53,290 bases of DNA from an uncultured Oscillospiraceae bacterium (lineage in GTDB: Bacteria > Bacillota > Clostridia > Oscillospirales > Oscillospiraceae), in the NCBI GenBank assembly GCA_947626495.1, contig CANQSJ010000017.1, positions 1 through 53,290 on the forward strand, given 5' to 3'. The position numbers and the translations under genes are program-made. Positions 1 through 53,290 of the stretch are shown here, piece after piece. Under the pieces are notes generated by a model. The model did no database searches, was not told the DNA's origin, and saw nothing but the letters and a program-made list of their open reading frames with translations. Position 1 is the stretch's first letter, and each line of letters begins with the position of its first letter.

Positions 1-384
1 CCACTGGCCCATCCAGTCGATGTCCAGGTCGTGGATGATGCAGTTCTGCTCCATGATGCCGCTGTCGTCGTAGCCCCAGGTCATGAAGGTGCAGTCCGGG
101 CCGCACCAGGCCAAAAACTGCTCCAGGGCCTTGGGAAAGGGAAGGCCGTGGGCCAGGCGGTCGTTGTCGAAGCCGGTGAGCTTCTTGACTTTATAATGCA
201 TTTTTTTGAACCAGACCGGGCTCACATCGCACTGGAATTCCTCGCCGGGGGTATAGTCGTCGTTCAGCTTCACGGCGCCGATCTGGATGATCTCCCCCCG
301 CAGATGGATGGGGAGATGGTTGAACACGGAGGATTTCGCGCTCATGGCCTGGTTCCACTCCAGGTCGATGACGATATAAGGCAT
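1..384 (-). CDS. DEDD-type 3'-5' exonuclease, partial (C-terminus beyond left edge)
   Basis: The reading frame starts at the ATG complementary to 382-384 and is open to base 1 (128 codons), so the C-terminal part is missing. The N-terminus MPYIVIDLEWNQ carries the Exo I motif of DnaQ/ERI-1-like exonucleases (D7-x-E9), followed by EIIQIGAVKL, the usual second strand of this fold. Such proteins remove nucleotides from 3' ends of DNA or RNA with two metal ions; the substrate cannot be told here. A GAGGAAGGA-like ribosome site lies just upstream, and a good promoter is present on the same strand (-35 at 446-441, -10 at 423-418). The gene is divergent from ddl. The Exo II and Exo III motifs lie outside the window or cannot be confirmed. 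Confidence 0.8.
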   Translation of the reverse strand, partial: MPYIVIDLEWNQAMSAKSSVFNHLPIHLRGEIIQIGAVKLNDDYTPGEEFQCDVSPVWFKKMHYKVKKLTGFDNDRLAHGLPFPKALEQFLAWCGPDCTFMTWGYDDSGIMEQNCIIHDLDIDWMGQW

Positions 385-417
385 GATCTCTGTCCTTCCT
401 CAGTTTACGCTGGGTGT

Positions 418-446
418 ATTTTAACATAATTTTGAAAAAATGACAA
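418..446 (-). promoter_or_regulatory. Sigma-A-type promoter for the exonuclease gene
   Basis: Read on the minus strand: TTGTCA at 446-441, a 17-base spacer, TAAAAT at 423-418. It lies 34 bases before the start codon at 384. Confidence 0.6.
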
Positions 447-515
447 TATAATTGCGCGGATCCGCCGTATATGATAAAATACGGGTCAGTCATTCGCAGC
501 AGAGGAGGCGATTGC

Positions 516-1541
516 GTGAAGATCGCGGTGATATGTGGGGGGCTTTCCAACGAGCGGGACGTGTCCCTGTCCAGCGGCACCGGCATCGCCCGGGCCCTGC
601 GGGAACAGGGCCATCGGGTGGTGCTGGCGGACCTGTTTTTGGGTCTGGAGCAAGTGCCGGAGGATCTGGACACGCTCTTTTCGGTCCATGACACGGAGGC
701 GGACGCGGCCGTGGCGGATACGGCGCCGGATCTGGCGGCGGTGCGGGCCATGCGCCCGGACCAGGGGCCGGTGGGGCCCCACGTGCTGGAGGTCTGCCGG
801 GCGGCGGACATCGTCTTTCTGGCCCTGCACGGGGAGGAGGGCGAGAACGGCAAGCTCCAGGCCTGGTTCGACATCAACGGCGTGAAGTACACCGGCAGCG
901 GCTATCTGGGCAGCGCCCTGGCCATGAACAAGGCCATCGCCAAGACCGTCCTGCGTCAGGCGGGGGTCCCTCTGGCGAAGGGGATCATGGTCCGGCAGGG
1001 GGAGCATAAGGACGCCCCGGAATTCCCCTGTGTGGTGAAGCCCTGCTCCGGCGGCAGCAGCGTGGGCACCACCATCGTGCGGGAGCCGGGGGAATACGAC
1101 GCGGCGCTGAAGCTGGCTTTCCGGTATGAGGACTGCGTGCTGGTGGAGAAATTCATCGCCGGCCGGGAGCTGACGGTGGGCGTCATCGACGGCAAGGCCA
1201 TGCCGGTGACGGAGATCATCCCCAAGACGGGGTTTTACGACTACAAAAACAAGTATCAGCCCGGCATGACTCTCGATCCCTGTCCGGCGGACATCCCGCC
1301 GGAGGAGACCGCCGCCATCCAGGATCTGGCGGAGAGGGTCTATGAAGCGCTGCACCTGCAGGCATACTGCCGGGTGGACTTCATCCGCGGCGAGGACGGC
1401 GTGTTCTACTGTCTGGAGGCCAACACCCTGCCGGGCATGACCCCCACCAGTCTGATTCCCCGGATGGGAAAGGCCATGGGCATGAGCTATGGCCAGCTGT
1501 GCGACGCGCTCATCGACGCGTCCATGAAAAAATACCAGTGA
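516..1541 (+). CDS. ddl: D-alanine--D-alanine ligase
   Basis: ATP-grasp enzyme that joins two D-alanines for the peptidoglycan stem peptide, in the cytoplasm. The 341-residue length is typical. The N-terminus reads GGLSNERDVSLSSG, close to the family GGxSxExxVSLxSG signature; the ATP-grasp part has VKPCSGGSSVGT, and the omega loop ends in YKNKY, where the final Tyr is what D-Ala-D-Ala (not D-Ala-D-Lac) ligases carry. I chose the GTG at 516 because AGAGGAGG sits at 501-508, seven bases upstream, and because the family starts with this KIAVICGG strand; the frame stays open further upstream. murF follows 11 bases after the stop, so the two consecutive precursor enzymes are probably co-transcribed. 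Confidence 0.95.
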   Translation: MKIAVICGGLSNERDVSLSSGTGIARALREQGHRVVLADLFLGLEQVPEDLDTLFSVHDTEADAAVADTAPDLAAVRAMRPDQGPVGPHVLEVCRAADIVFLALHGEEGENGKLQAWFDINGVKYTGSGYLGSALAMNKAIAKTVLRQAGVPLAKGIMVRQGEHKDAPEFPCVVKPCSGGSSVGTTIVREPGEYDAALKLAFRYEDCVLVEKFIAGRELTVGVIDGKAMPVTEIIPKTGFYDYKNKYQPGMTLDPCPADIPPEETAAIQDLAERVYEALHLQAYCRVDFIRGEDGVFYCLEANTLPGMTPTSLIPRMGKAMGMSYGQLCDALIDASMKKYQ

Positions 1542-1552
1542 GGCGACGACAC

Positions 1553-2905
1553 ATGACGATGCGAGATCTGACGCCGGAAGCCGTCCTCGCCGTTACCGGC
1601 GGCGAGACGCATGGTGCGTTACCGGCGGGGGAACTGACAGCCGTCACCACAGACAGCCGGACCATCGAGCCCGGCTGTCTGTTTGCGGCCATTGCCGGCG
1701 CGCGGGCGGACGGCCACGACTTCATCCGCCAGGCGGCGGAGAAGGGGGCGGCGTGCGTGCTCTGCAGCCGGTTCGTGGACGCGCCTGTGGCGCAGATCCG
1801 GGTGCCGGACGTGCCGGCGGCGCTGCGGGCCGTGGCGGCCTGGTACAGGGGGCGGTTCGCCATCCCCTTCATCGGGGTGACCGGCTCCGTGGGCAAGACC
1901 ACCGCCAAGGAGATGATCGCGGCGGTGCTGGGGGCGCGGTTTGATACGCTGAAAACGGAGAAGAATTTCAACAACGAACTGGGGGTGCCCTTGACCCTGT
2001 TCCGCCTGCGGGAAGAGCACCAGGCCGCCGTGGTGGAGATGGGTATCTCCGGATTCGGGGAGATGACCCGCCTGACCGGGATGGTCCGGCCGGATATCGG
2101 CGTATACACCCTCATCGGCGACGCGCACCTGGAGTTTCTCGGCGACCGGCCCGGCGTGCTGCGGGCCAAGGGAGAGATGGTGCGGGGCATGCCGGAGGAC
2201 GGCGTCATCATCGCCAACGGGGACGATCCGCTGCTGCGGGAGCACGACTTCGGCCGCCGGACCGTGCTGTTCGGCCTGGGAGAGCACTGCACTGTCCGGG
2301 CGGTGGACGTGTCCGCCGACGGCGCGGAGGCGATGCGCTGCACCATCCTGGCGGGGGACCGGCGCATTCCGGTGCGCATCCCCGCCTTCGGCGAGCATCT
2401 CGTCTATGCCGCGCTGATGGGCGCGGCGGTGGGACTGCAGTTGGGGCTGACCGACGAGGAGATCGCCCGGGGCGTGGCGGCCTACGAGACAGTGGGCAGC
2501 CGCGGCCGGGTGATCCGGACCGGCTGCATCACCATTCTGGACGACTGCTACAACGCCAACCCGACCAGCACCCGCAGCGCCATCGACAGCCTGGCCCACC
2601 TGGCCGGCAGGCACGTGGCCGTCCTGGGGGATATGCGGGAACTGGGGCCCACCAGCGAAGCGCTTCACGCCGGGACCGGGGCCTATGCGGCGGACAGATG
2701 CGCGCTGGTGGTGGCCTGCGGACAGCAGGCAAAGGCGCTGGCCGACGGCGCGGGCGGGAAGGCGGTGTGGTTCGAGAGGACCGACGAGCTGATCGGGGCG
2801 CTCCCCACCCTGCTGCGCCGGGGCGACGCCGTGCTGGTCAAGGCCAGCCGGGCCATGGGCTTTGAGGCGGTCACCCAGGCGCTGGAAAAGATGATCTTGC
2901 CATAA
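1553..2905 (+). CDS. murF: UDP-N-acetylmuramoyl-tripeptide--D-alanyl-D-alanine ligase
   Basis: Mur ligase that adds the D-Ala-D-Ala made by the preceding Ddl to UDP-MurNAc-tripeptide. 450 residues, usual size. The P-loop GVTGSVGKTTAKEM is near residue 108, followed by KTEKNFNNELGVPLTL, a MurF hallmark, and the C-terminal domain has ILDDCYNANPTS and VLGDMRELG. The start at 1553 (MTMRDLTPE) fits the family N-terminus; the ribosome site (GAGGCG) is weak, which suits translation coupled to ddl 11 bases upstream. ATG at 1559 is an alternative. No terminator is obvious after the stop at 2905. Confidence 0.95.
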   Translation: MTMRDLTPEAVLAVTGGETHGALPAGELTAVTTDSRTIEPGCLFAAIAGARADGHDFIRQAAEKGAACVLCSRFVDAPVAQIRVPDVPAALRAVAAWYRGRFAIPFIGVTGSVGKTTAKEMIAAVLGARFDTLKTEKNFNNELGVPLTLFRLREEHQAAVVEMGISGFGEMTRLTGMVRPDIGVYTLIGDAHLEFLGDRPGVLRAKGEMVRGMPEDGVIIANGDDPLLREHDFGRRTVLFGLGEHCTVRAVDVSADGAEAMRCTILAGDRRIPVRIPAFGEHLVYAALMGAAVGLQLGLTDEEIARGVAAYETVGSRGRVIRTGCITILDDCYNANPTSTRSAIDSLAHLAGRHVAVLGDMRELGPTSEALHAGTGAYAADRCALVVACGQQAKALADGAGGKAVWFERTDELIGALPTLLRRGDAVLVKASRAMGFEAVTQALEKMILP

Positions 2906-2951
2906 AATCAACAAAAAATCGTTAAAAGCCCTTCCATTGCTGTGTGAACTT

Positions 2952-2960
2952 TGCTATAAT
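2952..2960 (+). promoter_or_regulatory. Extended -10 promoter for nfnAB
   Basis: TGCTATAAT is a TGn-extended -10 with a perfect TATAAT at 2955-2960 and no good -35 at normal spacing. The region around it (2906-3000) is AT-rich compared with the flanking genes. The nfnA start is 40 bases downstream. Confidence 0.55.
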
Positions 2961-3000
2961 AATAAAAACTTGGCAAAAGTTGAGGGGGGCAAGAAGCAAT

Positions 3001-3855
3001 ATGTTCAAGATCGTAAGCAAACGAGCGCTGAACGAGGCGGGAACGGTCGTCGAATTCGTGATCGAGGCGCCGCTGGTGGCCCGCAAAGCCAAGCCCGGAC
3101 AGTTCATCATCTTCCGCATCGACGAATACGGCGAGCGTGTTCCGGTGACCATCGCCGCGTCCGACCCGGAGAAGGGAACCGTGACCATCATGGTCCAGCC
3201 GGTGGGAAAGACCACGAAGATGCTGAACCTGATGGAGGCGGGGGACTATCTGGCGGATTTCGTCGGTCCGCTGGGCCGGCCCACCAACATGGAGGGGCTG
3301 AAGAAGGTCTGCGTCGTAGGCGGCGGCGTGGGCAACGCCATTGCCTATCCGGTGGCCAAGGGGATGCACGACCGGGGCATCCAGGTGGATATGATCGCGG
3401 GCTTCCGCTCCAAGGACATCGTGATTCTGGAGGAGGAGATGCGCGCCGGGACCACCCATCTTTACATCACCACCGACGACGGCTCTTACGGCGAGGCGGG
3501 CTTCAACGTGACGAAGCTGAAGGCCCTGCTGGACGCCGGCGAGCAGTACGACGAGGTCATGTGCGTGGGACCCACCCGGATGATGCAGCGGGTCTGCGAG
3601 GCCACCAAAGAATACGGCGTGAAGACCATCGCCTCCATGAACCCCATCATGCTGGACGGCACCGGCATGTGCGGCGCCTGCCGGCTCACCGTGGGCGGTG
3701 AGACGAAATTCGCCTGCGTGGACGGACCGGAGTTCGACGGCCATCTGGTGGACTGGGACGGCATCATTAAGCGCAGCACGTTTTACGCCGAAGAGGAAAA
3801 GGCGGCGGAGGCGCACATCTGCCGCATCACAGGAGGGGTGAGAGAACATGGCTAA
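3001..3855 (+). CDS. nfnA: NfnA: FAD/[2Fe-2S] subunit of NADH-dependent ferredoxin:NADP+ oxidoreductase
   Basis: 284 residues of the ferredoxin-NADP reductase superfamily (also annotated as sulfide/dihydroorotate dehydrogenase-like FAD/NAD-binding protein). Known NfnA holds FAD and a [2Fe-2S] cluster and binds NAD(H); with NfnB it performs electron bifurcation between NADH, ferredoxin and NADP+. Seen here: an N-terminal FAD-binding barrel, the nucleotide-binding VGGGVGNAIAYPVAKGM near residue 107, and a C-terminal cysteine cluster GMCGACRLTVGG...FACVDG. ATG 3001 follows GAGGGGGG. Its end overlaps the start of nfnB by 8 bases, which supports one complex. A PyrK-like role is less likely because a true pyrK sits next to pyrD at 42613. 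Confidence 0.88.
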   Translation: MFKIVSKRALNEAGTVVEFVIEAPLVARKAKPGQFIIFRIDEYGERVPVTIAASDPEKGTVTIMVQPVGKTTKMLNLMEAGDYLADFVGPLGRPTNMEGLKKVCVVGGGVGNAIAYPVAKGMHDRGIQVDMIAGFRSKDIVILEEEMRAGTTHLYITTDDGSYGEAGFNVTKLKALLDAGEQYDEVMCVGPTRMMQRVCEATKEYGVKTIASMNPIMLDGTGMCGACRLTVGGETKFACVDGPEFDGHLVDWDGIIKRSTFYAEEEKAAEAHICRITGGVREHG

Positions 3856-5242
3856 TATGCGTATGGACAAAAACCCCATGCCGGAGCAGGAGCCTCTGGT
3901 ACGGAACAAGAATTTCGACGAGGTGGCCCTGGGCTACACCGCCGAGATGGCCATCGACGAGGCCAAGCGCTGCCTGCACTGCAAGCGCCCCGCCTGCGTG
4001 GCCGGCTGCCCGGTGAACGTACACATCCCGGAATTCATCGCCAAGGTGGCCGAGGGCGACTTTGACGGCGCCTATAAGATCATCACGTCCACCAACAGTC
4101 TGCCGGCCATTTGCGGCCGCGTATGCCCCCAGGAGAACCAGTGCGAGGGCAAGTGCGTCCGGGGCATCAAGGGCGAGCCGGTGGGCATCGGCCGCCTGGA
4201 ACGGTTCGTGGCGGACTATCACATGCAGGAAGGTCACAAGGACGGTCCCCCCGCGGTGCCTGAGTCCAACGGCCACAAGGTGGCGGTGGTGGGCTCCGGC
4301 CCGGCGGGCCTGACCTGCGCCGGGGATCTGGCCCGGAAGGGCTATGACGTGACGGTGTTCGAGGCCTTCCACAAGGCCGGCGGCGTGCTGGTGTACGGCA
4401 TCCCGGAGTTCCGGCTGCCCAAGGCCATCGTGGCCCGGGAGATCGCGAAGCTGGAGCACTTCGGCGTGAAGATCGTCACCGACGCGGTGATCGGCCGGGC
4501 GGAGAGCATCGACGAGCTGTTCGAGCAGGGCTTCGAGGCGGTATTCATCGGCTCCGGCGCGGGCCTGCCCCAGTTTTTGCACATCCCCGGGGAGAATCTG
4601 CTGGGGGTATTCTCCGCCAACGAGATCCTGACCCGCTCCAACCTGATGAAGGCCTATCTGCCGGAGTACGACACCCCCATCAAGCTGGGCAAGCGCGTCG
4701 CCATCGTGGGCGGCGGCAACGTGGCCATGGACGCGGCCCGCACCGCCAAGCGGCTGGGCGCGGACGAGGTGTATGTCATCTACCGCCGGAGCATGGAGGA
4801 GCTGCCCGCCCGGAAGGAGGAGGTCCACCACGCCCAGGCGGAGGAGATCATCTTCAAGCTGCTCAACAACCCCGTGGAGATCGTGGGCGACGAGAGCGGC
4901 CACGTGACCGGCATCAAGGTCATCAAAATGGAGCTGGGCGAGCCGGACGCCTCCGGCCGCCGCCGTCCGGTGGAGGTGCCGGGCAGCGAGTACGTCATCG
5001 ACGTGGACGCCGTGGTCATCGCCATCGGCACCAGCCCAAACCCCCTGATCCTGTCCACCACCCCGGGCCTGGAGGCGACGAAGAAGGGCGGCATCGTGGC
5101 GGACGAGGCCACCGGCGCCACCAGCCGGGCGGGCGTATTCGCCGGCGGCGACGCGGTGACCGGCGCGGCCACGGTCATCAAGGCCATGGGCGCGGGAAAG
5201 GTGGCCGCCGCGGGCATCGTGCAGTACATCCAGGGAAAATAA
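3848..5242 (+). CDS. nfnB: NfnB: FAD/4Fe-4S subunit of NfnAB (GltD/GltA-like NADPH oxidoreductase)
   Basis: 464 residues, homologous to the glutamate synthase small subunit, and often annotated gltA. The N-terminal third carries the two cysteine groups for 4Fe-4S clusters (CLHCKRPACVAGCP near residues 38-51 and ICGRVCPQENQCEGKC near 90-105). Two dinucleotide-binding motifs follow: VVGSGPAGLTCAGDLA for FAD and AIVGGGNVAMDAARTA for NADP(H); the C-terminal AGGDAVTGAATVIKAMGAGK is the FAD-closing motif. It overlaps nfnA by 8 bases. The nfnA neighbour argues for the bifurcating transhydrogenase rather than a glutamate synthase, since no large GltB subunit is nearby. A strong terminator follows 15 bases after the stop. 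Confidence 0.88.
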   Translation: MANMRMDKNPMPEQEPLVRNKNFDEVALGYTAEMAIDEAKRCLHCKRPACVAGCPVNVHIPEFIAKVAEGDFDGAYKIITSTNSLPAICGRVCPQENQCEGKCVRGIKGEPVGIGRLERFVADYHMQEGHKDGPPAVPESNGHKVAVVGSGPAGLTCAGDLARKGYDVTVFEAFHKAGGVLVYGIPEFRLPKAIVAREIAKLEHFGVKIVTDAVIGRAESIDELFEQGFEAVFIGSGAGLPQFLHIPGENLLGVFSANEILTRSNLMKAYLPEYDTPIKLGKRVAIVGGGNVAMDAARTAKRLGADEVYVIYRRSMEELPARKEEVHHAQAEEIIFKLLNNPVEIVGDESGHVTGIKVIKMELGEPDASGRRRPVEVPGSEYVIDVDAVVIAIGTSPNPLILSTTPGLEATKKGGIVADEATGATSRAGVFAGGDAVTGAATVIKAMGAGKVAAAGIVQYIQGK

Positions 5243-5257
5243 AACACCATCCATTGA

Positions 5258-5287
5258 AAGCCGGACGGGCGACCGTCCGGCTTTTTT
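5258..5287 (+). terminator. Rho-independent terminator after nfnB
   Basis: Perfect 11-bp stem AAGCCGGACGG/CCGTCCGGCTT with loop GCGA, the right arm running into a T-tract at 5282-5287. Confidence 0.9.
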
Positions 5288-5313
5288 CATGGCCGCCGCC
5301 GGGCAGATCGCCC

Positions 5314-5342
5314 TTGTAAAGCGACGTTGCCCGTGGTATACT
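5314..5342 (+). promoter_or_regulatory. Sigma-A-type promoter for the structured leader and RCC1 lipoprotein
   Basis: TTGTAA at 5314-5319, 17-base spacer, TATACT at 5337-5342. Predicted start of transcription is about 5349, within the left arm of the large hairpin. Confidence 0.7.
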
Positions 5343-5346
5343 GAAA

Positions 5347-5503
5347 CTGCTACACAAACTGAAAACTACTATCCAAGCTGGGCAGGTTTTTACCTTGGTA
5401 AAAACGTGTCTCTGCTTCTCGTCCGCTTGGATAGTGAAGGTTTGTGTAGCAGCAAATGGAGACTGCGTTTTTCGTGCGCGGCCTCCGGCTGCGCACTTTT
5501 TTT
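5347..5503 (+). ncRNA. Folded leader RNA or small RNA ending in a terminator, unknown class
   Basis: A long imperfect hairpin is seen directly. Outer stem 5347-5359/5440-5452 is 13 bp and perfect; second stem 5368-5378/5425-5435 is 11 bp and perfect; between them is an asymmetric internal loop (8 and 4 bases). At the apex an 8-bp hairpin 5386-5393/5398-5405 (loop CTTG) is followed by a pyrimidine-rich unpaired stretch 5406-5424. After a 21-base linker comes an intrinsic terminator (stem GTGCGC/GCGCAC at 5474-5479/5491-5496 with an inner GCC/GGC, then seven Ts at 5497-5503). The lipoprotein ribosome site begins right after. This is either a cis-acting leader with attenuation or a free RNA of about 155 nt with read-through. 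It matches no riboswitch or 6S pattern that I know. Confidence 0.5.
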
Positions 5504-5520
5504 GTTGGAGGATAGAGACG

Positions 5521-7461
5521 ATGAGACGCGCGATCACGATCATCCTGGCGGCGGCGATGCTGCTGGCCCTGTGCGCCTGCGGCGGCGGGGGCGGCAAGTG
5601 GGAGGTGGCAGACAAGCTGGACGAGTTCGGCGACCCCACCGGCAGCCAGTACATACAGGCGTCCTTCCCCGCGGAGCCAGGGGAGGGGGCGACGGCCGAC
5701 GGGAAGCTGACAGCCCGGGTCACCTACGACCCCGGCACGGAGGAAGTTACGCTGAAGCTTTTGAAGGAGGACGGGACCAGCGCCATGTCCTTTGCCGGCA
5801 AGGAGGACAGCATTGCCGTGCTCATCGGGACCATCTCTCTCAAGGTGAGATCGTCCGACGGCGCCACCGGAGAGTATACTCCCAGAGATTTGACTCTCAA
5901 CGGGGAACTGACCTTTCAGAGCAAAGACCTGATGGAGCCGGTCCGGGCGGGGGACAGCGAAGTCCGCTGCATCGTGTCTTTTGGCGCCGAACAGTACACC
6001 TTCACGATCGACGGCTCCCGGTTCGGCGACAGCATGGACAAGTGGATGGACACGAAATACGGGACGGCCTACGCAACGGCTGAGGTGATGCTGGAGAACG
6101 GAGACTACGATGGGGCTATCCTGAGCTTTGCGTTGCTGGCGAATGCTGGCTATAAGGACAGCGCCGCACGATATGAAGAGGCGGTCGAGGCCAAGATCGA
6201 AGCGGAAAACGCGGCGGCTTATGCCGAGGCGGAAGAGCTGTTGACGGCCGGGGATTATGACGGAGCCATTGCGGCCTTTGAGGCACTGGGAGGTTATTCT
6301 GACAGCGCTGCCCGCGTGGAAGAGGCAAAAGAAGCCAAAAATGCTGTGGACTATGCCGCGGCGGAGGAGATGCTGGCGGCCGGGGACTATGACAGGGCTA
6401 TTACTGCCTTTGAGGCGCTGGGAGGTTATTCTGATAGCGCTGCCCGTGTGGAAGAGGCGGTCGAGGCGAAATGTGCACCAATTTATGCTGAGGCGGAGGG
6501 ATCACTGGCAAGCGGCGACAAGCCGGGCGCTGCGATGACATTTGGCAGGATCACAGAATATTCCGATGCCCGGACACGGAGCTTTGAACTGTGGGATGAG
6601 ATCGCGGAGCGACGGTACACGATCTCAGCTGGCAGTTTCCACACGGTAGGCCTGCTGTCCGATGGCACAGTGGTGGCCACGGGGAGAAATGATGATATTT
6701 TTGGAAATTATTGCGGCCAATGCGATGTGTCCGGCTGGACGGACATTGTGGCGGTGTCTGCGGGTGCTGACCACACGGTAGGCTTGCGGTCCGATGGTAC
6801 AGTGGTGGCCACGGGGAATAATAACGATATTTCAGGGAATTACTGTGGGCGATGCGACGTGTCTGGCTGGACAGGCATCGTGGCGGTATCTGCGGGCGGC
6901 TACCATACGGTAGGCCTGCGGTCCGACGGCACAGTGGAAGCTATTGGATCCAATGATTATGGCCAATGCAATGTGTCCGGATGGTCGGATATAATAGCGG
7001 TATCAGCCGGTTTTAATCATACAGTAGGTCTGCGGGCTGATGGCACAGTGGTAGCCGTGGGAAAAAATACACAGGGCGCGTGTGACATATCTGATTGGTC
7101 GAACGTCGTGGCAATATCAGCCAGAGGTTGGCACACAGTTGGTCTGTGTTCTGACGGTACAGTGGTAGCCACGGGAGAGAATGATTACAGCCAGTGCGAC
7201 GTGTCTGACTGGACAGATGTCACGTCAACATCCGCAGGCATTGTGCACACAGTAGGCCTGCGTTCAGACGGAACAGCGATGGCTGTTGGGTTCAATGAAG
7301 ATGGTCGGTGCGATGTGTCCGGCTGGTCAGACATTGTGGCTGTGTCTGCTGGAGCGTGGCACACGGTGGGTCTTAAATCAGACGGTACGGTGGTTGGCGC
7401 TGGAAGCAACGATTACGGCCAGTGCGACGTGTCCGGCTGGACGGACATAAAACTCCCATAA
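5521..7461 (+). CDS. Lipoprotein with TPR-like and RCC1-like repeats
   Basis: 646 residues. The N-terminus MRRAITIILAAAMLLALCAC has a hydrophobic core and lipobox ending at a cysteine (residue 20), so it should be a lipid-anchored surface protein. Residues about 20-180 form an unrecognised beta-rich domain. About 185-340 contain helical TPR-like units with the motif GDYDGAI..FEALGGYSDSAARVEEA, two copies almost identical in protein and DNA. About 360-645 contain seven RCC1-like units (HTVGLRSDGTVVATG..., CDVSGWTDIVAVSAG), expected to close into a beta-propeller. I took ATG 5521 because GGAGG precedes it and it begins the signal peptide; the frame is open back to 5395. Base composition of the repeat part is visibly more AT-rich than neighbours. 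Function unknown; binding of a protein or glycan ligand is a guess. Confidence 0.8.
   Translation: MRRAITIILAAAMLLALCACGGGGGKWEVADKLDEFGDPTGSQYIQASFPAEPGEGATADGKLTARVTYDPGTEEVTLKLLKEDGTSAMSFAGKEDSIAVLIGTISLKVRSSDGATGEYTPRDLTLNGELTFQSKDLMEPVRAGDSEVRCIVSFGAEQYTFTIDGSRFGDSMDKWMDTKYGTAYATAEVMLENGDYDGAILSFALLANAGYKDSAARYEEAVEAKIEAENAAAYAEAEELLTAGDYDGAIAAFEALGGYSDSAARVEEAKEAKNAVDYAAAEEMLAAGDYDRAITAFEALGGYSDSAARVEEAVEAKCAPIYAEAEGSLASGDKPGAAMTFGRITEYSDARTRSFELWDEIAERRYTISAGSFHTVGLLSDGTVVATGRNDDIFGNYCGQCDVSGWTDIVAVSAGADHTVGLRSDGTVVATGNNNDISGNYCGRCDVSGWTGIVAVSAGGYHTVGLRSDGTVEAIGSNDYGQCNVSGWSDIIAVSAGFNHTVGLRADGTVVAVGKNTQGACDISDWSNVVAISARGWHTVGLCSDGTVVATGENDYSQCDVSDWTDVTSTSAGIVHTVGLRSDGTAMAVGFNEDGRCDVSGWSDIVAVSAGAWHTVGLKSDGTVVGAGSNDYGQCDVSGWTDIKLP
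6616..7455 (+). repeat. Seven tandem RCC1-like coding repeats
   Basis: The coding sequence repeats a unit of about 114-135 bases, each containing the codons for HTVGL, SDGTVVATG and CDVSGW. The first two units are longer because of an extra segment (NDISGNYCG type). Copies differ at many silent positions, so these are aged duplications, not a CRISPR array. Confidence 0.8.
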
Positions 7462-7471
7462 ACAACAAAAC

Positions 7472-7510
7472 ACCCCCGGTACAGTTCAAACTGTCCCGGG
7501 GGTACATTTT
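7472..7510 (+). terminator. Terminator between the convergent RCC1 lipoprotein and coaX-like genes
   Basis: Stem ACCCCCGG/CCGGGGGT with an inner ACAGT/ACTGT pair and a T-rich tail from 7504. An A-rich stretch on the left side (7461-7471) makes it usable in both directions. Confidence 0.75.
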
Positions 7511-7516
7511 CTCTTT

Positions 7517-8290
7517 TCACCGGCGCTGGTTCCGCTTCCAGATCAGCCACAGGCCGTGGGCGATGAGGTGCTCGTCCACGTGGATGTCCTTCCGACGGCA
7601 GTGAGGGATCACCGCCCGGGCCCAGGGGCCGGTGGCGACCACCGCGGCGCGCTGGCCCAGCTCCTCCTCCATGCCCGCCAGCAGCCCGTCCAGCATGGCG
7701 GCGGCGCCGTAGATGATGCCCGAGCGCATGCTCTCGTCGGTGTTGCGGCAGATGATGTGGCCCGGCGCCTTGGGCATCACGTCGTGCAGCAGGGAGGCCC
7801 GGCTGGTGAGGGCGGAGGCGGAGGCCATGATCCCGGGGGCAATGACGCCGCCGATGTAGCAGCCGGAGCCGTCCGTGACGCCCAGGCCGATGGCGGTGTC
7901 CATCTCCACGGTGATCACCGGCAGGGGCCAGGCCGCCTGGGCCGCCACCGCGGCGGCCACGAAATCGCTGCCCAGCTGGGAGGGATCGTCCAGGCGGATG
8001 TTCAGCCCGGTCTTCACCCCGGGGCCCACCACCATGATCTCCCGGCCGGTGAGCTTTTCCAGGCCCCGGCGCAGCTCCGGCGTCAGCTCCGGCACCACCG
8101 AGGACAGGATGCAGCCCTCCAGAGCGGAGCAGTCCACCTTCTGCCGGTCCAGAAGCAGGCCCATCAGCGCGGCGTATTCGTCCGCCGTGCGGCTCTTTAC
8201 CGTCGCCAGATGGCAGGAGAAGAGAATGCCCTCCTCGTCCGCGCCGGCCAGGGTGATGCGGGTATTGGACAGATCGACTGTCAGGATCAT
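7517..8290 (-). CDS. coaX: Type III pantothenate kinase-like protein with altered catalytic motifs
   Basis: 257 residues of the ASKHA fold seen in CoaX, which phosphorylates pantothenate in CoA synthesis. The ATG complementary to 8288-8290 is preceded by AGGAAG at good distance; an upstream GTG at 8299 is less likely. Family features kept: N-terminal D6, S8-N9-T10, GPGVKTGL, GSD109 region, and GGVIAPGI. Features lost: the motif D-x-G-N-T reads DLSNT, and the usual D-x-G-T-A-T-T phosphate-binding motif reads E129-M-D-T-A-I-G135. It may be a changed or inactive paralogue, or a clade with unusual residues. It stands alone, convergent with the lipoprotein. Confidence 0.7.
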   Translation of the reverse strand: MILTVDLSNTRITLAGADEEGILFSCHLATVKSRTADEYAALMGLLLDRQKVDCSALEGCILSSVVPELTPELRRGLEKLTGREIMVVGPGVKTGLNIRLDDPSQLGSDFVAAAVAAQAAWPLPVITVEMDTAIGLGVTDGSGCYIGGVIAPGIMASASALTSRASLLHDVMPKAPGHIICRNTDESMRSGIIYGAAAMLDGLLAGMEEELGQRAAVVATGPWARAVIPHCRRKDIHVDEHLIAHGLWLIWKRNQRR

Positions 8291-8337
8291 TCGTATCACT
8301 TCCTATGGGCCAAGCATACCAAATAATCGGGCCGCTG

Positions 8338-9837
8338 TCAAAAGATTCTTATCCGTCCCCGCAGCGCCAGACAGTATGCGCCCAGGCCCAGCCCTATGCT
8401 GACCGCCAGGGACAGGGGGCTCTCCGCCGCGCCGGTGAGCCGGCCCGCGAGAAGAGCCGTCCCCGCCGCCAGCGCCGCGGCCAGCGCCACCGCGCCGATC
8501 CGCCTCCACCGGACCCGGAAGCCGGAGACCCTCCACAGCCGGCCGATGCTCAGGGTGAAGTTGAACGCCTCCGTGAAGCAGATCACGCCGATGTAGGCGG
8601 CCAGGCCCCACCGGGGCAGGGCCAGCCATACCAGCAGCGCGGAAAGCCCCACATCCGCGATGTTCACGTACATGCAGAACATCATCTCGCCCAGGCCCTT
8701 CAGACAACCGTCCGCGGCGGTGTCCATGTACATCACCGGCACGATCAGCGCGAACAGCCGGATGTACCGGCCCGCCTCCTCCGAGCCGTACAGCGCCAGA
8801 CCGAGGCCGTCGCCCAGCGCCAGCAGCAGCGCCGCCGTCACTGCCGAGAAGGCCAGACTCTTTTCCAGCACCTCCTCCGTGGTGCGGCGGATGGCGCCGA
8901 CCCGGCCCTGGATCTGCTTTTCCGTCAGCTTCGGCACGATCAGCTCGGCCACCGCCAGCATCAGGCAGGAGGGAAACAGCACCACCGGCAGGGCCATGCC
9001 CTGGATGACGCCGTATCCCGCCAAGGCGGCCTCCGCCGCCAGACCCGAGGCGCGCAGACCCCGGGGCACCAGCAGATGCTGCAGCGTGGACAGACCGCTC
9101 CGGCCGTAGGAGGCCGCCGCCAGGGGCAGGGCAATGCGCAGCATCCGCCCGGTCATGCCCGGGCGCGCCGGGGCGTCCGGCCGGCGGAGAATGCCGTGTC
9201 GGCGCCGGTCAAGGAGAAAGGCGCCACCCAGCGCCGCCGTGCCGAGAAGTTCCCCCGCGAGGGCGCCGGCGGTGATGCGCATGACCGCCTGCTCCAGATT
9301 CCCGGCAGGGCTGGCGAGCAGCAGCGGCGCCGTCACGGACATGGTCACCAGTTGCTGGCATACCGATACGGCCACGCTTTTCCACACCCGCCCCACGGCG
9401 GTGAAGTAGCCGTGCATCACCGCGCACAGCCCCTCCAGGGGCATGGTCAGGGCCAAGAGCATCAGCGGCCGGACCGTGCGGGCGTCCTCCAGCCAGAGAA
9501 ACCCCAGCGGCCGGGCGCACGCGAGCAGAATGGACCCGGCGGCCAGACCGAAGCAAAGCCCGTAGAGCAGACATCCGTTCAGCGCCTGGGCCGCCCCCTG
9601 GGGCCGGTCCACCCCCGTCTCCTCCGCCACGAGGCGCGTGACGGCGTAGCGGCTGCCGCTGACGGCCACCGTCAGCGCCAGGCTGTTGACGCTCATCACC
9701 AGCTGAAACAGGCCCGTGCCCGCCTCGCCGATGCGGCTGACGAGCCATATCTGCCACACCATGCCCACCAGACGCATGGCCAGGCCCGAGACGGTGAGCA
9801 GGGCGGTATTGAAGGCGAGAGTCCTGTCCCGAAGCAA
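8338..9837 (-). CDS. spoVB: SpoVB-family polysaccharide/lipid flippase (stage V sporulation protein B-like)
   Basis: 499-residue membrane protein of the MOP (MurJ/Wzx/SpoVB) superfamily with roughly 14 hydrophobic segments; these move lipid-linked sugars such as lipid II across the membrane and SpoVB serves spore cortex synthesis. Family-like stretches are RLVGMVWQIWLVSRIGEAGTGLFQL, seen here as the first two segments, MPLEGLCAVMHGYFTAVGR in the middle, and VPKLTEKQIQG after. Start: the only codon with a proper ribosome site is the TTG at 9837-9835, with AGGGAGGG six bases upstream; this gives the usual family length. A longer frame to 10335 would run through ispD on the other strand and is rejected. 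The gene is divergent from ispD. Confidence 0.85.
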   Translation of the reverse strand: MLRDRTLAFNTALLTVSGLAMRLVGMVWQIWLVSRIGEAGTGLFQLVMSVNSLALTVAVSGSRYAVTRLVAEETGVDRPQGAAQALNGCLLYGLCFGLAAGSILLACARPLGFLWLEDARTVRPLMLLALTMPLEGLCAVMHGYFTAVGRVWKSVAVSVCQQLVTMSVTAPLLLASPAGNLEQAVMRITAGALAGELLGTAALGGAFLLDRRRHGILRRPDAPARPGMTGRMLRIALPLAAASYGRSGLSTLQHLLVPRGLRASGLAAEAALAGYGVIQGMALPVVLFPSCLMLAVAELIVPKLTEKQIQGRVGAIRRTTEEVLEKSLAFSAVTAALLLALGDGLGLALYGSEEAGRYIRLFALIVPVMYMDTAADGCLKGLGEMMFCMYVNIADVGLSALLVWLALPRWGLAAYIGVICFTEAFNFTLSIGRLWRVSGFRVRWRRIGAVALAAALAAGTALLAGRLTGAAESPLSLAVSIGLGLGAYCLALRGRIRIF

Positions 9838-9855
9838 GAAAAGCCCTCCCTGTAC

Positions 9856-9884
9856 TTGCGTAAAATGTCCCGAACGGGTATAAT
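9856..9884 (+). promoter_or_regulatory. Sigma-A-type promoter for ispD-ispF
   Basis: TTGCGT at 9856-9861, 17-base spacer, TATAAT at 9879-9884; 41 bases before the ispD start. It lies just outside the divergent spoVB-like start. Confidence 0.7.
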
Positions 9885-9924
9885 CACTATATGGGACAAA
9901 ACCGTCCGATATGAGGAGGCCGAT

Positions 9925-10647
9925 ATGGGCGCGATGGCGGACAAACTGAAGACGCAGCGGCTGCCATACGCCGCGGCGGTGATCGTGGCGGCCGGCGCCT
10001 CCAGCCGGTTCGGCGGCGACAAGCTGCTGGAGGATCTGGCCGGGGAGCCGGTGCTGATCCGGGCGCTGCGGCCCTTCCAGGCGCTGGAGGCCATCCGGGA
10101 GATCGTGGTGGTGACCCGGGCGGACCGGACGGAGCAGATCGCCGAATTGTGCCGCCGGAGCGGCATCGGAAAGGTGACGGCGTGCGTGGCGGGCGGCGAT
10201 ACACGGGCGCAGTCCTCGCTGCAGGGCGTGATGAGCCTGTCGCCTCAGGCGGAGCTGGTGGCCGTCCATGACGGGGCCCGCCCGCTGGTGACGGAGAAGA
10301 TCATCCTGGACGCCCTGTGGGCGGCGTACCGCCATACCGCCGCGGCTCCCGCCGTACCTGTGCGGGACACGGTGAAGGTGGCCCGGGAGGGAATGGTGGT
10401 CTCCACGCCGGACCGGACGGAGCTCTTCGCCGTGCAGACGCCCCAGTGCTTCCAGCGGGATATCCTGGCGGCGGCGCTGCAGGATGCGGCGGCGAAGGCC
10501 CCGGAGGTGACCGACGACTGCATGGCGGTGGAGCGCATCGGCGGGCGGGTGGCGCTGTCTGCGGGCAGCGAAGAGAATATCAAGATCACCACGCCGCTGG
10601 ATCTGGAACTGGCGCGGATCATCCTGGAAAGGAGAGAACGGGCATGA
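9925..10647 (+). CDS. ispD: 2-C-methyl-D-erythritol 4-phosphate cytidylyltransferase
   Basis: 240 residues. Adds CMP to methylerythritol 4-phosphate in the MEP isoprenoid pathway. The nucleotidyltransferase motif [12 protein letters not shown] is at residues 22-33, VHDGARPLV near 113, and the C-terminal [12 protein letters not shown] plus [13 protein letters not shown] are family signatures. ATG 9925 follows GAGGAGG at 9913-9918; the much longer frame upstream is antisense to spoVB and not coding. The stop overlaps the ispF start (ATGA), so both are translated from one message and act two steps apart in the same pathway; ispE is not here. Confidence 0.95.
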
Positions 10648-11111
10648 GGATCGGACACGGATACGACGCCCACCGGCTTGTGGAGGGGCGAAAGCTCGTC
10701 CTGGGCGGGGTGGAGATCCCTTATGAGAAGGGGCTGCTGGGTCACTCGGACGCGGACGTGCTGCTGCACGCCCTGGCGGACGCCATCCTGGGGGCGGCGG
10801 CCCTGGGGGACATCGGAAAGCTCTTTCCGGACAGCGATCCCGCCACGGAGGGCATCGCGAGCCGCCTCATCCTGCGGGCCTGTGTCGAGGCGGCGGGAAA
10901 GGCGGGTTATACCGTGGGAAACTGCGACGTGACCGTCATCGCCCAGCGGCCGAAGCTGGCGCCCTACATCGACGCGATGCGCGCCAACATCGCCGCCGAT
11001 CTGGGGGTAGCGCCGGACGCGGTCAGCGTGAAGGCCACCACCGAGGAGCGCATGGGTTTCACCGGCGCCGAGGAGGGCATCAGCGCCCACGCGGTGGTGC
11101 TGCTTCTCTGA
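10644..11111 (+). CDS. ispF: 2-C-methyl-D-erythritol 2,4-cyclodiphosphate synthase
   Basis: 155 residues, typical length. Cyclises CDP-methylerythritol phosphate in the MEP pathway as a trimer with one zinc per site. The metal ligands D8 and H10 are in [11 protein letters not shown], the third in the conserved [14 protein letters not shown] segment; the C-terminal [17 protein letters not shown] is a strong signature. The start ATG overlaps the ispD stop by four bases. Confidence 0.96.
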
Positions 11112-11125
11112 GGGACCAAACGATC

Positions 11126-11166
11126 TCCCTCCCGCATACAATGGCCTGTGACCATTGCGGGAGGGA
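11126..11166 (+). promoter_or_regulatory. Hairpin that pairs with the ribosome site of the DUF3343 gene
   Basis: An 11-bp perfect stem 11126-11136/11156-11166 whose right arm contains GGGAGGG, the ribosome site of the GTG start at 11173. An inner AATGG/CCATT pairing can extend it. It could end ispF transcription poorly (only a short T-run follows) or hold back translation of the next gene. Confidence 0.5.
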
Positions 11167-11172
11167 ATTTTC

Positions 11173-11421
11173 GTGCAATATCTTCTGACTTACCGAAGCC
11201 TGACTTATGCGCAGCGGGCGGCACGGGTGCTGGAGCGGGCGGGGGTGACGGGGGCGCTGTCCAAGGTGCCCAAGGACGCCTCCGCCCGGGGCTGCGCCTA
11301 CTGCGTGGCGGTGCCGGCCCGCCACCGGGACCGGGCGCTGGCGGTGCTGACCGGGGCGGGGCTGGCCCCGGAGCGGGTGCTGCTGCGCCGGCCGGACGGG
11401 AGCTGGGAGGCGGCGGAATGA
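11173..11421 (+). CDS. DUF3343 protein, putative Se/S carrier-like
   Basis: 82 residues starting VQYLLTYRSLTYAQRAARVL, containing a conserved-looking GCAYCVAV segment near residue 40. This matches small DUF3343 (Se/S carrier protein-like) proteins, which are often encoded next to cysteine desulfurases or YedF/SirA-like sulfur carriers. GTG 11173 has GGGAGGG seven bases upstream. The stop overlaps the next gene's start (ATGA), so it is co-translated with the desulfurase-like enzyme; a sulfur or selenium relay is inferred from that, not shown. Confidence 0.75.
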   Translation: MQYLLTYRSLTYAQRAARVLERAGVTGALSKVPKDASARGCAYCVAVPARHRDRALAVLTGAGLAPERVLLRRPDGSWEAAE

Positions 11422-12539
11422 TCTATCTGGACAGCGCGGCCACCAGTCTGCAGAAGCCGGCGGCGGTGGCTTATGCCGCGGCGGAGGCCATCCGGACCAT
11501 GGCCAGTCCCGGCAGGGGGGCATACGAGAGCGCCATGCTGGCGGCGGACACGGTGCTGGACTGCCGTCTGGCGCTGGCGGACCTGTTCTGCGTGCGCGAC
11601 CCGGCCCGGGTGGCTCTCACCTCCAGCGCCACCCACGGACTGAACATTGCCATCCGCTCGCTGGTCCGGCCGGGGGACCGAGTGGTGATCTCCGGATACG
11701 AACACAACGCCGTGTGGCGGCCGCTGCACGCCCTGGGCGCGCAGATCGACGTGGCGGCCTCGCCGCTGTTTCGGCCGGAGGAGGCGGTGGAGGCCTTTCG
11801 GCAGCGGCTGCCCGGGGCGAAGGCCGCCGTGTGCACCCAGGTATCCAACGTGTTCGGCTGCATCCTGCCGGTGGAGCGGATTGCCGCCCTGTGCCGGGAG
11901 GAGGGGGTGCCGCTCATCATAGACGCGTCCCAGGGCGCGGGCTGTCTGGGATTGGACTTCGACGGGCTGGGCTGCGCCTTCGCCGCCATGCCGGGCCACA
12001 AGGGACTGCTTGGGCCCCAGGGCACGGGGGTACTCCTGTGCGGGGAGATACTGCCGGAGCCCGTGCTGATGGGCGGTACCGGTTCCATGAGCGCCGAGGC
12101 GGATATGCCGCCGTTCCTGCCGGACCGGCTGGAGGCGGGGACCCACAATGTGCCCGGGGCGGCGGGACTGCTGGCGGGCGTGAAGTGGCTGGCGAGGCGG
12201 ACGGTGCCGGCGGTGCTGGACCATGAGCGGGAGCTGCTGGCGGCGTTCTCCGGGCGGTTGGAGGGCTGTGGGAGCATAGACCTGTATCTGGCCCCGGACC
12301 CGGCCTGTCAGACAGGGGTGCTGTCCGCAGTGTTCCGGGATCTGGACTGCGAGACGGCGGCGGCCCGGCTGGGGGAGCGGGGCGTGGCCGTGCGGGCGGG
12401 GCTGCACTGTGCGCCCCTGGCCCACCGGACAGCGGGCACCTTCCACACCGGCACGGTACGTTTCAGTTTCTCGCCCTTCAACACCTTGGCTCAGGTCCTG
12501 GAGGCGGCGGATATCGCCCTTGCCGTGGCGAAGACGTGA
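11418..12539 (+). CDS. Cysteine desulfurase-like class V aminotransferase
   Basis: 373 residues of the NifS/CsdA PLP-enzyme family, which take sulfur from cysteine onto an active-site cysteine. Visible features: N-terminal MIYLDSAATSLQKP, SATHGLNIAI for PLP phosphate contact, the Schiff-base lysine K195 in MPGHKGLLGPQGTG, EAGTHNVPG, and C331 in GLHCAPLAH as probable sulfur acceptor. The RAGLHCAPLAHRT ending is typical of the group encoded beside DUF3343, as here (4-base overlap). Exact substrate (Cys, selenocysteine) and recipient are unknown. Confidence 0.85.
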   Translation: MIYLDSAATSLQKPAAVAYAAAEAIRTMASPGRGAYESAMLAADTVLDCRLALADLFCVRDPARVALTSSATHGLNIAIRSLVRPGDRVVISGYEHNAVWRPLHALGAQIDVAASPLFRPEEAVEAFRQRLPGAKAAVCTQVSNVFGCILPVERIAALCREEGVPLIIDASQGAGCLGLDFDGLGCAFAAMPGHKGLLGPQGTGVLLCGEILPEPVLMGGTGSMSAEADMPPFLPDRLEAGTHNVPGAAGLLAGVKWLARRTVPAVLDHERELLAAFSGRLEGCGSIDLYLAPDPACQTGVLSAVFRDLDCETAAARLGERGVAVRAGLHCAPLAHRTAGTFHTGTVRFSFSPFNTLAQVLEAADIALAVAKT

Positions 12540-12561
12540 CTGTCTGTCCGGGCGGGCCCGA

Positions 12562-12590
12562 TTGACAGAGAGAGGGAAACCGTCTATAAT
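12562..12590 (+). promoter_or_regulatory. Consensus sigma-A promoter for the GH13 gene
   Basis: TTGACA at 12562-12567, 17-base spacer, TATAAT at 12585-12590: a perfect match in both boxes. Expected start of transcription near 12597. Confidence 0.85.
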
Positions 12591-12596
12591 GGCCTC

Positions 12597-12639
12597 GGGA
12601 TCGTCCTTGGCGCCCTGTCAGGGACGGTCCTTCATTTTT
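12597..12639 (+). promoter_or_regulatory. 5'-terminal hairpin with T-run ahead of the GH13 gene
   Basis: GGATCGTCC at 12598-12606 pairs with GGACGGTCC at 12622-12630 (one G-T wobble), followed by TTCATTTTT. It would sit at the very 5' end of the message, four bases before the ribosome site. It may attenuate transcription or protect the message. Confidence 0.4.
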
Positions 12640-12655
12640 GAAGGGAGGCGCGGCG

Positions 12656-14563
12656 ATGATCCCCTGGCAGGAGAGCGTGTATTCCGACGGCACGGCGCAG
12701 TTCGTCAGCGATCCGTCCCCGGCGGTGGGCCGGACCGTGACCGTGCGGCTGCGGCTGTATGAGGACGCGCCGGTCCGGGCGGTGCGGCTGCGGTATCTGC
12801 GCAACGGGATGGAGCAGACGGTACCCGCCCGCCGGGTCGGGACACAGCGGGGCCTGGTCTGGTATGAGGCCGCCATGCCCGTCACCGAAAACCGGATGCG
12901 GTACCGCTTTTATCTGCTGATGGAGGACGGGCTGTATTTCTATAACCAAGGGGGACTGAGCCGGTGCATGCCGGACGGCGCCCAGGACTTCGCACTGCTG
13001 GCGGATTATACCCAGCCGGCCTGGGTAAAGGACGCGGTGTTCTATCAGATCTTTCCCGATCGGTTCTATAACGGCGACCCCTCCAACGACGTGCGCCCGG
13101 GGGAGTACGCCCAGAACGGCCACCCGGCCATCCGCATGAAGCGATGGACGGACCGGCCGCTGGCATATAGGCGGGGCTTTTGTCTGGACTTTTTCGGCGG
13201 AGATCTGGAGGGGATCCGGCAGAAGATCCCCTACATGAAGGATCTGGGTGTCACGGCGCTGTACATAAACCCCATCTTCCGGGCGCCGTCCACCCACAAG
13301 TACGACTGCGTGGACTATTTCCATGTGGACCCCCATTTCGGCGGGGACGAGGCCCTGGCGGCGCTGAGCCGTCAGCTGCACGAAAACGGCATGCGGCTCA
13401 TCCTGGACATCTCCATCAACCATACCGGCGCCAACCATCGCTGGTTCAACCGGGACGGGATGTTCTTTCCCATCTCCCAGGGAGCCTATCACGACCCGGC
13501 CTGTCCGGAGCGGGGCTATTACTTCTTCGGCCCGGACAACCGCTATCACGGCTGGTGCGGCAACGACAACCTGCCCACCCTGAAATTCACCTCCCAGGCC
13601 CTGCGGGACAAGATCTACCGGGCGCCGGATTCGGTGCTGAAGAAGTGGCTGAAGCCTCCGTATTCCATCGACGGGTGGCGGTTCGACGTGGCGGACACCT
13701 TCGCCCGCAACGACGAGGTGCAGCTGTCCCACGCGCTCTGGCCGGAGATCCGCCGCAGCATCCGCTCGGAGAATCCCCAGGCGTATATCCTGGCGGAGGA
13801 CTGGGAGGAGTGCGCCGAGTATCTGCAGGGGGATGAGTGGGACTCGCCCATGAATTATTACGGCTGCGGCCGGCCCATCCGGCAGTTTTTGGGCCAGCCG
13901 GACCTGTTCCTGGGCCGGGACCGGCAGCTGCGGGAGGCGTCCCGGGGGATGCGGGCGGAGGATCTGGCCCGGCGGGTCGTCCAGCATCTGGCGAAGCTGC
14001 CCTATGTGATCCAGGAAAACCAGTTCAACCTCTTCGACAGCCATGACGCCAGCCGGCTGCACAACGACCCGGGCATTTCTCCCATGGCCTGGCGGGGGGC
14101 GGTGTATTTCCAGTTCATCCTCCCCGGCGCGGCCAGCATCTACTACGGCGACGAGGCCGCCATCGGCGGGACGCTGGGCTCCAACGAGGGCTGCCGCTAT
14201 CCCATGCCCTGGGACAGCGGTTTCGAGAGCGGGGATGCCTACCGGGTCTACCGCACCATGGCCCGGCTGAAGGCGGCGCATCCGGCGCTGTCCCGCGGGG
14301 GGATGCAGATTCTCTACGCCCAGGGGGACGTGATCGCCCTGGCCCGATCCGACGGGGAGGAGGCCTTCGCGGCGGTGATCTCCGTGTCGGAGCGGACGGA
14401 GCGGGTCCGTTTGCCGCTGGGCATCCTGGGGGCGGCCGGCCTGGAGGGGACCGATGTGCTGGGCGAGCCGCTGGATTGGCGGCCCCTGGACCAGCGGGCC
14501 GTGGAGCTGACCGTTCCGCCGGGTACAAGCTACTTTGCCCGGTGCGTGATGAAGAAAAAGTAA
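12656..14563 (+). CDS. GH13 alpha-glucan hydrolase (neopullulanase/cyclomaltodextrinase type)
   Basis: 635 residues. Residues about 1-120 look like the N-terminal CBM34-type beta domain of neopullulanases; then comes the GH13 barrel, beginning VFYQIFPDRFYNGD. Catalytic residues are in place: nucleophile D344 in GWRFDVAD, acid/base E381 in ILAEDWEE, and D464 in FDSHDASR; LILDISINHTG is conserved region I. A beta-sandwich domain ends the protein. It has no signal peptide, so it should act on maltodextrins or cyclodextrins in the cytoplasm. ATG 12656 is chosen with GGGAGG upstream. It has its own consensus promoter and terminator, so a single-gene unit. Confidence 0.88.
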   Translation: MIPWQESVYSDGTAQFVSDPSPAVGRTVTVRLRLYEDAPVRAVRLRYLRNGMEQTVPARRVGTQRGLVWYEAAMPVTENRMRYRFYLLMEDGLYFYNQGGLSRCMPDGAQDFALLADYTQPAWVKDAVFYQIFPDRFYNGDPSNDVRPGEYAQNGHPAIRMKRWTDRPLAYRRGFCLDFFGGDLEGIRQKIPYMKDLGVTALYINPIFRAPSTHKYDCVDYFHVDPHFGGDEALAALSRQLHENGMRLILDISINHTGANHRWFNRDGMFFPISQGAYHDPACPERGYYFFGPDNRYHGWCGNDNLPTLKFTSQALRDKIYRAPDSVLKKWLKPPYSIDGWRFDVADTFARNDEVQLSHALWPEIRRSIRSENPQAYILAEDWEECAEYLQGDEWDSPMNYYGCGRPIRQFLGQPDLFLGRDRQLREASRGMRAEDLARRVVQHLAKLPYVIQENQFNLFDSHDASRLHNDPGISPMAWRGAVYFQFILPGAASIYYGDEAAIGGTLGSNEGCRYPMPWDSGFESGDAYRVYRTMARLKAAHPALSRGGMQILYAQGDVIALARSDGEEAFAAVISVSERTERVRLPLGILGAAGLEGTDVLGEPLDWRPLDQRAVELTVPPGTSYFARCVMKKK

Positions 14564-14569
14564 ACGAGG

Positions 14570-14602
14570 GACCGCCCCGACGGCTCAGCCGTCGGGGCGG
14601 TC
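14570..14602 (+). terminator. Strong hairpin between the convergent GH13 and S51 genes
   Basis: Perfect 15-bp stem starting GACCGCCCCGACGGC with loop TCA. The T-run is poor (TCGGTCATTT), but position after the stop and symmetry suggest termination for both genes. Confidence 0.65.
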
Positions 14603-14616
14603 GGTCATTTGTGGTT

Positions 14617-15339
14617 TCAGTCGTCCAGGGAGAGGACGTCCTCATCCTCGGAGATCTTCTCCATCTGGCCGTCATGGATGAGCCACGCCTCGCCGCGCAG
14701 CTGTTCCCGGCCGTCCCGGGACAGCACATAGCTGCCGTCCGGCAGCACGAGGAAGGCATGGCCCTCGCTGTCCGGGATGGCGATGTCCTCGAACAGGTCC
14801 AGTCCGTCCAGCTCCGTGCCGGCCACGGTGTTGTAATGGGGGATGATGTTTACGTCCGTCAGGCCCAGGCCTGGCAGAAAGCGCTCATAATCCGGGTCAA
14901 TGGCCTCGCCCTCCAGCTCCGGGTGGGAGTAGACGACATCCGCGCAGTTCATGCTCCCGGCGCTGATGCCCATGAGCGCGCCGTCGTAGCTTTGCAGCAG
15001 CTCCCGCAGGCCGATCTGCTGGAAAAAGGCGTTCTGGGTGGGCACGTGGCCGCCCGCGAGGATGATGAGCTGGGCGTTTGCGACGAGGTCGGGTGCGTCC
15101 TCGGCGTTGCGGCCGTCCAGCACGTCAAAGTCGGAGAAGGCGAACCCCGCCCGTTCCAGGGCCTCGCCTTGCTCGGCGGCGATGGTATCCGTGATCTCCC
15201 AGCTGTCCGGATCGGAGCAGATATACAGCCCCCGGCAGGGATACGGCACGGCCAGGTGCAGCTCGTGGAGAAAGCCGTTGGCGCCGCACAGATCCGCCTC
15301 GCCGGGCAAAAAAGGGCTGCTGGTGAAAAAACAGGTCAT
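14617..15339 (-). CDS. Peptidase S51 (dipeptidase E-like, class I GATase fold)
   Basis: 240 residues. The nucleophile is S126 in GISAGSMNC, the S51 signature G-x-S-A-G-S; IILAGGH at 91-98 and IPHYNT, with a histidine, complete the family pattern. Dipeptidase E cleaves Asp-X dipeptides; cyanophycinases belong to the same family, so the substrate is open. The ATG complementary to 15337-15339 follows AAGGAGTG, while a longer frame to 15405 lacks support. A promoter lies on the same strand at 15389-15361. The gene is single, divergent from the big M60 gene. Confidence 0.85.
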   Translation of the reverse strand: MTCFFTSSPFLPGEADLCGANGFLHELHLAVPYPCRGLYICSDPDSWEITDTIAAEQGEALERAGFAFSDFDVLDGRNAEDAPDLVANAQLIILAGGHVPTQNAFFQQIGLRELLQSYDGALMGISAGSMNCADVVYSHPELEGEAIDPDYERFLPGLGLTDVNIIPHYNTVAGTELDGLDLFEDIAIPDSEGHAFLVLPDGSYVLSRDGREQLRGEAWLIHDGQMEKISEDEDVLSLDD

Positions 15340-15360
15340 TTTCAACACTCCTTTGCGGAG

Positions 15361-15389
15361 AGTATAACATTTCATCCCGGCGAGCGCAA
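15361..15389 (-). promoter_or_regulatory. Sigma-A-type promoter for the S51 peptidase gene
   Basis: On the minus strand: TTGCGC at 15389-15384, 17-base spacer, TATACT at 15366-15361. Confidence 0.65.
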
Positions 15390-15451
15390 CCGGCATCATC
15401 GCCAAGAAACGGCCGGAAATGAAAATTTTCCCGGATTACGTAACAAAACTA

Positions 15452-15480
15452 TTGATTCATTATGGTAAACCTGTTAAAAT
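15452..15480 (+). promoter_or_regulatory. Sigma-A-type promoter for the M60 protease operon
   Basis: TTGATT at 15452-15457, 17-base spacer, TAAAAT at 15475-15480; 48 bases before the start codon. Confidence 0.65.
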
Positions 15481-15528
15481 GAACCGGAATATGACCCGTT
15501 TCGACGGGGCATGGAACGAGGTGCAGCC

Positions 15529-18500
15529 ATGAAAAGACTGATCGCGGCATTGCTGGCGTTTTTGATGATGCTCGGCACGGCCCTTCCCGCCTTTGCGCAG
15601 GAGGAGGTGCCGTCCGGCACGTCTCCATTGTCCGCGGAGGCGACGGAGGAGCCCACGGCGACAGACGAGCCCGCCGAAACGCCGGAGCCGTCGCCCGAGG
15701 CCACGGAGACCCCGACCGTCACCGAGACGCCCGCGCCCACCGAGACGCCGGCCGCCACGGAAGCGGCCGAGCCCACGGCGACGCCGGCGGAGGCGACACC
15801 CGCCGAGGAGCCCACGCAATCGCCGGACGCCATCCTGGAGCCGTCGCCCACGCCGGGTGACCCCCAGGCCATCGGGCCGGTGATCCCCGCCTCCACGGGA
15901 CAGGTGGAGCTGGCGGTCATCATGGCCATGGATCTGAGCGGCAGCGTACCCTCCTTCGAGGCGGTGCTCACCGGCGACGAGGGCCATGTCTACCAGCGCA
16001 CCGTCACGGCCAACGGGGAGAAAGAGAGCTTCGACGATCTGCCGGACGGCACCTATACCCTCTCCGTCACCGGACCGGGCTTCGCCCGCTATGAGCAGAC
16101 CGTTGCCGTGGGCAAGAGCGACGGCGTGCTGCTGCAGCTGTCGGTGGGCCATGTGGCCGGCTTCGACGGCGGCGCCCACTACGGCGTGCTGCGGGTGGGC
16201 GACGTGGACGGCGACGGCGACATCGACGACGCCGACGGCGAGGTGCTGATGCGGGCCGTGGCCGGCGAGGAGGCGGGCGGGTATACCGACCTGAACGCCG
16301 ACGGCGCCGTGACCCTGGCCGACGCGGAATATCTGGCCAAGAGCATGGCTCTGGGCCAGCTTGACGTCGCCCTTCTTCAGGCGACCGAGGCCCACTATGT
16401 CCCGGCTGCGGCCGTTGTCTCCCTGCCCGGGGAGGGAACCCAGGTCCAGGGCATGGAGAATCTCTTCAAGGACAACGGCGAAAAAGTGATCCTCTCCTCT
16501 GCGGACGACAGGCCTCTCTCCGAGGCCCCCCTGGAGGTGGAGTTCAGCATGGCCGAGGGCGCCGAGACCGACGCCATCCTTTTTGAGAATACCAACATCA
16601 CCTCCGGTGAGGTCACCGTCTTTTTGGAGGATGGCACCAGCGCCACCGCCGCCATCGGTGAGGGCGCCGCGCCTGTCGCCATGATCCTGGCGTCCACGGC
16701 CCCCAGCGTGCGGGTGGAGCGGGACGAAGCCGGCAACATCACCGTCGATCTGGGCGGCCAGAAGGCAGTCAAGCGCGTCTCCCTGAAGATCACCGGCACC
16801 GCCGACCAGCAGAACCTCGCCTCCATCTCTCAGGTGGAGTTTGTCAACGGCATGGAGGATCGGATCGGCGAGCCGGATATGAGCGTGCCAGGCAATGTCA
16901 CTGCGACGCCCGGCAGCCGCCAGTTCACCGTGACCTGGACCCCCTGCACCAACATCACCGGCTATGAGGTGAAGGTCACCGCCCCCGGCGGCGAGCCGGA
17001 GACCTATACCCTGGGCGGCACCAGCCTGACGGTCACCAACTATGCCAACGACGAGGTGCTCAACTACACCACCTATACCGTCAGCGTGCGCTCCGTCAAC
17101 GGCGCCTGGACCAGCGACTGGAGCGGGGACGTGAGCGTCCGGCCCGTGCCCTCCGGAAAGCCGGACAAGCCCGACAATGTGACCGCTGTGGGCGCTTATG
17201 AGGCCATCACCGTCAGCTGGAAGGCCATGAAGGACACCTCCAGCTACGACCTCTACTATAAGAAGGAGGGCGACGGCAGCTATACGAAGATCGGCGGGCT
17301 GACCGCGAACAGCTATACCATCACCGGGCTGGACAGCTCCAAGGCCACCACCTACGAGGCTTATGTGGTGGGCAGGAACGAATTCGGCGAGAGCGCGCCC
17401 TCTCTGCACGCCAGCGCCGCCACCGTCACCCTGACCCCCGCGGAGATGCCCCGGTTCAACCTGATCAACCGGGATTCTTCCGGCAAGCCCGGCCGGGACC
17501 ACATCCGCTCCGCCGTCCAGAGCGGCGCCATCATGGCGGCCAGCCCCCTGGACGCGGCGGGCGGCACCGCCTGGGGCACCGTGGACGGCGATCCGGCCTC
17601 CTATTACGAGCGCCGGTCCTGGGACGACGGCGGCTACAACTGGGAGCCCGGCGGCGAGCACGGCCTGACTTATGAGTTCGACGGCGTGTACACCATCGAC
17701 ACCATCGGCATGATGTCCGCGGTGGACAGCAACATGGACTATACCTACATCAAGATCCGCTGGTTCGACGCCGAGGGCAACAGCCACCTCATCGGCCGGG
17801 ATCTGATGTACTGCGAGAAGCGCACCGACAGCCAGAAGAAGACCTATTACTTCCTGCGCCTGCCCTATCCCGTGGACGCCGCGAAGATCCAGATCGGCAC
17901 GGCCCGCTACTGGCCCGGCAACACCAAGGTGAACGTGTCCGAGGTCTACTTCTATGAATACGATCCCCTGAAGCGGGAGATCATGGGGCTCTATGAGGAC
18001 GATCTGCACACCACCCTGAAGCAGAGCGTCACCCTGGAGCTGCTCAACGACCTGAAGAGCCGGATCGAGACGTCTGTGGATAAATTCGGCGAGCCCAACC
18101 CGGATAAGGCCCTGCTCCTGCGGGAGTGGGAGACCGCCATGCAGATCTACAACGAGCAGTTCTCCGGCCGGGTCACCCAGGTCCACACGGGCATCACCGC
18201 CTCCAACGACAATCACGGCTTCGGCGGCCTGAACGCCTGGCAGCCGCTGGGCGTGGTGGCGGCGGCGGGGGAGAGCGTCACCGTCTATGTGGGCAGCAAC
18301 GTGAAGAAGACCGGCGCGGATACCAGCCTGCAGCTGGTGGCCACCCAGTATAACGCCGAGGCCAGCGCCATGAGCAGCGTGATCATCGAGAAGCTGAAGG
18401 TTGGCGCCAACCAGATCGAGATCCCCAAGGTCTGGAAGACCACCGGCGTGGAGTCCGGCGGCGCGCTGTACGTGCAGTATACCGGCTCCGCCGCCTCGGA

Positions 18501-20889
18501 GGAGCGATATGCGGTGCGCGTCAGCGGCGGCACGGCGGTGCCGGTGCTGGATCTGTACGGCATCAGCGACCACAGCCAGCGGCTGGCGCGGGTGCAGCAG
18601 TACCTTACCGACCTGATCGCCTATGCCGACGGCCAGGAGCAGCTGCACAACCGCATCCATCAGGGCGAGGGCTCCGTCAGCAAGGAAGTGGACTACGACT
18701 TCGACGAGCGCACCTGTGTGTTGGGCGCCACGGATATCATGCTGGATACCATGATGCTGTCCCTGCCGGCGAAGCAGATCGTGTCCGGCTGCGGCCGCGA
18801 CGCCGAGACCCTCCTGAGGTCCCTGGACGCCATGGAGAGCATGATGGCCCTGTTCTATCAGCACAAGGGTCTGAACGCCTCGGCCCGGGACGCGGCCGAC
18901 CGCATCCCCAACCGGCATCTGAACATCCGCTACCAGCGCATGTTCTCCGGCGCGTTCATGTATGCCTCCGGCGACCACATCGGCATCGGCTATAACGAGA
19001 CCGCGGGCATGGCCGGCTGCGCCGGCGTGACCGACGACGGCCAGGGCCGGTATGTGTCCGGCGGCTACTTCGGCTGGGGCATCGCCCACGAGATCGGCCA
19101 CGACATCAATCAGGGCAGCTATGCCATCGCAGAGATCACCAACAACTACTTCGCCGTGCTGGCCCAGGCCCATGACGACAACGACAGCGTCCGCTTCGAC
19201 TACGAGAAGGTCTATGAAAAGGTGACCAGCGGCACCAAGGGCCGCGCCGGCAACGTGTTCACGCAACTGGGCATGTACTGGCAGCTGCACCTAGCCTACG
19301 ACACCGGCTGGAACTATCAGACCTACGACGATTACGACGAGCAGCTGCGCAGTCTGTTCTTCGCCCGGGTGGATACATACGCCCGCAACCCCGCCAAGGC
19401 CCCCAAGCCCCAGGGCATCGCCCTCTCGCTGGAGGGCGCGAATGTGGACCAGACCCTGATGCGCCTGGCCTGCGCCGCGGCGCAGCGGGATATCCTGGAC
19501 TTCTTCCAGCGCTGGGGCATGACCCCCGACGCGGGGACCGTGGCGTACGCCTCCCAGTTTGAAAAGGAGACCCGCGCCATCTACTACGTCAGCGACGACT
19601 CCCGCCGCTATACCCTGGAGACGGGCGGCAAGAGCAAGCTGGACGGGGCCGGCACCACCCCGGCGGTGGGCCAGGTCACCGTGCAGGTGGACCCGGACGA
19701 GGCCAATAAGGTGGACATTGCCATCGCCGACGGAGGCGTGGTGCCCGCCGACGAGGTGCTGGGCTATGAGATCGTCCGCTGCACCATCTCCAGCGGCGCG
19801 GCGGAAAAGCGCACCGTGGGCTTTACGACGGAAAACAGTTTCTCCGACGTGATCCTGGCGATGAACAACCGCACCGTCTACTACGAGATCACGCTGGTGG
19901 ACAAGTATCTGAACCGCTCCGCGCCTGTTGTGACGGAGCCGGTGAAGGTCCGGCACGAGGGCAATCTGGACAAGACCTATTGGACCGTTTCCACCACCGG
20001 CCTCACGGCCGAGGCCGACGAGACCGGCGGCACCGAGGAGCTGCCCGAGATCGTGCTGGAGGACTCCGCCAAGCGCCTCATCGACGGCAAGGAGGCCACG
20101 GAGTATACCGCTCAGGTGGGGGAGAACGCCAGCATCCTGATCGAACTGAACGACACCCAGGTGATCACCGGCTTCAAGTATAAGGCCGGGTCCGGGACCC
20201 CCATCGGCGGGTACCTGGTGGACGTGCTCCAGGCCGGACAGTGGGTCCGGGTGGACGAGGGCGAACTGAACGGCGACAAGACCGTTTACTTCTCCAACGC
20301 GGAGGGCCGCTACGTGAGCACCTACGCCGCCAGCGCCGTGCGTCTGAGCCTCACCGCCCAGGCCGGCCAGACCGTCACGGCGGCGGAGCTGGATCTGCTG
20401 GGTCTGACGGGAGACGACGTGAACTTCCGCCAGACGGAGGACGGAGCGGCGGCCGCCGTGGGCTATCTTGCCCGGGACTTCCAGTACGGCGACGAGGAGG
20501 ACGAGGTGATCCCCCAGGGCTCGCTGGTGTTCACCGGCAGCTATAAGGGCAACGCTGCTTACAACGTGGTGGTGCTCTACGACCAGGACGGCAAGATCGT
20601 TGCCGCTCACCACGCCGACGGCAGTCTGCGGGCCGACCAGATCATCATGGCCCCGGTGCCTGCCACCGGCAACATCAAGGATGTCACAGACGGCACGTGG
20701 ATCTACTGGATCTATCCCGAGGATCTGGACGGCTATGTACTGCCCCAGAAGGTCCGCGCGGAACTGTACAGGGTGAACAACGCCCGGACCAACGAGGGCG
20801 AGCGGCTGGTGAGCGACAGCCTGTTCGTGACCATGCCGGAGCACCCCGGCAGCATTGACCTCAGCGGCGCCGGCATCGGCGTAGGCTGA
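15529..20889 (+). CDS. Secreted M60-like (enhancin/mucinase) metalloprotease with dockerin and FN3 domains
   Basis: 1786 residues. Order: signal peptide (1-23, cut after AFA); Thr/Pro/Glu-rich linker (about 25-120); a small beta-sandwich X-like domain (about 124-215); a type I dockerin with two calcium loops, DVDGDGDIDDAD near 225-236 and DLNADGAVTLAD near 253-264; an unassigned beta domain; two fibronectin type III domains (about 450-540 and 545-640); a discoidin-like domain (about 645-815); the M60 region, with HEIGH (H1187, E1188, H1191) and a gluzincin glutamate E1202; then C-terminal beta and discoidin-like domains to the end. M60 proteases attack mucin-type glycoproteins, so host or dietary mucin is the likely target. 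Start ATG 15529 has GAGGTG upstream. The anchored neighbour follows 16 bases later. Confidence 0.88.
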   Translation: MKRLIAALLAFLMMLGTALPAFAQEEVPSGTSPLSAEATEEPTATDEPAETPEPSPEATETPTVTETPAPTETPAATEAAEPTATPAEATPAEEPTQSPDAILEPSPTPGDPQAIGPVIPASTGQVELAVIMAMDLSGSVPSFEAVLTGDEGHVYQRTVTANGEKESFDDLPDGTYTLSVTGPGFARYEQTVAVGKSDGVLLQLSVGHVAGFDGGAHYGVLRVGDVDGDGDIDDADGEVLMRAVAGEEAGGYTDLNADGAVTLADAEYLAKSMALGQLDVALLQATEAHYVPAAAVVSLPGEGTQVQGMENLFKDNGEKVILSSADDRPLSEAPLEVEFSMAEGAETDAILFENTNITSGEVTVFLEDGTSATAAIGEGAAPVAMILASTAPSVRVERDEAGNITVDLGGQKAVKRVSLKITGTADQQNLASISQVEFVNGMEDRIGEPDMSVPGNVTATPGSRQFTVTWTPCTNITGYEVKVTAPGGEPETYTLGGTSLTVTNYANDEVLNYTTYTVSVRSVNGAWTSDWSGDVSVRPVPSGKPDKPDNVTAVGAYEAITVSWKAMKDTSSYDLYYKKEGDGSYTKIGGLTANSYTITGLDSSKATTYEAYVVGRNEFGESAPSLHASAATVTLTPAEMPRFNLINRDSSGKPGRDHIRSAVQSGAIMAASPLDAAGGTAWGTVDGDPASYYERRSWDDGGYNWEPGGEHGLTYEFDGVYTIDTIGMMSAVDSNMDYTYIKIRWFDAEGNSHLIGRDLMYCEKRTDSQKKTYYFLRLPYPVDAAKIQIGTARYWPGNTKVNVSEVYFYEYDPLKREIMGLYEDDLHTTLKQSVTLELLNDLKSRIETSVDKFGEPNPDKALLLREWETAMQIYNEQFSGRVTQVHTGITASNDNHGFGGLNAWQPLGVVAAAGESVTVYVGSNVKKTGADTSLQLVATQYNAEASAMSSVIIEKLKVGANQIEIPKVWKTTGVESGGALYVQYTGSAASEERYAVRVSGGTAVPVLDLYGISDHSQRLARVQQYLTDLIAYADGQEQLHNRIHQGEGSVSKEVDYDFDERTCVLGATDIMLDTMMLSLPAKQIVSGCGRDAETLLRSLDAMESMMALFYQHKGLNASARDAADRIPNRHLNIRYQRMFSGAFMYASGDHIGIGYNETAGMAGCAGVTDDGQGRYVSGGYFGWGIAHEIGHDINQGSYAIAEITNNYFAVLAQAHDDNDSVRFDYEKVYEKVTSGTKGRAGNVFTQLGMYWQLHLAYDTGWNYQTYDDYDEQLRSLFFARVDTYARNPAKAPKPQGIALSLEGANVDQTLMRLACAAAQRDILDFFQRWGMTPDAGTVAYASQFEKETRAIYYVSDDSRRYTLETGGKSKLDGAGTTPAVGQVTVQVDPDEANKVDIAIADGGVVPADEVLGYEIVRCTISSGAAEKRTVGFTTENSFSDVILAMNNRTVYYEITLVDKYLNRSAPVVTEPVKVRHEGNLDKTYWTVSTTGLTAEADETGGTEELPEIVLEDSAKRLIDGKEATEYTAQVGENASILIELNDTQVITGFKYKAGSGTPIGGYLVDVLQAGQWVRVDEGELNGDKTVYFSNAEGRYVSTYAASAVRLSLTAQAGQTVTAAELDLLGLTGDDVNFRQTEDGAAAAVGYLARDFQYGDEEDEVIPQGSLVFTGSYKGNAAYNVVVLYDQDGKIVAAHHADGSLRADQIIMAPVPATGNIKDVTDGTWIYWIYPEDLDGYVLPQKVRAELYRVNNARTNEGERLVSDSLFVTMPEHPGSIDLSGAGIGVG

Positions 20890-20905
20890 GAGGGAGGAGC
20901 GAGCC

Positions 20906-22108
20906 ATGACGAAACGTATCCATAAGATCCTGTTCCCGGCGCTGGTCCTGCTGGGCCTTGCGCTGGTGCTGACGCTGAGCCCGCACGCCCTGGCGGCGGA
21001 GGGCGCCGGCGCGGCGGACGACGTGCTCATCGCGGAGGACGGCACCGTGACGCTCCGCTCCGATCACGCGGCGGCGGAGGGCATCAGCTCCGTGCAGCTG
21101 AAGCTCACCGCCGAGGCGGCGGACGGGGAGAGCCTGGGCTTTTCCTTCAGCGAGGCGCTGGAGGGGCGTCTGACCAAGGCGGCGGCGACGGAGGACGGGC
21201 TCTATCTCTACATCGCCGGCGCTCAGCCTCTGATGAGCGGCGGGGCGGATCAGCTGGTCCTGGGCGCCGTTACCGGCGCGCAGCCCGGGAGCATCGCCCT
21301 GGAGGAGGGTTCCCTGGCGTATGTCTACGGCCGTCGCACGGCGGTGCAGACCGTCCCGGCGAGGGCAGAGGCCGATCCGGAGGAGACGGACCAGCCCGGG
21401 AGCGGCGGGGCTCCGTCCGCACCGGTCGTCCCCCAGGCGACCGCCGAGCCCGACCCTGTGCAGGCCATTCGGGAGGAACTGCAGATCCAGCTGGACCGGG
21501 TGAGCGCCGCCTACGATCTGGGCGCCGGAAACAAGGACAACTACACGCCTGAGAGCTGGGATGTGCTGATGACAGCCATCGACCGGGCGGTGAGTCTGCT
21601 GGCGGATGAGACCGCCACCGAGGAAGACCTGAACGGCGCTTTGAGCCAGCTGCTGGCGGCGGTGGACGCGCTGGTACCTGCCGGCCGCGCCGAGCTGGAG
21701 GCCGCACTGGAGCAGGCCCGCTCCTTTGACGGCTCCGGCTATACCGCCGACAGCTTTGCCGCTCTCCAGGCGGCCATCGCCGAGGCGCAGGAGGCCCTTG
21801 ACGCCGCCGGGTCCGACGGCGCCCGCTGGGCCGACGCCAAAGCGAAGCTGGAGCGGGCTATGGACGGGCTGATCCCCCAAGTGGAGGCGGACAGCAACGG
21901 CGATGTGATCCATGACGGCGCGGACAGCGGCGTTGGCGACGGGTCCGGCGCCCGCTCCGCTTCCACGCCCACGCCCACCGGGTCGTCCGGCGGGCCCCAT
22001 TCGCCCAGCACCGGCGATGAGACCGCTCTGATCCCCTGGGTCCTGATGCTGGCTCTGTCCGCCGCGCTGCTGGCGACGCTGGCCCTGCGCCGGAGAGGAT
22101 ACCGCTGA
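20906..22108 (+). CDS. Sortase-anchored surface protein with FIVAR repeats and a possible cohesin
   Basis: 400 residues. Signal peptide MTKRIHKILFPALVLLGLAL...ALA (about 1-32). Residues 35-145 form a beta-rich domain with a cohesin-like look (LYLYIAGAQPLMSGG, LVLGAVTG, LEEGSLAYVYG); this is my reading, not certain. Helical FIVAR-type repeats lie at about 190-330 (NYTPESWDVLMTAIDRA, YTADSFAALQAAIAEA). The C-terminus has SPSTG, a hydrophobic stretch and RRRGYR, a sorting signal of the S/P-P-x-T-G type used by class-B/D-like sortases in clostridia. Being 16 bases after a dockerin protease, it may hold that enzyme on the wall. GGAGGAG precedes the ATG. Confidence 0.75.
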   Translation: MTKRIHKILFPALVLLGLALVLTLSPHALAAEGAGAADDVLIAEDGTVTLRSDHAAAEGISSVQLKLTAEAADGESLGFSFSEALEGRLTKAAATEDGLYLYIAGAQPLMSGGADQLVLGAVTGAQPGSIALEEGSLAYVYGRRTAVQTVPARAEADPEETDQPGSGGAPSAPVVPQATAEPDPVQAIREELQIQLDRVSAAYDLGAGNKDNYTPESWDVLMTAIDRAVSLLADETATEEDLNGALSQLLAAVDALVPAGRAELEAALEQARSFDGSGYTADSFAALQAAIAEAQEALDAAGSDGARWADAKAKLERAMDGLIPQVEADSNGDVIHDGADSGVGDGSGARSASTPTPTGSSGGPHSPSTGDETALIPWVLMLALSAALLATLALRRRGYR

Positions 22109-22122
22109 TATCGCGCAATTTT

Positions 22123-22152
22123 GACCGCCCGCGGCACCGTCCGCGGGCGGTC
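22123..22152 (+). terminator. Terminator-like hairpin after the surface-protein operon
   Basis: Perfect 12-bp stem GACCGCCCGCGG/CCGCGGGCGGTC, loop CACCGT; the T-run is short. Confidence 0.65.
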
Positions 22153-22161
22153 CTTCGCGCA

Positions 22162-22190
22162 TTGAAAACCGGTCCGATCTGTACTATAAT
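22162..22190 (+). promoter_or_regulatory. Sigma-A promoter for the UvrD-type helicase gene
   Basis: TTGAAA at 22162-22167, 17-base spacer, TATAAT at 22185-22190. Confidence 0.75.
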
Positions 22191-22270
22191 CGGTTACGGA
22201 AGGCGCAAGTCCGTTTTTTTGGACAGCCGATGTGCTGTTATGTACCTATCACCTTTTGGGAGGCGGTGCA

Positions 22271-24433
22271 ATGGATCTGAGCAAACTCAACGCCGCGCAG
22301 CGGGCGGCGGTCACCACCACGGAGGGATTCGTGCGCGTCATCGCCGGGGCGGGTTCCGGCAAGACCCGGGCGCTGACCTACCGGTTCGCCTACCTGGTGA
22401 ATGATCTGGGCATCCTGCCGGGGAATATCCTGTGCGTCACCTTCACCAACAAGGCGGCCAATGAGATGCGCCAGCGCATCCACAACCTGACCGGCGACAG
22501 CGATACCGGCTATATCAACACCTTCCACGGATTCTGCGTGTCCGTGCTGCAGGAGGACAGCTATGCTGTGCAGTACCCCAAGAGCTTTCTGGTGCTGGAC
22601 AACTCCGACATCGACGCCATGCTGCGCATCATCTACGAGGAGCGGGGGCTGAGCCTGCGGGACATGACCTTCGCCAGGGCACGGGACATGATCGAGATCC
22701 TCAAGCTCTTCAAACGGCCGGATTATTATCTGGATATGCTCAATATGGACCTGGACGCCCTCCGGCAGAAGTATGAGCAGGCGACCAGCGCCCAGGATAT
22801 CATCTTTTACGGATATCTCTACCAGGAGAAGAAGTGCTTCGGCCTGGATTACAACGACCTCATCATCTTTACGCTGCACATCTTCCGGCAGAACGAGGAT
22901 ATCCGTCTGAAGTGGCAGAAGCGGCTGGAATACATCATGATCGATGAGTTCCAGGACATCGACGCTATCCAGTATGAGCTGATGCAGGCGCTGTGCGGCT
23001 ACCACAAGAACCTTTTTATCGTGGGCGACCCGGACCAGACGATTTACACCTGGCGGGGAGCGAACGTGCGGTATCTGCTGGATTTCGACCGGCAGTTTCC
23101 CGGCACGAAGACCATCATGATGATGGAGAACTACCGCTCCACACCCCAGATCCTGGCGGCGGCCAACAGCCTCATCGGCCGAAACCGCACCCGCATCGAA
23201 AAGGATCTCATTCCCGTGCTGCCGTCGGGGGAGAGCGTGCTGTGCCACTGCGGGAAAACCGCCGAGGAGGAGGCGTCGTGGATGGCCGGCGAGATGCGCC
23301 GGCTCCACGAGGACGAGTCCGTGCCCTATCGGGACATGACGGTGCTCTACCGGGCCCATTACGTGACCCGGCCGGTGGAGGATGTGCTGCTGCGGGAGAA
23401 GATCCCCTACGCCATTTACAGCGGCGTGCCCTTTTTCGGGCGGACGGAGATCAAGGACGCCCTCAGCTATCTGCGCATGATCGCCTACAAGGACGACCTG
23501 GATTTCCGGCGGGTGGTGAACAGTCCCAAACGGAACATGGGCCAGCGGCGGATGAAATTCCTGGAGGAGACGGCGGCACGGGAGAGCTGCACGCTCTACC
23601 AGGCCCTGACACGGCATCTGGACGATGAGGTATTCAAAGGGACAAAGGCGTCCGCCTTCGTGGGGCTCATCGAGACCTTCGCCGCCGATTACGCTCTGCG
23701 GCCGGTGTCGGAGGTGCTCAGCGCGATCCTCAACGACAGCGGATATGAGCTGACCCTGCGCACCGAGGGGGCCCAGGAGCGGCTGGACAACCTGGCGGAG
23801 CTGAAGCAGTCGGTGTACGAGTATGAGACGACCTGCGGCGAGGAGGCCGGGCTGGAGCACTATCTCAGCCACGTGGCCCTGTTCACCAACGCCGACGGGG
23901 CGGAGGCGGGGGACAAGGTAAAGCTCATGACCGTCCACGCGGCCAAGGGCCTGGAATTTCCGTACGTGTTTCTGTGCGGGATGAACGAGGGGGTATTTCC
24001 CTCCCGGCGGACCCGGACGCTGCCCGCCATGGAGGAGGAGCGGCGGCTGGCCTTCGTGGCCATGACCCGGGCGGAAAAGCGGCTGTACCTCACCGAGGCG
24101 GAGGGCCGGAACCTGGACGGCTCGCCCCGGTATCCCTCCCGGTTCGTGCTGGACATCGACCCGGCGCTGTTGGAGTACACCGATCCGCCCCGGGAGGGGC
24201 TCATAGCGGAGGCCCGGGAGTACATCGCGGGCAGCGAGCGCGCTCTGCCGGAGGGCGGGGAGAGAGACGCCTTTCCGGTGGGGACCCGGGTGGAGCACGA
24301 GGTGCTGGGCCCCGGCACGGTGGTGGAGATAGACGCGGACAAAGGCGCCCTTATGGTGAAATTCGACGCCGTGGCCACGCCCCGGGCCATCTCCTTCCGG
24401 GCGAAGCTGAGGCGGCTGGAGGACCGGCCGTGA
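22271..24433 (+). CDS. UvrD/PcrA-family ATP-dependent DNA helicase
   Basis: 720 residues, superfamily 1A 3'-5' helicase. Motif I VIAGAGSGKTRALTYR near residue 22, motif Ia CVTFTNKAANEMRQR, motif II DEFQDID, motif III GDPDQTIYTWRGA, motif IV MENYRST, motif V MTVHAAKGLEFPYVF, motif VI VAMTRAEKRLYL; the C-terminal VEHEVLGPGTVVEI resembles the PcrA/UvrD tudor-like tail that touches RNA polymerase. Acts in DNA repair and removal of bound proteins. The ATG 22271 follows GGAGGCGG; the frame's earlier start at 22232 lacks a ribosome site. It is slightly shorter than classic PcrA, so it could be a paralogue rather than the main one. Confidence 0.88.
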   Translation: MDLSKLNAAQRAAVTTTEGFVRVIAGAGSGKTRALTYRFAYLVNDLGILPGNILCVTFTNKAANEMRQRIHNLTGDSDTGYINTFHGFCVSVLQEDSYAVQYPKSFLVLDNSDIDAMLRIIYEERGLSLRDMTFARARDMIEILKLFKRPDYYLDMLNMDLDALRQKYEQATSAQDIIFYGYLYQEKKCFGLDYNDLIIFTLHIFRQNEDIRLKWQKRLEYIMIDEFQDIDAIQYELMQALCGYHKNLFIVGDPDQTIYTWRGANVRYLLDFDRQFPGTKTIMMMENYRSTPQILAAANSLIGRNRTRIEKDLIPVLPSGESVLCHCGKTAEEEASWMAGEMRRLHEDESVPYRDMTVLYRAHYVTRPVEDVLLREKIPYAIYSGVPFFGRTEIKDALSYLRMIAYKDDLDFRRVVNSPKRNMGQRRMKFLEETAARESCTLYQALTRHLDDEVFKGTKASAFVGLIETFAADYALRPVSEVLSAILNDSGYELTLRTEGAQERLDNLAELKQSVYEYETTCGEEAGLEHYLSHVALFTNADGAEAGDKVKLMTVHAAKGLEFPYVFLCGMNEGVFPSRRTRTLPAMEEERRLAFVAMTRAEKRLYLTEAEGRNLDGSPRYPSRFVLDIDPALLEYTDPPREGLIAEAREYIAGSERALPEGGERDAFPVGTRVEHEVLGPGTVVEIDADKGALMVKFDAVATPRAISFRAKLRRLEDRP

Positions 24434-24457
24434 CGGCCCGGCGGAAAGACGGATGGC

Positions 24458-24481
24458 GGCCGCTGCCCTTCGGCAGCGGCC
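24458..24481 (+). terminator. GC-rich hairpin after the helicase gene
   Basis: GGCCGCTGCC/GGCAGCGGCC with a CTTC loop, without a T-run; a weak terminator at best. Confidence 0.4.
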
Positions 24482-24494
24482 GTGCTGGCTCCAT

Positions 24495-24523
24495 TTGACT
24501 TTTGGCGGCGGAGAGGGTACAAT
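24495..24523 (+). promoter_or_regulatory. Sigma-A-type promoter for dapF
   Basis: TTGACT at 24495-24500, 17-base spacer, TACAAT at 24518-24523. Confidence 0.7.
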
Positions 24524-24559
24524 TTTCGGTGCCGGGAGAAGGCGGAAAGGAGAATGAGC

Positions 24560-25402
24560 ATGGATTTTTGGAAAATGAACGGGGCGGGGAACGACTTTAT
24601 CATCATAAACGACATGGCCGCGCGCATCCCGGACGGGAAGCTGGGTGATCTGGCCAGGACGCTCTGCGAGAGGCGGCTGTCCATCGGCGCCGACGGGCTG
24701 ATGGTGGTGCGCCCGGCCCAGGCCGATGGGGATTACCGGATGGTGTTTTTCAACTCCGACGGCTCGGAGGGAGAGATGTGCGGCAACGGTGCCCGGTGCA
24801 TCTGCCGCTACGGCTATGAAAATGGCCTGGCGGGGGGCACCCAGCGGGTGGAGACCGTCTCCGGCACGGTGACGGGCACGCGCATCGACAAGCGCCAGTA
24901 TCGGGTGCGGCTCAACGACCCCTCGGTGCTCGAGCCGGACTATCCCGTCCAGGTGGACGAGGTGAGCTATCCCTGCGCCTATGTGGAGCTGGGAACGCCG
25001 GGGCTGCCCCACGCCGTCGTGCCCTATCCGGGCCTTAAGGACGCCGACGAGGACGCGCTGCGCCGGCTGGGCCGCGCGCTGCGGTACCATCCCGCGTTCC
25101 CCAAGGGAGCCAACGTGACTTTTTTTGAATTTGCGGACGACGGCGGCCTGCACGCCCGGACCTATGAGCGGGGCGTGGAGGACTTCACCCTGGCCTGCGG
25201 CACCGGCGCGGCCTCACTGGTAGCGGCGCTGACGGCGCTGGAGCGGGTGGACGGCTGGGACGTGCCGGTACGTATGCCCGGCGGGACCCTCACCGTGACG
25301 GTGGAACGGGACGGGGACGGCAGCTATCAGACGCTGCTGCTCACCGGCCCCACCAACGTCGTCTGCAAGGGGACCGTCACCGACGAGGAACTGACGATAT
25401 GA
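24560..25402 (+). CDS. dapF: Diaminopimelate epimerase
   Basis: 280 residues. Interconverts LL- and meso-diaminopimelate for peptidoglycan and lysine. Both catalytic cysteines are present, in GEMCGNGARC and LACGTGAA; the N-terminus WKMNGAGNDFIII is a family signature. ATG 24560 is preferred over ATG 24554 because AAAGGAGA at 24546-24552 is correctly spaced only for the former. The stop overlaps the S66 peptidase start by four bases. Confidence 0.95.
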   Translation: MDFWKMNGAGNDFIIINDMAARIPDGKLGDLARTLCERRLSIGADGLMVVRPAQADGDYRMVFFNSDGSEGEMCGNGARCICRYGYENGLAGGTQRVETVSGTVTGTRIDKRQYRVRLNDPSVLEPDYPVQVDEVSYPCAYVELGTPGLPHAVVPYPGLKDADEDALRRLGRALRYHPAFPKGANVTFFEFADDGGLHARTYERGVEDFTLACGTGAASLVAALTALERVDGWDVPVRMPGGTLTVTVERDGDGSYQTLLLTGPTNVVCKGTVTDEELTI

Positions 25403-26442
25403 TCAAACCAAAACACTTGGAAAAGGGCGACACCGTGGCCGTCGTCAGCCTTTCGGCGGGTACGCTGGGTGAGAGCTGGGCCATCCACAAGCTGGACATC
25501 GCCAGGAAACGCCTGGAGGGGGATTATGGGCTGCATGTCAAGGTCATGCCCAACGCCCTGAAGGGCCGGGACTATCTCTATGACCACCCGGAGGCCCGGG
25601 CGGCGGACATGATGGACGCCTTCCGGGACATGTCCGTCAAGGCCATTTTCAACGCCATCGGCGGGGACGACGCCATCCGGCTGCTGCCCTACATCGACTT
25701 TGACGTCATCCGGGATAATCCCAAGATATTCACCGGCTTTTCCGATACCACCGCCAACCACCTGATGTGCTATAAGGCCGGGCTCATCTCCTATTACGGC
25801 GCCAGCCTGATGAACAATTTCTCCGAGTATGTGCGCATCAACGACTATACCGCCGCCATGATCCGGGACACGCTCTTTGCGCCCAAGCCCACTCTGGACA
25901 TCCCCTCCGCGCCATACTGGTACGACGACGAGGACGAGAAGATCCGGTGGAAGCCGGAGAACATGCACCGGCTCAAAGCCTACCACCCGGAGACGGTAGG
26001 CTACGAGGTCATACAGGGCGCCGGCGTGGCGGAGGGGCCGCTGCTGGGCGGGTGCGTGGACGTGTTCCCTGAGGTAGTGGGCACGGCCATCTGGCCTTCA
26101 AAAGATGAATGGGCGGGGAAGCTCATGTTTCTGGAGACCAGCGAGGAGGACATTTCTGTCGAATATCTGACCTGGTATCTGCGCAACATGGCTGCTCAGG
26201 GGATATTTGACGTGATACAGGGCATCCTCGTGGGCAAGCCCGCCCGGCGCAGCAAGTACGAGCCCTATAAGGATGTCTACCGCCGGGTGGTGGGCCGGGA
26301 GGCGCATCATCCGGAGCTGCCCATATTGTATAACGTCAACTTCGGCCACGCGGAGCCCATCGGCGTGCTGCCCTACGGCGTGATGTGCCGTCTGGATGCG
26401 GATAATAAAAAGCTGACCCTTCTGGAGCCCGCCACGGCGTGA
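25399..26442 (+). CDS. Peptidase S66, LD-carboxypeptidase / MccF-like
   Basis: 347 residues. The S66 nucleophile serine is in the conserved-type GFSDTTANHLM; a glutamate follows in LMFLETSEED and a histidine in NVNFGHAEPIGVLP, giving the Ser-Glu-His triad. Family members trim the terminal D-Ala of murein tetrapeptides (LdcA) or inactivate microcin C (MccF). The sequence, with ISVEYLTWYLRNM, looks closer to the MccF-like branch; overlap with dapF favours a murein-recycling link. I cannot decide the substrate. A strong terminator follows. Confidence 0.85.
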   Translation: MIKPKHLEKGDTVAVVSLSAGTLGESWAIHKLDIARKRLEGDYGLHVKVMPNALKGRDYLYDHPEARAADMMDAFRDMSVKAIFNAIGGDDAIRLLPYIDFDVIRDNPKIFTGFSDTTANHLMCYKAGLISYYGASLMNNFSEYVRINDYTAAMIRDTLFAPKPTLDIPSAPYWYDDEDEKIRWKPENMHRLKAYHPETVGYEVIQGAGVAEGPLLGGCVDVFPEVVGTAIWPSKDEWAGKLMFLETSEEDISVEYLTWYLRNMAAQGIFDVIQGILVGKPARRSKYEPYKDVYRRVVGREAHHPELPILYNVNFGHAEPIGVLPYGVMCRLDADNKKLTLLEPATA

Positions 26443-26458
26443 AAAGGTAAGAAGAAGC

Positions 26459-26500
26459 AGGACGCCGCAAAACCTGCGTTTTGCGGCGTCCTGTCTTTTT
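26459..26500 (+). terminator. Terminator after the S66 gene
   Basis: Perfect 15-bp stem AGGACGCCGCAAAAC/GTTTTGCGGCGTCCT, loop CTGC, then TGTCTTTTT. It borders the end of the convergent P-loop gene. Confidence 0.9.
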
Positions 26501-27137
26501 ATTCAGCTTCCAGGCCGAAGGCTTTTTCCGCCAGGGCCAGCGTCTGCTCTACGGTCCGGCTCTCGTCCCGGAGCAGCACGTGAAAGCCGGCGTGCAGGAA
26601 GCGGTCGTATCTCTCCCGTGAATTGATCCGCGTCAGACACTGCCGGAAGTTTTCCAGCGCACAGGCCGGGTCCGGCTCCTCCATGATCAGCCGGTACAGG
26701 AACTGTTTATCCCTGTCCGGTCTGTCAAAGAACCGGCGCACGGACACCTCAGGATCGGCAAGCATGATCAGCACGTGGTCATGGGGAGCGACGCGCCGGA
26801 GCGTCTCCAGGCAGATGTTCGTGTCCACGAACACCGGCTTTTCCTGCCCGCACACCTGCTCCAATATCCGCAGCTCCAGCGTCTCGCACTCTCTGCTGGT
26901 CCTGTCGACCCACGCCTCGTATTCGTCCGGGGTCCTTCGGATAAAGTCGTGCCAGTCCTCCAGGTCCCTGGTGTAGGTCAGGCCGGGGAACTGCTCCTTG
27001 TCCAGCTGGGGCAGGAGCCTGTTGTGGTAGTTCTCCCCGCAGGCGATACCGTCGTACTTTTCCGCCAGCAGCTCCACCATCGTCGATTTTCCGGCATAGG
27101 CCGTGCCGTTTATGAAATAGGCGTTATCGAACCACAT
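26499..27137 (-). CDS. P-loop kinase/ATPase-like protein of unknown function
   Basis: 212 residues. The N-terminus has a Walker A motif GTAYAGKST at about 11-19 in an NMP-kinase/shikimate-kinase-like context (FINGTAYAGKSTMVELLAEKY), followed by VFVDTNICLE and LIMLADPEVSVRRFFDRPDRD, which resembles a lid with two arginines. I do not recognise a defined family. ATG at 27137 follows AGGAGG. It lies 25 bases after the AlkZ-related gene on the same strand and shares its promoter. Confidence 0.7.
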   Translation of the reverse strand: MWFDNAYFINGTAYAGKSTMVELLAEKYDGIACGENYHNRLLPQLDKEQFPGLTYTRDLEDWHDFIRRTPDEYEAWVDRTSRECETLELRILEQVCGQEKPVFVDTNICLETLRRVAPHDHVLIMLADPEVSVRRFFDRPDRDKQFLYRLIMEEPDPACALENFRQCLTRINSRERYDRFLHAGFHVLLRDESRTVEQTLALAEKAFGLEAE

Positions 27138-27162
27138 GGTCTTTTCCTCCTGCGGGGGGCGT

Positions 27163-27843
27163 TCACATATTCAGCAGCTTGACCAGCTGTCCCTCGCTTG
27201 CCTGGGGCAGGCGCTTTTGCAGATGCTCCAGCAGCCGCTGCCGGGACTGGTCCGGCTTGCGGGCATAGGCGGCGGTGACGGCGTCGTAGCCGAACAGGGA
27301 CTCCGGCGCGGCGTAACGGGCGATGCCCCAGCCGTAGGGGACGCCGTGCCTGTCGGTGGCGTAGTCAAAATCCGCCACAGTGAGATAGGTCTGCATCTGC
27401 AGGCGGGTGATGACGGTCTCGTATCCCTTTTTTCCGTCCTTTCCGCCGTAGCCGCACAGCTTCTTCAGCTGGCCGGTCTGCAGCGAGCCGTGGCGGACCA
27501 CCGTCTCATAGAGCTCCCTGTCCTTGTAGGAGGCCAGTCCGTCGTCGAAGCGGGCGTCGAAGTCGTACCCGTCCCGGCGGACATTGGCGAAGTCGGGAAA
27601 CCATTCCAGGCTCACAAAGCCCGCCTTTTTCCAGAAAAACTTTCCGTACACACACGTGCCGGCCCTGGCCACGGGACCCTTCCAGTCCCAGGGCGCCCAG
27701 TCGCCGTCGCTGTCATACCAGAGCTCCGGCGGTGTGTGCTCCTCGATGGAGAAGCCCTTGAACTCGTTTTTGAAAAAAGGGAGAAAGCCCCATTCCAGCA
27801 CCAGGGCCTCCATATCCTTTTCCGAGTGGATCTCTTTCGTCAT
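27163..27843 (-). CDS. AlkZ-related winged-helix protein
   Basis: 226 residues. The stretch WGFLPFFKNEFKGFSIEEHTPPELW with WDWKGPVARAGTCVYGKFF and SLEWFPDFANVRRDGYDFDA is the pattern of clostridial proteins annotated as AlkZ-related, distant relatives of the AlkZ/YcaQ DNA glycosylase family; the glycosylase signature QxQ is not evident, though ITRLQMQTYL could hold its counterpart. Activity on DNA is unproven. The start is the ATG complementary to 27841-27843 with AAGGAG upstream. A promoter is at 27902-27874. Confidence 0.6.
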   Translation of the reverse strand: MTKEIHSEKDMEALVLEWGFLPFFKNEFKGFSIEEHTPPELWYDSDGDWAPWDWKGPVARAGTCVYGKFFWKKAGFVSLEWFPDFANVRRDGYDFDARFDDGLASYKDRELYETVVRHGSLQTGQLKKLCGYGGKDGKKGYETVITRLQMQTYLTVADFDYATDRHGVPYGWGIARYAAPESLFGYDAVTAAYARKPDQSRQRLLEHLQKRLPQASEGQLVKLLNM

Positions 27844-27873
27844 GTGCCGCCGCTCCTTTCCCGGGATACTGTG

Positions 27874-27902
27874 AGCATACCACAGACCGTCCCCCGCCGC
27901 AA
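27874..27902 (-). promoter_or_regulatory. Sigma-A-type promoter for the AlkZ-related/P-loop pair
   Basis: On the minus strand: TTGCGG at 27902-27897, 17-base spacer, TATGCT at 27879-27874. Confidence 0.55.
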
Positions 27903-27981
27903 GAGGATCGGCCGGGAGAGGGAAAAAACGGGGGAGACGGAGAAAATCGGTTGACCGGAGCGAATTTCTTCTAAAATCCAA

Positions 27982-28009
27982 TTGACAACTCCCGGAAAAG
28001 TGCTATTTT
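27982..28009 (+). promoter_or_regulatory. Promoter of the mgtC pair
   Basis: TTGACA at 27982-27987 and an extended -10 TGCTATTTT at 28001-28009 with a 16-base spacer. Expected start of transcription about 28016. The intergenic region 27844-28186 holds this promoter, the divergent one above and the leader below, and no gene. Confidence 0.6.
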
Positions 28010-28014
28010 ATAAG

Positions 28015-28175
28015 GGATAATCCTTGATACATCCAGACCGGGCAGAGCAAGCGGCTCCGCTCAGTTTTTGCTTTTTGTCCCGCGCCCGGCGGCCCATCGC
28101 GGGATGGACCGTGCGCGGAGCGCATATAGTATCCGGAGAGCGGCGGTAGACGCCACCGCTCTCTTGGTTTTTTGG
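28015..28175 (+). ncRNA. Riboswitch-like leader with terminator ahead of mgtC genes, unknown class
   Basis: The leader is about 170 nt long. GGATA at 28015-28019 can pair with TATCC at 28130-28134, closing a domain of about 120 nt that contains several GC-rich helices (for example GCAAGCGG/CCGCT.. around 28045-28070). Directly after this closing helix comes an intrinsic terminator: GAGAGCGG at 28136-28143 with CCGCTCTC at 28156-28163 and a T-run at 28168-28173, one base before the GGAGGTG ribosome site. That is the layout of a transcription-terminating riboswitch or attenuator. I could not match it to the M-box or another class known to me. Confidence 0.5.
28136..28173 (+). terminator. Intrinsic terminator inside the mgtC leader
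   Basis: 8-bp perfect stem, 12-base loop that can itself pair GGCG/CGCC, and six Ts. No plus-strand gene upstream needs it, so it should act on the mgtC message. Confidence 0.8.
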
Positions 28176-28186
28176 AGGTGAAGGCC

Positions 28187-28906
28187 ATGGGAGTGCTGGA
28201 CAGCCTGCGGGAGCTGACGTTCCTGTCCACGGCGGTGCGCATGGCGCTGGCGGTGCTGTGCGGCGGCGTGATCGGCATGAACCGGGAGCACAAGCGCCAG
28301 CCGGCAGGGTTCCGTACATACATGCTGGTGTGCCTGGGCTCGGCGGCCACGGTTATGCTGGGGCAGTATGAGTACCTGATGCTCACCACCCGCTGGGCGG
28401 AGACCTCCGCCCAGATCGGCGTGCTGACGGATGTGTCCCGTTTCGGCGCCCAGGTCATCAACGGCATCGGCTTTCTCGGCGCGGGGACCATCATCGTCAC
28501 CGCCCGCCATGAGGTGCACGGCATGACCACCGCCGCGTGTCTGTGGGCCTCCGCCTGCATGGGACTGGCCATCGGGGCCGGGTTTTATGAGTGCGTGCTG
28601 GTGGGCTTCTGCCTGATCTTCCTGGCGGTGAAGGTGCTGCCGGCGCTGGAGCGGAAGATCGTCGCCAACTCCCGGAACCTGACCTTCTATATGGAATCCG
28701 GCAGCACCGACGATCTGCAGGAAGTGGTGGGATGCATCCGCTCCTACGAGGGGGAGATCTATTCCATCGAGCCGGAGATCAGCCGTCAGAACCGGAAGAA
28801 CGCGGCCTTCTCCATCGTGGTGCACCTGCCGAAGCGGTACACCCACATGCGGCTGCTTTCCGCCCTGTCGGCGCTGGACTGCGTCCGCTTCATCCAGGAA
28901 GATTAA
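28187..28906 (+). CDS. MgtC/SapB-family membrane protein, first copy
   Basis: 239 residues. N-terminal half has four to five membrane segments with the family marks VLCGGVIGMNRE, PAGFRTYMLVCLGSAA and VINGIGFLGAGTII; the C-terminal half is a soluble ACT-like domain. MgtC proteins are tied to survival in low magnesium and, in pathogens, to F-ATP synthase control; in Firmicutes the role is unclear. ATG 28187 follows GGAGGTG. The paralogue follows 15 bases later. The terminator-bearing leader suggests control at the level of transcript elongation. Confidence 0.88.
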   Translation: MGVLDSLRELTFLSTAVRMALAVLCGGVIGMNREHKRQPAGFRTYMLVCLGSAATVMLGQYEYLMLTTRWAETSAQIGVLTDVSRFGAQVINGIGFLGAGTIIVTARHEVHGMTTAACLWASACMGLAIGAGFYECVLVGFCLIFLAVKVLPALERKIVANSRNLTFYMESGSTDDLQEVVGCIRSYEGEIYSIEPEISRQNRKNAAFSIVVHLPKRYTHMRLLSALSALDCVRFIQED

Positions 28907-28921
28907 AGGAGGTCGGAAGCC

Positions 28922-29602
28922 ATGCTGACATTTCTCGATCCGCTGCGGGATCTGAACTTTCTCTCGGTGGCGGTGCGGCTGCTGCTGGCGTCGGTGTGCG
29001 GCGGCGCCATCGGCATCGAGCGGTCCCTCAAGCGCCGGGCCGCCGGGTTCCGGACCCACATCCTCATCTGCCTGGGCGCGGCCATGACCACCCTCACCAG
29101 CCAGTATCTCTATCTCTCTCTGCACATGTATACCGACATCGCCCGTCTGGGAGCCCAGGTGGTCGCCGGCATCGGCTTCATCGGCGCCGGCACCATCATC
29201 GTCACCCGGCACCGCCGGGTGAAGGGGCTGACCACCGCGGCGGGCCTCTGGACCTCCGCCATCATTGGCCTGTGCTGCGGCGCGGGGTACTATGAGGGCG
29301 CCGTGCTGGCGACGGCGTTCATCCTGCTGGCCGAGCTGCTGTTCTCCCGGCTGGAGTTTCGGATCATGAACAACGCTCGCCTGGTGAGCCTGCAGCTGGA
29401 ATACGAGGACGCGGACGCCCTGGGAAGGGCGGTGGAGTATTTCCGGGACTGCGATCTGAAGATCGATCAGATGGAGATCGGCAAGGAGGGGGATATGCCC
29501 CTGGCCAACCTGATCCTCGAGGTGCACCGCAAGGCCTCGCTCCAGGACGTGATCCAGGACCTGCTGCAGATCAACGGCATCCTGGGCGTGAGAACATCAT
29601 AA
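28922..29602 (+). CDS. MgtC/SapB-family membrane protein, second copy
   Basis: 226 residues, clearly homologous to the preceding gene over its length (CGGAIGIERSLKRRAAGFRT; VVAGIGFIGAGTIIVT; LTTAAGLWTSAI), so a tandem duplication. Membrane half followed by an ACT-like cytoplasmic half. AGGAGGT lies upstream of the ATG. The two copies have diverged most in the C-terminal domain, which may mean different ligands or a heteromer. Confidence 0.88.
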   Translation: MLTFLDPLRDLNFLSVAVRLLLASVCGGAIGIERSLKRRAAGFRTHILICLGAAMTTLTSQYLYLSLHMYTDIARLGAQVVAGIGFIGAGTIIVTRHRRVKGLTTAAGLWTSAIIGLCCGAGYYEGAVLATAFILLAELLFSRLEFRIMNNARLVSLQLEYEDADALGRAVEYFRDCDLKIDQMEIGKEGDMPLANLILEVHRKASLQDVIQDLLQINGILGVRTS

Positions 29603-29615
29603 GACGGTACGATAT

Positions 29616-29646
29616 GCCGCCCCGGCAAGCGCCGGGGCGGCTTCTT
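29616..29646 (+). terminator. Terminator after the mgtC pair
   Basis: Perfect 11-bp stem GCCGCCCCGGC/GCCGGGGCGGC, loop AAGC, then TTCTT. Confidence 0.8.
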
Positions 29647-29674
29647 GCGCCCGGACGGGCGGCTGTGGTACAAT
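29645..29674 (+). promoter_or_regulatory. Promoter placed for a leaderless dus message
   Basis: TTGCGC at 29645-29650, 18-base spacer, TACAAT at 29669-29674. The dus ATG begins at 29681, seven bases after the -10 box, where transcription is expected to begin. Confidence 0.55.
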
Positions 29675-29680
29675 AAAACT

Positions 29681-30649
29681 ATGAAACTCTATTTCGCGCC
29701 CCTGGAGGGCGTCACCGATCACATCTACCGCCGGATCCACCGGCGGTATTATCCGGGGGCGGACAAGTATTTCACCCCCTTCCTGAGCCCTGGCCAAAAC
29801 CATGTCTTTCCGCCCCGGGAACGGCGGCAGATCGCCCCGGAGAACAACCGGGGCGTGCCCGTGGTGCCCCAGCTGCTGACAAAGAAGGCGGAGGATTTTC
29901 TCTGGGCGGCGGGGCAGCTGGCGGACATGGGCTATGAGCAGATCAATCTGAACGCCGGCTGTCCCTCCGGCACCGTCACGGCCAAGGGAAAGGGCGCGGG
30001 GCTTCTGGCGGACAGGGACAGCCTGCGCCGGCTGCTGGACGGCATCTTCGCCGCCCCGCCGGCGGCGGTATCCGTGAAGACCCGGCTGGGGGTGCGGAGC
30101 GGGGAGGAGATCGCCGCGCTGATGGAGGTATATAACGACTATCCCATTGCGGAGTTGACCATCCACGCACGCACGGCCGCCCAACAGTACGGCGGCAAGC
30201 CCGATCTGACCGCCTTCGGACAGGCCATGGCCCTCAGCAGGGCGTCGGTATGCTACAACGGCGATCTGTGCACGGCGGCGGATATCCGGCGGGCAGGGGA
30301 GCGCTATCCCGGCCTGGGGGCCGTCATGCTGGGGCGCGGCCTGGTAGCGGACCCGGCGCTCTTTGCCCGGATGCGGGGCGCTGATCCCGGCCGGGAGACG
30401 CTGCGCTCGTTTCTGGACGAGCTCTGGGAGGCGTACTGCGCCGCCTTCGGAGGACCCGCCAGCGCCATGAACCGGATGAAGGCCATCTGGGCGCTGATGC
30501 TGCCCGGCTTCCAGGACGGCGAGGCGTATGCCAAGCGCCTGGGCAAGACCCGCAATTGGGGGGAGTTTCTCGCCCTGAGCCGGCGGCTCACGGCCGAGCT
30601 GGAGCCTCTGGATCCCGGCCGGCCGGGGCAGTGGGGGAACGGCTGTTAA
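29681..30649 (+). CDS. dus: tRNA-dihydrouridine synthase
   Basis: 322 residues. FMN enzyme that reduces uridines in tRNA D-loops. MKLYFAPLEGVTDHIYR is the family N-terminus, the active-site cysteine is in INLNAGCPSGTV, and SVKTRLG and LTIHARTAAQQYGG bind the cofactor; VMLGRGLVADPALF is near the end. The start is fixed by homology at 29681 although no ribosome site precedes it: the bases just upstream are a -10 box, so the message may be leaderless. Not clearly DusB-type by length; subgroup unknown. Confidence 0.9.
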   Translation: MKLYFAPLEGVTDHIYRRIHRRYYPGADKYFTPFLSPGQNHVFPPRERRQIAPENNRGVPVVPQLLTKKAEDFLWAAGQLADMGYEQINLNAGCPSGTVTAKGKGAGLLADRDSLRRLLDGIFAAPPAAVSVKTRLGVRSGEEIAALMEVYNDYPIAELTIHARTAAQQYGGKPDLTAFGQAMALSRASVCYNGDLCTAADIRRAGERYPGLGAVMLGRGLVADPALFARMRGADPGRETLRSFLDELWEAYCAAFGGPASAMNRMKAIWALMLPGFQDGEAYAKRLGKTRNWGEFLALSRRLTAELEPLDPGRPGQWGNGC

Positions 30650-30675
30650 CGGGAGATTAATTTTTGCGATTTTGA

Positions 30676-30705
30676 TTGTAATTTGTCTTTACCATAGTGT
30701 ATAAT
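30676..30705 (+). promoter_or_regulatory. Sigma-A-type promoter for the uvrA operon
   Basis: TTGTAA at 30676-30681, 18-base spacer, TATAAT at 30700-30705. I saw no LexA-type box, but did not check exhaustively. Confidence 0.65.
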
Positions 30706-30745
30706 AGATCGTTGCAGAAATCCCACGAGAGGTACACCGAGAGCA

Positions 30746-33574
30746 ATGCCAGAGAAGATCACCATTCAGGGAGCCCGCGCCAATAACCTGAAGAATATAG
30801 ACATCGAACTGCCCCGGGACAAGCTGGTGGTATTCACCGGCCTGTCCGGCAGCGGAAAGTCCAGTCTGGCTTTCGATACGATCTACGCCGAGGGCCAGCG
30901 CCGGTATGTGGAGAGCCTGTCCAGCTATGCCCGGCAGTTTCTGGGCCAGATGGACAAGCCGGACGTGGATTATATCGGCGGCCTCTCGCCGGCCATCTCC
31001 ATCGACCAGAAGACCACGTCCCGCAACCCCCGGTCCACGGTGGGCACCGTCACGGAGATCCATGACTACCTGCGTCTGCTGTGGGCCCAGATCGGCGTGC
31101 CCCACTGCCCCAAGTGCGGCAAGGAGATCCGCCAGCAGTCCATCGACCAGATCGTGGACCAGATCATGGAACTGCCCGAGGGGACCCGCCTGCAGATCCT
31201 GGCCCCGGTGATCCGGGGAAAGAAGGGGGAACACCGGAAGATCTTTGAGGACGCCCAGCGCTCCGGCTATGTGCGGGCCCGGGTGGACGGGGAGACCTAC
31301 GATCTGGCCGAATCCATCCCTCTGGACAAGAACAAAAAGCACAACATCGAGATCGTGGTGGACCGGCTTGTGATGAAGCAGGACGTGATCCGCCGGCTCA
31401 CTGACTCCGCGGAGACGGCCATGGGCCTCTCCGGCGGGGTGGTATATGTGGATCTGCCCGGGCAGGACCGGCAGATGAGCTTTTCCCAGAATTACGCCTG
31501 CGAGGACTGCGGAATCTCCATCGAGGAGATGACCCCGCGGCTGTTCTCTTTCAACGCCCCTTACGGCGCCTGCCCCACCTGCAGCGGACTGGGGACCATG
31601 CTCCGGGTGGATCCGGCGCTGGTGATGCCGAACCCCAATCTGTCCATCCTGGACGGGGGGATCATGGCCTACGGCTGGTCCAACGTCCGGGGGGACTCCA
31701 TCTGCCGGATGTACTACGAGGCCCTGGGGCGGAAGTACCATTTTGACCTGTCCGACCCCATCAAGACCCTCTCCGACGCCGCCATCAACGCCATCCTCTA
31801 CGGCACCAACGGCGAGCCGCTGGAGCTGCGCTATGAGCGGGGATCCGGCTACGGCACGCTGATAAAGGACTTCGAGGGGATCGTCAACAACCTGGAGCGC
31901 CGGTACAAGGAGACCCAGTCCCCCTCGGCGCGGGCCACGCTGGAGGAGTGCATGGGCGAGTATGACTGCCCGGACTGCCACGGCGACCGGCTGAAGCCGG
32001 AGGTGCTGGCGGTGACGGTGGGGGGCCTGAGCATCGCTCAGTTCAGCCGCCTTCCCGTGACGGATGAGCTGGCGTTTTTGAACAGCCTGCGCCTGACGGA
32101 GAAGGAGTCGCTCATCGCCGACCGCATCCTCAAGGAGATCCGCCAGCGGCTGGGCTTTCTGGTCAGCGTGGGACTGGGGTACCTGACCCTGTCACGGGCC
32201 GCGGCCACCCTGTCCGGCGGCGAGAGCCAGCGCATCCGCCTGGCTACCCAGATCGGCTCGGCGCTGATGGGCGTGCTGTACGTGCTGGACGAGCCCAGCA
32301 TCGGCCTGCACCAGCGGGACAACGCCATGCTTTTGCGCACGCTGCGGGGCCTCACCGACGCGGGCAATACCCTGATCGTGGTGGAGCACGACGAGGACAC
32401 CATCCGCGCGGCGGACTGGGTGGTGGACATCGGGCCCGGCGCGGGCGTCCACGGCGGACAGGTGGTGTGCGCCGGCACACCGGAGGACATCATGGCCTGC
32501 CCCGAATCCATCACGGGCCAGTATCTGGCCGGCACAAAGAGGATCGAGGTCCCCGCCCGGCGCAGAAGGGGAAACGGCCATTTTCTCTCCGTCCGGGGCG
32601 CCGCCGCCAACAATCTGAAGGATCTGGATGTGGACATCCCTCTGGGGGCGTTCACCTGCGTCACCGGCGTGTCCGGCAGCGGCAAGTCCTCTCTGGTCAA
32701 TGAGGTCATCGAAAAGAAACTAGGCGCTGAACTGAACCGGCGGAAGGTACGCCCGGGCAAGTGCGGGAGCATCACCGGTCTGGAGTATCTGGACAAGGTC
32801 ATCGACATCGACCAGAGCCCCATTGGCCGCACACCCCGGTCCAATCCGGCCACCTATACGGGCCTTTTCAACGACATACGGGACCTGTTTGCCTCCACCC
32901 AGGACGCCCGGCTGCGGGGGTTCAAGTCCGGCCGCTTCTCCTTCAACGTGAAGGGCGGCCGGTGCGAGGCATGCTCCGGCGACGGCCTCATCAAGATCGA
33001 GATGCTCTTCCTGCCGGATGTGTACGTGCCCTGCGAGGTATGCCACGGCAGCCGCTATAACCGGGAGACGCTGGAGGTGCGCTACAAGGGCAAGAACATC
33101 GCCGAGGTGCTGGATATGACGGTGGAGGAGGCGCTGGACTTCTTCCGGAACCAGGAATTCATCCGCCAGAAGCTGCAGACTCTCTGGGACGTGGGACTGG
33201 GCTATGTGAAGCTGGGTCAGTCCTCCACGACCCTGTCCGGCGGCGAGGCCCAGCGGGTGAAGCTGGCGGCGGAGCTGGCCCGGCGGAGCACCGGCAACAC
33301 GTTTTATATCCTGGACGAGCCCACCACCGGCCTGCACACCGCGGATGTGTCCCGGCTGCTGGAGATCCTGCAGCGGCTCACCGACGCGGGCAATACGGTG
33401 CTGGTCATTGAACACAATCTGGACGTCATAAAATGTGCTGACTATATCGTGGACCTGGGCCCCGAGGGGGGCGACGAGGGCGGACAGCTGGTCTTTTCCG
33501 GTACGCCGGAGGAGTGCGCCTGCTGCAAGGAGAGTTATACGGGTCAGTTTTTGCGCAGGGCCCTGGTAAAGTAA
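30746..33574 (+). CDS. uvrA: Excinuclease ABC subunit A
   Basis: 942 residues, normal for UvrA, the damage-recognising ATPase of nucleotide excision repair. Two ABC modules: Walker [20 protein letters not shown] near residue 31 and [15 protein letters not shown] near 641; ABC signatures [12 protein letters not shown] and [12 protein letters not shown]; Walker [15 protein letters not shown] and [11 protein letters not shown]. Zinc-binding CxxC pairs are visible (CPKCGKE; CEDCG and [22 protein letters not shown] and CEVCHGSR). ATG 30746 has only a weak ribosome site (GAGAGG, then GAGAG). Nine bases separate it from the next gene. Confidence 0.97.
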
Positions 33575-33583
33575 GGAGCATCG

Positions 33584-34075
33584 ATGCAGATCGCAAGCTA
33601 TATCGCGGATATGGGCGCGGGGGAGGCGCTGGCGACGCTGATCGTCTCCATGCTTCCCATCATAGAGCTGCGGGGCGCCATTCCCGTGGGCGCGAGCCTG
33701 GGCCTGCCTGTGTGGCAGGCAGCGGTCATCGCCATGATCGGCAATCTGCTCCCGGTGCCCTTCATCATCGCCTTTGTGCGCACGGTGATGGATTGGCTGC
33801 GCGAGCGCTCCGACCGGGCACGGCGGTTCGTGGCCTGGCTGGAGAGCAAGGGCTCGGGAAAGCGGGCCATGCGGGTGCAGAAGGCCCAGTTCTGGGGCCT
33901 CGCCCTGTTCGTGGCCGTGCCCCTTCCCGGGACGGGCGCCTGGACCGGCGCGCTGATCGCGGCGCTTTTGAATATGCGCATGAAGCGGGCGATGCCGCCC
34001 ATCATGCTGGGCGTGCTGACGGCGGGACTTTTGGTGTCCCTGGCCACCGTCGGCGTGATCCAACTGCTGTTCTGA
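33584..34075 (+). CDS. Small multidrug export family protein
   Basis: 163 residues with about four hydrophobic segments. SMLPIIELRGAIPVGASLGLPVW near the start and FVAVPLPGTGAWTGALIAALL later match the small multi-drug export (PF06695-type) family; the E-L-R-G-A-I-P motif is its hallmark. Transported substrate is not known. It sits between uvrA and recD2 with very short gaps (9 and 1 bases), so it is expressed with the repair genes. Confidence 0.85.
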   Translation: MQIASYIADMGAGEALATLIVSMLPIIELRGAIPVGASLGLPVWQAAVIAMIGNLLPVPFIIAFVRTVMDWLRERSDRARRFVAWLESKGSGKRAMRVQKAQFWGLALFVAVPLPGTGAWTGALIAALLNMRMKRAMPPIMLGVLTAGLLVSLATVGVIQLLF

Positions 34076-34076
34076 T

Positions 34077-36287
34077 ATGCAGGAGCAGGCGTTGGAGAGG
34101 ATCGCCGGTCAGGTAGCCTCGGTGATCTATTTCAATGAGGACAACGGCTACACCGTGCTGCGTCTGGATGTGGACGACGGCTCCCATGCCGTGGTGGTGG
34201 GCTGCATTCCTCTGGCGGCGCCGGGGGAGAGCCTGGTGGCATGGGGGGAGTGGACCCGCCACGCCTCCCACGGGGAGCAGTTTCGCGCCGCCTATACGGA
34301 GCGGACCATGCCCTCCGGCGCGGCCGCCATCTTCGACTATCTGTCCAGCCGGGTCATCAAGGGCATCGGCCCGGCCACGGCGGCGCTGATCGTCGGCCAA
34401 TTCGGCGACGACGCGCTGAACGTGCTTCGGGACCACCCGGAAAAGCTGGCCACGCTCCGGGGCATCAGCATGCAGAAGGCCCAGGAGATGAGCGCCGCCT
34501 TCCGGCGCCAGACCGGGATGCGCTCGCTGATGGAATTTCTTGGAAGTGCCGGCATCGCGCCGCTGATGGCGCTGCGCCTTTACCGTTTTTACGGGGACGA
34601 GGCTCTGGAACGGGTGGAGGAGAACCCTTATATTCTGGCGGGCATCCAGGTGGGCGGTACCTTCGCCGAGGCCGACGCCCTGGCGCTGGCCCACGGCATG
34701 GAGGCCGACTCTCCCCAGCGCATCGCCGCGGCGCTGCTTTTCGAGCTGCGCCACAACAGCGATAACGGCCACTGCTTCCTGCCCGTGGATAAGCTCACCG
34801 CCGCCACCGCCCAGCTCATCGGCGTGGACGCGGAGCAGATCGGGGAGGGGCTGGACATCCTTCTGGAGGCGGGCGACGTGGTCTGCGAGCCGGTCTCCAA
34901 CGTGACTGCTTGTTATCTGGCGCCGCTGTATGCCGCGGAGACGTATGTGGCCCAGCGGCTGCGGGATATGGCCGGCGAGGTGTATGAGGAGACCCGCGTT
35001 TCGGTGGAGGGCACCATCGAAAAGCTGGAATCGGAGCAGGGCATCCGCTTTGCCCCCCAGCAGCGCAGAACGCTGGACGCCGCCGTCCACCGCCAGCTGG
35101 TGGTCATCACCGGCGGCCCCGGCACCGGCAAGACCACCTCTCTGCGGGCGGTGCTGGCGCTGTTCGACGCCATGGGTCTGGAGACCCTGCTGGCAGCCCC
35201 CACGGGGCAGGCGGCCAAGCGCCTGGGCGACCTCACCGGACGGGAGGCATCCACCATCCACAGGCTCCTGGACGCCAGCTTCTCCCCGGAGACGGACAGC
35301 ACCGTTTTCCGCAAGAATGAGAGCGACCGGCTGCACTGCGACGCGCTGATCCTGGACGAGTGCTCCATGGTGGATATGAGCCTGATGAAGGCGGTACTGG
35401 CGGCCATCGGCCCCACCTGCCGGCTGGTGCTGGTGGGCGACGCGGACCAGCTGCCCTCCGTGGGACCGGGGGCGGTGTTCCGGGATGTGATCCGCTCCGG
35501 GGTGGCGGAGACCGTGCGTCTGACGGAAATCTTCCGCCAGAAGCTGGACAGCCGCATCGTGCTCAGCGCCCACCAGATCGACAAGGGCGAGGTGCCCGAT
35601 CTGCGGGCCAACAACGGCGGGTTTTATTTCCTGCGCCGGCGGGAGCCCCAGGCTGCCCAGGAGACCATCGTGTCTCTGTGTCAGGAGCGGCTGCCGAAGA
35701 ATATGGCCATCCCCTCCGGCCAGATCCAGGTGCTCACCCCCACCCGGAAGGGACCGGCGGGGACGGAGGAGCTGAACCGGGCGCTGCAGGAGGCCCTCAA
35801 TCCCCCGGCGGTGGGCAAGCAGGAATTCGTCTACGCCGGCCGGACCTATCGGGAGGGCGACCGGGTCATGCAGATCCGCAACGACTATGACATCCTCTGG
35901 AAGACGAGCTCTCTGGAGAGCGGCTACGGCGTCTTCAACGGGGACATCGGCTATATCGATTCCATCGATCCGGCGGCGGAGAGCTTCGTGATCGACTTTG
36001 ACGGCCGTCGGGCGGAGTACGCCTTCGAGCAGGCGTCGGAACTGGACCACGCCTGGGCCACCACGGTCCACAAGGCCCAGGGTAGCGAGTATCGGGCGGT
36101 GGTCTTCTCCGCGGTGCGGGCCGCGCCCCAGCTGATGTACCGGAGCCTTCTCTACACCGCCGTGACGCGGGCGGCGGAGCTGCTGGTGATCGTTGGGGAC
36201 GACGGCGTCATACGTACCATGACGGAAAATGCCCGGCGGGCCAAGCGGTACAGCGCGCTGCGCCTGCGTCTCATTGCCGATGAGTAG
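34077..36287 (+). CDS. recD2: RecD2-type ATP-dependent DNA helicase
   Basis: 736 residues, superfamily 1B 5'-3' helicase that works without RecBC. N-terminal OB-like part and helix-hairpin-helix region (FDYLSSRVIKGIGPATAALIVGQFG); Walker A GGPGTGKTTSLRAV near residue 345; motif II ILDECSMVDMSLM; LVLVGDADQLPSVGPGAV; and the C-terminal HKAQGSEYRAVVF plus LYTAVTRAAELL. Acts on replication and repair of DNA. The ATG begins one base after the stop of the exporter gene and the stop overlaps comF by 8 bases. Confidence 0.95.
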   Translation: MQEQALERIAGQVASVIYFNEDNGYTVLRLDVDDGSHAVVVGCIPLAAPGESLVAWGEWTRHASHGEQFRAAYTERTMPSGAAAIFDYLSSRVIKGIGPATAALIVGQFGDDALNVLRDHPEKLATLRGISMQKAQEMSAAFRRQTGMRSLMEFLGSAGIAPLMALRLYRFYGDEALERVEENPYILAGIQVGGTFAEADALALAHGMEADSPQRIAAALLFELRHNSDNGHCFLPVDKLTAATAQLIGVDAEQIGEGLDILLEAGDVVCEPVSNVTACYLAPLYAAETYVAQRLRDMAGEVYEETRVSVEGTIEKLESEQGIRFAPQQRRTLDAAVHRQLVVITGGPGTGKTTSLRAVLALFDAMGLETLLAAPTGQAAKRLGDLTGREASTIHRLLDASFSPETDSTVFRKNESDRLHCDALILDECSMVDMSLMKAVLAAIGPTCRLVLVGDADQLPSVGPGAVFRDVIRSGVAETVRLTEIFRQKLDSRIVLSAHQIDKGEVPDLRANNGGFYFLRRREPQAAQETIVSLCQERLPKNMAIPSGQIQVLTPTRKGPAGTEELNRALQEALNPPAVGKQEFVYAGRTYREGDRVMQIRNDYDILWKTSSLESGYGVFNGDIGYIDSIDPAAESFVIDFDGRRAEYAFEQASELDHAWATTVHKAQGSEYRAVVFSAVRAAPQLMYRSLLYTAVTRAAELLVIVGDDGVIRTMTENARRAKRYSALRLRLIADE

Positions 36288-36936
36288 GCCGGCCGACATC
36301 CTGCTGGACCTGGTGTATCCCACCCGGTGCGTATTCTGCCACGGCTTTATCGCGCCGCCGGGCCGGCCCAGGATCTGTCCCGCCTGCCAGGCCAAGCTGC
36401 CCCGGACGGAGGATGGCCGCCGGCGGAAGGGGGATTTTTTCTCCGAGTGCGTGTCCGCGCTCTATTATGAGGGGGACGTGCGGGAGGCCATCCACCGGTA
36501 CAAATTCGGCGGCGTCCAGGTCTATGCCCCCGTTTTCGGGGAGCTGGTGGCCTCGCTGATCTACGAGCAGCTGGAGGGGGAATACGACCTTATCAGCTGG
36601 GTGCCCCTGGACCGGGGCAGACGCCGCAGCCGGGGCTATGACCAGTCGGAGCTGATCGCCCGAAACGCGGCGGCCAGGCTCCGCCGGGAGCTGACGCCGA
36701 CGCTGGTAAAGCGCCGGGGCGTCCGGCCCCAGTCCCGGACCGGCGAGCCGGAGAAGCGGCGGGCCAACATCGCCGACGCCTATCGGGTGAAGGATCCGGC
36801 GGCGGTGGCGGGAAAGCGCATTTTGCTGATCGACGATATCGTGACCACCGGGGCCACTCTGTCCGAGTGCGCCAAGACCCTGCTCCTGGCAGGAGCGGAG
36901 GATGTGCGGTGCGCCACGCTTGCAAGCACGCGGTAG
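36280..36936 (+). CDS. comF: ComF family protein (phosphoribosyltransferase domain)
   Basis: 218 residues. N-terminal zinc-finger cysteines (CVFCHGF...ICPAC) and a C-terminal PRTase signature ILLIDDIVTTGATLSEC. ComFC takes part in DNA uptake in competent bacteria and probably in processing imported single-stranded DNA. Start ATG 36280, overlapping recD2 by 8 bases, gives the family start MSRPADILLDLVYPTRC. Whether this organism is competent cannot be told. Confidence 0.88.
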   Translation: MSRPADILLDLVYPTRCVFCHGFIAPPGRPRICPACQAKLPRTEDGRRRKGDFFSECVSALYYEGDVREAIHRYKFGGVQVYAPVFGELVASLIYEQLEGEYDLISWVPLDRGRRRSRGYDQSELIARNAAARLRRELTPTLVKRRGVRPQSRTGEPEKRRANIADAYRVKDPAAVAGKRILLIDDIVTTGATLSECAKTLLLAGAEDVRCATLASTR

Positions 36937-36947
36937 GAGGAGATACC

Positions 36948-37979
36948 ATGCTGTTTTTTGAAAGAGACATAGCCATTGACCTGGGGACGATGACCACCCT
37001 TATGTACGTACGTGGCCGCGGCATCCGCCTGCGGGAGTCCTCGCTGGTGGCGCTGGACAGCACCAACGGCCGGGTGCTGCGCATCGGGGAGGAGGCCAAG
37101 AAGATGCTGGGCCGCACGCCGGCCAACATCGTGGCCATCAGCCCCATCGTGGCGGGGGTCATATCCGATTACGATATGACCGCCCGGATGCTGAAGGAAT
37201 TCATCGGGCGCATCACCTCCTTCAGCCTGTTCAAGCCCCGGGTGATGATCTGCGTGCCCGGGAGCATCACAGGCGTGGAGGAGCGCGCGCTGATCGACGC
37301 CGCCATTGAGGCCGGCGCCCGGAAGGTGTATTTGAAAGAGGCGTGCCTGGCCACTGCGGTGGGCGCGGGCATCGACATCACCAAGGCCGACGGCCACATG
37401 ATCGTGGACATCGGCAGCGGCACCACGGAGGTGGCGGTGGTATCCCTGGGCGGGGTGGTGGAGCAGGAATCCATCAAGACCGCCGGCGCGGAATTCGACG
37501 AGGCCATCGTCCGCTATGTGCGCAAAAAGCACAATCTTCTCATCGGCGCCCGGACGGCGGAGGAGCTGAAGATCTCCATCGGCTGCGTCTATCCCCGGCC
37601 GGAGGTCACCTACGAGGAGGTAAAGGGCCGGTGCCTGGTGACGGGCCTGCCCCGGAGCGTCACCATCAGTTCCGCGGACATGATCGAGGCGCTGGAGGAG
37701 CCCATGGCACGGCTCATGGACGCCATCCATCTGGTGCTGGAGCGCACCCCGCCGGAGCTGGTGGGGGACGTGTCCCAGAACGGCATCGTCCTTTCCGGCG
37801 GCGGCAGTCAGCTTTGGGGCCTGGACAAGCTGGTGGCCGACCGGACGGGCATCGACACCATCCTGGTAGACGACGCCCTCAGCTGCACCGCCTATGGCGC
37901 GGGCAGGCTGCTGCAGAACCTGAACGACATGCAGGAGGGCATGATCAACCTGGCCCGCCGCCGGCAGATGAAGACCTGA
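36948..37979 (+). CDS. mreB: MreB/Mbl-like actin homologue
   Basis: 343 residues, usual size. Nucleotide-binding motifs of the actin family: DIAIDLGTMTTLMYVRGRG (phosphate 1), MIVDIGSGTTEVAVVSLGG (phosphate 2), and GIVLSGGGSQLWGLDKL (adenosine). Directs cell-wall synthesis along the cylinder; a hydrophobic N-terminus (MLFFERDIAID) fits membrane contact. No mreC or mreD follows, which is more like Mbl or a paralogue than the main mreBCD cluster. TAGGAGGAG precedes ATG 36948. A hairpin follows the stop. Confidence 0.92.
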   Translation: MLFFERDIAIDLGTMTTLMYVRGRGIRLRESSLVALDSTNGRVLRIGEEAKKMLGRTPANIVAISPIVAGVISDYDMTARMLKEFIGRITSFSLFKPRVMICVPGSITGVEERALIDAAIEAGARKVYLKEACLATAVGAGIDITKADGHMIVDIGSGTTEVAVVSLGGVVEQESIKTAGAEFDEAIVRYVRKKHNLLIGARTAEELKISIGCVYPRPEVTYEEVKGRCLVTGLPRSVTISSADMIEALEEPMARLMDAIHLVLERTPPELVGDVSQNGIVLSGGGSQLWGLDKLVADRTGIDTILVDDALSCTAYGAGRLLQNLNDMQEGMINLARRRQMKT

Positions 37980-37986
37980 TCGGCAC

Positions 37987-38015
37987 CCTCCGGCCGGACA
38001 TGACCCGGCCGGAGG
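37987..38015 (+). terminator. Hairpin after mreB
   Basis: Perfect 11-bp stem CCTCCGGCCGG/CCGGCCGGAGG, loop ACATGAC, no T-run. Weak evidence for termination before the pyr operon. Confidence 0.4.
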
Positions 38016-38111
38016 AGGGCGGACCGCCCGGCGTTTCGCTTTTCTACAGGGGCGCGCAGCGGAGCCGTCCCCGCCGCCGGAGACCGCCCGGGGAAAAAGT
38101 TTCGGGGCGCG

Positions 38112-38140
38112 TTGACAAGCGCTCCCTGCCATGTTATAAT
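38112..38140 (+). promoter_or_regulatory. Consensus sigma-A promoter of the pyrimidine operon
   Basis: TTGACA at 38112-38117, 17-base spacer, TATAAT at 38135-38140. The leader is about 50 nt and holds a small hairpin (GCATCCCG/CGGGATGC at 38151-38158/38164-38171) but no PyrR-type attenuator and no terminator. Confidence 0.85.
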
Positions 38141-38197
38141 GCGCGAAATGGCATCCCGGAGCGCGGGATGCGCCGCGTGCGAAAGGAGAGAGCGTCC

Positions 38198-39412
38198 ATG
38201 GAAAACCAGGTGAACGCCGCTTTTTTCAAACCGGAGACGTATTCCCGTTTTTATCCTCCCATGGGCGGAGCATCCGTTCCCGTTTCCATTGACAAGGGCG
38301 GAGAATTCGTTATATTGCCCGGCTTTTGCGATGTGCATGTGCATTTTCGCGAGCCGGGATTTTCTTATAAGGAGACCATCGCCAGCGGTACCGCCGCCGC
38401 GGCCCGGGGCGGGTACACCGCCGTGTGCCCCATGCCCAACCTGGACCCGGTGCCGGACAGCGCGCAGACCCTGGCGGTACAGAAAAATATCATCGACCGG
38501 GACGCTTGCATCCGCGTCTATCCCTACGGCGCCATCACCCGGGGCGAGAAGGGGACGGACCTGGCGGACCTGGATGCGCTGGCGCCGGATGTGATCGCCT
38601 TCTCCGACGACGGGCGGGGCGTCCAGTCCGAGAGCATGATGCGCGCGGCCATGGAGCGGGCAAAAAGCCTGGGCAAGATCATCGCCGCCCACTGCGAGGA
38701 CAATACGTTGCTCCATGGCGGGTATATCCACGCCGGGACGTATGCCGCCGCCCACGGCCACCGGGGCATAAGCTCCGAGAGTGAGTGGCGGCAGGTGGAG
38801 CGGGATCTGCGCCTGGCGAAGGAGACTGGCTGCGCCTACCACGTCTGCCACGTCTCCACCAAGGAGAGCGTGGCGCTCATCCGTGCGGCCAAGGCCGAAG
38901 GGGTGGACGTGACATGCGAGACCGGGCCCCACTACCTTACGCTGGACGAAAACGATCTGCAGGAGGACGGGCGCTTCAAGATGAATCCGCCCCTGCGGGG
39001 AAAAGAGGATAGAGAAGCGCTCATAGAGGGATTGCTGGACGGCACCATTGACATGATCGCCACCGACCATGCCCCCCACAGCGCGGAGGAGAAATCCCGG
39101 GGCCTGGAAAAGAGCCTGATGGGCGTGGTGGGGCTGGAGACCGCCTTTCCGGTGCTGTACACGTACTTGGTCAGGCCCGGCGTACTCACGCTGGAGCGCC
39201 TTGTGGAGCTGCTGGCGGTCGCTCCCCGGGAGCGGTTCGGCATTCCGGCGGGGGAGGAGTATTCCGTCTGGGAATTGGGCCGGAAGTACGCCATCGATCC
39301 GGAGAGCTTCCTGTCCAAGGGCAGAGCCACGCCCTTCGCCGGCCGGGAGGTATACGGGACCTGCTGTCTGACGGTGTGCGGCGGGCGGACCGTTTACAGA
39401 GACGAAAAATAA
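38198..39412 (+). CDS. pyrC: Dihydroorotase
   Basis: 404 residues, class I zinc dihydroorotase that closes carbamoyl-aspartate to dihydroorotate. Metal-binding DVHVHFREPG at about 46-55, SDDGRGVQ, AHCEDN, HVCHVSTKES, ETGPHYLTL and ATDHAPHS are the expected ligands and signatures. ATG 38198 follows AAAGGAGAG. First gene of the pyr operon; carB starts 30 bases after its stop. The N-terminal 40 residues before the metal motif are shorter than in most dihydroorotases. Confidence 0.95.
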   Translation: MENQVNAAFFKPETYSRFYPPMGGASVPVSIDKGGEFVILPGFCDVHVHFREPGFSYKETIASGTAAAARGGYTAVCPMPNLDPVPDSAQTLAVQKNIIDRDACIRVYPYGAITRGEKGTDLADLDALAPDVIAFSDDGRGVQSESMMRAAMERAKSLGKIIAAHCEDNTLLHGGYIHAGTYAAAHGHRGISSESEWRQVERDLRLAKETGCAYHVCHVSTKESVALIRAAKAEGVDVTCETGPHYLTLDENDLQEDGRFKMNPPLRGKEDREALIEGLLDGTIDMIATDHAPHSAEEKSRGLEKSLMGVVGLETAFPVLYTYLVRPGVLTLERLVELLAVAPRERFGIPAGEEYSVWELGRKYAIDPESFLSKGRATPFAGREVYGTCCLTVCGGRTVYRDEK

Positions 39413-39442
39413 ACACTTACGATATCGCTTTTGGAGGAAAAC

Positions 39443-42400
39443 ATGGCAAAGAGAACGGACATCAAAAAAGTGCTCATCATCGGCTCCGGCCCCATCGTCA
39501 TCGGCCAGGCGGCGGAATTTGACTACGCCGGAACCCAGGCGTGTCTGGCCCTGAAGGAGGAGGGGTACGAGGTCATTTTGTGCAACTCCAACCCCGCCAC
39601 CATCATGACGGACACCGCCATCGCGGACAAGGTGTACATGGAGCCGCTGACCCTGGAGTACATCGCCAAGATCCTGCGTTACGAGCGGCCGGACGCCATC
39701 ATCCCCGGCATCGGCGGACAGACGGGCCTCAATCTTGCCATGCAGCTGGAGAAGAAGGGCGTGCTCCGGGAGTGCCGGGTGCAGCTGCTGGGTACCCCCA
39801 GTGAGAGCATCGAGCGGGCGGAGGACCGGGAGCTCTTTAAGGAGATGTGCCAGTCCATCGGCGAGCCCGTCATCCCCTCGGAGATTACTTACTCCATCGA
39901 GGAGGCTAAGGCGGCGGCGGAGCATATCGGCTACCCGGTGGTGCTGCGGCCGGCCTTCACCCTGGGGGGCACCGGCGGCGGATTTGCCAACAACGAGGAG
40001 GAGTTGGTGGAGATCGGCCTGAACGCCTTCAAGCTGTCCCCGGTGCATCAGGTGCTGGTGGAGAAGAGCGTGAAGGGCTATAAAGAGATCGAGTTCGAGG
40101 TCATGCGGGATTCCAATGACCACACCATCACCATCTGCGGCATGGAGAACGTGGACCCGGTGGGCGTGCACACCGGCGACTCCATCGTGGTGGCGCCCAT
40201 CCTGTCCCTGAGTGAGCACGACCTCAAAATGCTCAACGACAGCGCCATTAAGATCATCCGGGAGCTGAAGATCGAGGGCGGGTGCAACGTGCAGTTTGCC
40301 CTGAACCCCAATTCCAGCGAGTACTTTCTCATTGAGGTCAACCCCCGGGTCAGCCGCTCCTCGGCCCTGGCATCGAAGGCCAGCGGCTATCCCATCGCCC
40401 GGGTGACCGCCAAGATCGCCATGGGCATGGCCCTGGAGGAGATCCCTGTGGCCGGTGGCACCGCCGCCATTGAGCCCAGTCTGGACTACATTGTGGCCAA
40501 ATTCCCCCGGTTCCCCTTTGATAAGTTCGCCGACGCACCCAACATCCTGGGCACCCAGATGAAGGCCACCGGCGAGGTGATGGGCATCGGCTCCAATCTG
40601 GAGGAGTGCATGCTCAAGTCCGTCCGGTCCCTGGAGATCGGCGTGTGCCACTTCTATATGGCGAAGTTTGAAAAGCAGACCGACGAGGAGCTGCTGGACT
40701 ATATCGCCGACTTCCGGGACGACGGCATCTTCGCCGTGACGGAGCTTCTCCGCCGGGGCGTGAGCATCGAAAAACTCCATGAGGTGACCATGATCACAGA
40801 GCTGTTCCTGGAGTCGCTGCAAAAGATCGTGGAGATGGAGAAGCGGCTCAGGACCCATGTGAACGACGTGGAGACCCTCCGCGCCGCCAAGGTCATGGGC
40901 TTTTCGGACAAGTACATCGCCGGGCTGTGGAACCTCACCGAGGTGGAGGTCTATGAAAAGCGCAAGAGCCGGGGCATCACCCCCGTGTTCCGCATGGTGG
41001 ACACCCTGCACACCGGCAAGTACATCGCCTATCTCTACTCCTCCTACTCCGGTGAAAACGACTCCCGCCTGACGGACAAAAAGAAGATCGTGGTGCTGGG
41101 GGCCGGCCCCATCCGCATCGGCCAGGGAGTGGAGTTCGACTATTCCACCGTCCACGCCGTGCAGACCATCAAAAAGGCCGGATACGAGGCCATCATCATC
41201 AACAACAACCCCGAGACCGTCTCCACCGACTACACCACCGCCGACAAGCTGTATTTTGAGCCGCTGACGCCGGAGGACGCTATGGCCATCATCGACTTTG
41301 AAAAACCGGAGGGGGTCATCGCCTCTTTGGGCGGCCAGACGGCCATCAATCTGGCCCAGCCTCTGATGGAGCGGGGCGTGAAGATCATCGGCACCGACTG
41401 CGATGCCATCGAGCGGGCGGAGAACCGGGACAGCTTCGAGAAGATCCTGAAAGAGCTGGGCATCCCCCAGCCCAGGGGACAGGCCGTCACGGACATCGAG
41501 GACGGGGTGAAGGCGGCGGCGGAGATCGGCTACCCCGTGCTGGTGCGGCCTTCCTTCGTGCTGGGCGGCCGGGCCATGCAGATCGTGGCGGGGGAGGAGC
41601 AGCTGCGCCAGTATCTGAAGACCGCCGTAGAGATCGACGTGGATAAGCCGGTTCTGGTGGACAAATACATCCAGGGCAAGGAAGTGGAGGTAGACGCCAT
41701 CTGCGACGGCCGGGATGTGTTTGTACCCGGCATCATGGAATTGGTAGAGCGCACCGGCATCCACTCCGGCGACTCCATCAGCATCTATCCCACCTTCTCT
41801 ATCTCCGACAAGGTGAAGGGCATCATCCTTCAGTACGCCAAAAAGCTGGGCCTGGGCATCGGCATCGTGGGCCTATACAACATCCAGTTCATCGTGGACT
41901 GCAGCGACAACGTGTATATCATCGAGGTGAACCCCCGCTCCAGCCGGACGGTGCCGTTCCTCTCCAAGGCCACGGGGTGGTCCCTGGCGGACATCGCCAC
42001 GGAAGTCATTCTGGGCAAGGGGCTGAAGGAGCAGGGCATCTTCGATCTGTACCCCGCGGAGAAGGAGCGGTACTACGTGAAGGTGCCGGTGTTCTCCTTC
42101 AACAAGCTCAAGGGCATGGACGCCTACCTCTCGCCGGAGATGAAATCCACCGGCGAGGCCATCGGCTATGACAACAAGCTCAACCGCGCCCTCTACAAGG
42201 CCCTGCAGGCGGGAGGGACGAAGCTGCAGAATTACGGCACCGTCTTCGCCACCATCGCCCGCAAGGACCAGCCCGAGGCCCTGCCTCTGATCCGCCGGTT
42301 CTATGAGCTGGGCTTCAACATCGAGGCCACCCCTGGCACGGCGGCCTTCCTCAAGGAGAACGGCATCCGCACCCACGTGCTGCACAAGATCAGCGACGGC

Positions 42401-42616
42401 AGCGAGGAGATCCCCGACGCCATCCGCCAGGGCCACCTGGCGTATGTCATCAACACCCGGGAACTGGGCTCCGAGTCCGTGCGCAACGACGGCGCCACGA
42501 TCCGCCGCCTGGCCACGGAGAACAACGTGAGTATCTTCACCAGCCTGGACACGGTGCGGGTGCTGCTGGACGTGCTGGAGGAGACCACCCTCACCATCTC
42601 CACCATCGACGCATGA
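39443..42616 (+). CDS. carB: Carbamoyl-phosphate synthase large subunit
   Basis: 1057 residues, normal for the duplicated ATP-grasp large chain. Two synthetase halves start with KKVLIIGSGPIVIGQAAEFDYAGTQ-type and KKIVVLGAGPIRIGQGVEFDYS-type motifs; an oligomerisation region links them and a MGS-like allosteric domain ends the chain (GFNIEATPGTAAFLKENGIRTH). Makes carbamoyl phosphate for the next steps. It needs the glutaminase subunit CarA for ammonia from glutamine, and carA is not adjacent. GGAGGAAAAC precedes the ATG; a TTG at 39431 is unlikely. The stop overlaps pyrK by four bases. Confidence 0.97.
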   Translation: MAKRTDIKKVLIIGSGPIVIGQAAEFDYAGTQACLALKEEGYEVILCNSNPATIMTDTAIADKVYMEPLTLEYIAKILRYERPDAIIPGIGGQTGLNLAMQLEKKGVLRECRVQLLGTPSESIERAEDRELFKEMCQSIGEPVIPSEITYSIEEAKAAAEHIGYPVVLRPAFTLGGTGGGFANNEEELVEIGLNAFKLSPVHQVLVEKSVKGYKEIEFEVMRDSNDHTITICGMENVDPVGVHTGDSIVVAPILSLSEHDLKMLNDSAIKIIRELKIEGGCNVQFALNPNSSEYFLIEVNPRVSRSSALASKASGYPIARVTAKIAMGMALEEIPVAGGTAAIEPSLDYIVAKFPRFPFDKFADAPNILGTQMKATGEVMGIGSNLEECMLKSVRSLEIGVCHFYMAKFEKQTDEELLDYIADFRDDGIFAVTELLRRGVSIEKLHEVTMITELFLESLQKIVEMEKRLRTHVNDVETLRAAKVMGFSDKYIAGLWNLTEVEVYEKRKSRGITPVFRMVDTLHTGKYIAYLYSSYSGENDSRLTDKKKIVVLGAGPIRIGQGVEFDYSTVHAVQTIKKAGYEAIIINNNPETVSTDYTTADKLYFEPLTPEDAMAIIDFEKPEGVIASLGGQTAINLAQPLMERGVKIIGTDCDAIERAENRDSFEKILKELGIPQPRGQAVTDIEDGVKAAAEIGYPVLVRPSFVLGGRAMQIVAGEEQLRQYLKTAVEIDVDKPVLVDKYIQGKEVEVDAICDGRDVFVPGIMELVERTGIHSGDSISIYPTFSISDKVKGIILQYAKKLGLGIGIVGLYNIQFIVDCSDNVYIIEVNPRSSRTVPFLSKATGWSLADIATEVILGKGLKEQGIFDLYPAEKERYYVKVPVFSFNKLKGMDAYLSPEMKSTGEAIGYDNKLNRALYKALQAGGTKLQNYGTVFATIARKDQPEALPLIRRFYELGFNIEATPGTAAFLKENGIRTHVLHKISDGSEEIPDAIRQGHLAYVINTRELGSESVRNDGATIRRLATENNVSIFTSLDTVRVLLDVLEETTLTISTIDA

Positions 42617-43347
42617 GACAGGGCACATTCACCGTCACGGAGAACGTCCCCCTGACGGGCACGGTATACCGGCTGCGGCTGGCGGGGGACACCTCCGCCG
42701 TCACCGCGCCGGGACAGTTCGCGAACATCGCCCTGCCGGGGTTTTACCTTCGCCGGCCCATCTCCGTGTGCGACGCGGAGCCGGGCCTGCTCACCCTCAT
42801 CTATAAGACCGTGGGCCGGGGCACGGAGGCCATGGCCGCCATGACGCCGGGCGAGCCGCTGGACATCCTCACAGGCTTGGGAAACGGCTTTGATACGGCT
42901 CTGGCGGGGGAGCGTCCCCTGCTGCTGGGCGGCGGCATCGGCTCCGCGCCGCTGGTCCTGCTGGCGAAGCGGCTGCGGGCTGCGGGTAAGGCCGTCTCGG
43001 TGGTGCTGGGTTTCAACACAAAAGACGAGATCTTTTATGAGGACGAATTTCGCGCCCTGGGCTGCGCTGTGACCGTTGCCACGGCGGACGGAAGCTGCGG
43101 CGTGCCCGGCTTCGTCACCGACGCGCTGCCGGAAAATTACAGCTTTTACTACGCCTGCGGCCCTGAGCCCATGCTCCGGGCGGTATATGATAAAGCGGCG
43201 GGGGACGGCCAGCTCAGCTTCGAGGCCCGGATGGGCTGCGGCTTCGGCGCCTGTATGGGCTGCACCCGTCAGACGACGGCCGGCCCGAAACGGGTGTGCA
43301 AAGACGGGCCGGTGTTCCGGAAGGGGGAGATCCTGTGGGACGCTTGA
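42613..43347 (+). CDS. pyrK: Dihydroorotate dehydrogenase electron-transfer subunit
   Basis: 244 residues, FAD/[2Fe-2S] partner of class 1B PyrD that passes electrons to NAD+. FAD motif RRPISVCD, nucleotide motif LLLGGGIGSAPLVLLAKRL, and the cluster cysteines in GCGFGACMGCTRQ and RVCKDGPVF. It overlaps carB by four bases and pyrD by 13, as fits tight coupling of the two subunits. Confidence 0.95.
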   Translation: MRQGTFTVTENVPLTGTVYRLRLAGDTSAVTAPGQFANIALPGFYLRRPISVCDAEPGLLTLIYKTVGRGTEAMAAMTPGEPLDILTGLGNGFDTALAGERPLLLGGGIGSAPLVLLAKRLRAAGKAVSVVLGFNTKDEIFYEDEFRALGCAVTVATADGSCGVPGFVTDALPENYSFYYACGPEPMLRAVYDKAAGDGQLSFEARMGCGFGACMGCTRQTTAGPKRVCKDGPVFRKGEILWDA

Positions 43348-44249
43348 GCGTATCTCTGTGCGGCATGGAGCTGGATAACCCCGTCATCCCCGCCTCCGGC
43401 ACCTTCGGCTACGGGTATGAGTTCGCGGAATATTACGACATCAACTGTCTGGGCACCTTCTCCTTCAAGGGTACGACAAGGGAGCCTCGCTTCGGCAATC
43501 CCCAGCCCCGCATCGCGGAGAGCGCCAGGGGGATGCTGAACGCCGTGGGCCTGCAAAACCCCGGCGTGGAGGCGGTCATCGGAGAGGAGCTTCCACGGCT
43601 GAAAAAAGTTTTCCACAAGCCGGTGATGGCCAATGTCAGCGGCTTTTCGGCGGAGGAGTACGCCTATACCTGCGAAAAACTGGACGCCCAGCCCCAGGTG
43701 GGCTGGCTGGAGGTGAACATCAGCTGCCCCAACGTCCACGGCGGCGGCATGAGCTTCGGCACCGACCCCGCCGCGGCGGCAAGCGTCGTCCGGGCGGTGA
43801 AGGCGGTGACGAAAAAGCCGGTCATTATGAAGCTGACGCCCAACGTGACGGACATCGTGTCCGTCGCCAAGGCGTGTGAAGACGCGGGCGCGGACGGGCT
43901 GAGCCTCATCAACACCGTCCAGGCCATGCGTATCGACCTGAAAACGCGCCGGCCTCTGCTGGCCAACGGCACCGGCGGCCTGTCCGGCCCGGCTGTGTTC
44001 CCGCTGGCGGTGCGGATGGTGTATCAGGTGTACGAGGCGGTGTCTGTCCCCGTGGTGGGGCTGGGCGGCGTGTCCAGCGCGGAGGACGTGATCGAGATGA
44101 TGCTGGCTGGGGCGACGGCGGTAGAGGTGGGCGCGGCCAACCTCCGGGACCCCTGCGCCTGCCGGGACATCATCGCGGCTCTGCCGGCGGCCATGGACAA
44201 ATACGGAATCAAAAATCTCAGAGATATCATAGGAGGCGCCCATGGGTAA
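43335..44249 (+). CDS. pyrD: Dihydroorotate dehydrogenase, class 1B catalytic subunit
   Basis: 304 residues. Oxidises dihydroorotate with FMN. VNISCPNVHGGGMSFG carries the active-site cysteine region, NAVGLQNPG and GLSGPAVFPLAVRMVY are family marks. I chose the GTG at 43335 (ribosome site GGGGGA six bases upstream) because the strand GRLSVSLCGMELDNPVIPASG needs it; ATG at 43365 would remove the first strand. Its 3' end overlaps pyrF by 8 bases. Confidence 0.94.
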   Translation: MGRLSVSLCGMELDNPVIPASGTFGYGYEFAEYYDINCLGTFSFKGTTREPRFGNPQPRIAESARGMLNAVGLQNPGVEAVIGEELPRLKKVFHKPVMANVSGFSAEEYAYTCEKLDAQPQVGWLEVNISCPNVHGGGMSFGTDPAAAASVVRAVKAVTKKPVIMKLTPNVTDIVSVAKACEDAGADGLSLINTVQAMRIDLKTRRPLLANGTGGLSGPAVFPLAVRMVYQVYEAVSVPVVGLGGVSSAEDVIEMMLAGATAVEVGAANLRDPCACRDIIAALPAAMDKYGIKNLRDIIGGAHG

Positions 44250-44943
44250 GGACGTGATCGTGGCCTGCGACTTTTCCAGCGCTGAGGCCGTATACGGATT
44301 TTTGGACAAATTCACGGGGGAGACCAAGCCCTTTGTGAAGATCGGCATGGAGCTCTATTACGCCAAGGGGCCCCAGATCGTGCGGCAGATCAAGGCCAGA
44401 GGACACAAGATCTTTCTGGACCTGAAGCTGCACGACATCCCCAACACGGTGAAAAAGGCCATGGCGGTGCTGTCGGGCCTGGACGTGGACATCGTGAATC
44501 TGCACGCGGCGGGCACCACCGCCATGATGGAGGCGGCGCTGGAGGGGCTGACCCGTCCTGACGGCACGAGGCCGCTGCTCATCGCGGTGACCCAGCTGAC
44601 GAGCACCGACCAGCAGAGCATGGAGCGGGACCTGCTCATCCATAAGCCCATGGACCAGGTGGTGCTCCACTACGCCGAGACTGCCAAAAAGGCCGGCCTG
44701 GACGGGGTTGTGTGCTCCCCTCTGGAGGCAGGGAAGGTGCATGAGCGCTGTGGCGCGGAGTTTCTCACCGTCACCCCCGGCGTGCGCTTTGCCGATGGGG
44801 ACAAGGGGGATCAGAAGCGGGTCATGACCCCGGCGGAGGCGAAGAAGATCGGCTCCGACTACATCGTGGTGGGCCGGCCCATCACCGCGGCCGCCGACCC
44901 GGTAGCGGCCTATCAGCAGTGCGTGGCGGAATTTGTGGATTGA
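44242..44943 (+). CDS. pyrF: Orotidine 5'-phosphate decarboxylase
   Basis: 233 residues, class I OMP decarboxylase. The catalytic Asp-Lys-x-x-Asp array is in FLDLKLHDIPNT; VACDFSSAE at the N-terminus and VTPGVRF and YIVVGRPIT near the end bind the phosphate. AGGAGGCGCC precedes the ATG at 44242. pyrE follows after 10 bases, so the last two enzymes to UMP are adjacent. Confidence 0.96.
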   Translation: MGKDVIVACDFSSAEAVYGFLDKFTGETKPFVKIGMELYYAKGPQIVRQIKARGHKIFLDLKLHDIPNTVKKAMAVLSGLDVDIVNLHAAGTTAMMEAALEGLTRPDGTRPLLIAVTQLTSTDQQSMERDLLIHKPMDQVVLHYAETAKKAGLDGVVCSPLEAGKVHERCGAEFLTVTPGVRFADGDKGDQKRVMTPAEAKKIGSDYIVVGRPITAAADPVAAYQQCVAEFVD

Positions 44944-44953
44944 GGAGAGAAAC

Positions 44954-45598
44954 ATGGAACTGAAAACGCTGATCGCGAAGGACCTTTTGAGCATTAAAGC
45001 GGTATTTTTTCGGCCGGAGGAGCCGTTCACCTGGGCCAGCGGCATCAAAAGCCCGGTGTACTGCGATAACCGCCTGACCCTGACCGCGCCGGAGGTGCGC
45101 ACAGACGTGGAGAACGGCCTTGCCCAGCTGGTGCGGGAGAATTACCCCGATGCGGAAGTGCTCATGGGCACCTCCACTGCCGGCATCGCCCACGCGGCCA
45201 TCACCGGGCACATCATGGGCCTGCCCATGGGGTACGTGCGCTCCGGGGCCAAGGACCACGGCCGGAAAAACCAGATCGAGGGCGCTCTGGAGCCGGGGCA
45301 GAAGGTGGTGGTGGTGGAGGACCTGATCTCCACCGGCGGCAGCGTGCTGGAGGTGGTGGACGTGCTCCGTCAGGCCGGGGCCGACGTGCTGGGCGTCGTG
45401 AGCATCTTCACCTACGGCATGCAAAAGGGCCTGGACCGGCTGGCGGCGGCCAATGTGCAAAACGTGTCCCTCACGGACTTTGACGAGATCGCCCGTGTGG
45501 CGGCCCAGGAGGGCTATATCCGCCCGGAGGACGTGAAGCGCCTGATCGCGTTTCGCAATAACCCCTCCGACGAGAGCTGGATGGAGGCAAAGGCATGA
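44954..45598 (+). CDS. pyrE: Orotate phosphoribosyltransferase
   Basis: 214 residues. Adds ribose-5-phosphate to orotate. PRPP-binding motif [17 protein letters not shown] is intact and the flexible loop has [31 protein letters not shown] is the orotate-binding N-terminus. GAGGAGAG precedes ATG 44954. The stop overlaps pyrB by four bases. Confidence 0.96.
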
Positions 45599-46671
45599 GA
45601 AGCCTCATCGACATTCTGGACCTGAGCGTGCAGGAGCTGGACGAGCTCACGGACACGGCGCTGGACATCATCGCCCGCCCGGAGAAGTACGCCCACGCCT
45701 GCGAGGGGAAAAAGCTGGCCACGCTTTTCTTTGAGCCCTCTACCCGCACCCGCCTCAGCTTTGAAGCGGCCATGTACGAGCTGGGCGGCCACGTGCTGGG
45801 ATTTTCCGAGGCGGCCAGCTCCTCCGCGGCCAAGGGGGAGAGCGTGGCGGACACGGCCAAGATCGTCAGCTGCTACGCGGACATCATCGCCATGCGCCAC
45901 CCCCGGGACGGCGCGGCGCTGGTGGCGGCGCTGAACGCCTCCATCCCCGTCATCAACGCCGGGGACGGCGGCCACTGCCACCCCACCCAGACGTTGGCGG
46001 ACCTGCTGACCATCCGGCGGGAGAAGGGCCGGTTCGACCATCTGACCATCGGCCTGTGCGGCGACCTCAAGTACGGCCGGACGGTCCACTCCCTGGTGGG
46101 GGCCATGAGCCGGTACGAGGGCACACGCTTCGTGTTCATCTCCCCGGAGGAGCTGCGCATGCCCGATTATGTGCGCCAGGCCATGGACAGGCAGGGCATC
46201 CCCTACACCGAGACCGCCGATCTGGACGGGGCCATGTCCCAGCTGGACATCCTCTATATGACCCGCATCCAGCGGGAGCGGTTCGCCGACCCGGCCCAGT
46301 ACGAACGGCTGAAGAACAGCTACGTGCTCACCCCTGAGAAGATGGCCGCCGCCAAAAAGGATATGGCCGTACTGCACCCGCTGCCCCGGGTCAACGAGAT
46401 CAGCGTGGCGGTGGACGCCGACCCGCGGGCGGCCTACTTCCGGCAGGCCCTCAACGGCAAGTACATGCGCATGGCCCTTATCTTGAAGCTGCTGGACGAG
46501 GCGAAGGACCCGGCGCCCCAGGCGGGCCTTCCCGCAAACGCGGTGACCGGCGGCCATCAGTGCCATAACCGCCGGTGCATCTGCCAGACGGAGCAGGAGC
46601 TTGCCCAGGTGTTCTATCCCGGCGAGGGCGGCGCAGTCCGCTGCGTCTGGTGCGACACCGCGGCGGATTGA
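45595..46671 (+). CDS. pyrB: Aspartate carbamoyltransferase with fused PyrI-type zinc domain
   Basis: 358 residues. The first 305 or so are the catalytic chain: carbamoyl-phosphate loop [18 protein letters not shown] and [15 protein letters not shown], and [10 protein letters not shown]. The last 45 residues are an extension with four cysteines at 323, 328, 350 and 353 (C-x4-C-x21-C-x2-C; CHNRRC and CVWC), the spacing and sequence style of the zinc domain of the regulatory chain PyrI. The allosteric nucleotide-binding part of PyrI is absent. In the E. coli enzyme that zinc domain makes the contacts with catalytic chains, so here it may hold trimers together without allostery. Last gene of the operon. 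Confidence 0.93.
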
Positions 46672-46689
46672 TCGATCGGCCGACTGGCA

Positions 46690-46719
46690 AAAGGCCGCCG
46701 TCCGGAGACGGCGGCCTTT
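46690..46719 (+). terminator. Terminator after pyrB
   Basis: Perfect 13-bp stem AAAGGCCGCCGTC/GACGGCGGCCTTT with loop CGGA; the right arm ends in TTT only. Confidence 0.65.
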
Positions 46720-46745
46720 GCGGCAGGGCGGAAGGAGAGAGAATT

Positions 46746-47465
46746 ATGATCGGACTGGGAACGGTCCTGAATGTGGCGGGCATCGTGGCGGGCGGCCTGC
46801 TGGGCATGGCCTGCGGCCGGTTCCTCCCGGAACGGATGCAGGACACCCTCAACAAGGCGTGCGGCGTATGCGTGCTGTTTCTGGGCATCGCCGGGGCCAT
46901 GGAGGGGATGCTGTCCTTTGAGGACGGAAAGCTGGTCAGCGGCGGCTCCATGCTGATTGTGGGCAGCCTCGCGCTGGGCGCGCTGGTGGGGGAGATTCTG
47001 AACATAGACAGCGCCTTTGAGCGCTTCGGCCAGTGGCTGAAGATCAAGACTGGCAACGCCCGGGAAAAGCAGTTTGTGGAGGGCTTTGTTACCGCGTCCC
47101 TCACCGTGTGCGTGGGGGCCATGGCGGTGGTGGGCGCCATCCAGGACGGGATCTTCGGCGATTGGTCCATCCTGGCCACCAAGGCGGTGCTGGATCTGAT
47201 CATCGTGATGGTGATGACCTGTTCCATGGGGAAGGGGTGCCTTTTTTCCGCCATTCCCGTGGGCATCGTACAGGGGACCGTCACGGTCCTGGCGCGGCTC
47301 GTCAGCCCGCTGATGACGCCGCCGGCGCTGGCGAATCTGTCGCTGGTGGGGTCCATCCTGATCTTCTGCGTGGGCCTGAACCTGGTGTGGGGCCGAAAGA
47401 TCCGGGTGGCGAATCTGCTGCCCGCCATCGTCTTCGCGGTGGCCTTTGCCTTTCTCCCCATATAG
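46746..47465 (+). CDS. DUF554 family membrane protein (YdfK/YqgA-like)
   Basis: 239 residues with six or seven hydrophobic segments. MIGLGTVLNVAGIVAGGLLGM and VGAMAVVGAIQDG are the usual marks of DUF554 proteins; function in the family is not established. AAGGAGAG precedes the ATG. It is single, bounded by hairpins on both sides. Confidence 0.85.
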   Translation: MIGLGTVLNVAGIVAGGLLGMACGRFLPERMQDTLNKACGVCVLFLGIAGAMEGMLSFEDGKLVSGGSMLIVGSLALGALVGEILNIDSAFERFGQWLKIKTGNAREKQFVEGFVTASLTVCVGAMAVVGAIQDGIFGDWSILATKAVLDLIIVMVMTCSMGKGCLFSAIPVGIVQGTVTVLARLVSPLMTPPALANLSLVGSILIFCVGLNLVWGRKIRVANLLPAIVFAVAFAFLPI

Positions 47466-47468
47466 CGT

Positions 47469-47501
47469 CACCCCGGACCGGCGTCCGGGGTGATATTTTT
47501 T
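47469..47501 (+). terminator. Terminator between DUF554 and SpoU genes
   Basis: Perfect 10-bp stem CACCCCGGAC/GTCCGGGGTG, loop CGGC, then ATATTTTTTT. Confidence 0.85.
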
Positions 47502-47507
47502 CTGTTG

Positions 47508-48323
47508 TCAGCGGCGGCGCAGTTGCCAGAAGGCCACGGCGCCGGCGGCGGCCACGTTGAGGCTGTCCACGCCGTTGGACATGGGGATCCTGGCGGTGTA
47601 GTCGCAGGCGGCCACCGCGGCAGCGGAGAGACCGTCGCCCTCTGTGCCCAGTACGGCGGCGATTTTCGGCAGCGCTGCCAGGACGGGGTCGTCGATGTCC
47701 AGCGCCCGCCGATCAAGCGCCAGCGCCACTGTGGCGAAGCCGCGGTCATGCAGCAGCGCCAGGGCCGCCTCCGGCCAATCGTCCAGCACCGCCCAGGGAA
47801 CCTGCAGCACCGTGCCCATACTCACCCGGACCGACCGGCGGCTCAGCGGATCGCAGCAGGTGGGGGACAGGAGCACACCGTCCATCCCCAGGGCCGCCGC
47901 GGAGCGGAAGATGGCTCCCATGTTGGTGGTGTCCACGATCCCCTCCAGGACCGCCAGACGCTCCGCACCGGCGAGGATGTCCTCCGGCCGGCGGGGCGCA
48001 GGCCGTCTCATGGCGCAGAGGATGCCCCGGTTCACCGTGTAGCCGGTGAGCGCGCGCAGCACCTCCCGGGGCCCGGTGTACACCGGCACGTCGCCGCAGC
48101 GCTCCGCAAGGGCCGCGCCCTGGCCCTGAAGGTGCCGCTGCTCCATGAGAAGGCTCACCGGCTCGCATCCGGCCCCAAGGGCCACCTGAATGGCCTTGAC
48201 GCTCTCGGCGATAAATAGTCCCTTTTCCGGCTCCAGCCGGTTTCGCAGCTGCGCCTGGGTGAGCCGGGCATACACGTCCAGCTCCGGCGCGGCGATATCG
48301 GTTATGGTCACGATGCGTGCCAT
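47508..48323 (-). CDS. SpoU/TrmH-family RNA 2'-O-ribose methyltransferase
   Basis: 271 residues. N-terminal substrate-binding part (LTQAQLRNRLEPEKGLFIAES, as in RlmB/TrmH relatives) and C-terminal SPOUT knot with motif 1 DTTNMGAIFRSAAALGM, motif 2 AVLGTEGDGLS and motif 3 IPMSNGVDSLNVAAAGAV. Modifies rRNA or tRNA; which one is not visible. The start is the ATG complementary to 48321-48323 with AAGGAGG upstream. It follows the hydrolase gene by 25 bases on the same strand. Confidence 0.9.
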   Translation of the reverse strand: MARIVTITDIAAPELDVYARLTQAQLRNRLEPEKGLFIAESVKAIQVALGAGCEPVSLLMEQRHLQGQGAALAERCGDVPVYTGPREVLRALTGYTVNRGILCAMRRPAPRRPEDILAGAERLAVLEGIVDTTNMGAIFRSAAALGMDGVLLSPTCCDPLSRRSVRVSMGTVLQVPWAVLDDWPEAALALLHDRGFATVALALDRRALDIDDPVLAALPKIAAVLGTEGDGLSAAAVAACDYTARIPMSNGVDSLNVAAAGAVAFWQLRRR

Positions 48324-48348
48324 GTTCGGCCTCCTTTTCCGGCGGAAA

Positions 48349-49278
48349 TTACAGCCGTTTTTCCATCCAGGCCAGCACGTCGGCCCAGACTGTCTCCTTG
48401 CCGAACTCGTTGAGCACCTCATGGCGCGCGCCGGGATAGAGCTTCACGGTCACATCCTCCATTCCCGCCTTCCGGAAGGCGGCGGCCACCTTTTCCACGC
48501 CCTTGCCCCAGCTGCCCACCGGGTCGGCGGAGCCGGCGATGAAGAGCACCGGCATGGACTTGTCCATCAGCGCTATATGGTCCGCCCGGCCAATGGTGGC
48601 CAAACCCTCCATCATGTCCCGCATCAGGCCCGCCGTGGCGGTGAAGCCACACAGGGGGTCCGCGTCGTAGGCCCGGATCACCTGCTCGTCCCGGCAGATC
48701 CAGTCGTTGGCGCCGATGGGGTTCTCGATGCCCTTTAAATACCCGCCAAAGGCCAGCTTCTGCAGCGTCGGGCTGCGGAATTTGCTTCCCTTGGAGCGGA
48801 TCTCCCGGTTGGCCATGAGCTTTCCCGCCGCACAGACCGCAGCGGGCTGCGCGCCGGTGCCGGACAGGACACAGCCGTCATGGTCGCCGGGATACCAGCC
48901 GATATAGGTGCGGGCGATGAAGCTGCCCATGCTGTGGCCGAAGAGCACCAGCGGCACATCGGGGAACTGCTCCCGGAGGAGGTCCCGCAGGAGCTTTTCA
49001 TCCTGCACCAGATATTTCCAGCCGTTCTCTTCCGCGAACCAGCCCAGCTCGGAGTCGTCGTTTATGCTCTCCCCGTGGCCCAGGTGGTCGTCGCCGACCA
49101 CGGCGTAGCCATGCCCGGCGAGAAAAGAGGCGAAGGCGTCGTAGCGGCGGATGTGCTCCGCCACCCCGTGGACCAGCTGCACAGCCGCCCGGGGCGTCCC
49201 CTCCGGGAGCCACTGGCGGCAGTGGATGGCGTGGACGCCGTCGGAGGAGGGAAAGGTAAAATCACGGATCTTGACCAT
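48349..49278 (-). CDS. Alpha/beta hydrolase, monoacylglycerol lipase-like
   Basis: 309 residues, serine hydrolase (Hydrolase_4 type). Nucleophile in LFGHSMGSFIAR, acid in IAGSADPVGSWGKG, histidine in GARHEVLNEFG; the oxyanion part is in QLVHGVAEHIRRY, which is the usual HGxxEHxxRY box of lysophospholipase/monoglyceride lipases. No signal peptide. Start ATG at 49278 with AGGAGGAC upstream. A promoter lies at 49346-49317. Confidence 0.88.
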   Translation of the reverse strand: MVKIRDFTFPSSDGVHAIHCRQWLPEGTPRAAVQLVHGVAEHIRRYDAFASFLAGHGYAVVGDDHLGHGESINDDSELGWFAEENGWKYLVQDEKLLRDLLREQFPDVPLVLFGHSMGSFIARTYIGWYPGDHDGCVLSGTGAQPAAVCAAGKLMANREIRSKGSKFRSPTLQKLAFGGYLKGIENPIGANDWICRDEQVIRAYDADPLCGFTATAGLMRDMMEGLATIGRADHIALMDKSMPVLFIAGSADPVGSWGKGVEKVAAAFRKAGMEDVTVKLYPGARHEVLNEFGKETVWADVLAWMEKRL

Positions 49279-49297
49279 GGAAAACTGTCCTCCTGTG

Positions 49298-49306
49298 TGC
49301 TATAAT
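49298..49306 (+). promoter_or_regulatory. Extended -10 promoter for glpK
   Basis: TGCTATAAT, the same extended -10 as upstream of nfnA; no good -35. It is 55 bases before the glpK ATG. Confidence 0.5.
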
Positions 49307-49316
49307 ATTTTCAACT

Positions 49317-49346
49317 ATTTTACTACGAGCCGCGCTGGTTCGTCAA
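49317..49346 (-). promoter_or_regulatory. Sigma-A-type promoter for the hydrolase/SpoU pair
   Basis: On the minus strand: TTGACG at 49346-49341, 18-base spacer, TAAAAT at 49322-49317. It overlaps the region transcribed towards glpK. Confidence 0.5.
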
Positions 49347-49361
49347 TGAGGAGGGTCACGC

Positions 49362-50861
49362 ATGGACGGTTATGTGATCGCGCTGGACCAGGGGACCACC
49401 AGCTCCCGGGCCATCATCTTTGACCGGCAGGGGAACATCGTCTCCCAGGCCCAGTATCCCTTTGAGCAGCACTATCCCCAGCCCGGCTGGGTGGAGCATG
49501 ATCCGGCGGATATCGTCAGTTCCCAGTTCCACGCTCTGGGGGCGGCCTTTGAAAAGTCCGGCCTCGCGGGCGCGGACATTGCCGCCATCGGCATCACCAA
49601 CCAGCGGGAGACGACCCTTGTGTGGGACAGAAACACCGGCGAGCCGGTGTACAACGCCATCGTCTGGCAGTGCCGCCGGACCGCGCCCATCGTGGAAAAG
49701 CTGGTGGCCGACGGGATGAAGGAGAAGATCCTGGCCACCACCGGTCTGGTGCCGGACCCCTATTTCTCCGGCACGAAGATCCGGTGGATCCTGGACAATG
49801 TCCCCGGCGCCCGGGCGCGGGCGGAGAGGGGAGAGCTCCTGTTCGGCACGGTGGATTCCTGGCTGATATGGAACCTGACGGGGGAGCACGTCACCGATCC
49901 GTCCAACGCCTCCCGGACCATGCTATTTGATATCGACGCCCTCCGCTGGGACGAGGAGATGTGCCGGGCGCTGGACGTGCCCATGTCCATGCTGCCCCGG
50001 GTGGCCCCCAACGCGGGGCTGTTCGGGAAGGTGAAGCGGGGCATCCGGGGCCTGGAGCAGCTGGAGGGCATCCCGGTATGCGGCGCGGCGGGCGACCAGC
50101 AGGCGGCGCTGCTGGGGCAGGGGTGTATCCTGCCGGGTCAGGCGAAGAATACTTACGGCACGGGCTGCTTCACCCTGATGAATGTGGGCTCCTACGCCCC
50201 CAGAAGCCAGAACGGCCTGCTCACCAGCGTGGGCTGGCAGGTGGGGGGGACCGTCGCCTATGCTGTGGAGGGCAGCGTTTTCAACGCCGGCTCCTCCATC
50301 CAGTGGCTGCGGGACGAGCTGGGGCTCATCTCCACAGCCCATGAGTGCGACATCCTGGCCGAGCAGGTGCCGGACGCGGGCGGCGCCTATATGGTCAGCG
50401 CGTTCACAGGCCTGGGGGCGCCCTGGTGGGACCCCTACGCCCGTGGCGCCCTGGTGGGCGTCACCCGGGGCACGGGCCGGGCCCATATCTGCCGGGCGGT
50501 GCTGGAGGGCATTGCCTATCAGGTGGCGGATCTGCTGGGGCTGATGGAGACGGACGGCGGCCATGAGCTGGATGTGCTGCGGGTGGACGGCGGCGCGTCG
50601 GTGTCCGATCTGCTCATGCAGTTCCAGGCGGATGTGCTCCGCCGGCCCATCGACCGTCCCCGGACGGTGGAGACCACCGCGCTGGGCGCGGCGTTCCTGG
50701 CGGGTCTCGCCGCAGGGGTGTGGTCGGAGCTGTCCGACGTGCGCTCCCTGCGCCAGACGGAGCGGCGGTTTGAGCCGGCCATGAACGCCGCTCGCGCGGA
50801 GCAGCTGATGGCCGGCTGGCACAAGGCCGTGGAGAGGGCAAAGGGCTGGGAACAGCCATAA
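49362..50861 (+). CDS. glpK: Glycerol kinase
   Basis: 499 residues, FGGY family, standard size. Phosphorylates glycerol to glycerol 3-phosphate. ALDQGTTSSRAIIFD is the N-terminal phosphate-binding motif, QYPFEQHYPQPGWVEHD and ITNQRETT bind glycerol, and KNTYGTGCFTLMN, RVDGGASVSDLLMQFQAD and the ETTALGAAFLAGLA end complete it. GAGGAGGG precedes the ATG. No glpF or glpD nearby. A strong terminator follows. Confidence 0.97.
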   Translation: MDGYVIALDQGTTSSRAIIFDRQGNIVSQAQYPFEQHYPQPGWVEHDPADIVSSQFHALGAAFEKSGLAGADIAAIGITNQRETTLVWDRNTGEPVYNAIVWQCRRTAPIVEKLVADGMKEKILATTGLVPDPYFSGTKIRWILDNVPGARARAERGELLFGTVDSWLIWNLTGEHVTDPSNASRTMLFDIDALRWDEEMCRALDVPMSMLPRVAPNAGLFGKVKRGIRGLEQLEGIPVCGAAGDQQAALLGQGCILPGQAKNTYGTGCFTLMNVGSYAPRSQNGLLTSVGWQVGGTVAYAVEGSVFNAGSSIQWLRDELGLISTAHECDILAEQVPDAGGAYMVSAFTGLGAPWWDPYARGALVGVTRGTGRAHICRAVLEGIAYQVADLLGLMETDGGHELDVLRVDGGASVSDLLMQFQADVLRRPIDRPRTVETTALGAAFLAGLAAGVWSELSDVRSLRQTERRFEPAMNAARAEQLMAGWHKAVERAKGWEQP

Positions 50862-50870
50862 ACAGAATAA

Positions 50871-50908
50871 AAAGCCGCGGTATGGGCGAACCCATACCGC
50901 GGTTTTTT
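50871..50908 (+). terminator. Bidirectional terminator between glpK and gdhA
   Basis: Perfect 12-bp stem CCGCGGTATGGG/CCCATACCGCGG, loop CGAA, six Ts on the right and an A-rich run on the left, so it works for both converging genes. Confidence 0.92.
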
Positions 50909-50919
50909 GTGCGTTCCGG

Positions 50920-52380
<1,461 letters not shown>

Positions 52381-52414
52381 TCATTCTCCGCCGCACACAG
52401 CCACGCGCCATTTT

Positions 52415-52421
52415 TGTCGAA
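52415..52421 (+). promoter_or_regulatory. Possible Spo0A box upstream of sigK
   Basis: TGTCGAA within TTTTTGTCGAAT matches the 0A-box consensus. It lies 50 bases before the sigK start in the 201-base gdhA-sigK gap. A 7-base match can occur by chance. Confidence 0.35.
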
Positions 52422-52470
52422 TCAGGACGACCCGGCGGCGCATAGTCTGCTCAGGGAGGTGATGGCGGCT

Positions 52471-53127
52471 ATGCTGTCAGCAACGTTCATGCTGCTCCTG
52501 TCCAGCGCCCTGCTGATGCTGCGGCTGGGGGACAACGGCTCGTCCTTTCCGCGGCCGTTGAAGGCCGAGGAGGAACAGGAGTACATCCGACGGGCCATGG
52601 AAGGGGATCTGCAGGCCCGGAACACCCTCATTGAGCACAATCTGCGTCTGGTGATGCACATCATCAAAAAGTATTATACCACCGCCGCCGACGCAGAGGA
52701 CCTGGTGTCCATCGGCACCATCGGACTCATCAAGGGTGTGTCCACGTACCGCCCGGACCGGGGCGTGCGCCTGGCCACCTACGCCTCCAAATGTATTGAA
52801 AACGAGATCCTCATGTACTTTCGCGGCCAGAAGAAGTCGGCCGGGGACGTGTCGCTGTCCGAGGCGCTGGATACGGACGGAGAGGGGGAGGGACTGGCGC
52901 TGCTGGATACCATCTCCACCGACCCGGACATCCTGGAGGAGCTGAGCCGCAAAGAGGCGGTCCAGCAGATCCGGCGGGCGGTGGACACGGTGCTGGAGGG
53001 CCGGGAGGCGGAGGTGATCCGTCTGCGCTATGGGCTGAGCGGCCGGCCGCCTCTGCCTCAACGGGAGGTGGCGGCCATCGTCGGCATCAGTCGTTCCTAT
53101 GTATCGCGCCGCTGTAATTGTAAGTGA
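52471..53127 (+). CDS. sigK: RNA polymerase sporulation sigma factor SigK, 3' end interrupted
   Basis: 218 codons read. The start ATG 52471 has GGAGGTG at 52455-52461. Residues 1 to about 20 (MLSATFMLLLSSALLMLRLG) are a hydrophobic pro-sequence as in Bacillus pro-sigma-K, so the product would need SpoIVFB-type cleavage. Then NTLIEHNLRLVMHIIKKYY and EDLVSIGTIGLIKGV (region 2), and ISRSYVSR (region 4.2). SigK proteins continue SYVSRIEKxAL; here the frame turns to R-C-N-C-K and stops at 53125-53127, right after R213. The recognition helix is cut in the middle and about 15-25 residues are lost. No frame at 53110-53160 restores them. This is the picture of an inserted element, like skin in B. subtilis or C. 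difficile, whose excision rebuilds the gene. Confidence 0.9.
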   Translation: MLSATFMLLLSSALLMLRLGDNGSSFPRPLKAEEEQEYIRRAMEGDLQARNTLIEHNLRLVMHIIKKYYTTAADAEDLVSIGTIGLIKGVSTYRPDRGVRLATYASKCIENEILMYFRGQKKSAGDVSLSEALDTDGEGEGLALLDTISTDPDILEELSRKEAVQQIRRAVDTVLEGREAEVIRLRYGLSGRPPLPQREVAAIVGISRSYVSRRCNCK

Positions 53128-53165
53128 AACCCGGAAAGCCTTGTGTGTCAGGCGTTTCCGGGTTT
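53127..53165 (+). terminator. Hairpin just inside the sigK interruption
   Basis: Perfect 11-bp stem AAACCCGGAAA/TTTCCGGGTTT (53127-53137/53155-53165) with an inner GCC/GGC. It could end the sigK message or mark the element end; the following tract is only moderately T-rich. Confidence 0.55.
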
Positions 53166-53215
53166 GTGTTCATTTTAGAGTAGCACCGCGCTTATTGTAA
53201 GCGGTCAGGAAAACA

Positions 53216-53290
53216 GGGACAGTCCCGTATTTTGTGTAAACACCCTAAAGGTGCAAATAGAGCGAGATCTCAAAGGGAGCGGAGGGAAGC
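53216..53290 (+). mobile_element. Left end of an IS256-family-like insertion sequence, partial
   Basis: GGGACAGTCCCGTATTTTGT at 53216-53235, continuing GTAAA, resembles the terminal inverted repeat style of IS256-type elements (GTCC-GTAT-TGTGTAAA). The body would extend beyond 53290; no transposase frame and no second repeat are visible, so this is tentative. Confidence 0.4.

Follow-up and report, generated by a model that had tools for sequence, protein, structure and literature searches.

Why should a sigK reading frame break off inside the helix by which sigma-K recognizes DNA, and where is the remainder of the gene, which spore-forming bacteria of the gut require at a late stage of sporulation? 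The question is posed by the right end of the window, i.e. the whole stretch of 53,290 bases analysed here, which is the complete contig C17 of a 62-contig, 2.14 Mb draft genome (G000, 90% complete). The skin element of Bacillus subtilis, a serine recombinase element (SpoIVCA) within sigK to which the arrangement found here is alike, is excised in the mother cell, and a preliminary description of the window had suspected an excisable element of this kind, independently acquired and with an attachment core of its own.

The truncated sigK and its missing part

The NCBIfam model of SigK (TIGR02846) covers the frame 52471-53127 at model positions 2-213 of 227. After SYVSR the frame reads RCNCK and stops, where intact relatives read on as SYVSR-IEKKALEKLR. 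An identical junction is present in nine of 35 genomes of the genus and is therefore not due to chance, so that the cut inside the DNA-recognition helix, as first described, was confirmed. The attachment core had been placed around 53104-53112, which was near the right place: the core GTATCGCGC was found at 53101-53109, and element DNA begins at 53103, slightly further to the left, because the element encodes S-R too (Table 1). Compared with B. subtilis, where the skin is inserted, as we take it, near CIEN|E, the element of the window lies about 100 codons further down and also differs in content.

Table 1. Features at the sigK end of the window (all coordinates refer to the 53,290-base contig)
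Feature	Position	Strand	Basis
sigK promoter-like motif GAATC, 17 nt, CATAGTCT	52419..52448	+	CATANNNT before sigK ATG; sigma factor reading it presumed
sigK 5' piece to crossover (regions 2 to 4.2, helix-turn-helix incomplete)	52471..53102	+	TIGR02846 2-213/227; pN/pS
Crossover dinucleotide GT, Val codon of SYVSR	53101..53102	+	host and element sequence change over here in genus attL and attR; midpoint of attP dyad
attL arm belonging to the element, closing with ATTGTAAG 14 nt from GT	53103..53124	+	near-identical in 9/9 split genomes
Element-supplied stop codon closing the truncated sigK frame	53125..53127	+	sequence
Terminator-like hairpin AAACCCGGAAA...TTTCCGGGTTT, just within the element	53127..53165	+	read by eye
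Multi-copy repeat closing the contig	53216..53290	+	other element copies have the AAGCGGCCATTCATC site at that place

The contig ends at 53290 because this point falls inside a multi-copy repeat, and for the same reason the other side of the element is absent from the window. The 75-bp repeat, which contains GGGACAGTCCC, is also found at C31:1-75 and C18:53072-53146, and 72 of its bases at C18:53179-53250; three of these four genomic places are at or near contig ends. It could be a small dispersed repeat, or else mark the left end of an insertion sequence present in several copies. A search for plasmid relatives of the window end gave 27-bp matches at best (E 0.6).

The missing part was recovered elsewhere in the same genome. 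The sole G000 match to the degenerate pattern V-S-R-I-E-K-x-x-A-L is an orphan sigK 3' piece on the minus strand of C20 (37883-37908), which reads VSRIEKRALEKLREHLEDGM, then a stop codon. It is preceded by the gene of a 534-aa large serine recombinase (LSR; C20:37978-39579; protein P0002), which has zinc ribbon, Resolvase and Recombinase domains; on its other side come genes resembling rimP, nusA and infB, named by eye. Hence the parts that had been predicted, namely an orphan piece starting from V-S-R-I-E-K-x-A-L, an adjoining serine recombinase and a shared core able to restore sigK, are present. Against the idea of a copy decaying beside an intact one, no second intact sigK was found in the draft of G000: a gene on C19, alone in matching the SigK model about as well, scored as SigE above the curated cut-off of the SigE model. 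As read from the sequence, the element of the window thus displays three structural features of a skin: a sigK split with both parts retained, an internal serine recombinase, and attachment sites from which the gene could be restored.

On C20 the LSR is accompanied by genes for a sigma-70 region 4 protein, a histidine kinase, a response regulator, PhoU, an ABC ATPase and a permease. The last five form a pst/pho-like set, judged by eye (C20:40265-45931, locus L083), which apparently lies inside the element of G000, as cargo or through misassembly; other copies of the element carry different genes at this place.

Distribution in the genus and in the order

An intact sigK served as query against the 35 genomes of the genus. 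The gene is cut at the Val codon of SYVSR in nine (G000, G011, G012, G015, G021, G044, G045, G047, G048) and intact in 22; in G007 it is interrupted at another site, G005 and G020 gave matches at the level of sigE only, and G023 gave none. By pattern search, the 3' piece is present in seven of the nine split genomes and was not found in G044 and G045, whose contigs are broken there. An entire element between both sigK pieces lies on one contig in G012 and in G021 (9.7 and 15.9 kb). In the genus search, LSR matches of at least 96% were restricted to six of the nine split genomes, among them G015, where the match is truncated by the contig end, and to one contig of G013. The LSR was not found in G011, G044 and G045, again with contigs broken there, and elsewhere in the genus, these three included, the best match reached at most 37% among the matches listed. 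In G011 the LSR was probably lost to a contig break, because the element arm of attR persists on its 3' piece. The G013 bin (6% contamination listed) holds an intact sigK and, besides, a second contig with attR, which is probably foreign.

A second, unrelated sigK insertion occurs in G007 (C34:4095-7565, locus L049). It measures about 2.8 kb, encodes a 339-aa serine recombinase and a MATE transporter, and sits at CIEN|E, which we assume to be the position of the B. subtilis skin; its core is AATG, and its joined ends would give a near-perfect inverted repeat. The earlier suggestion that the element of the window was acquired independently, with a different attachment core, is supported by this coexistence of two recombinases and two sites in one genus.

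Beyond the genus, named genome contigs were scanned and the best 80 of 495 loci taken (at least 71% identity), five of them from the genus of the window (L138-L142; rabbit-gut Oscillospiraceae bins). The LSR lies at sigK in 77 of these best 80 loci, the others being L153 (at a contig end), L167 and L169. In 65 the sigK 3' piece directly follows the LSR (64 by pattern; L196 was read), and in 65 of the 80 the orphan tails keep both their frame and the IEKxAL motif. In 11 the sigK 5' piece stands beside the LSR on the opposite strand, i.e. the element is inverted; in L194 the 5' piece is 7.6 kb from the LSR. Both ends are present in 17 named loci, 2.4 to 9.8 kb apart. The same layout occurs within single contigs of strain-titled records (e.g., L158, L166, L183, L200); an extra sigma gene next to sigK in L183, considered as a further sigK, was identified as sigE.

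For an even view of the order, 394 genomes from 169 genera were drawn evenly and searched at an LSR threshold of E≤1e-180. The LSR occurs in 20 genomes, G000 counted, and in 16 genera. At 18 of the 19 other loci it lies at sigK, with LSRs 56-75% identical; the 3' piece is present at 15 of the 19 (by pattern at 13, by eye in L303 and L311) and the inverted 5' piece at two, L307 has a 5' piece upstream, and L302 breaks off within the core. At three of these loci the LSR is at zero distance from that of a named locus, and the genomes are probably identical (L296/L155, L295/L158, L299/L163). The findings are best read as an order-wide family of skin-like sigK elements, without evident phage character, with a site unlike that of B. 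subtilis. Recurrence of this cut in many related bacteria of the gut suggests that the element is removed while spores form, like the few skin elements already known.

Inverted elements, in which the LSR faces the 5' piece and the crossover codon is unchanged, were observed in L151, L152, L157, L170, L174, L190, L195, L197, L198, L214, L216, L304 and L305. On the LSR tree, drawn by a quick method and with many weak forks, this orientation required nine changes for 14 rows.

Attachment sites, small ORF and promoter motifs

The crossover could be fixed by comparing the two ends of the element with uninterrupted genes. To the left of GT, attR is nearly invariant (mean 0.99 over 15 positions in eight sites, as against 0.83 in 20 attB), and to the right it follows the host: G047 has GTTTCCAGG there, like its intact sister G049, and its attL reads GTATCGCGC, unlike the attR. 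The base after GT is A in 9/9 attL versus 10/20 attB. Over 15 positions right of GT the means are 0.91 for attL, 0.88 for attB and 0.90 for attR, values which separate the site types poorly because the host codons there are conserved too. The switch between host and element falls on GT; sigK is therefore cut within its Val codon, and the S-R of the window already belongs to the element. The element arms consist of CTTACAAT and 14 nt before GT, and of 14 nt and ATTGTAAG after it, forming a dyad centred on GT, the dinucleotide seen at the crossover in all 64 named direct-orientation sites matched by pattern. Among the nine split genomes the attL arm is most diverged in G021. Given a GT crossover and the host half-site retained in attR, recombination of the att sites would, on paper, restore sigK exactly.

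In many named elements GC-rich repeats resembling the terminator-like hairpin of the window trail the arm. A 15-bp site, AAGCGGCCATTCATC, lies 70-127 bp inside attL (e.g., L158, L183, L199, G015, G047); with up to two mismatches it was found in 14 of the 17 two-ended named elements and six of the nine attL of the genus, and in 0 of 850 shuffles. An inverted copy is present at the start of the LSR in 62 of 77 loci.

Upstream of the LSR a conserved small ORF is found in all 76 named loci having upstream DNA (four of the 80 have too little to hold it) and in all 19 order-sample loci, two of these matches being weak (E of 0.00013 and 0.0045), whereas none was detected at the 13 control LSR loci. 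It encodes 34-59 aa, mostly 40-50 (74 coding sequences), and in G000 occupies L083:5606-5755, i.e. C20:39605-39754. Substitutions at codon positions 1, 2 and 3 number 257, 262 and 469, and since pN/pS is 0.38 (59 pairs, 51 loci) the ORF is regarded as coding. The six of these ORFs that were compared with Pfam matched no family at E≤1.

The motif CATANNNT, presumably a mark of mother-cell promoters read by sigma-E or sigma-K, occurs in the 90 nt preceding the small ORF at 62 of 72 loci, i.e. the 76 minus one with an unlocated start and three with less than 90 nt upstream; the remaining ten lack it inside 90 nt. In 200 single-base shuffles the mean was 6.3 and the maximum 14, a comparison to be read with the relatedness of the loci in mind, which are not independent draws. 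GGCAA precedes CATANNNT by 17 nt in 60 aligned rows, 12 of the 72 loci having been left out of the alignment. Before sigK itself CATANNNT was seen 28-31 nt from the ATG in 24 of 24 genus loci read, that of the window included (six of 30 fetched loci did not match the start pattern and were left out). The sigK motif shares the 17-nt spacing and the form of the -10 with that of the small ORF and differs in the -35 (GAATC versus GGCAA). CATANNNT also precedes spoIIID in 24 of 29 loci, and spoIVA in only one of 29. GGACAAG marks a SpoIIID box. The LSR is preceded by a different pattern, TTGnAA-17-TATnAT, recognized by eye.

Proposed mechanism, alternatives and known systems

The arrangement can be compared with the skin of Clostridioides difficile, in which, according to the published description, the LSR (CD1231) is constitutively expressed from a sigma-A promoter and a small recombination directionality factor (RDF; CD1234, 72 aa), encoded apart from the LSR, is controlled by sigma-E and SpoIIID (PMC5025042). 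As in that element (PMC5025042), sigK is split here, an LSR gene lies directly upstream of the sigK 3' part, the att sites have inverted repeats, and a small ORF separate from the LSR is present, for which the role of RDF is predicted. The product of the small ORF is thus a candidate excision factor, and its layout with the LSR fits, by analogy, the logic of a constitutive recombinase and a mother-cell RDF.

As a mechanism we propose that sigK serves as attB for a family of mobile elements, whose LSR would exchange the GT of the SYVSR Val codon with the GT at the centre of attP. Integration would split sigma-K in its DNA-reading helix and leave the tail beside the LSR gene or, in inverted elements, the 5' piece. 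In the mother cell the CATANNNT promoter would turn on the small ORF, whose product may act as RDF for an LSR placed behind a sigma-A-like promoter; the element would then be excised and sigK rebuilt in time, with C. difficile as the model for the timing. Of this account, the two sigK pieces, the matching att sites, the conserved reading frames, the small ORF with its promoter motifs, the fidelity to one target and the passage between species are seen in the sequences themselves, and timed excision is inferred. The account as a whole, from docking in sigK to timed rebuilding, we consider probable. With less assurance, yet still leaning towards it, we suggest that Oscillospirales and their neighbours of the gut harbour a dedicated class of mobile elements, as short as 2.4 kb and mostly non-phage, which dock in the sigma-K recognition helix, spread between species and bring along their own sporulation-timed excision factor; the developmental switch would thus travel as a self-contained module that can take up cargo and sit in either orientation.

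The alternative that deserves most weight is a plain integrative mobilizable element that docks in sigK and excises only for transfer, in carriers which perform the late stages of sporulation poorly or not at all, any rebuilding of sigK being accidental. Recent spread between species speaks for it: synonymous divergence of the LSR between carriers amounts to 0.07-0.21 (15 pairs; pN 0.002-0.020) as against 0.35-0.49 for their sigK (10 pairs), and therefore the element has moved between species. Relaxase, NikA/MobC and RepA_N genes lie behind attL in G011, and three bins of the genus are without sigK, two of them, G020 and G023, also without spoIVA. However, the family is loyal to one codon in 16 genera, its small ORF has a promoter motif resembling that of sigK, and all nine carriers retain spoIIID and spoIVA, G000 having sigE as well. 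Nor is sigK pN/pS raised in carriers (0.21 in split copies, 36 pairs, versus 0.195 in intact ones, 190 pairs, within the genus; one of 30 sigK loci was lost from this test), which is weak evidence for use because insertion and spread are recent. We therefore judge mere mobilization to be unlikely. In G020 and G023 a spoIIID match is kept; sporulation may have been lost there, or contigs may be missing.

That the truncated sigma-K is itself a working product, e.g. an antagonist, and the tail a dead remnant, appears very improbable: an element-encoded stop does close the frame in the genus, yet the truncation takes away the end of the recognition helix and the orphan tails keep their frame and motif in the 65 named loci mentioned. 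Least credible is an artefact of assembly or binning, or decay of a sigK that has an intact duplicate in the genome. The repeat at the contig end and the mixed G013 bin might be cited for this, against the same junction in nine bins, the complete elements on single contigs of G012 and G021, the single contigs of strain-titled records and the failure to find a second sigK in G000.

Ten element ORFs from G000 and G012 were scanned with Pfam, and none matched a phage structural domain; the matches in G012 include an SBF-family transporter, a response regulator, a HAMP/FtsX protein and an AAA ATPase. LSRs 62-80% identical were found in six of nine loci from viral collections, on the IMG/VR contigs L314-L319, four of which end near the end of the LSR, and therefore phage versions of the element may exist. 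Among the contigs examined no excised junction or circle was seen, and the sole intact attP (L167/L294) is on a chromosomal contig. There (L294, G050:C40, 14260-15943) an LSR of the family accompanies the intact attP, and sigK of the bin is intact on C61. The contig was considered as an excised circle and rejected, as it bears uvrA-, uvrB-, radC- and pyrE-like genes, named by eye, and its ends do not overlap by 15 bases or more. It is thus an exception situated in the chromosome, the LSR having landed elsewhere, or being a remnant.

Elements in sigK have been described from several lineages. The skin of C. difficile, as described in 2016, is prophage-like, comprises 19 genes and belongs to one species, and skin elements were regarded there as an exception in clostridia (PMC5025042). 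In contrast, the elements studied here form a family spread over the order; they measure 2.4 to 15.9 kb, differ in cargo and have the small ORF immediately before the LSR. Clostridium tetani and C. perfringens are reported to possess serine recombinase prophages that likewise attach at sigK (PMC5553647); those are tailed, and the ten ORFs scanned here gave no phage structural domain. The gin element of Bacillus cereus is, according to its description, a non-phage element with a serine recombinase and a separate small factor that rebuilds a sporulation gene, as proposed for our family; it differs by residing in another gene (gerE), by its 28.6 kb and by three recombinases (PMC5595907). In open-access PMC, the titles and abstract openings among the matches listed contained no description of the present family, and in the main text of an LSR survey, as available, 'sigma factor' and 'Oscillospir' do not occur (PMC10083194).

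Within a single order of gut bacteria, one recombinase family thus interrupts sigK in 16 of the 169 genera sampled, so that spore formers of the gut may appear to gene finders and predictors of sporulation to have no intact sigK. The family offers many natural replicates for the question why sigma-K repeatedly falls under the control of DNA rearrangement, and supplies pairs of LSR and small ORF with deducible attP.

Of 13 less related LSR loci in the genus none lies at sigK; one, L133, lies at sigG. In this locus (G017:C133:5142-5572; L133, L324, L326, L328) a different LSR stands directly before an orphan sigG 3' piece, which covers model positions 105-205 and then 206-253 in another frame, and a sigG piece covering positions 2-85 is found at a contig end (G017:C240:3-254). 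This may be a sigG-intervening element or a gene in decay.
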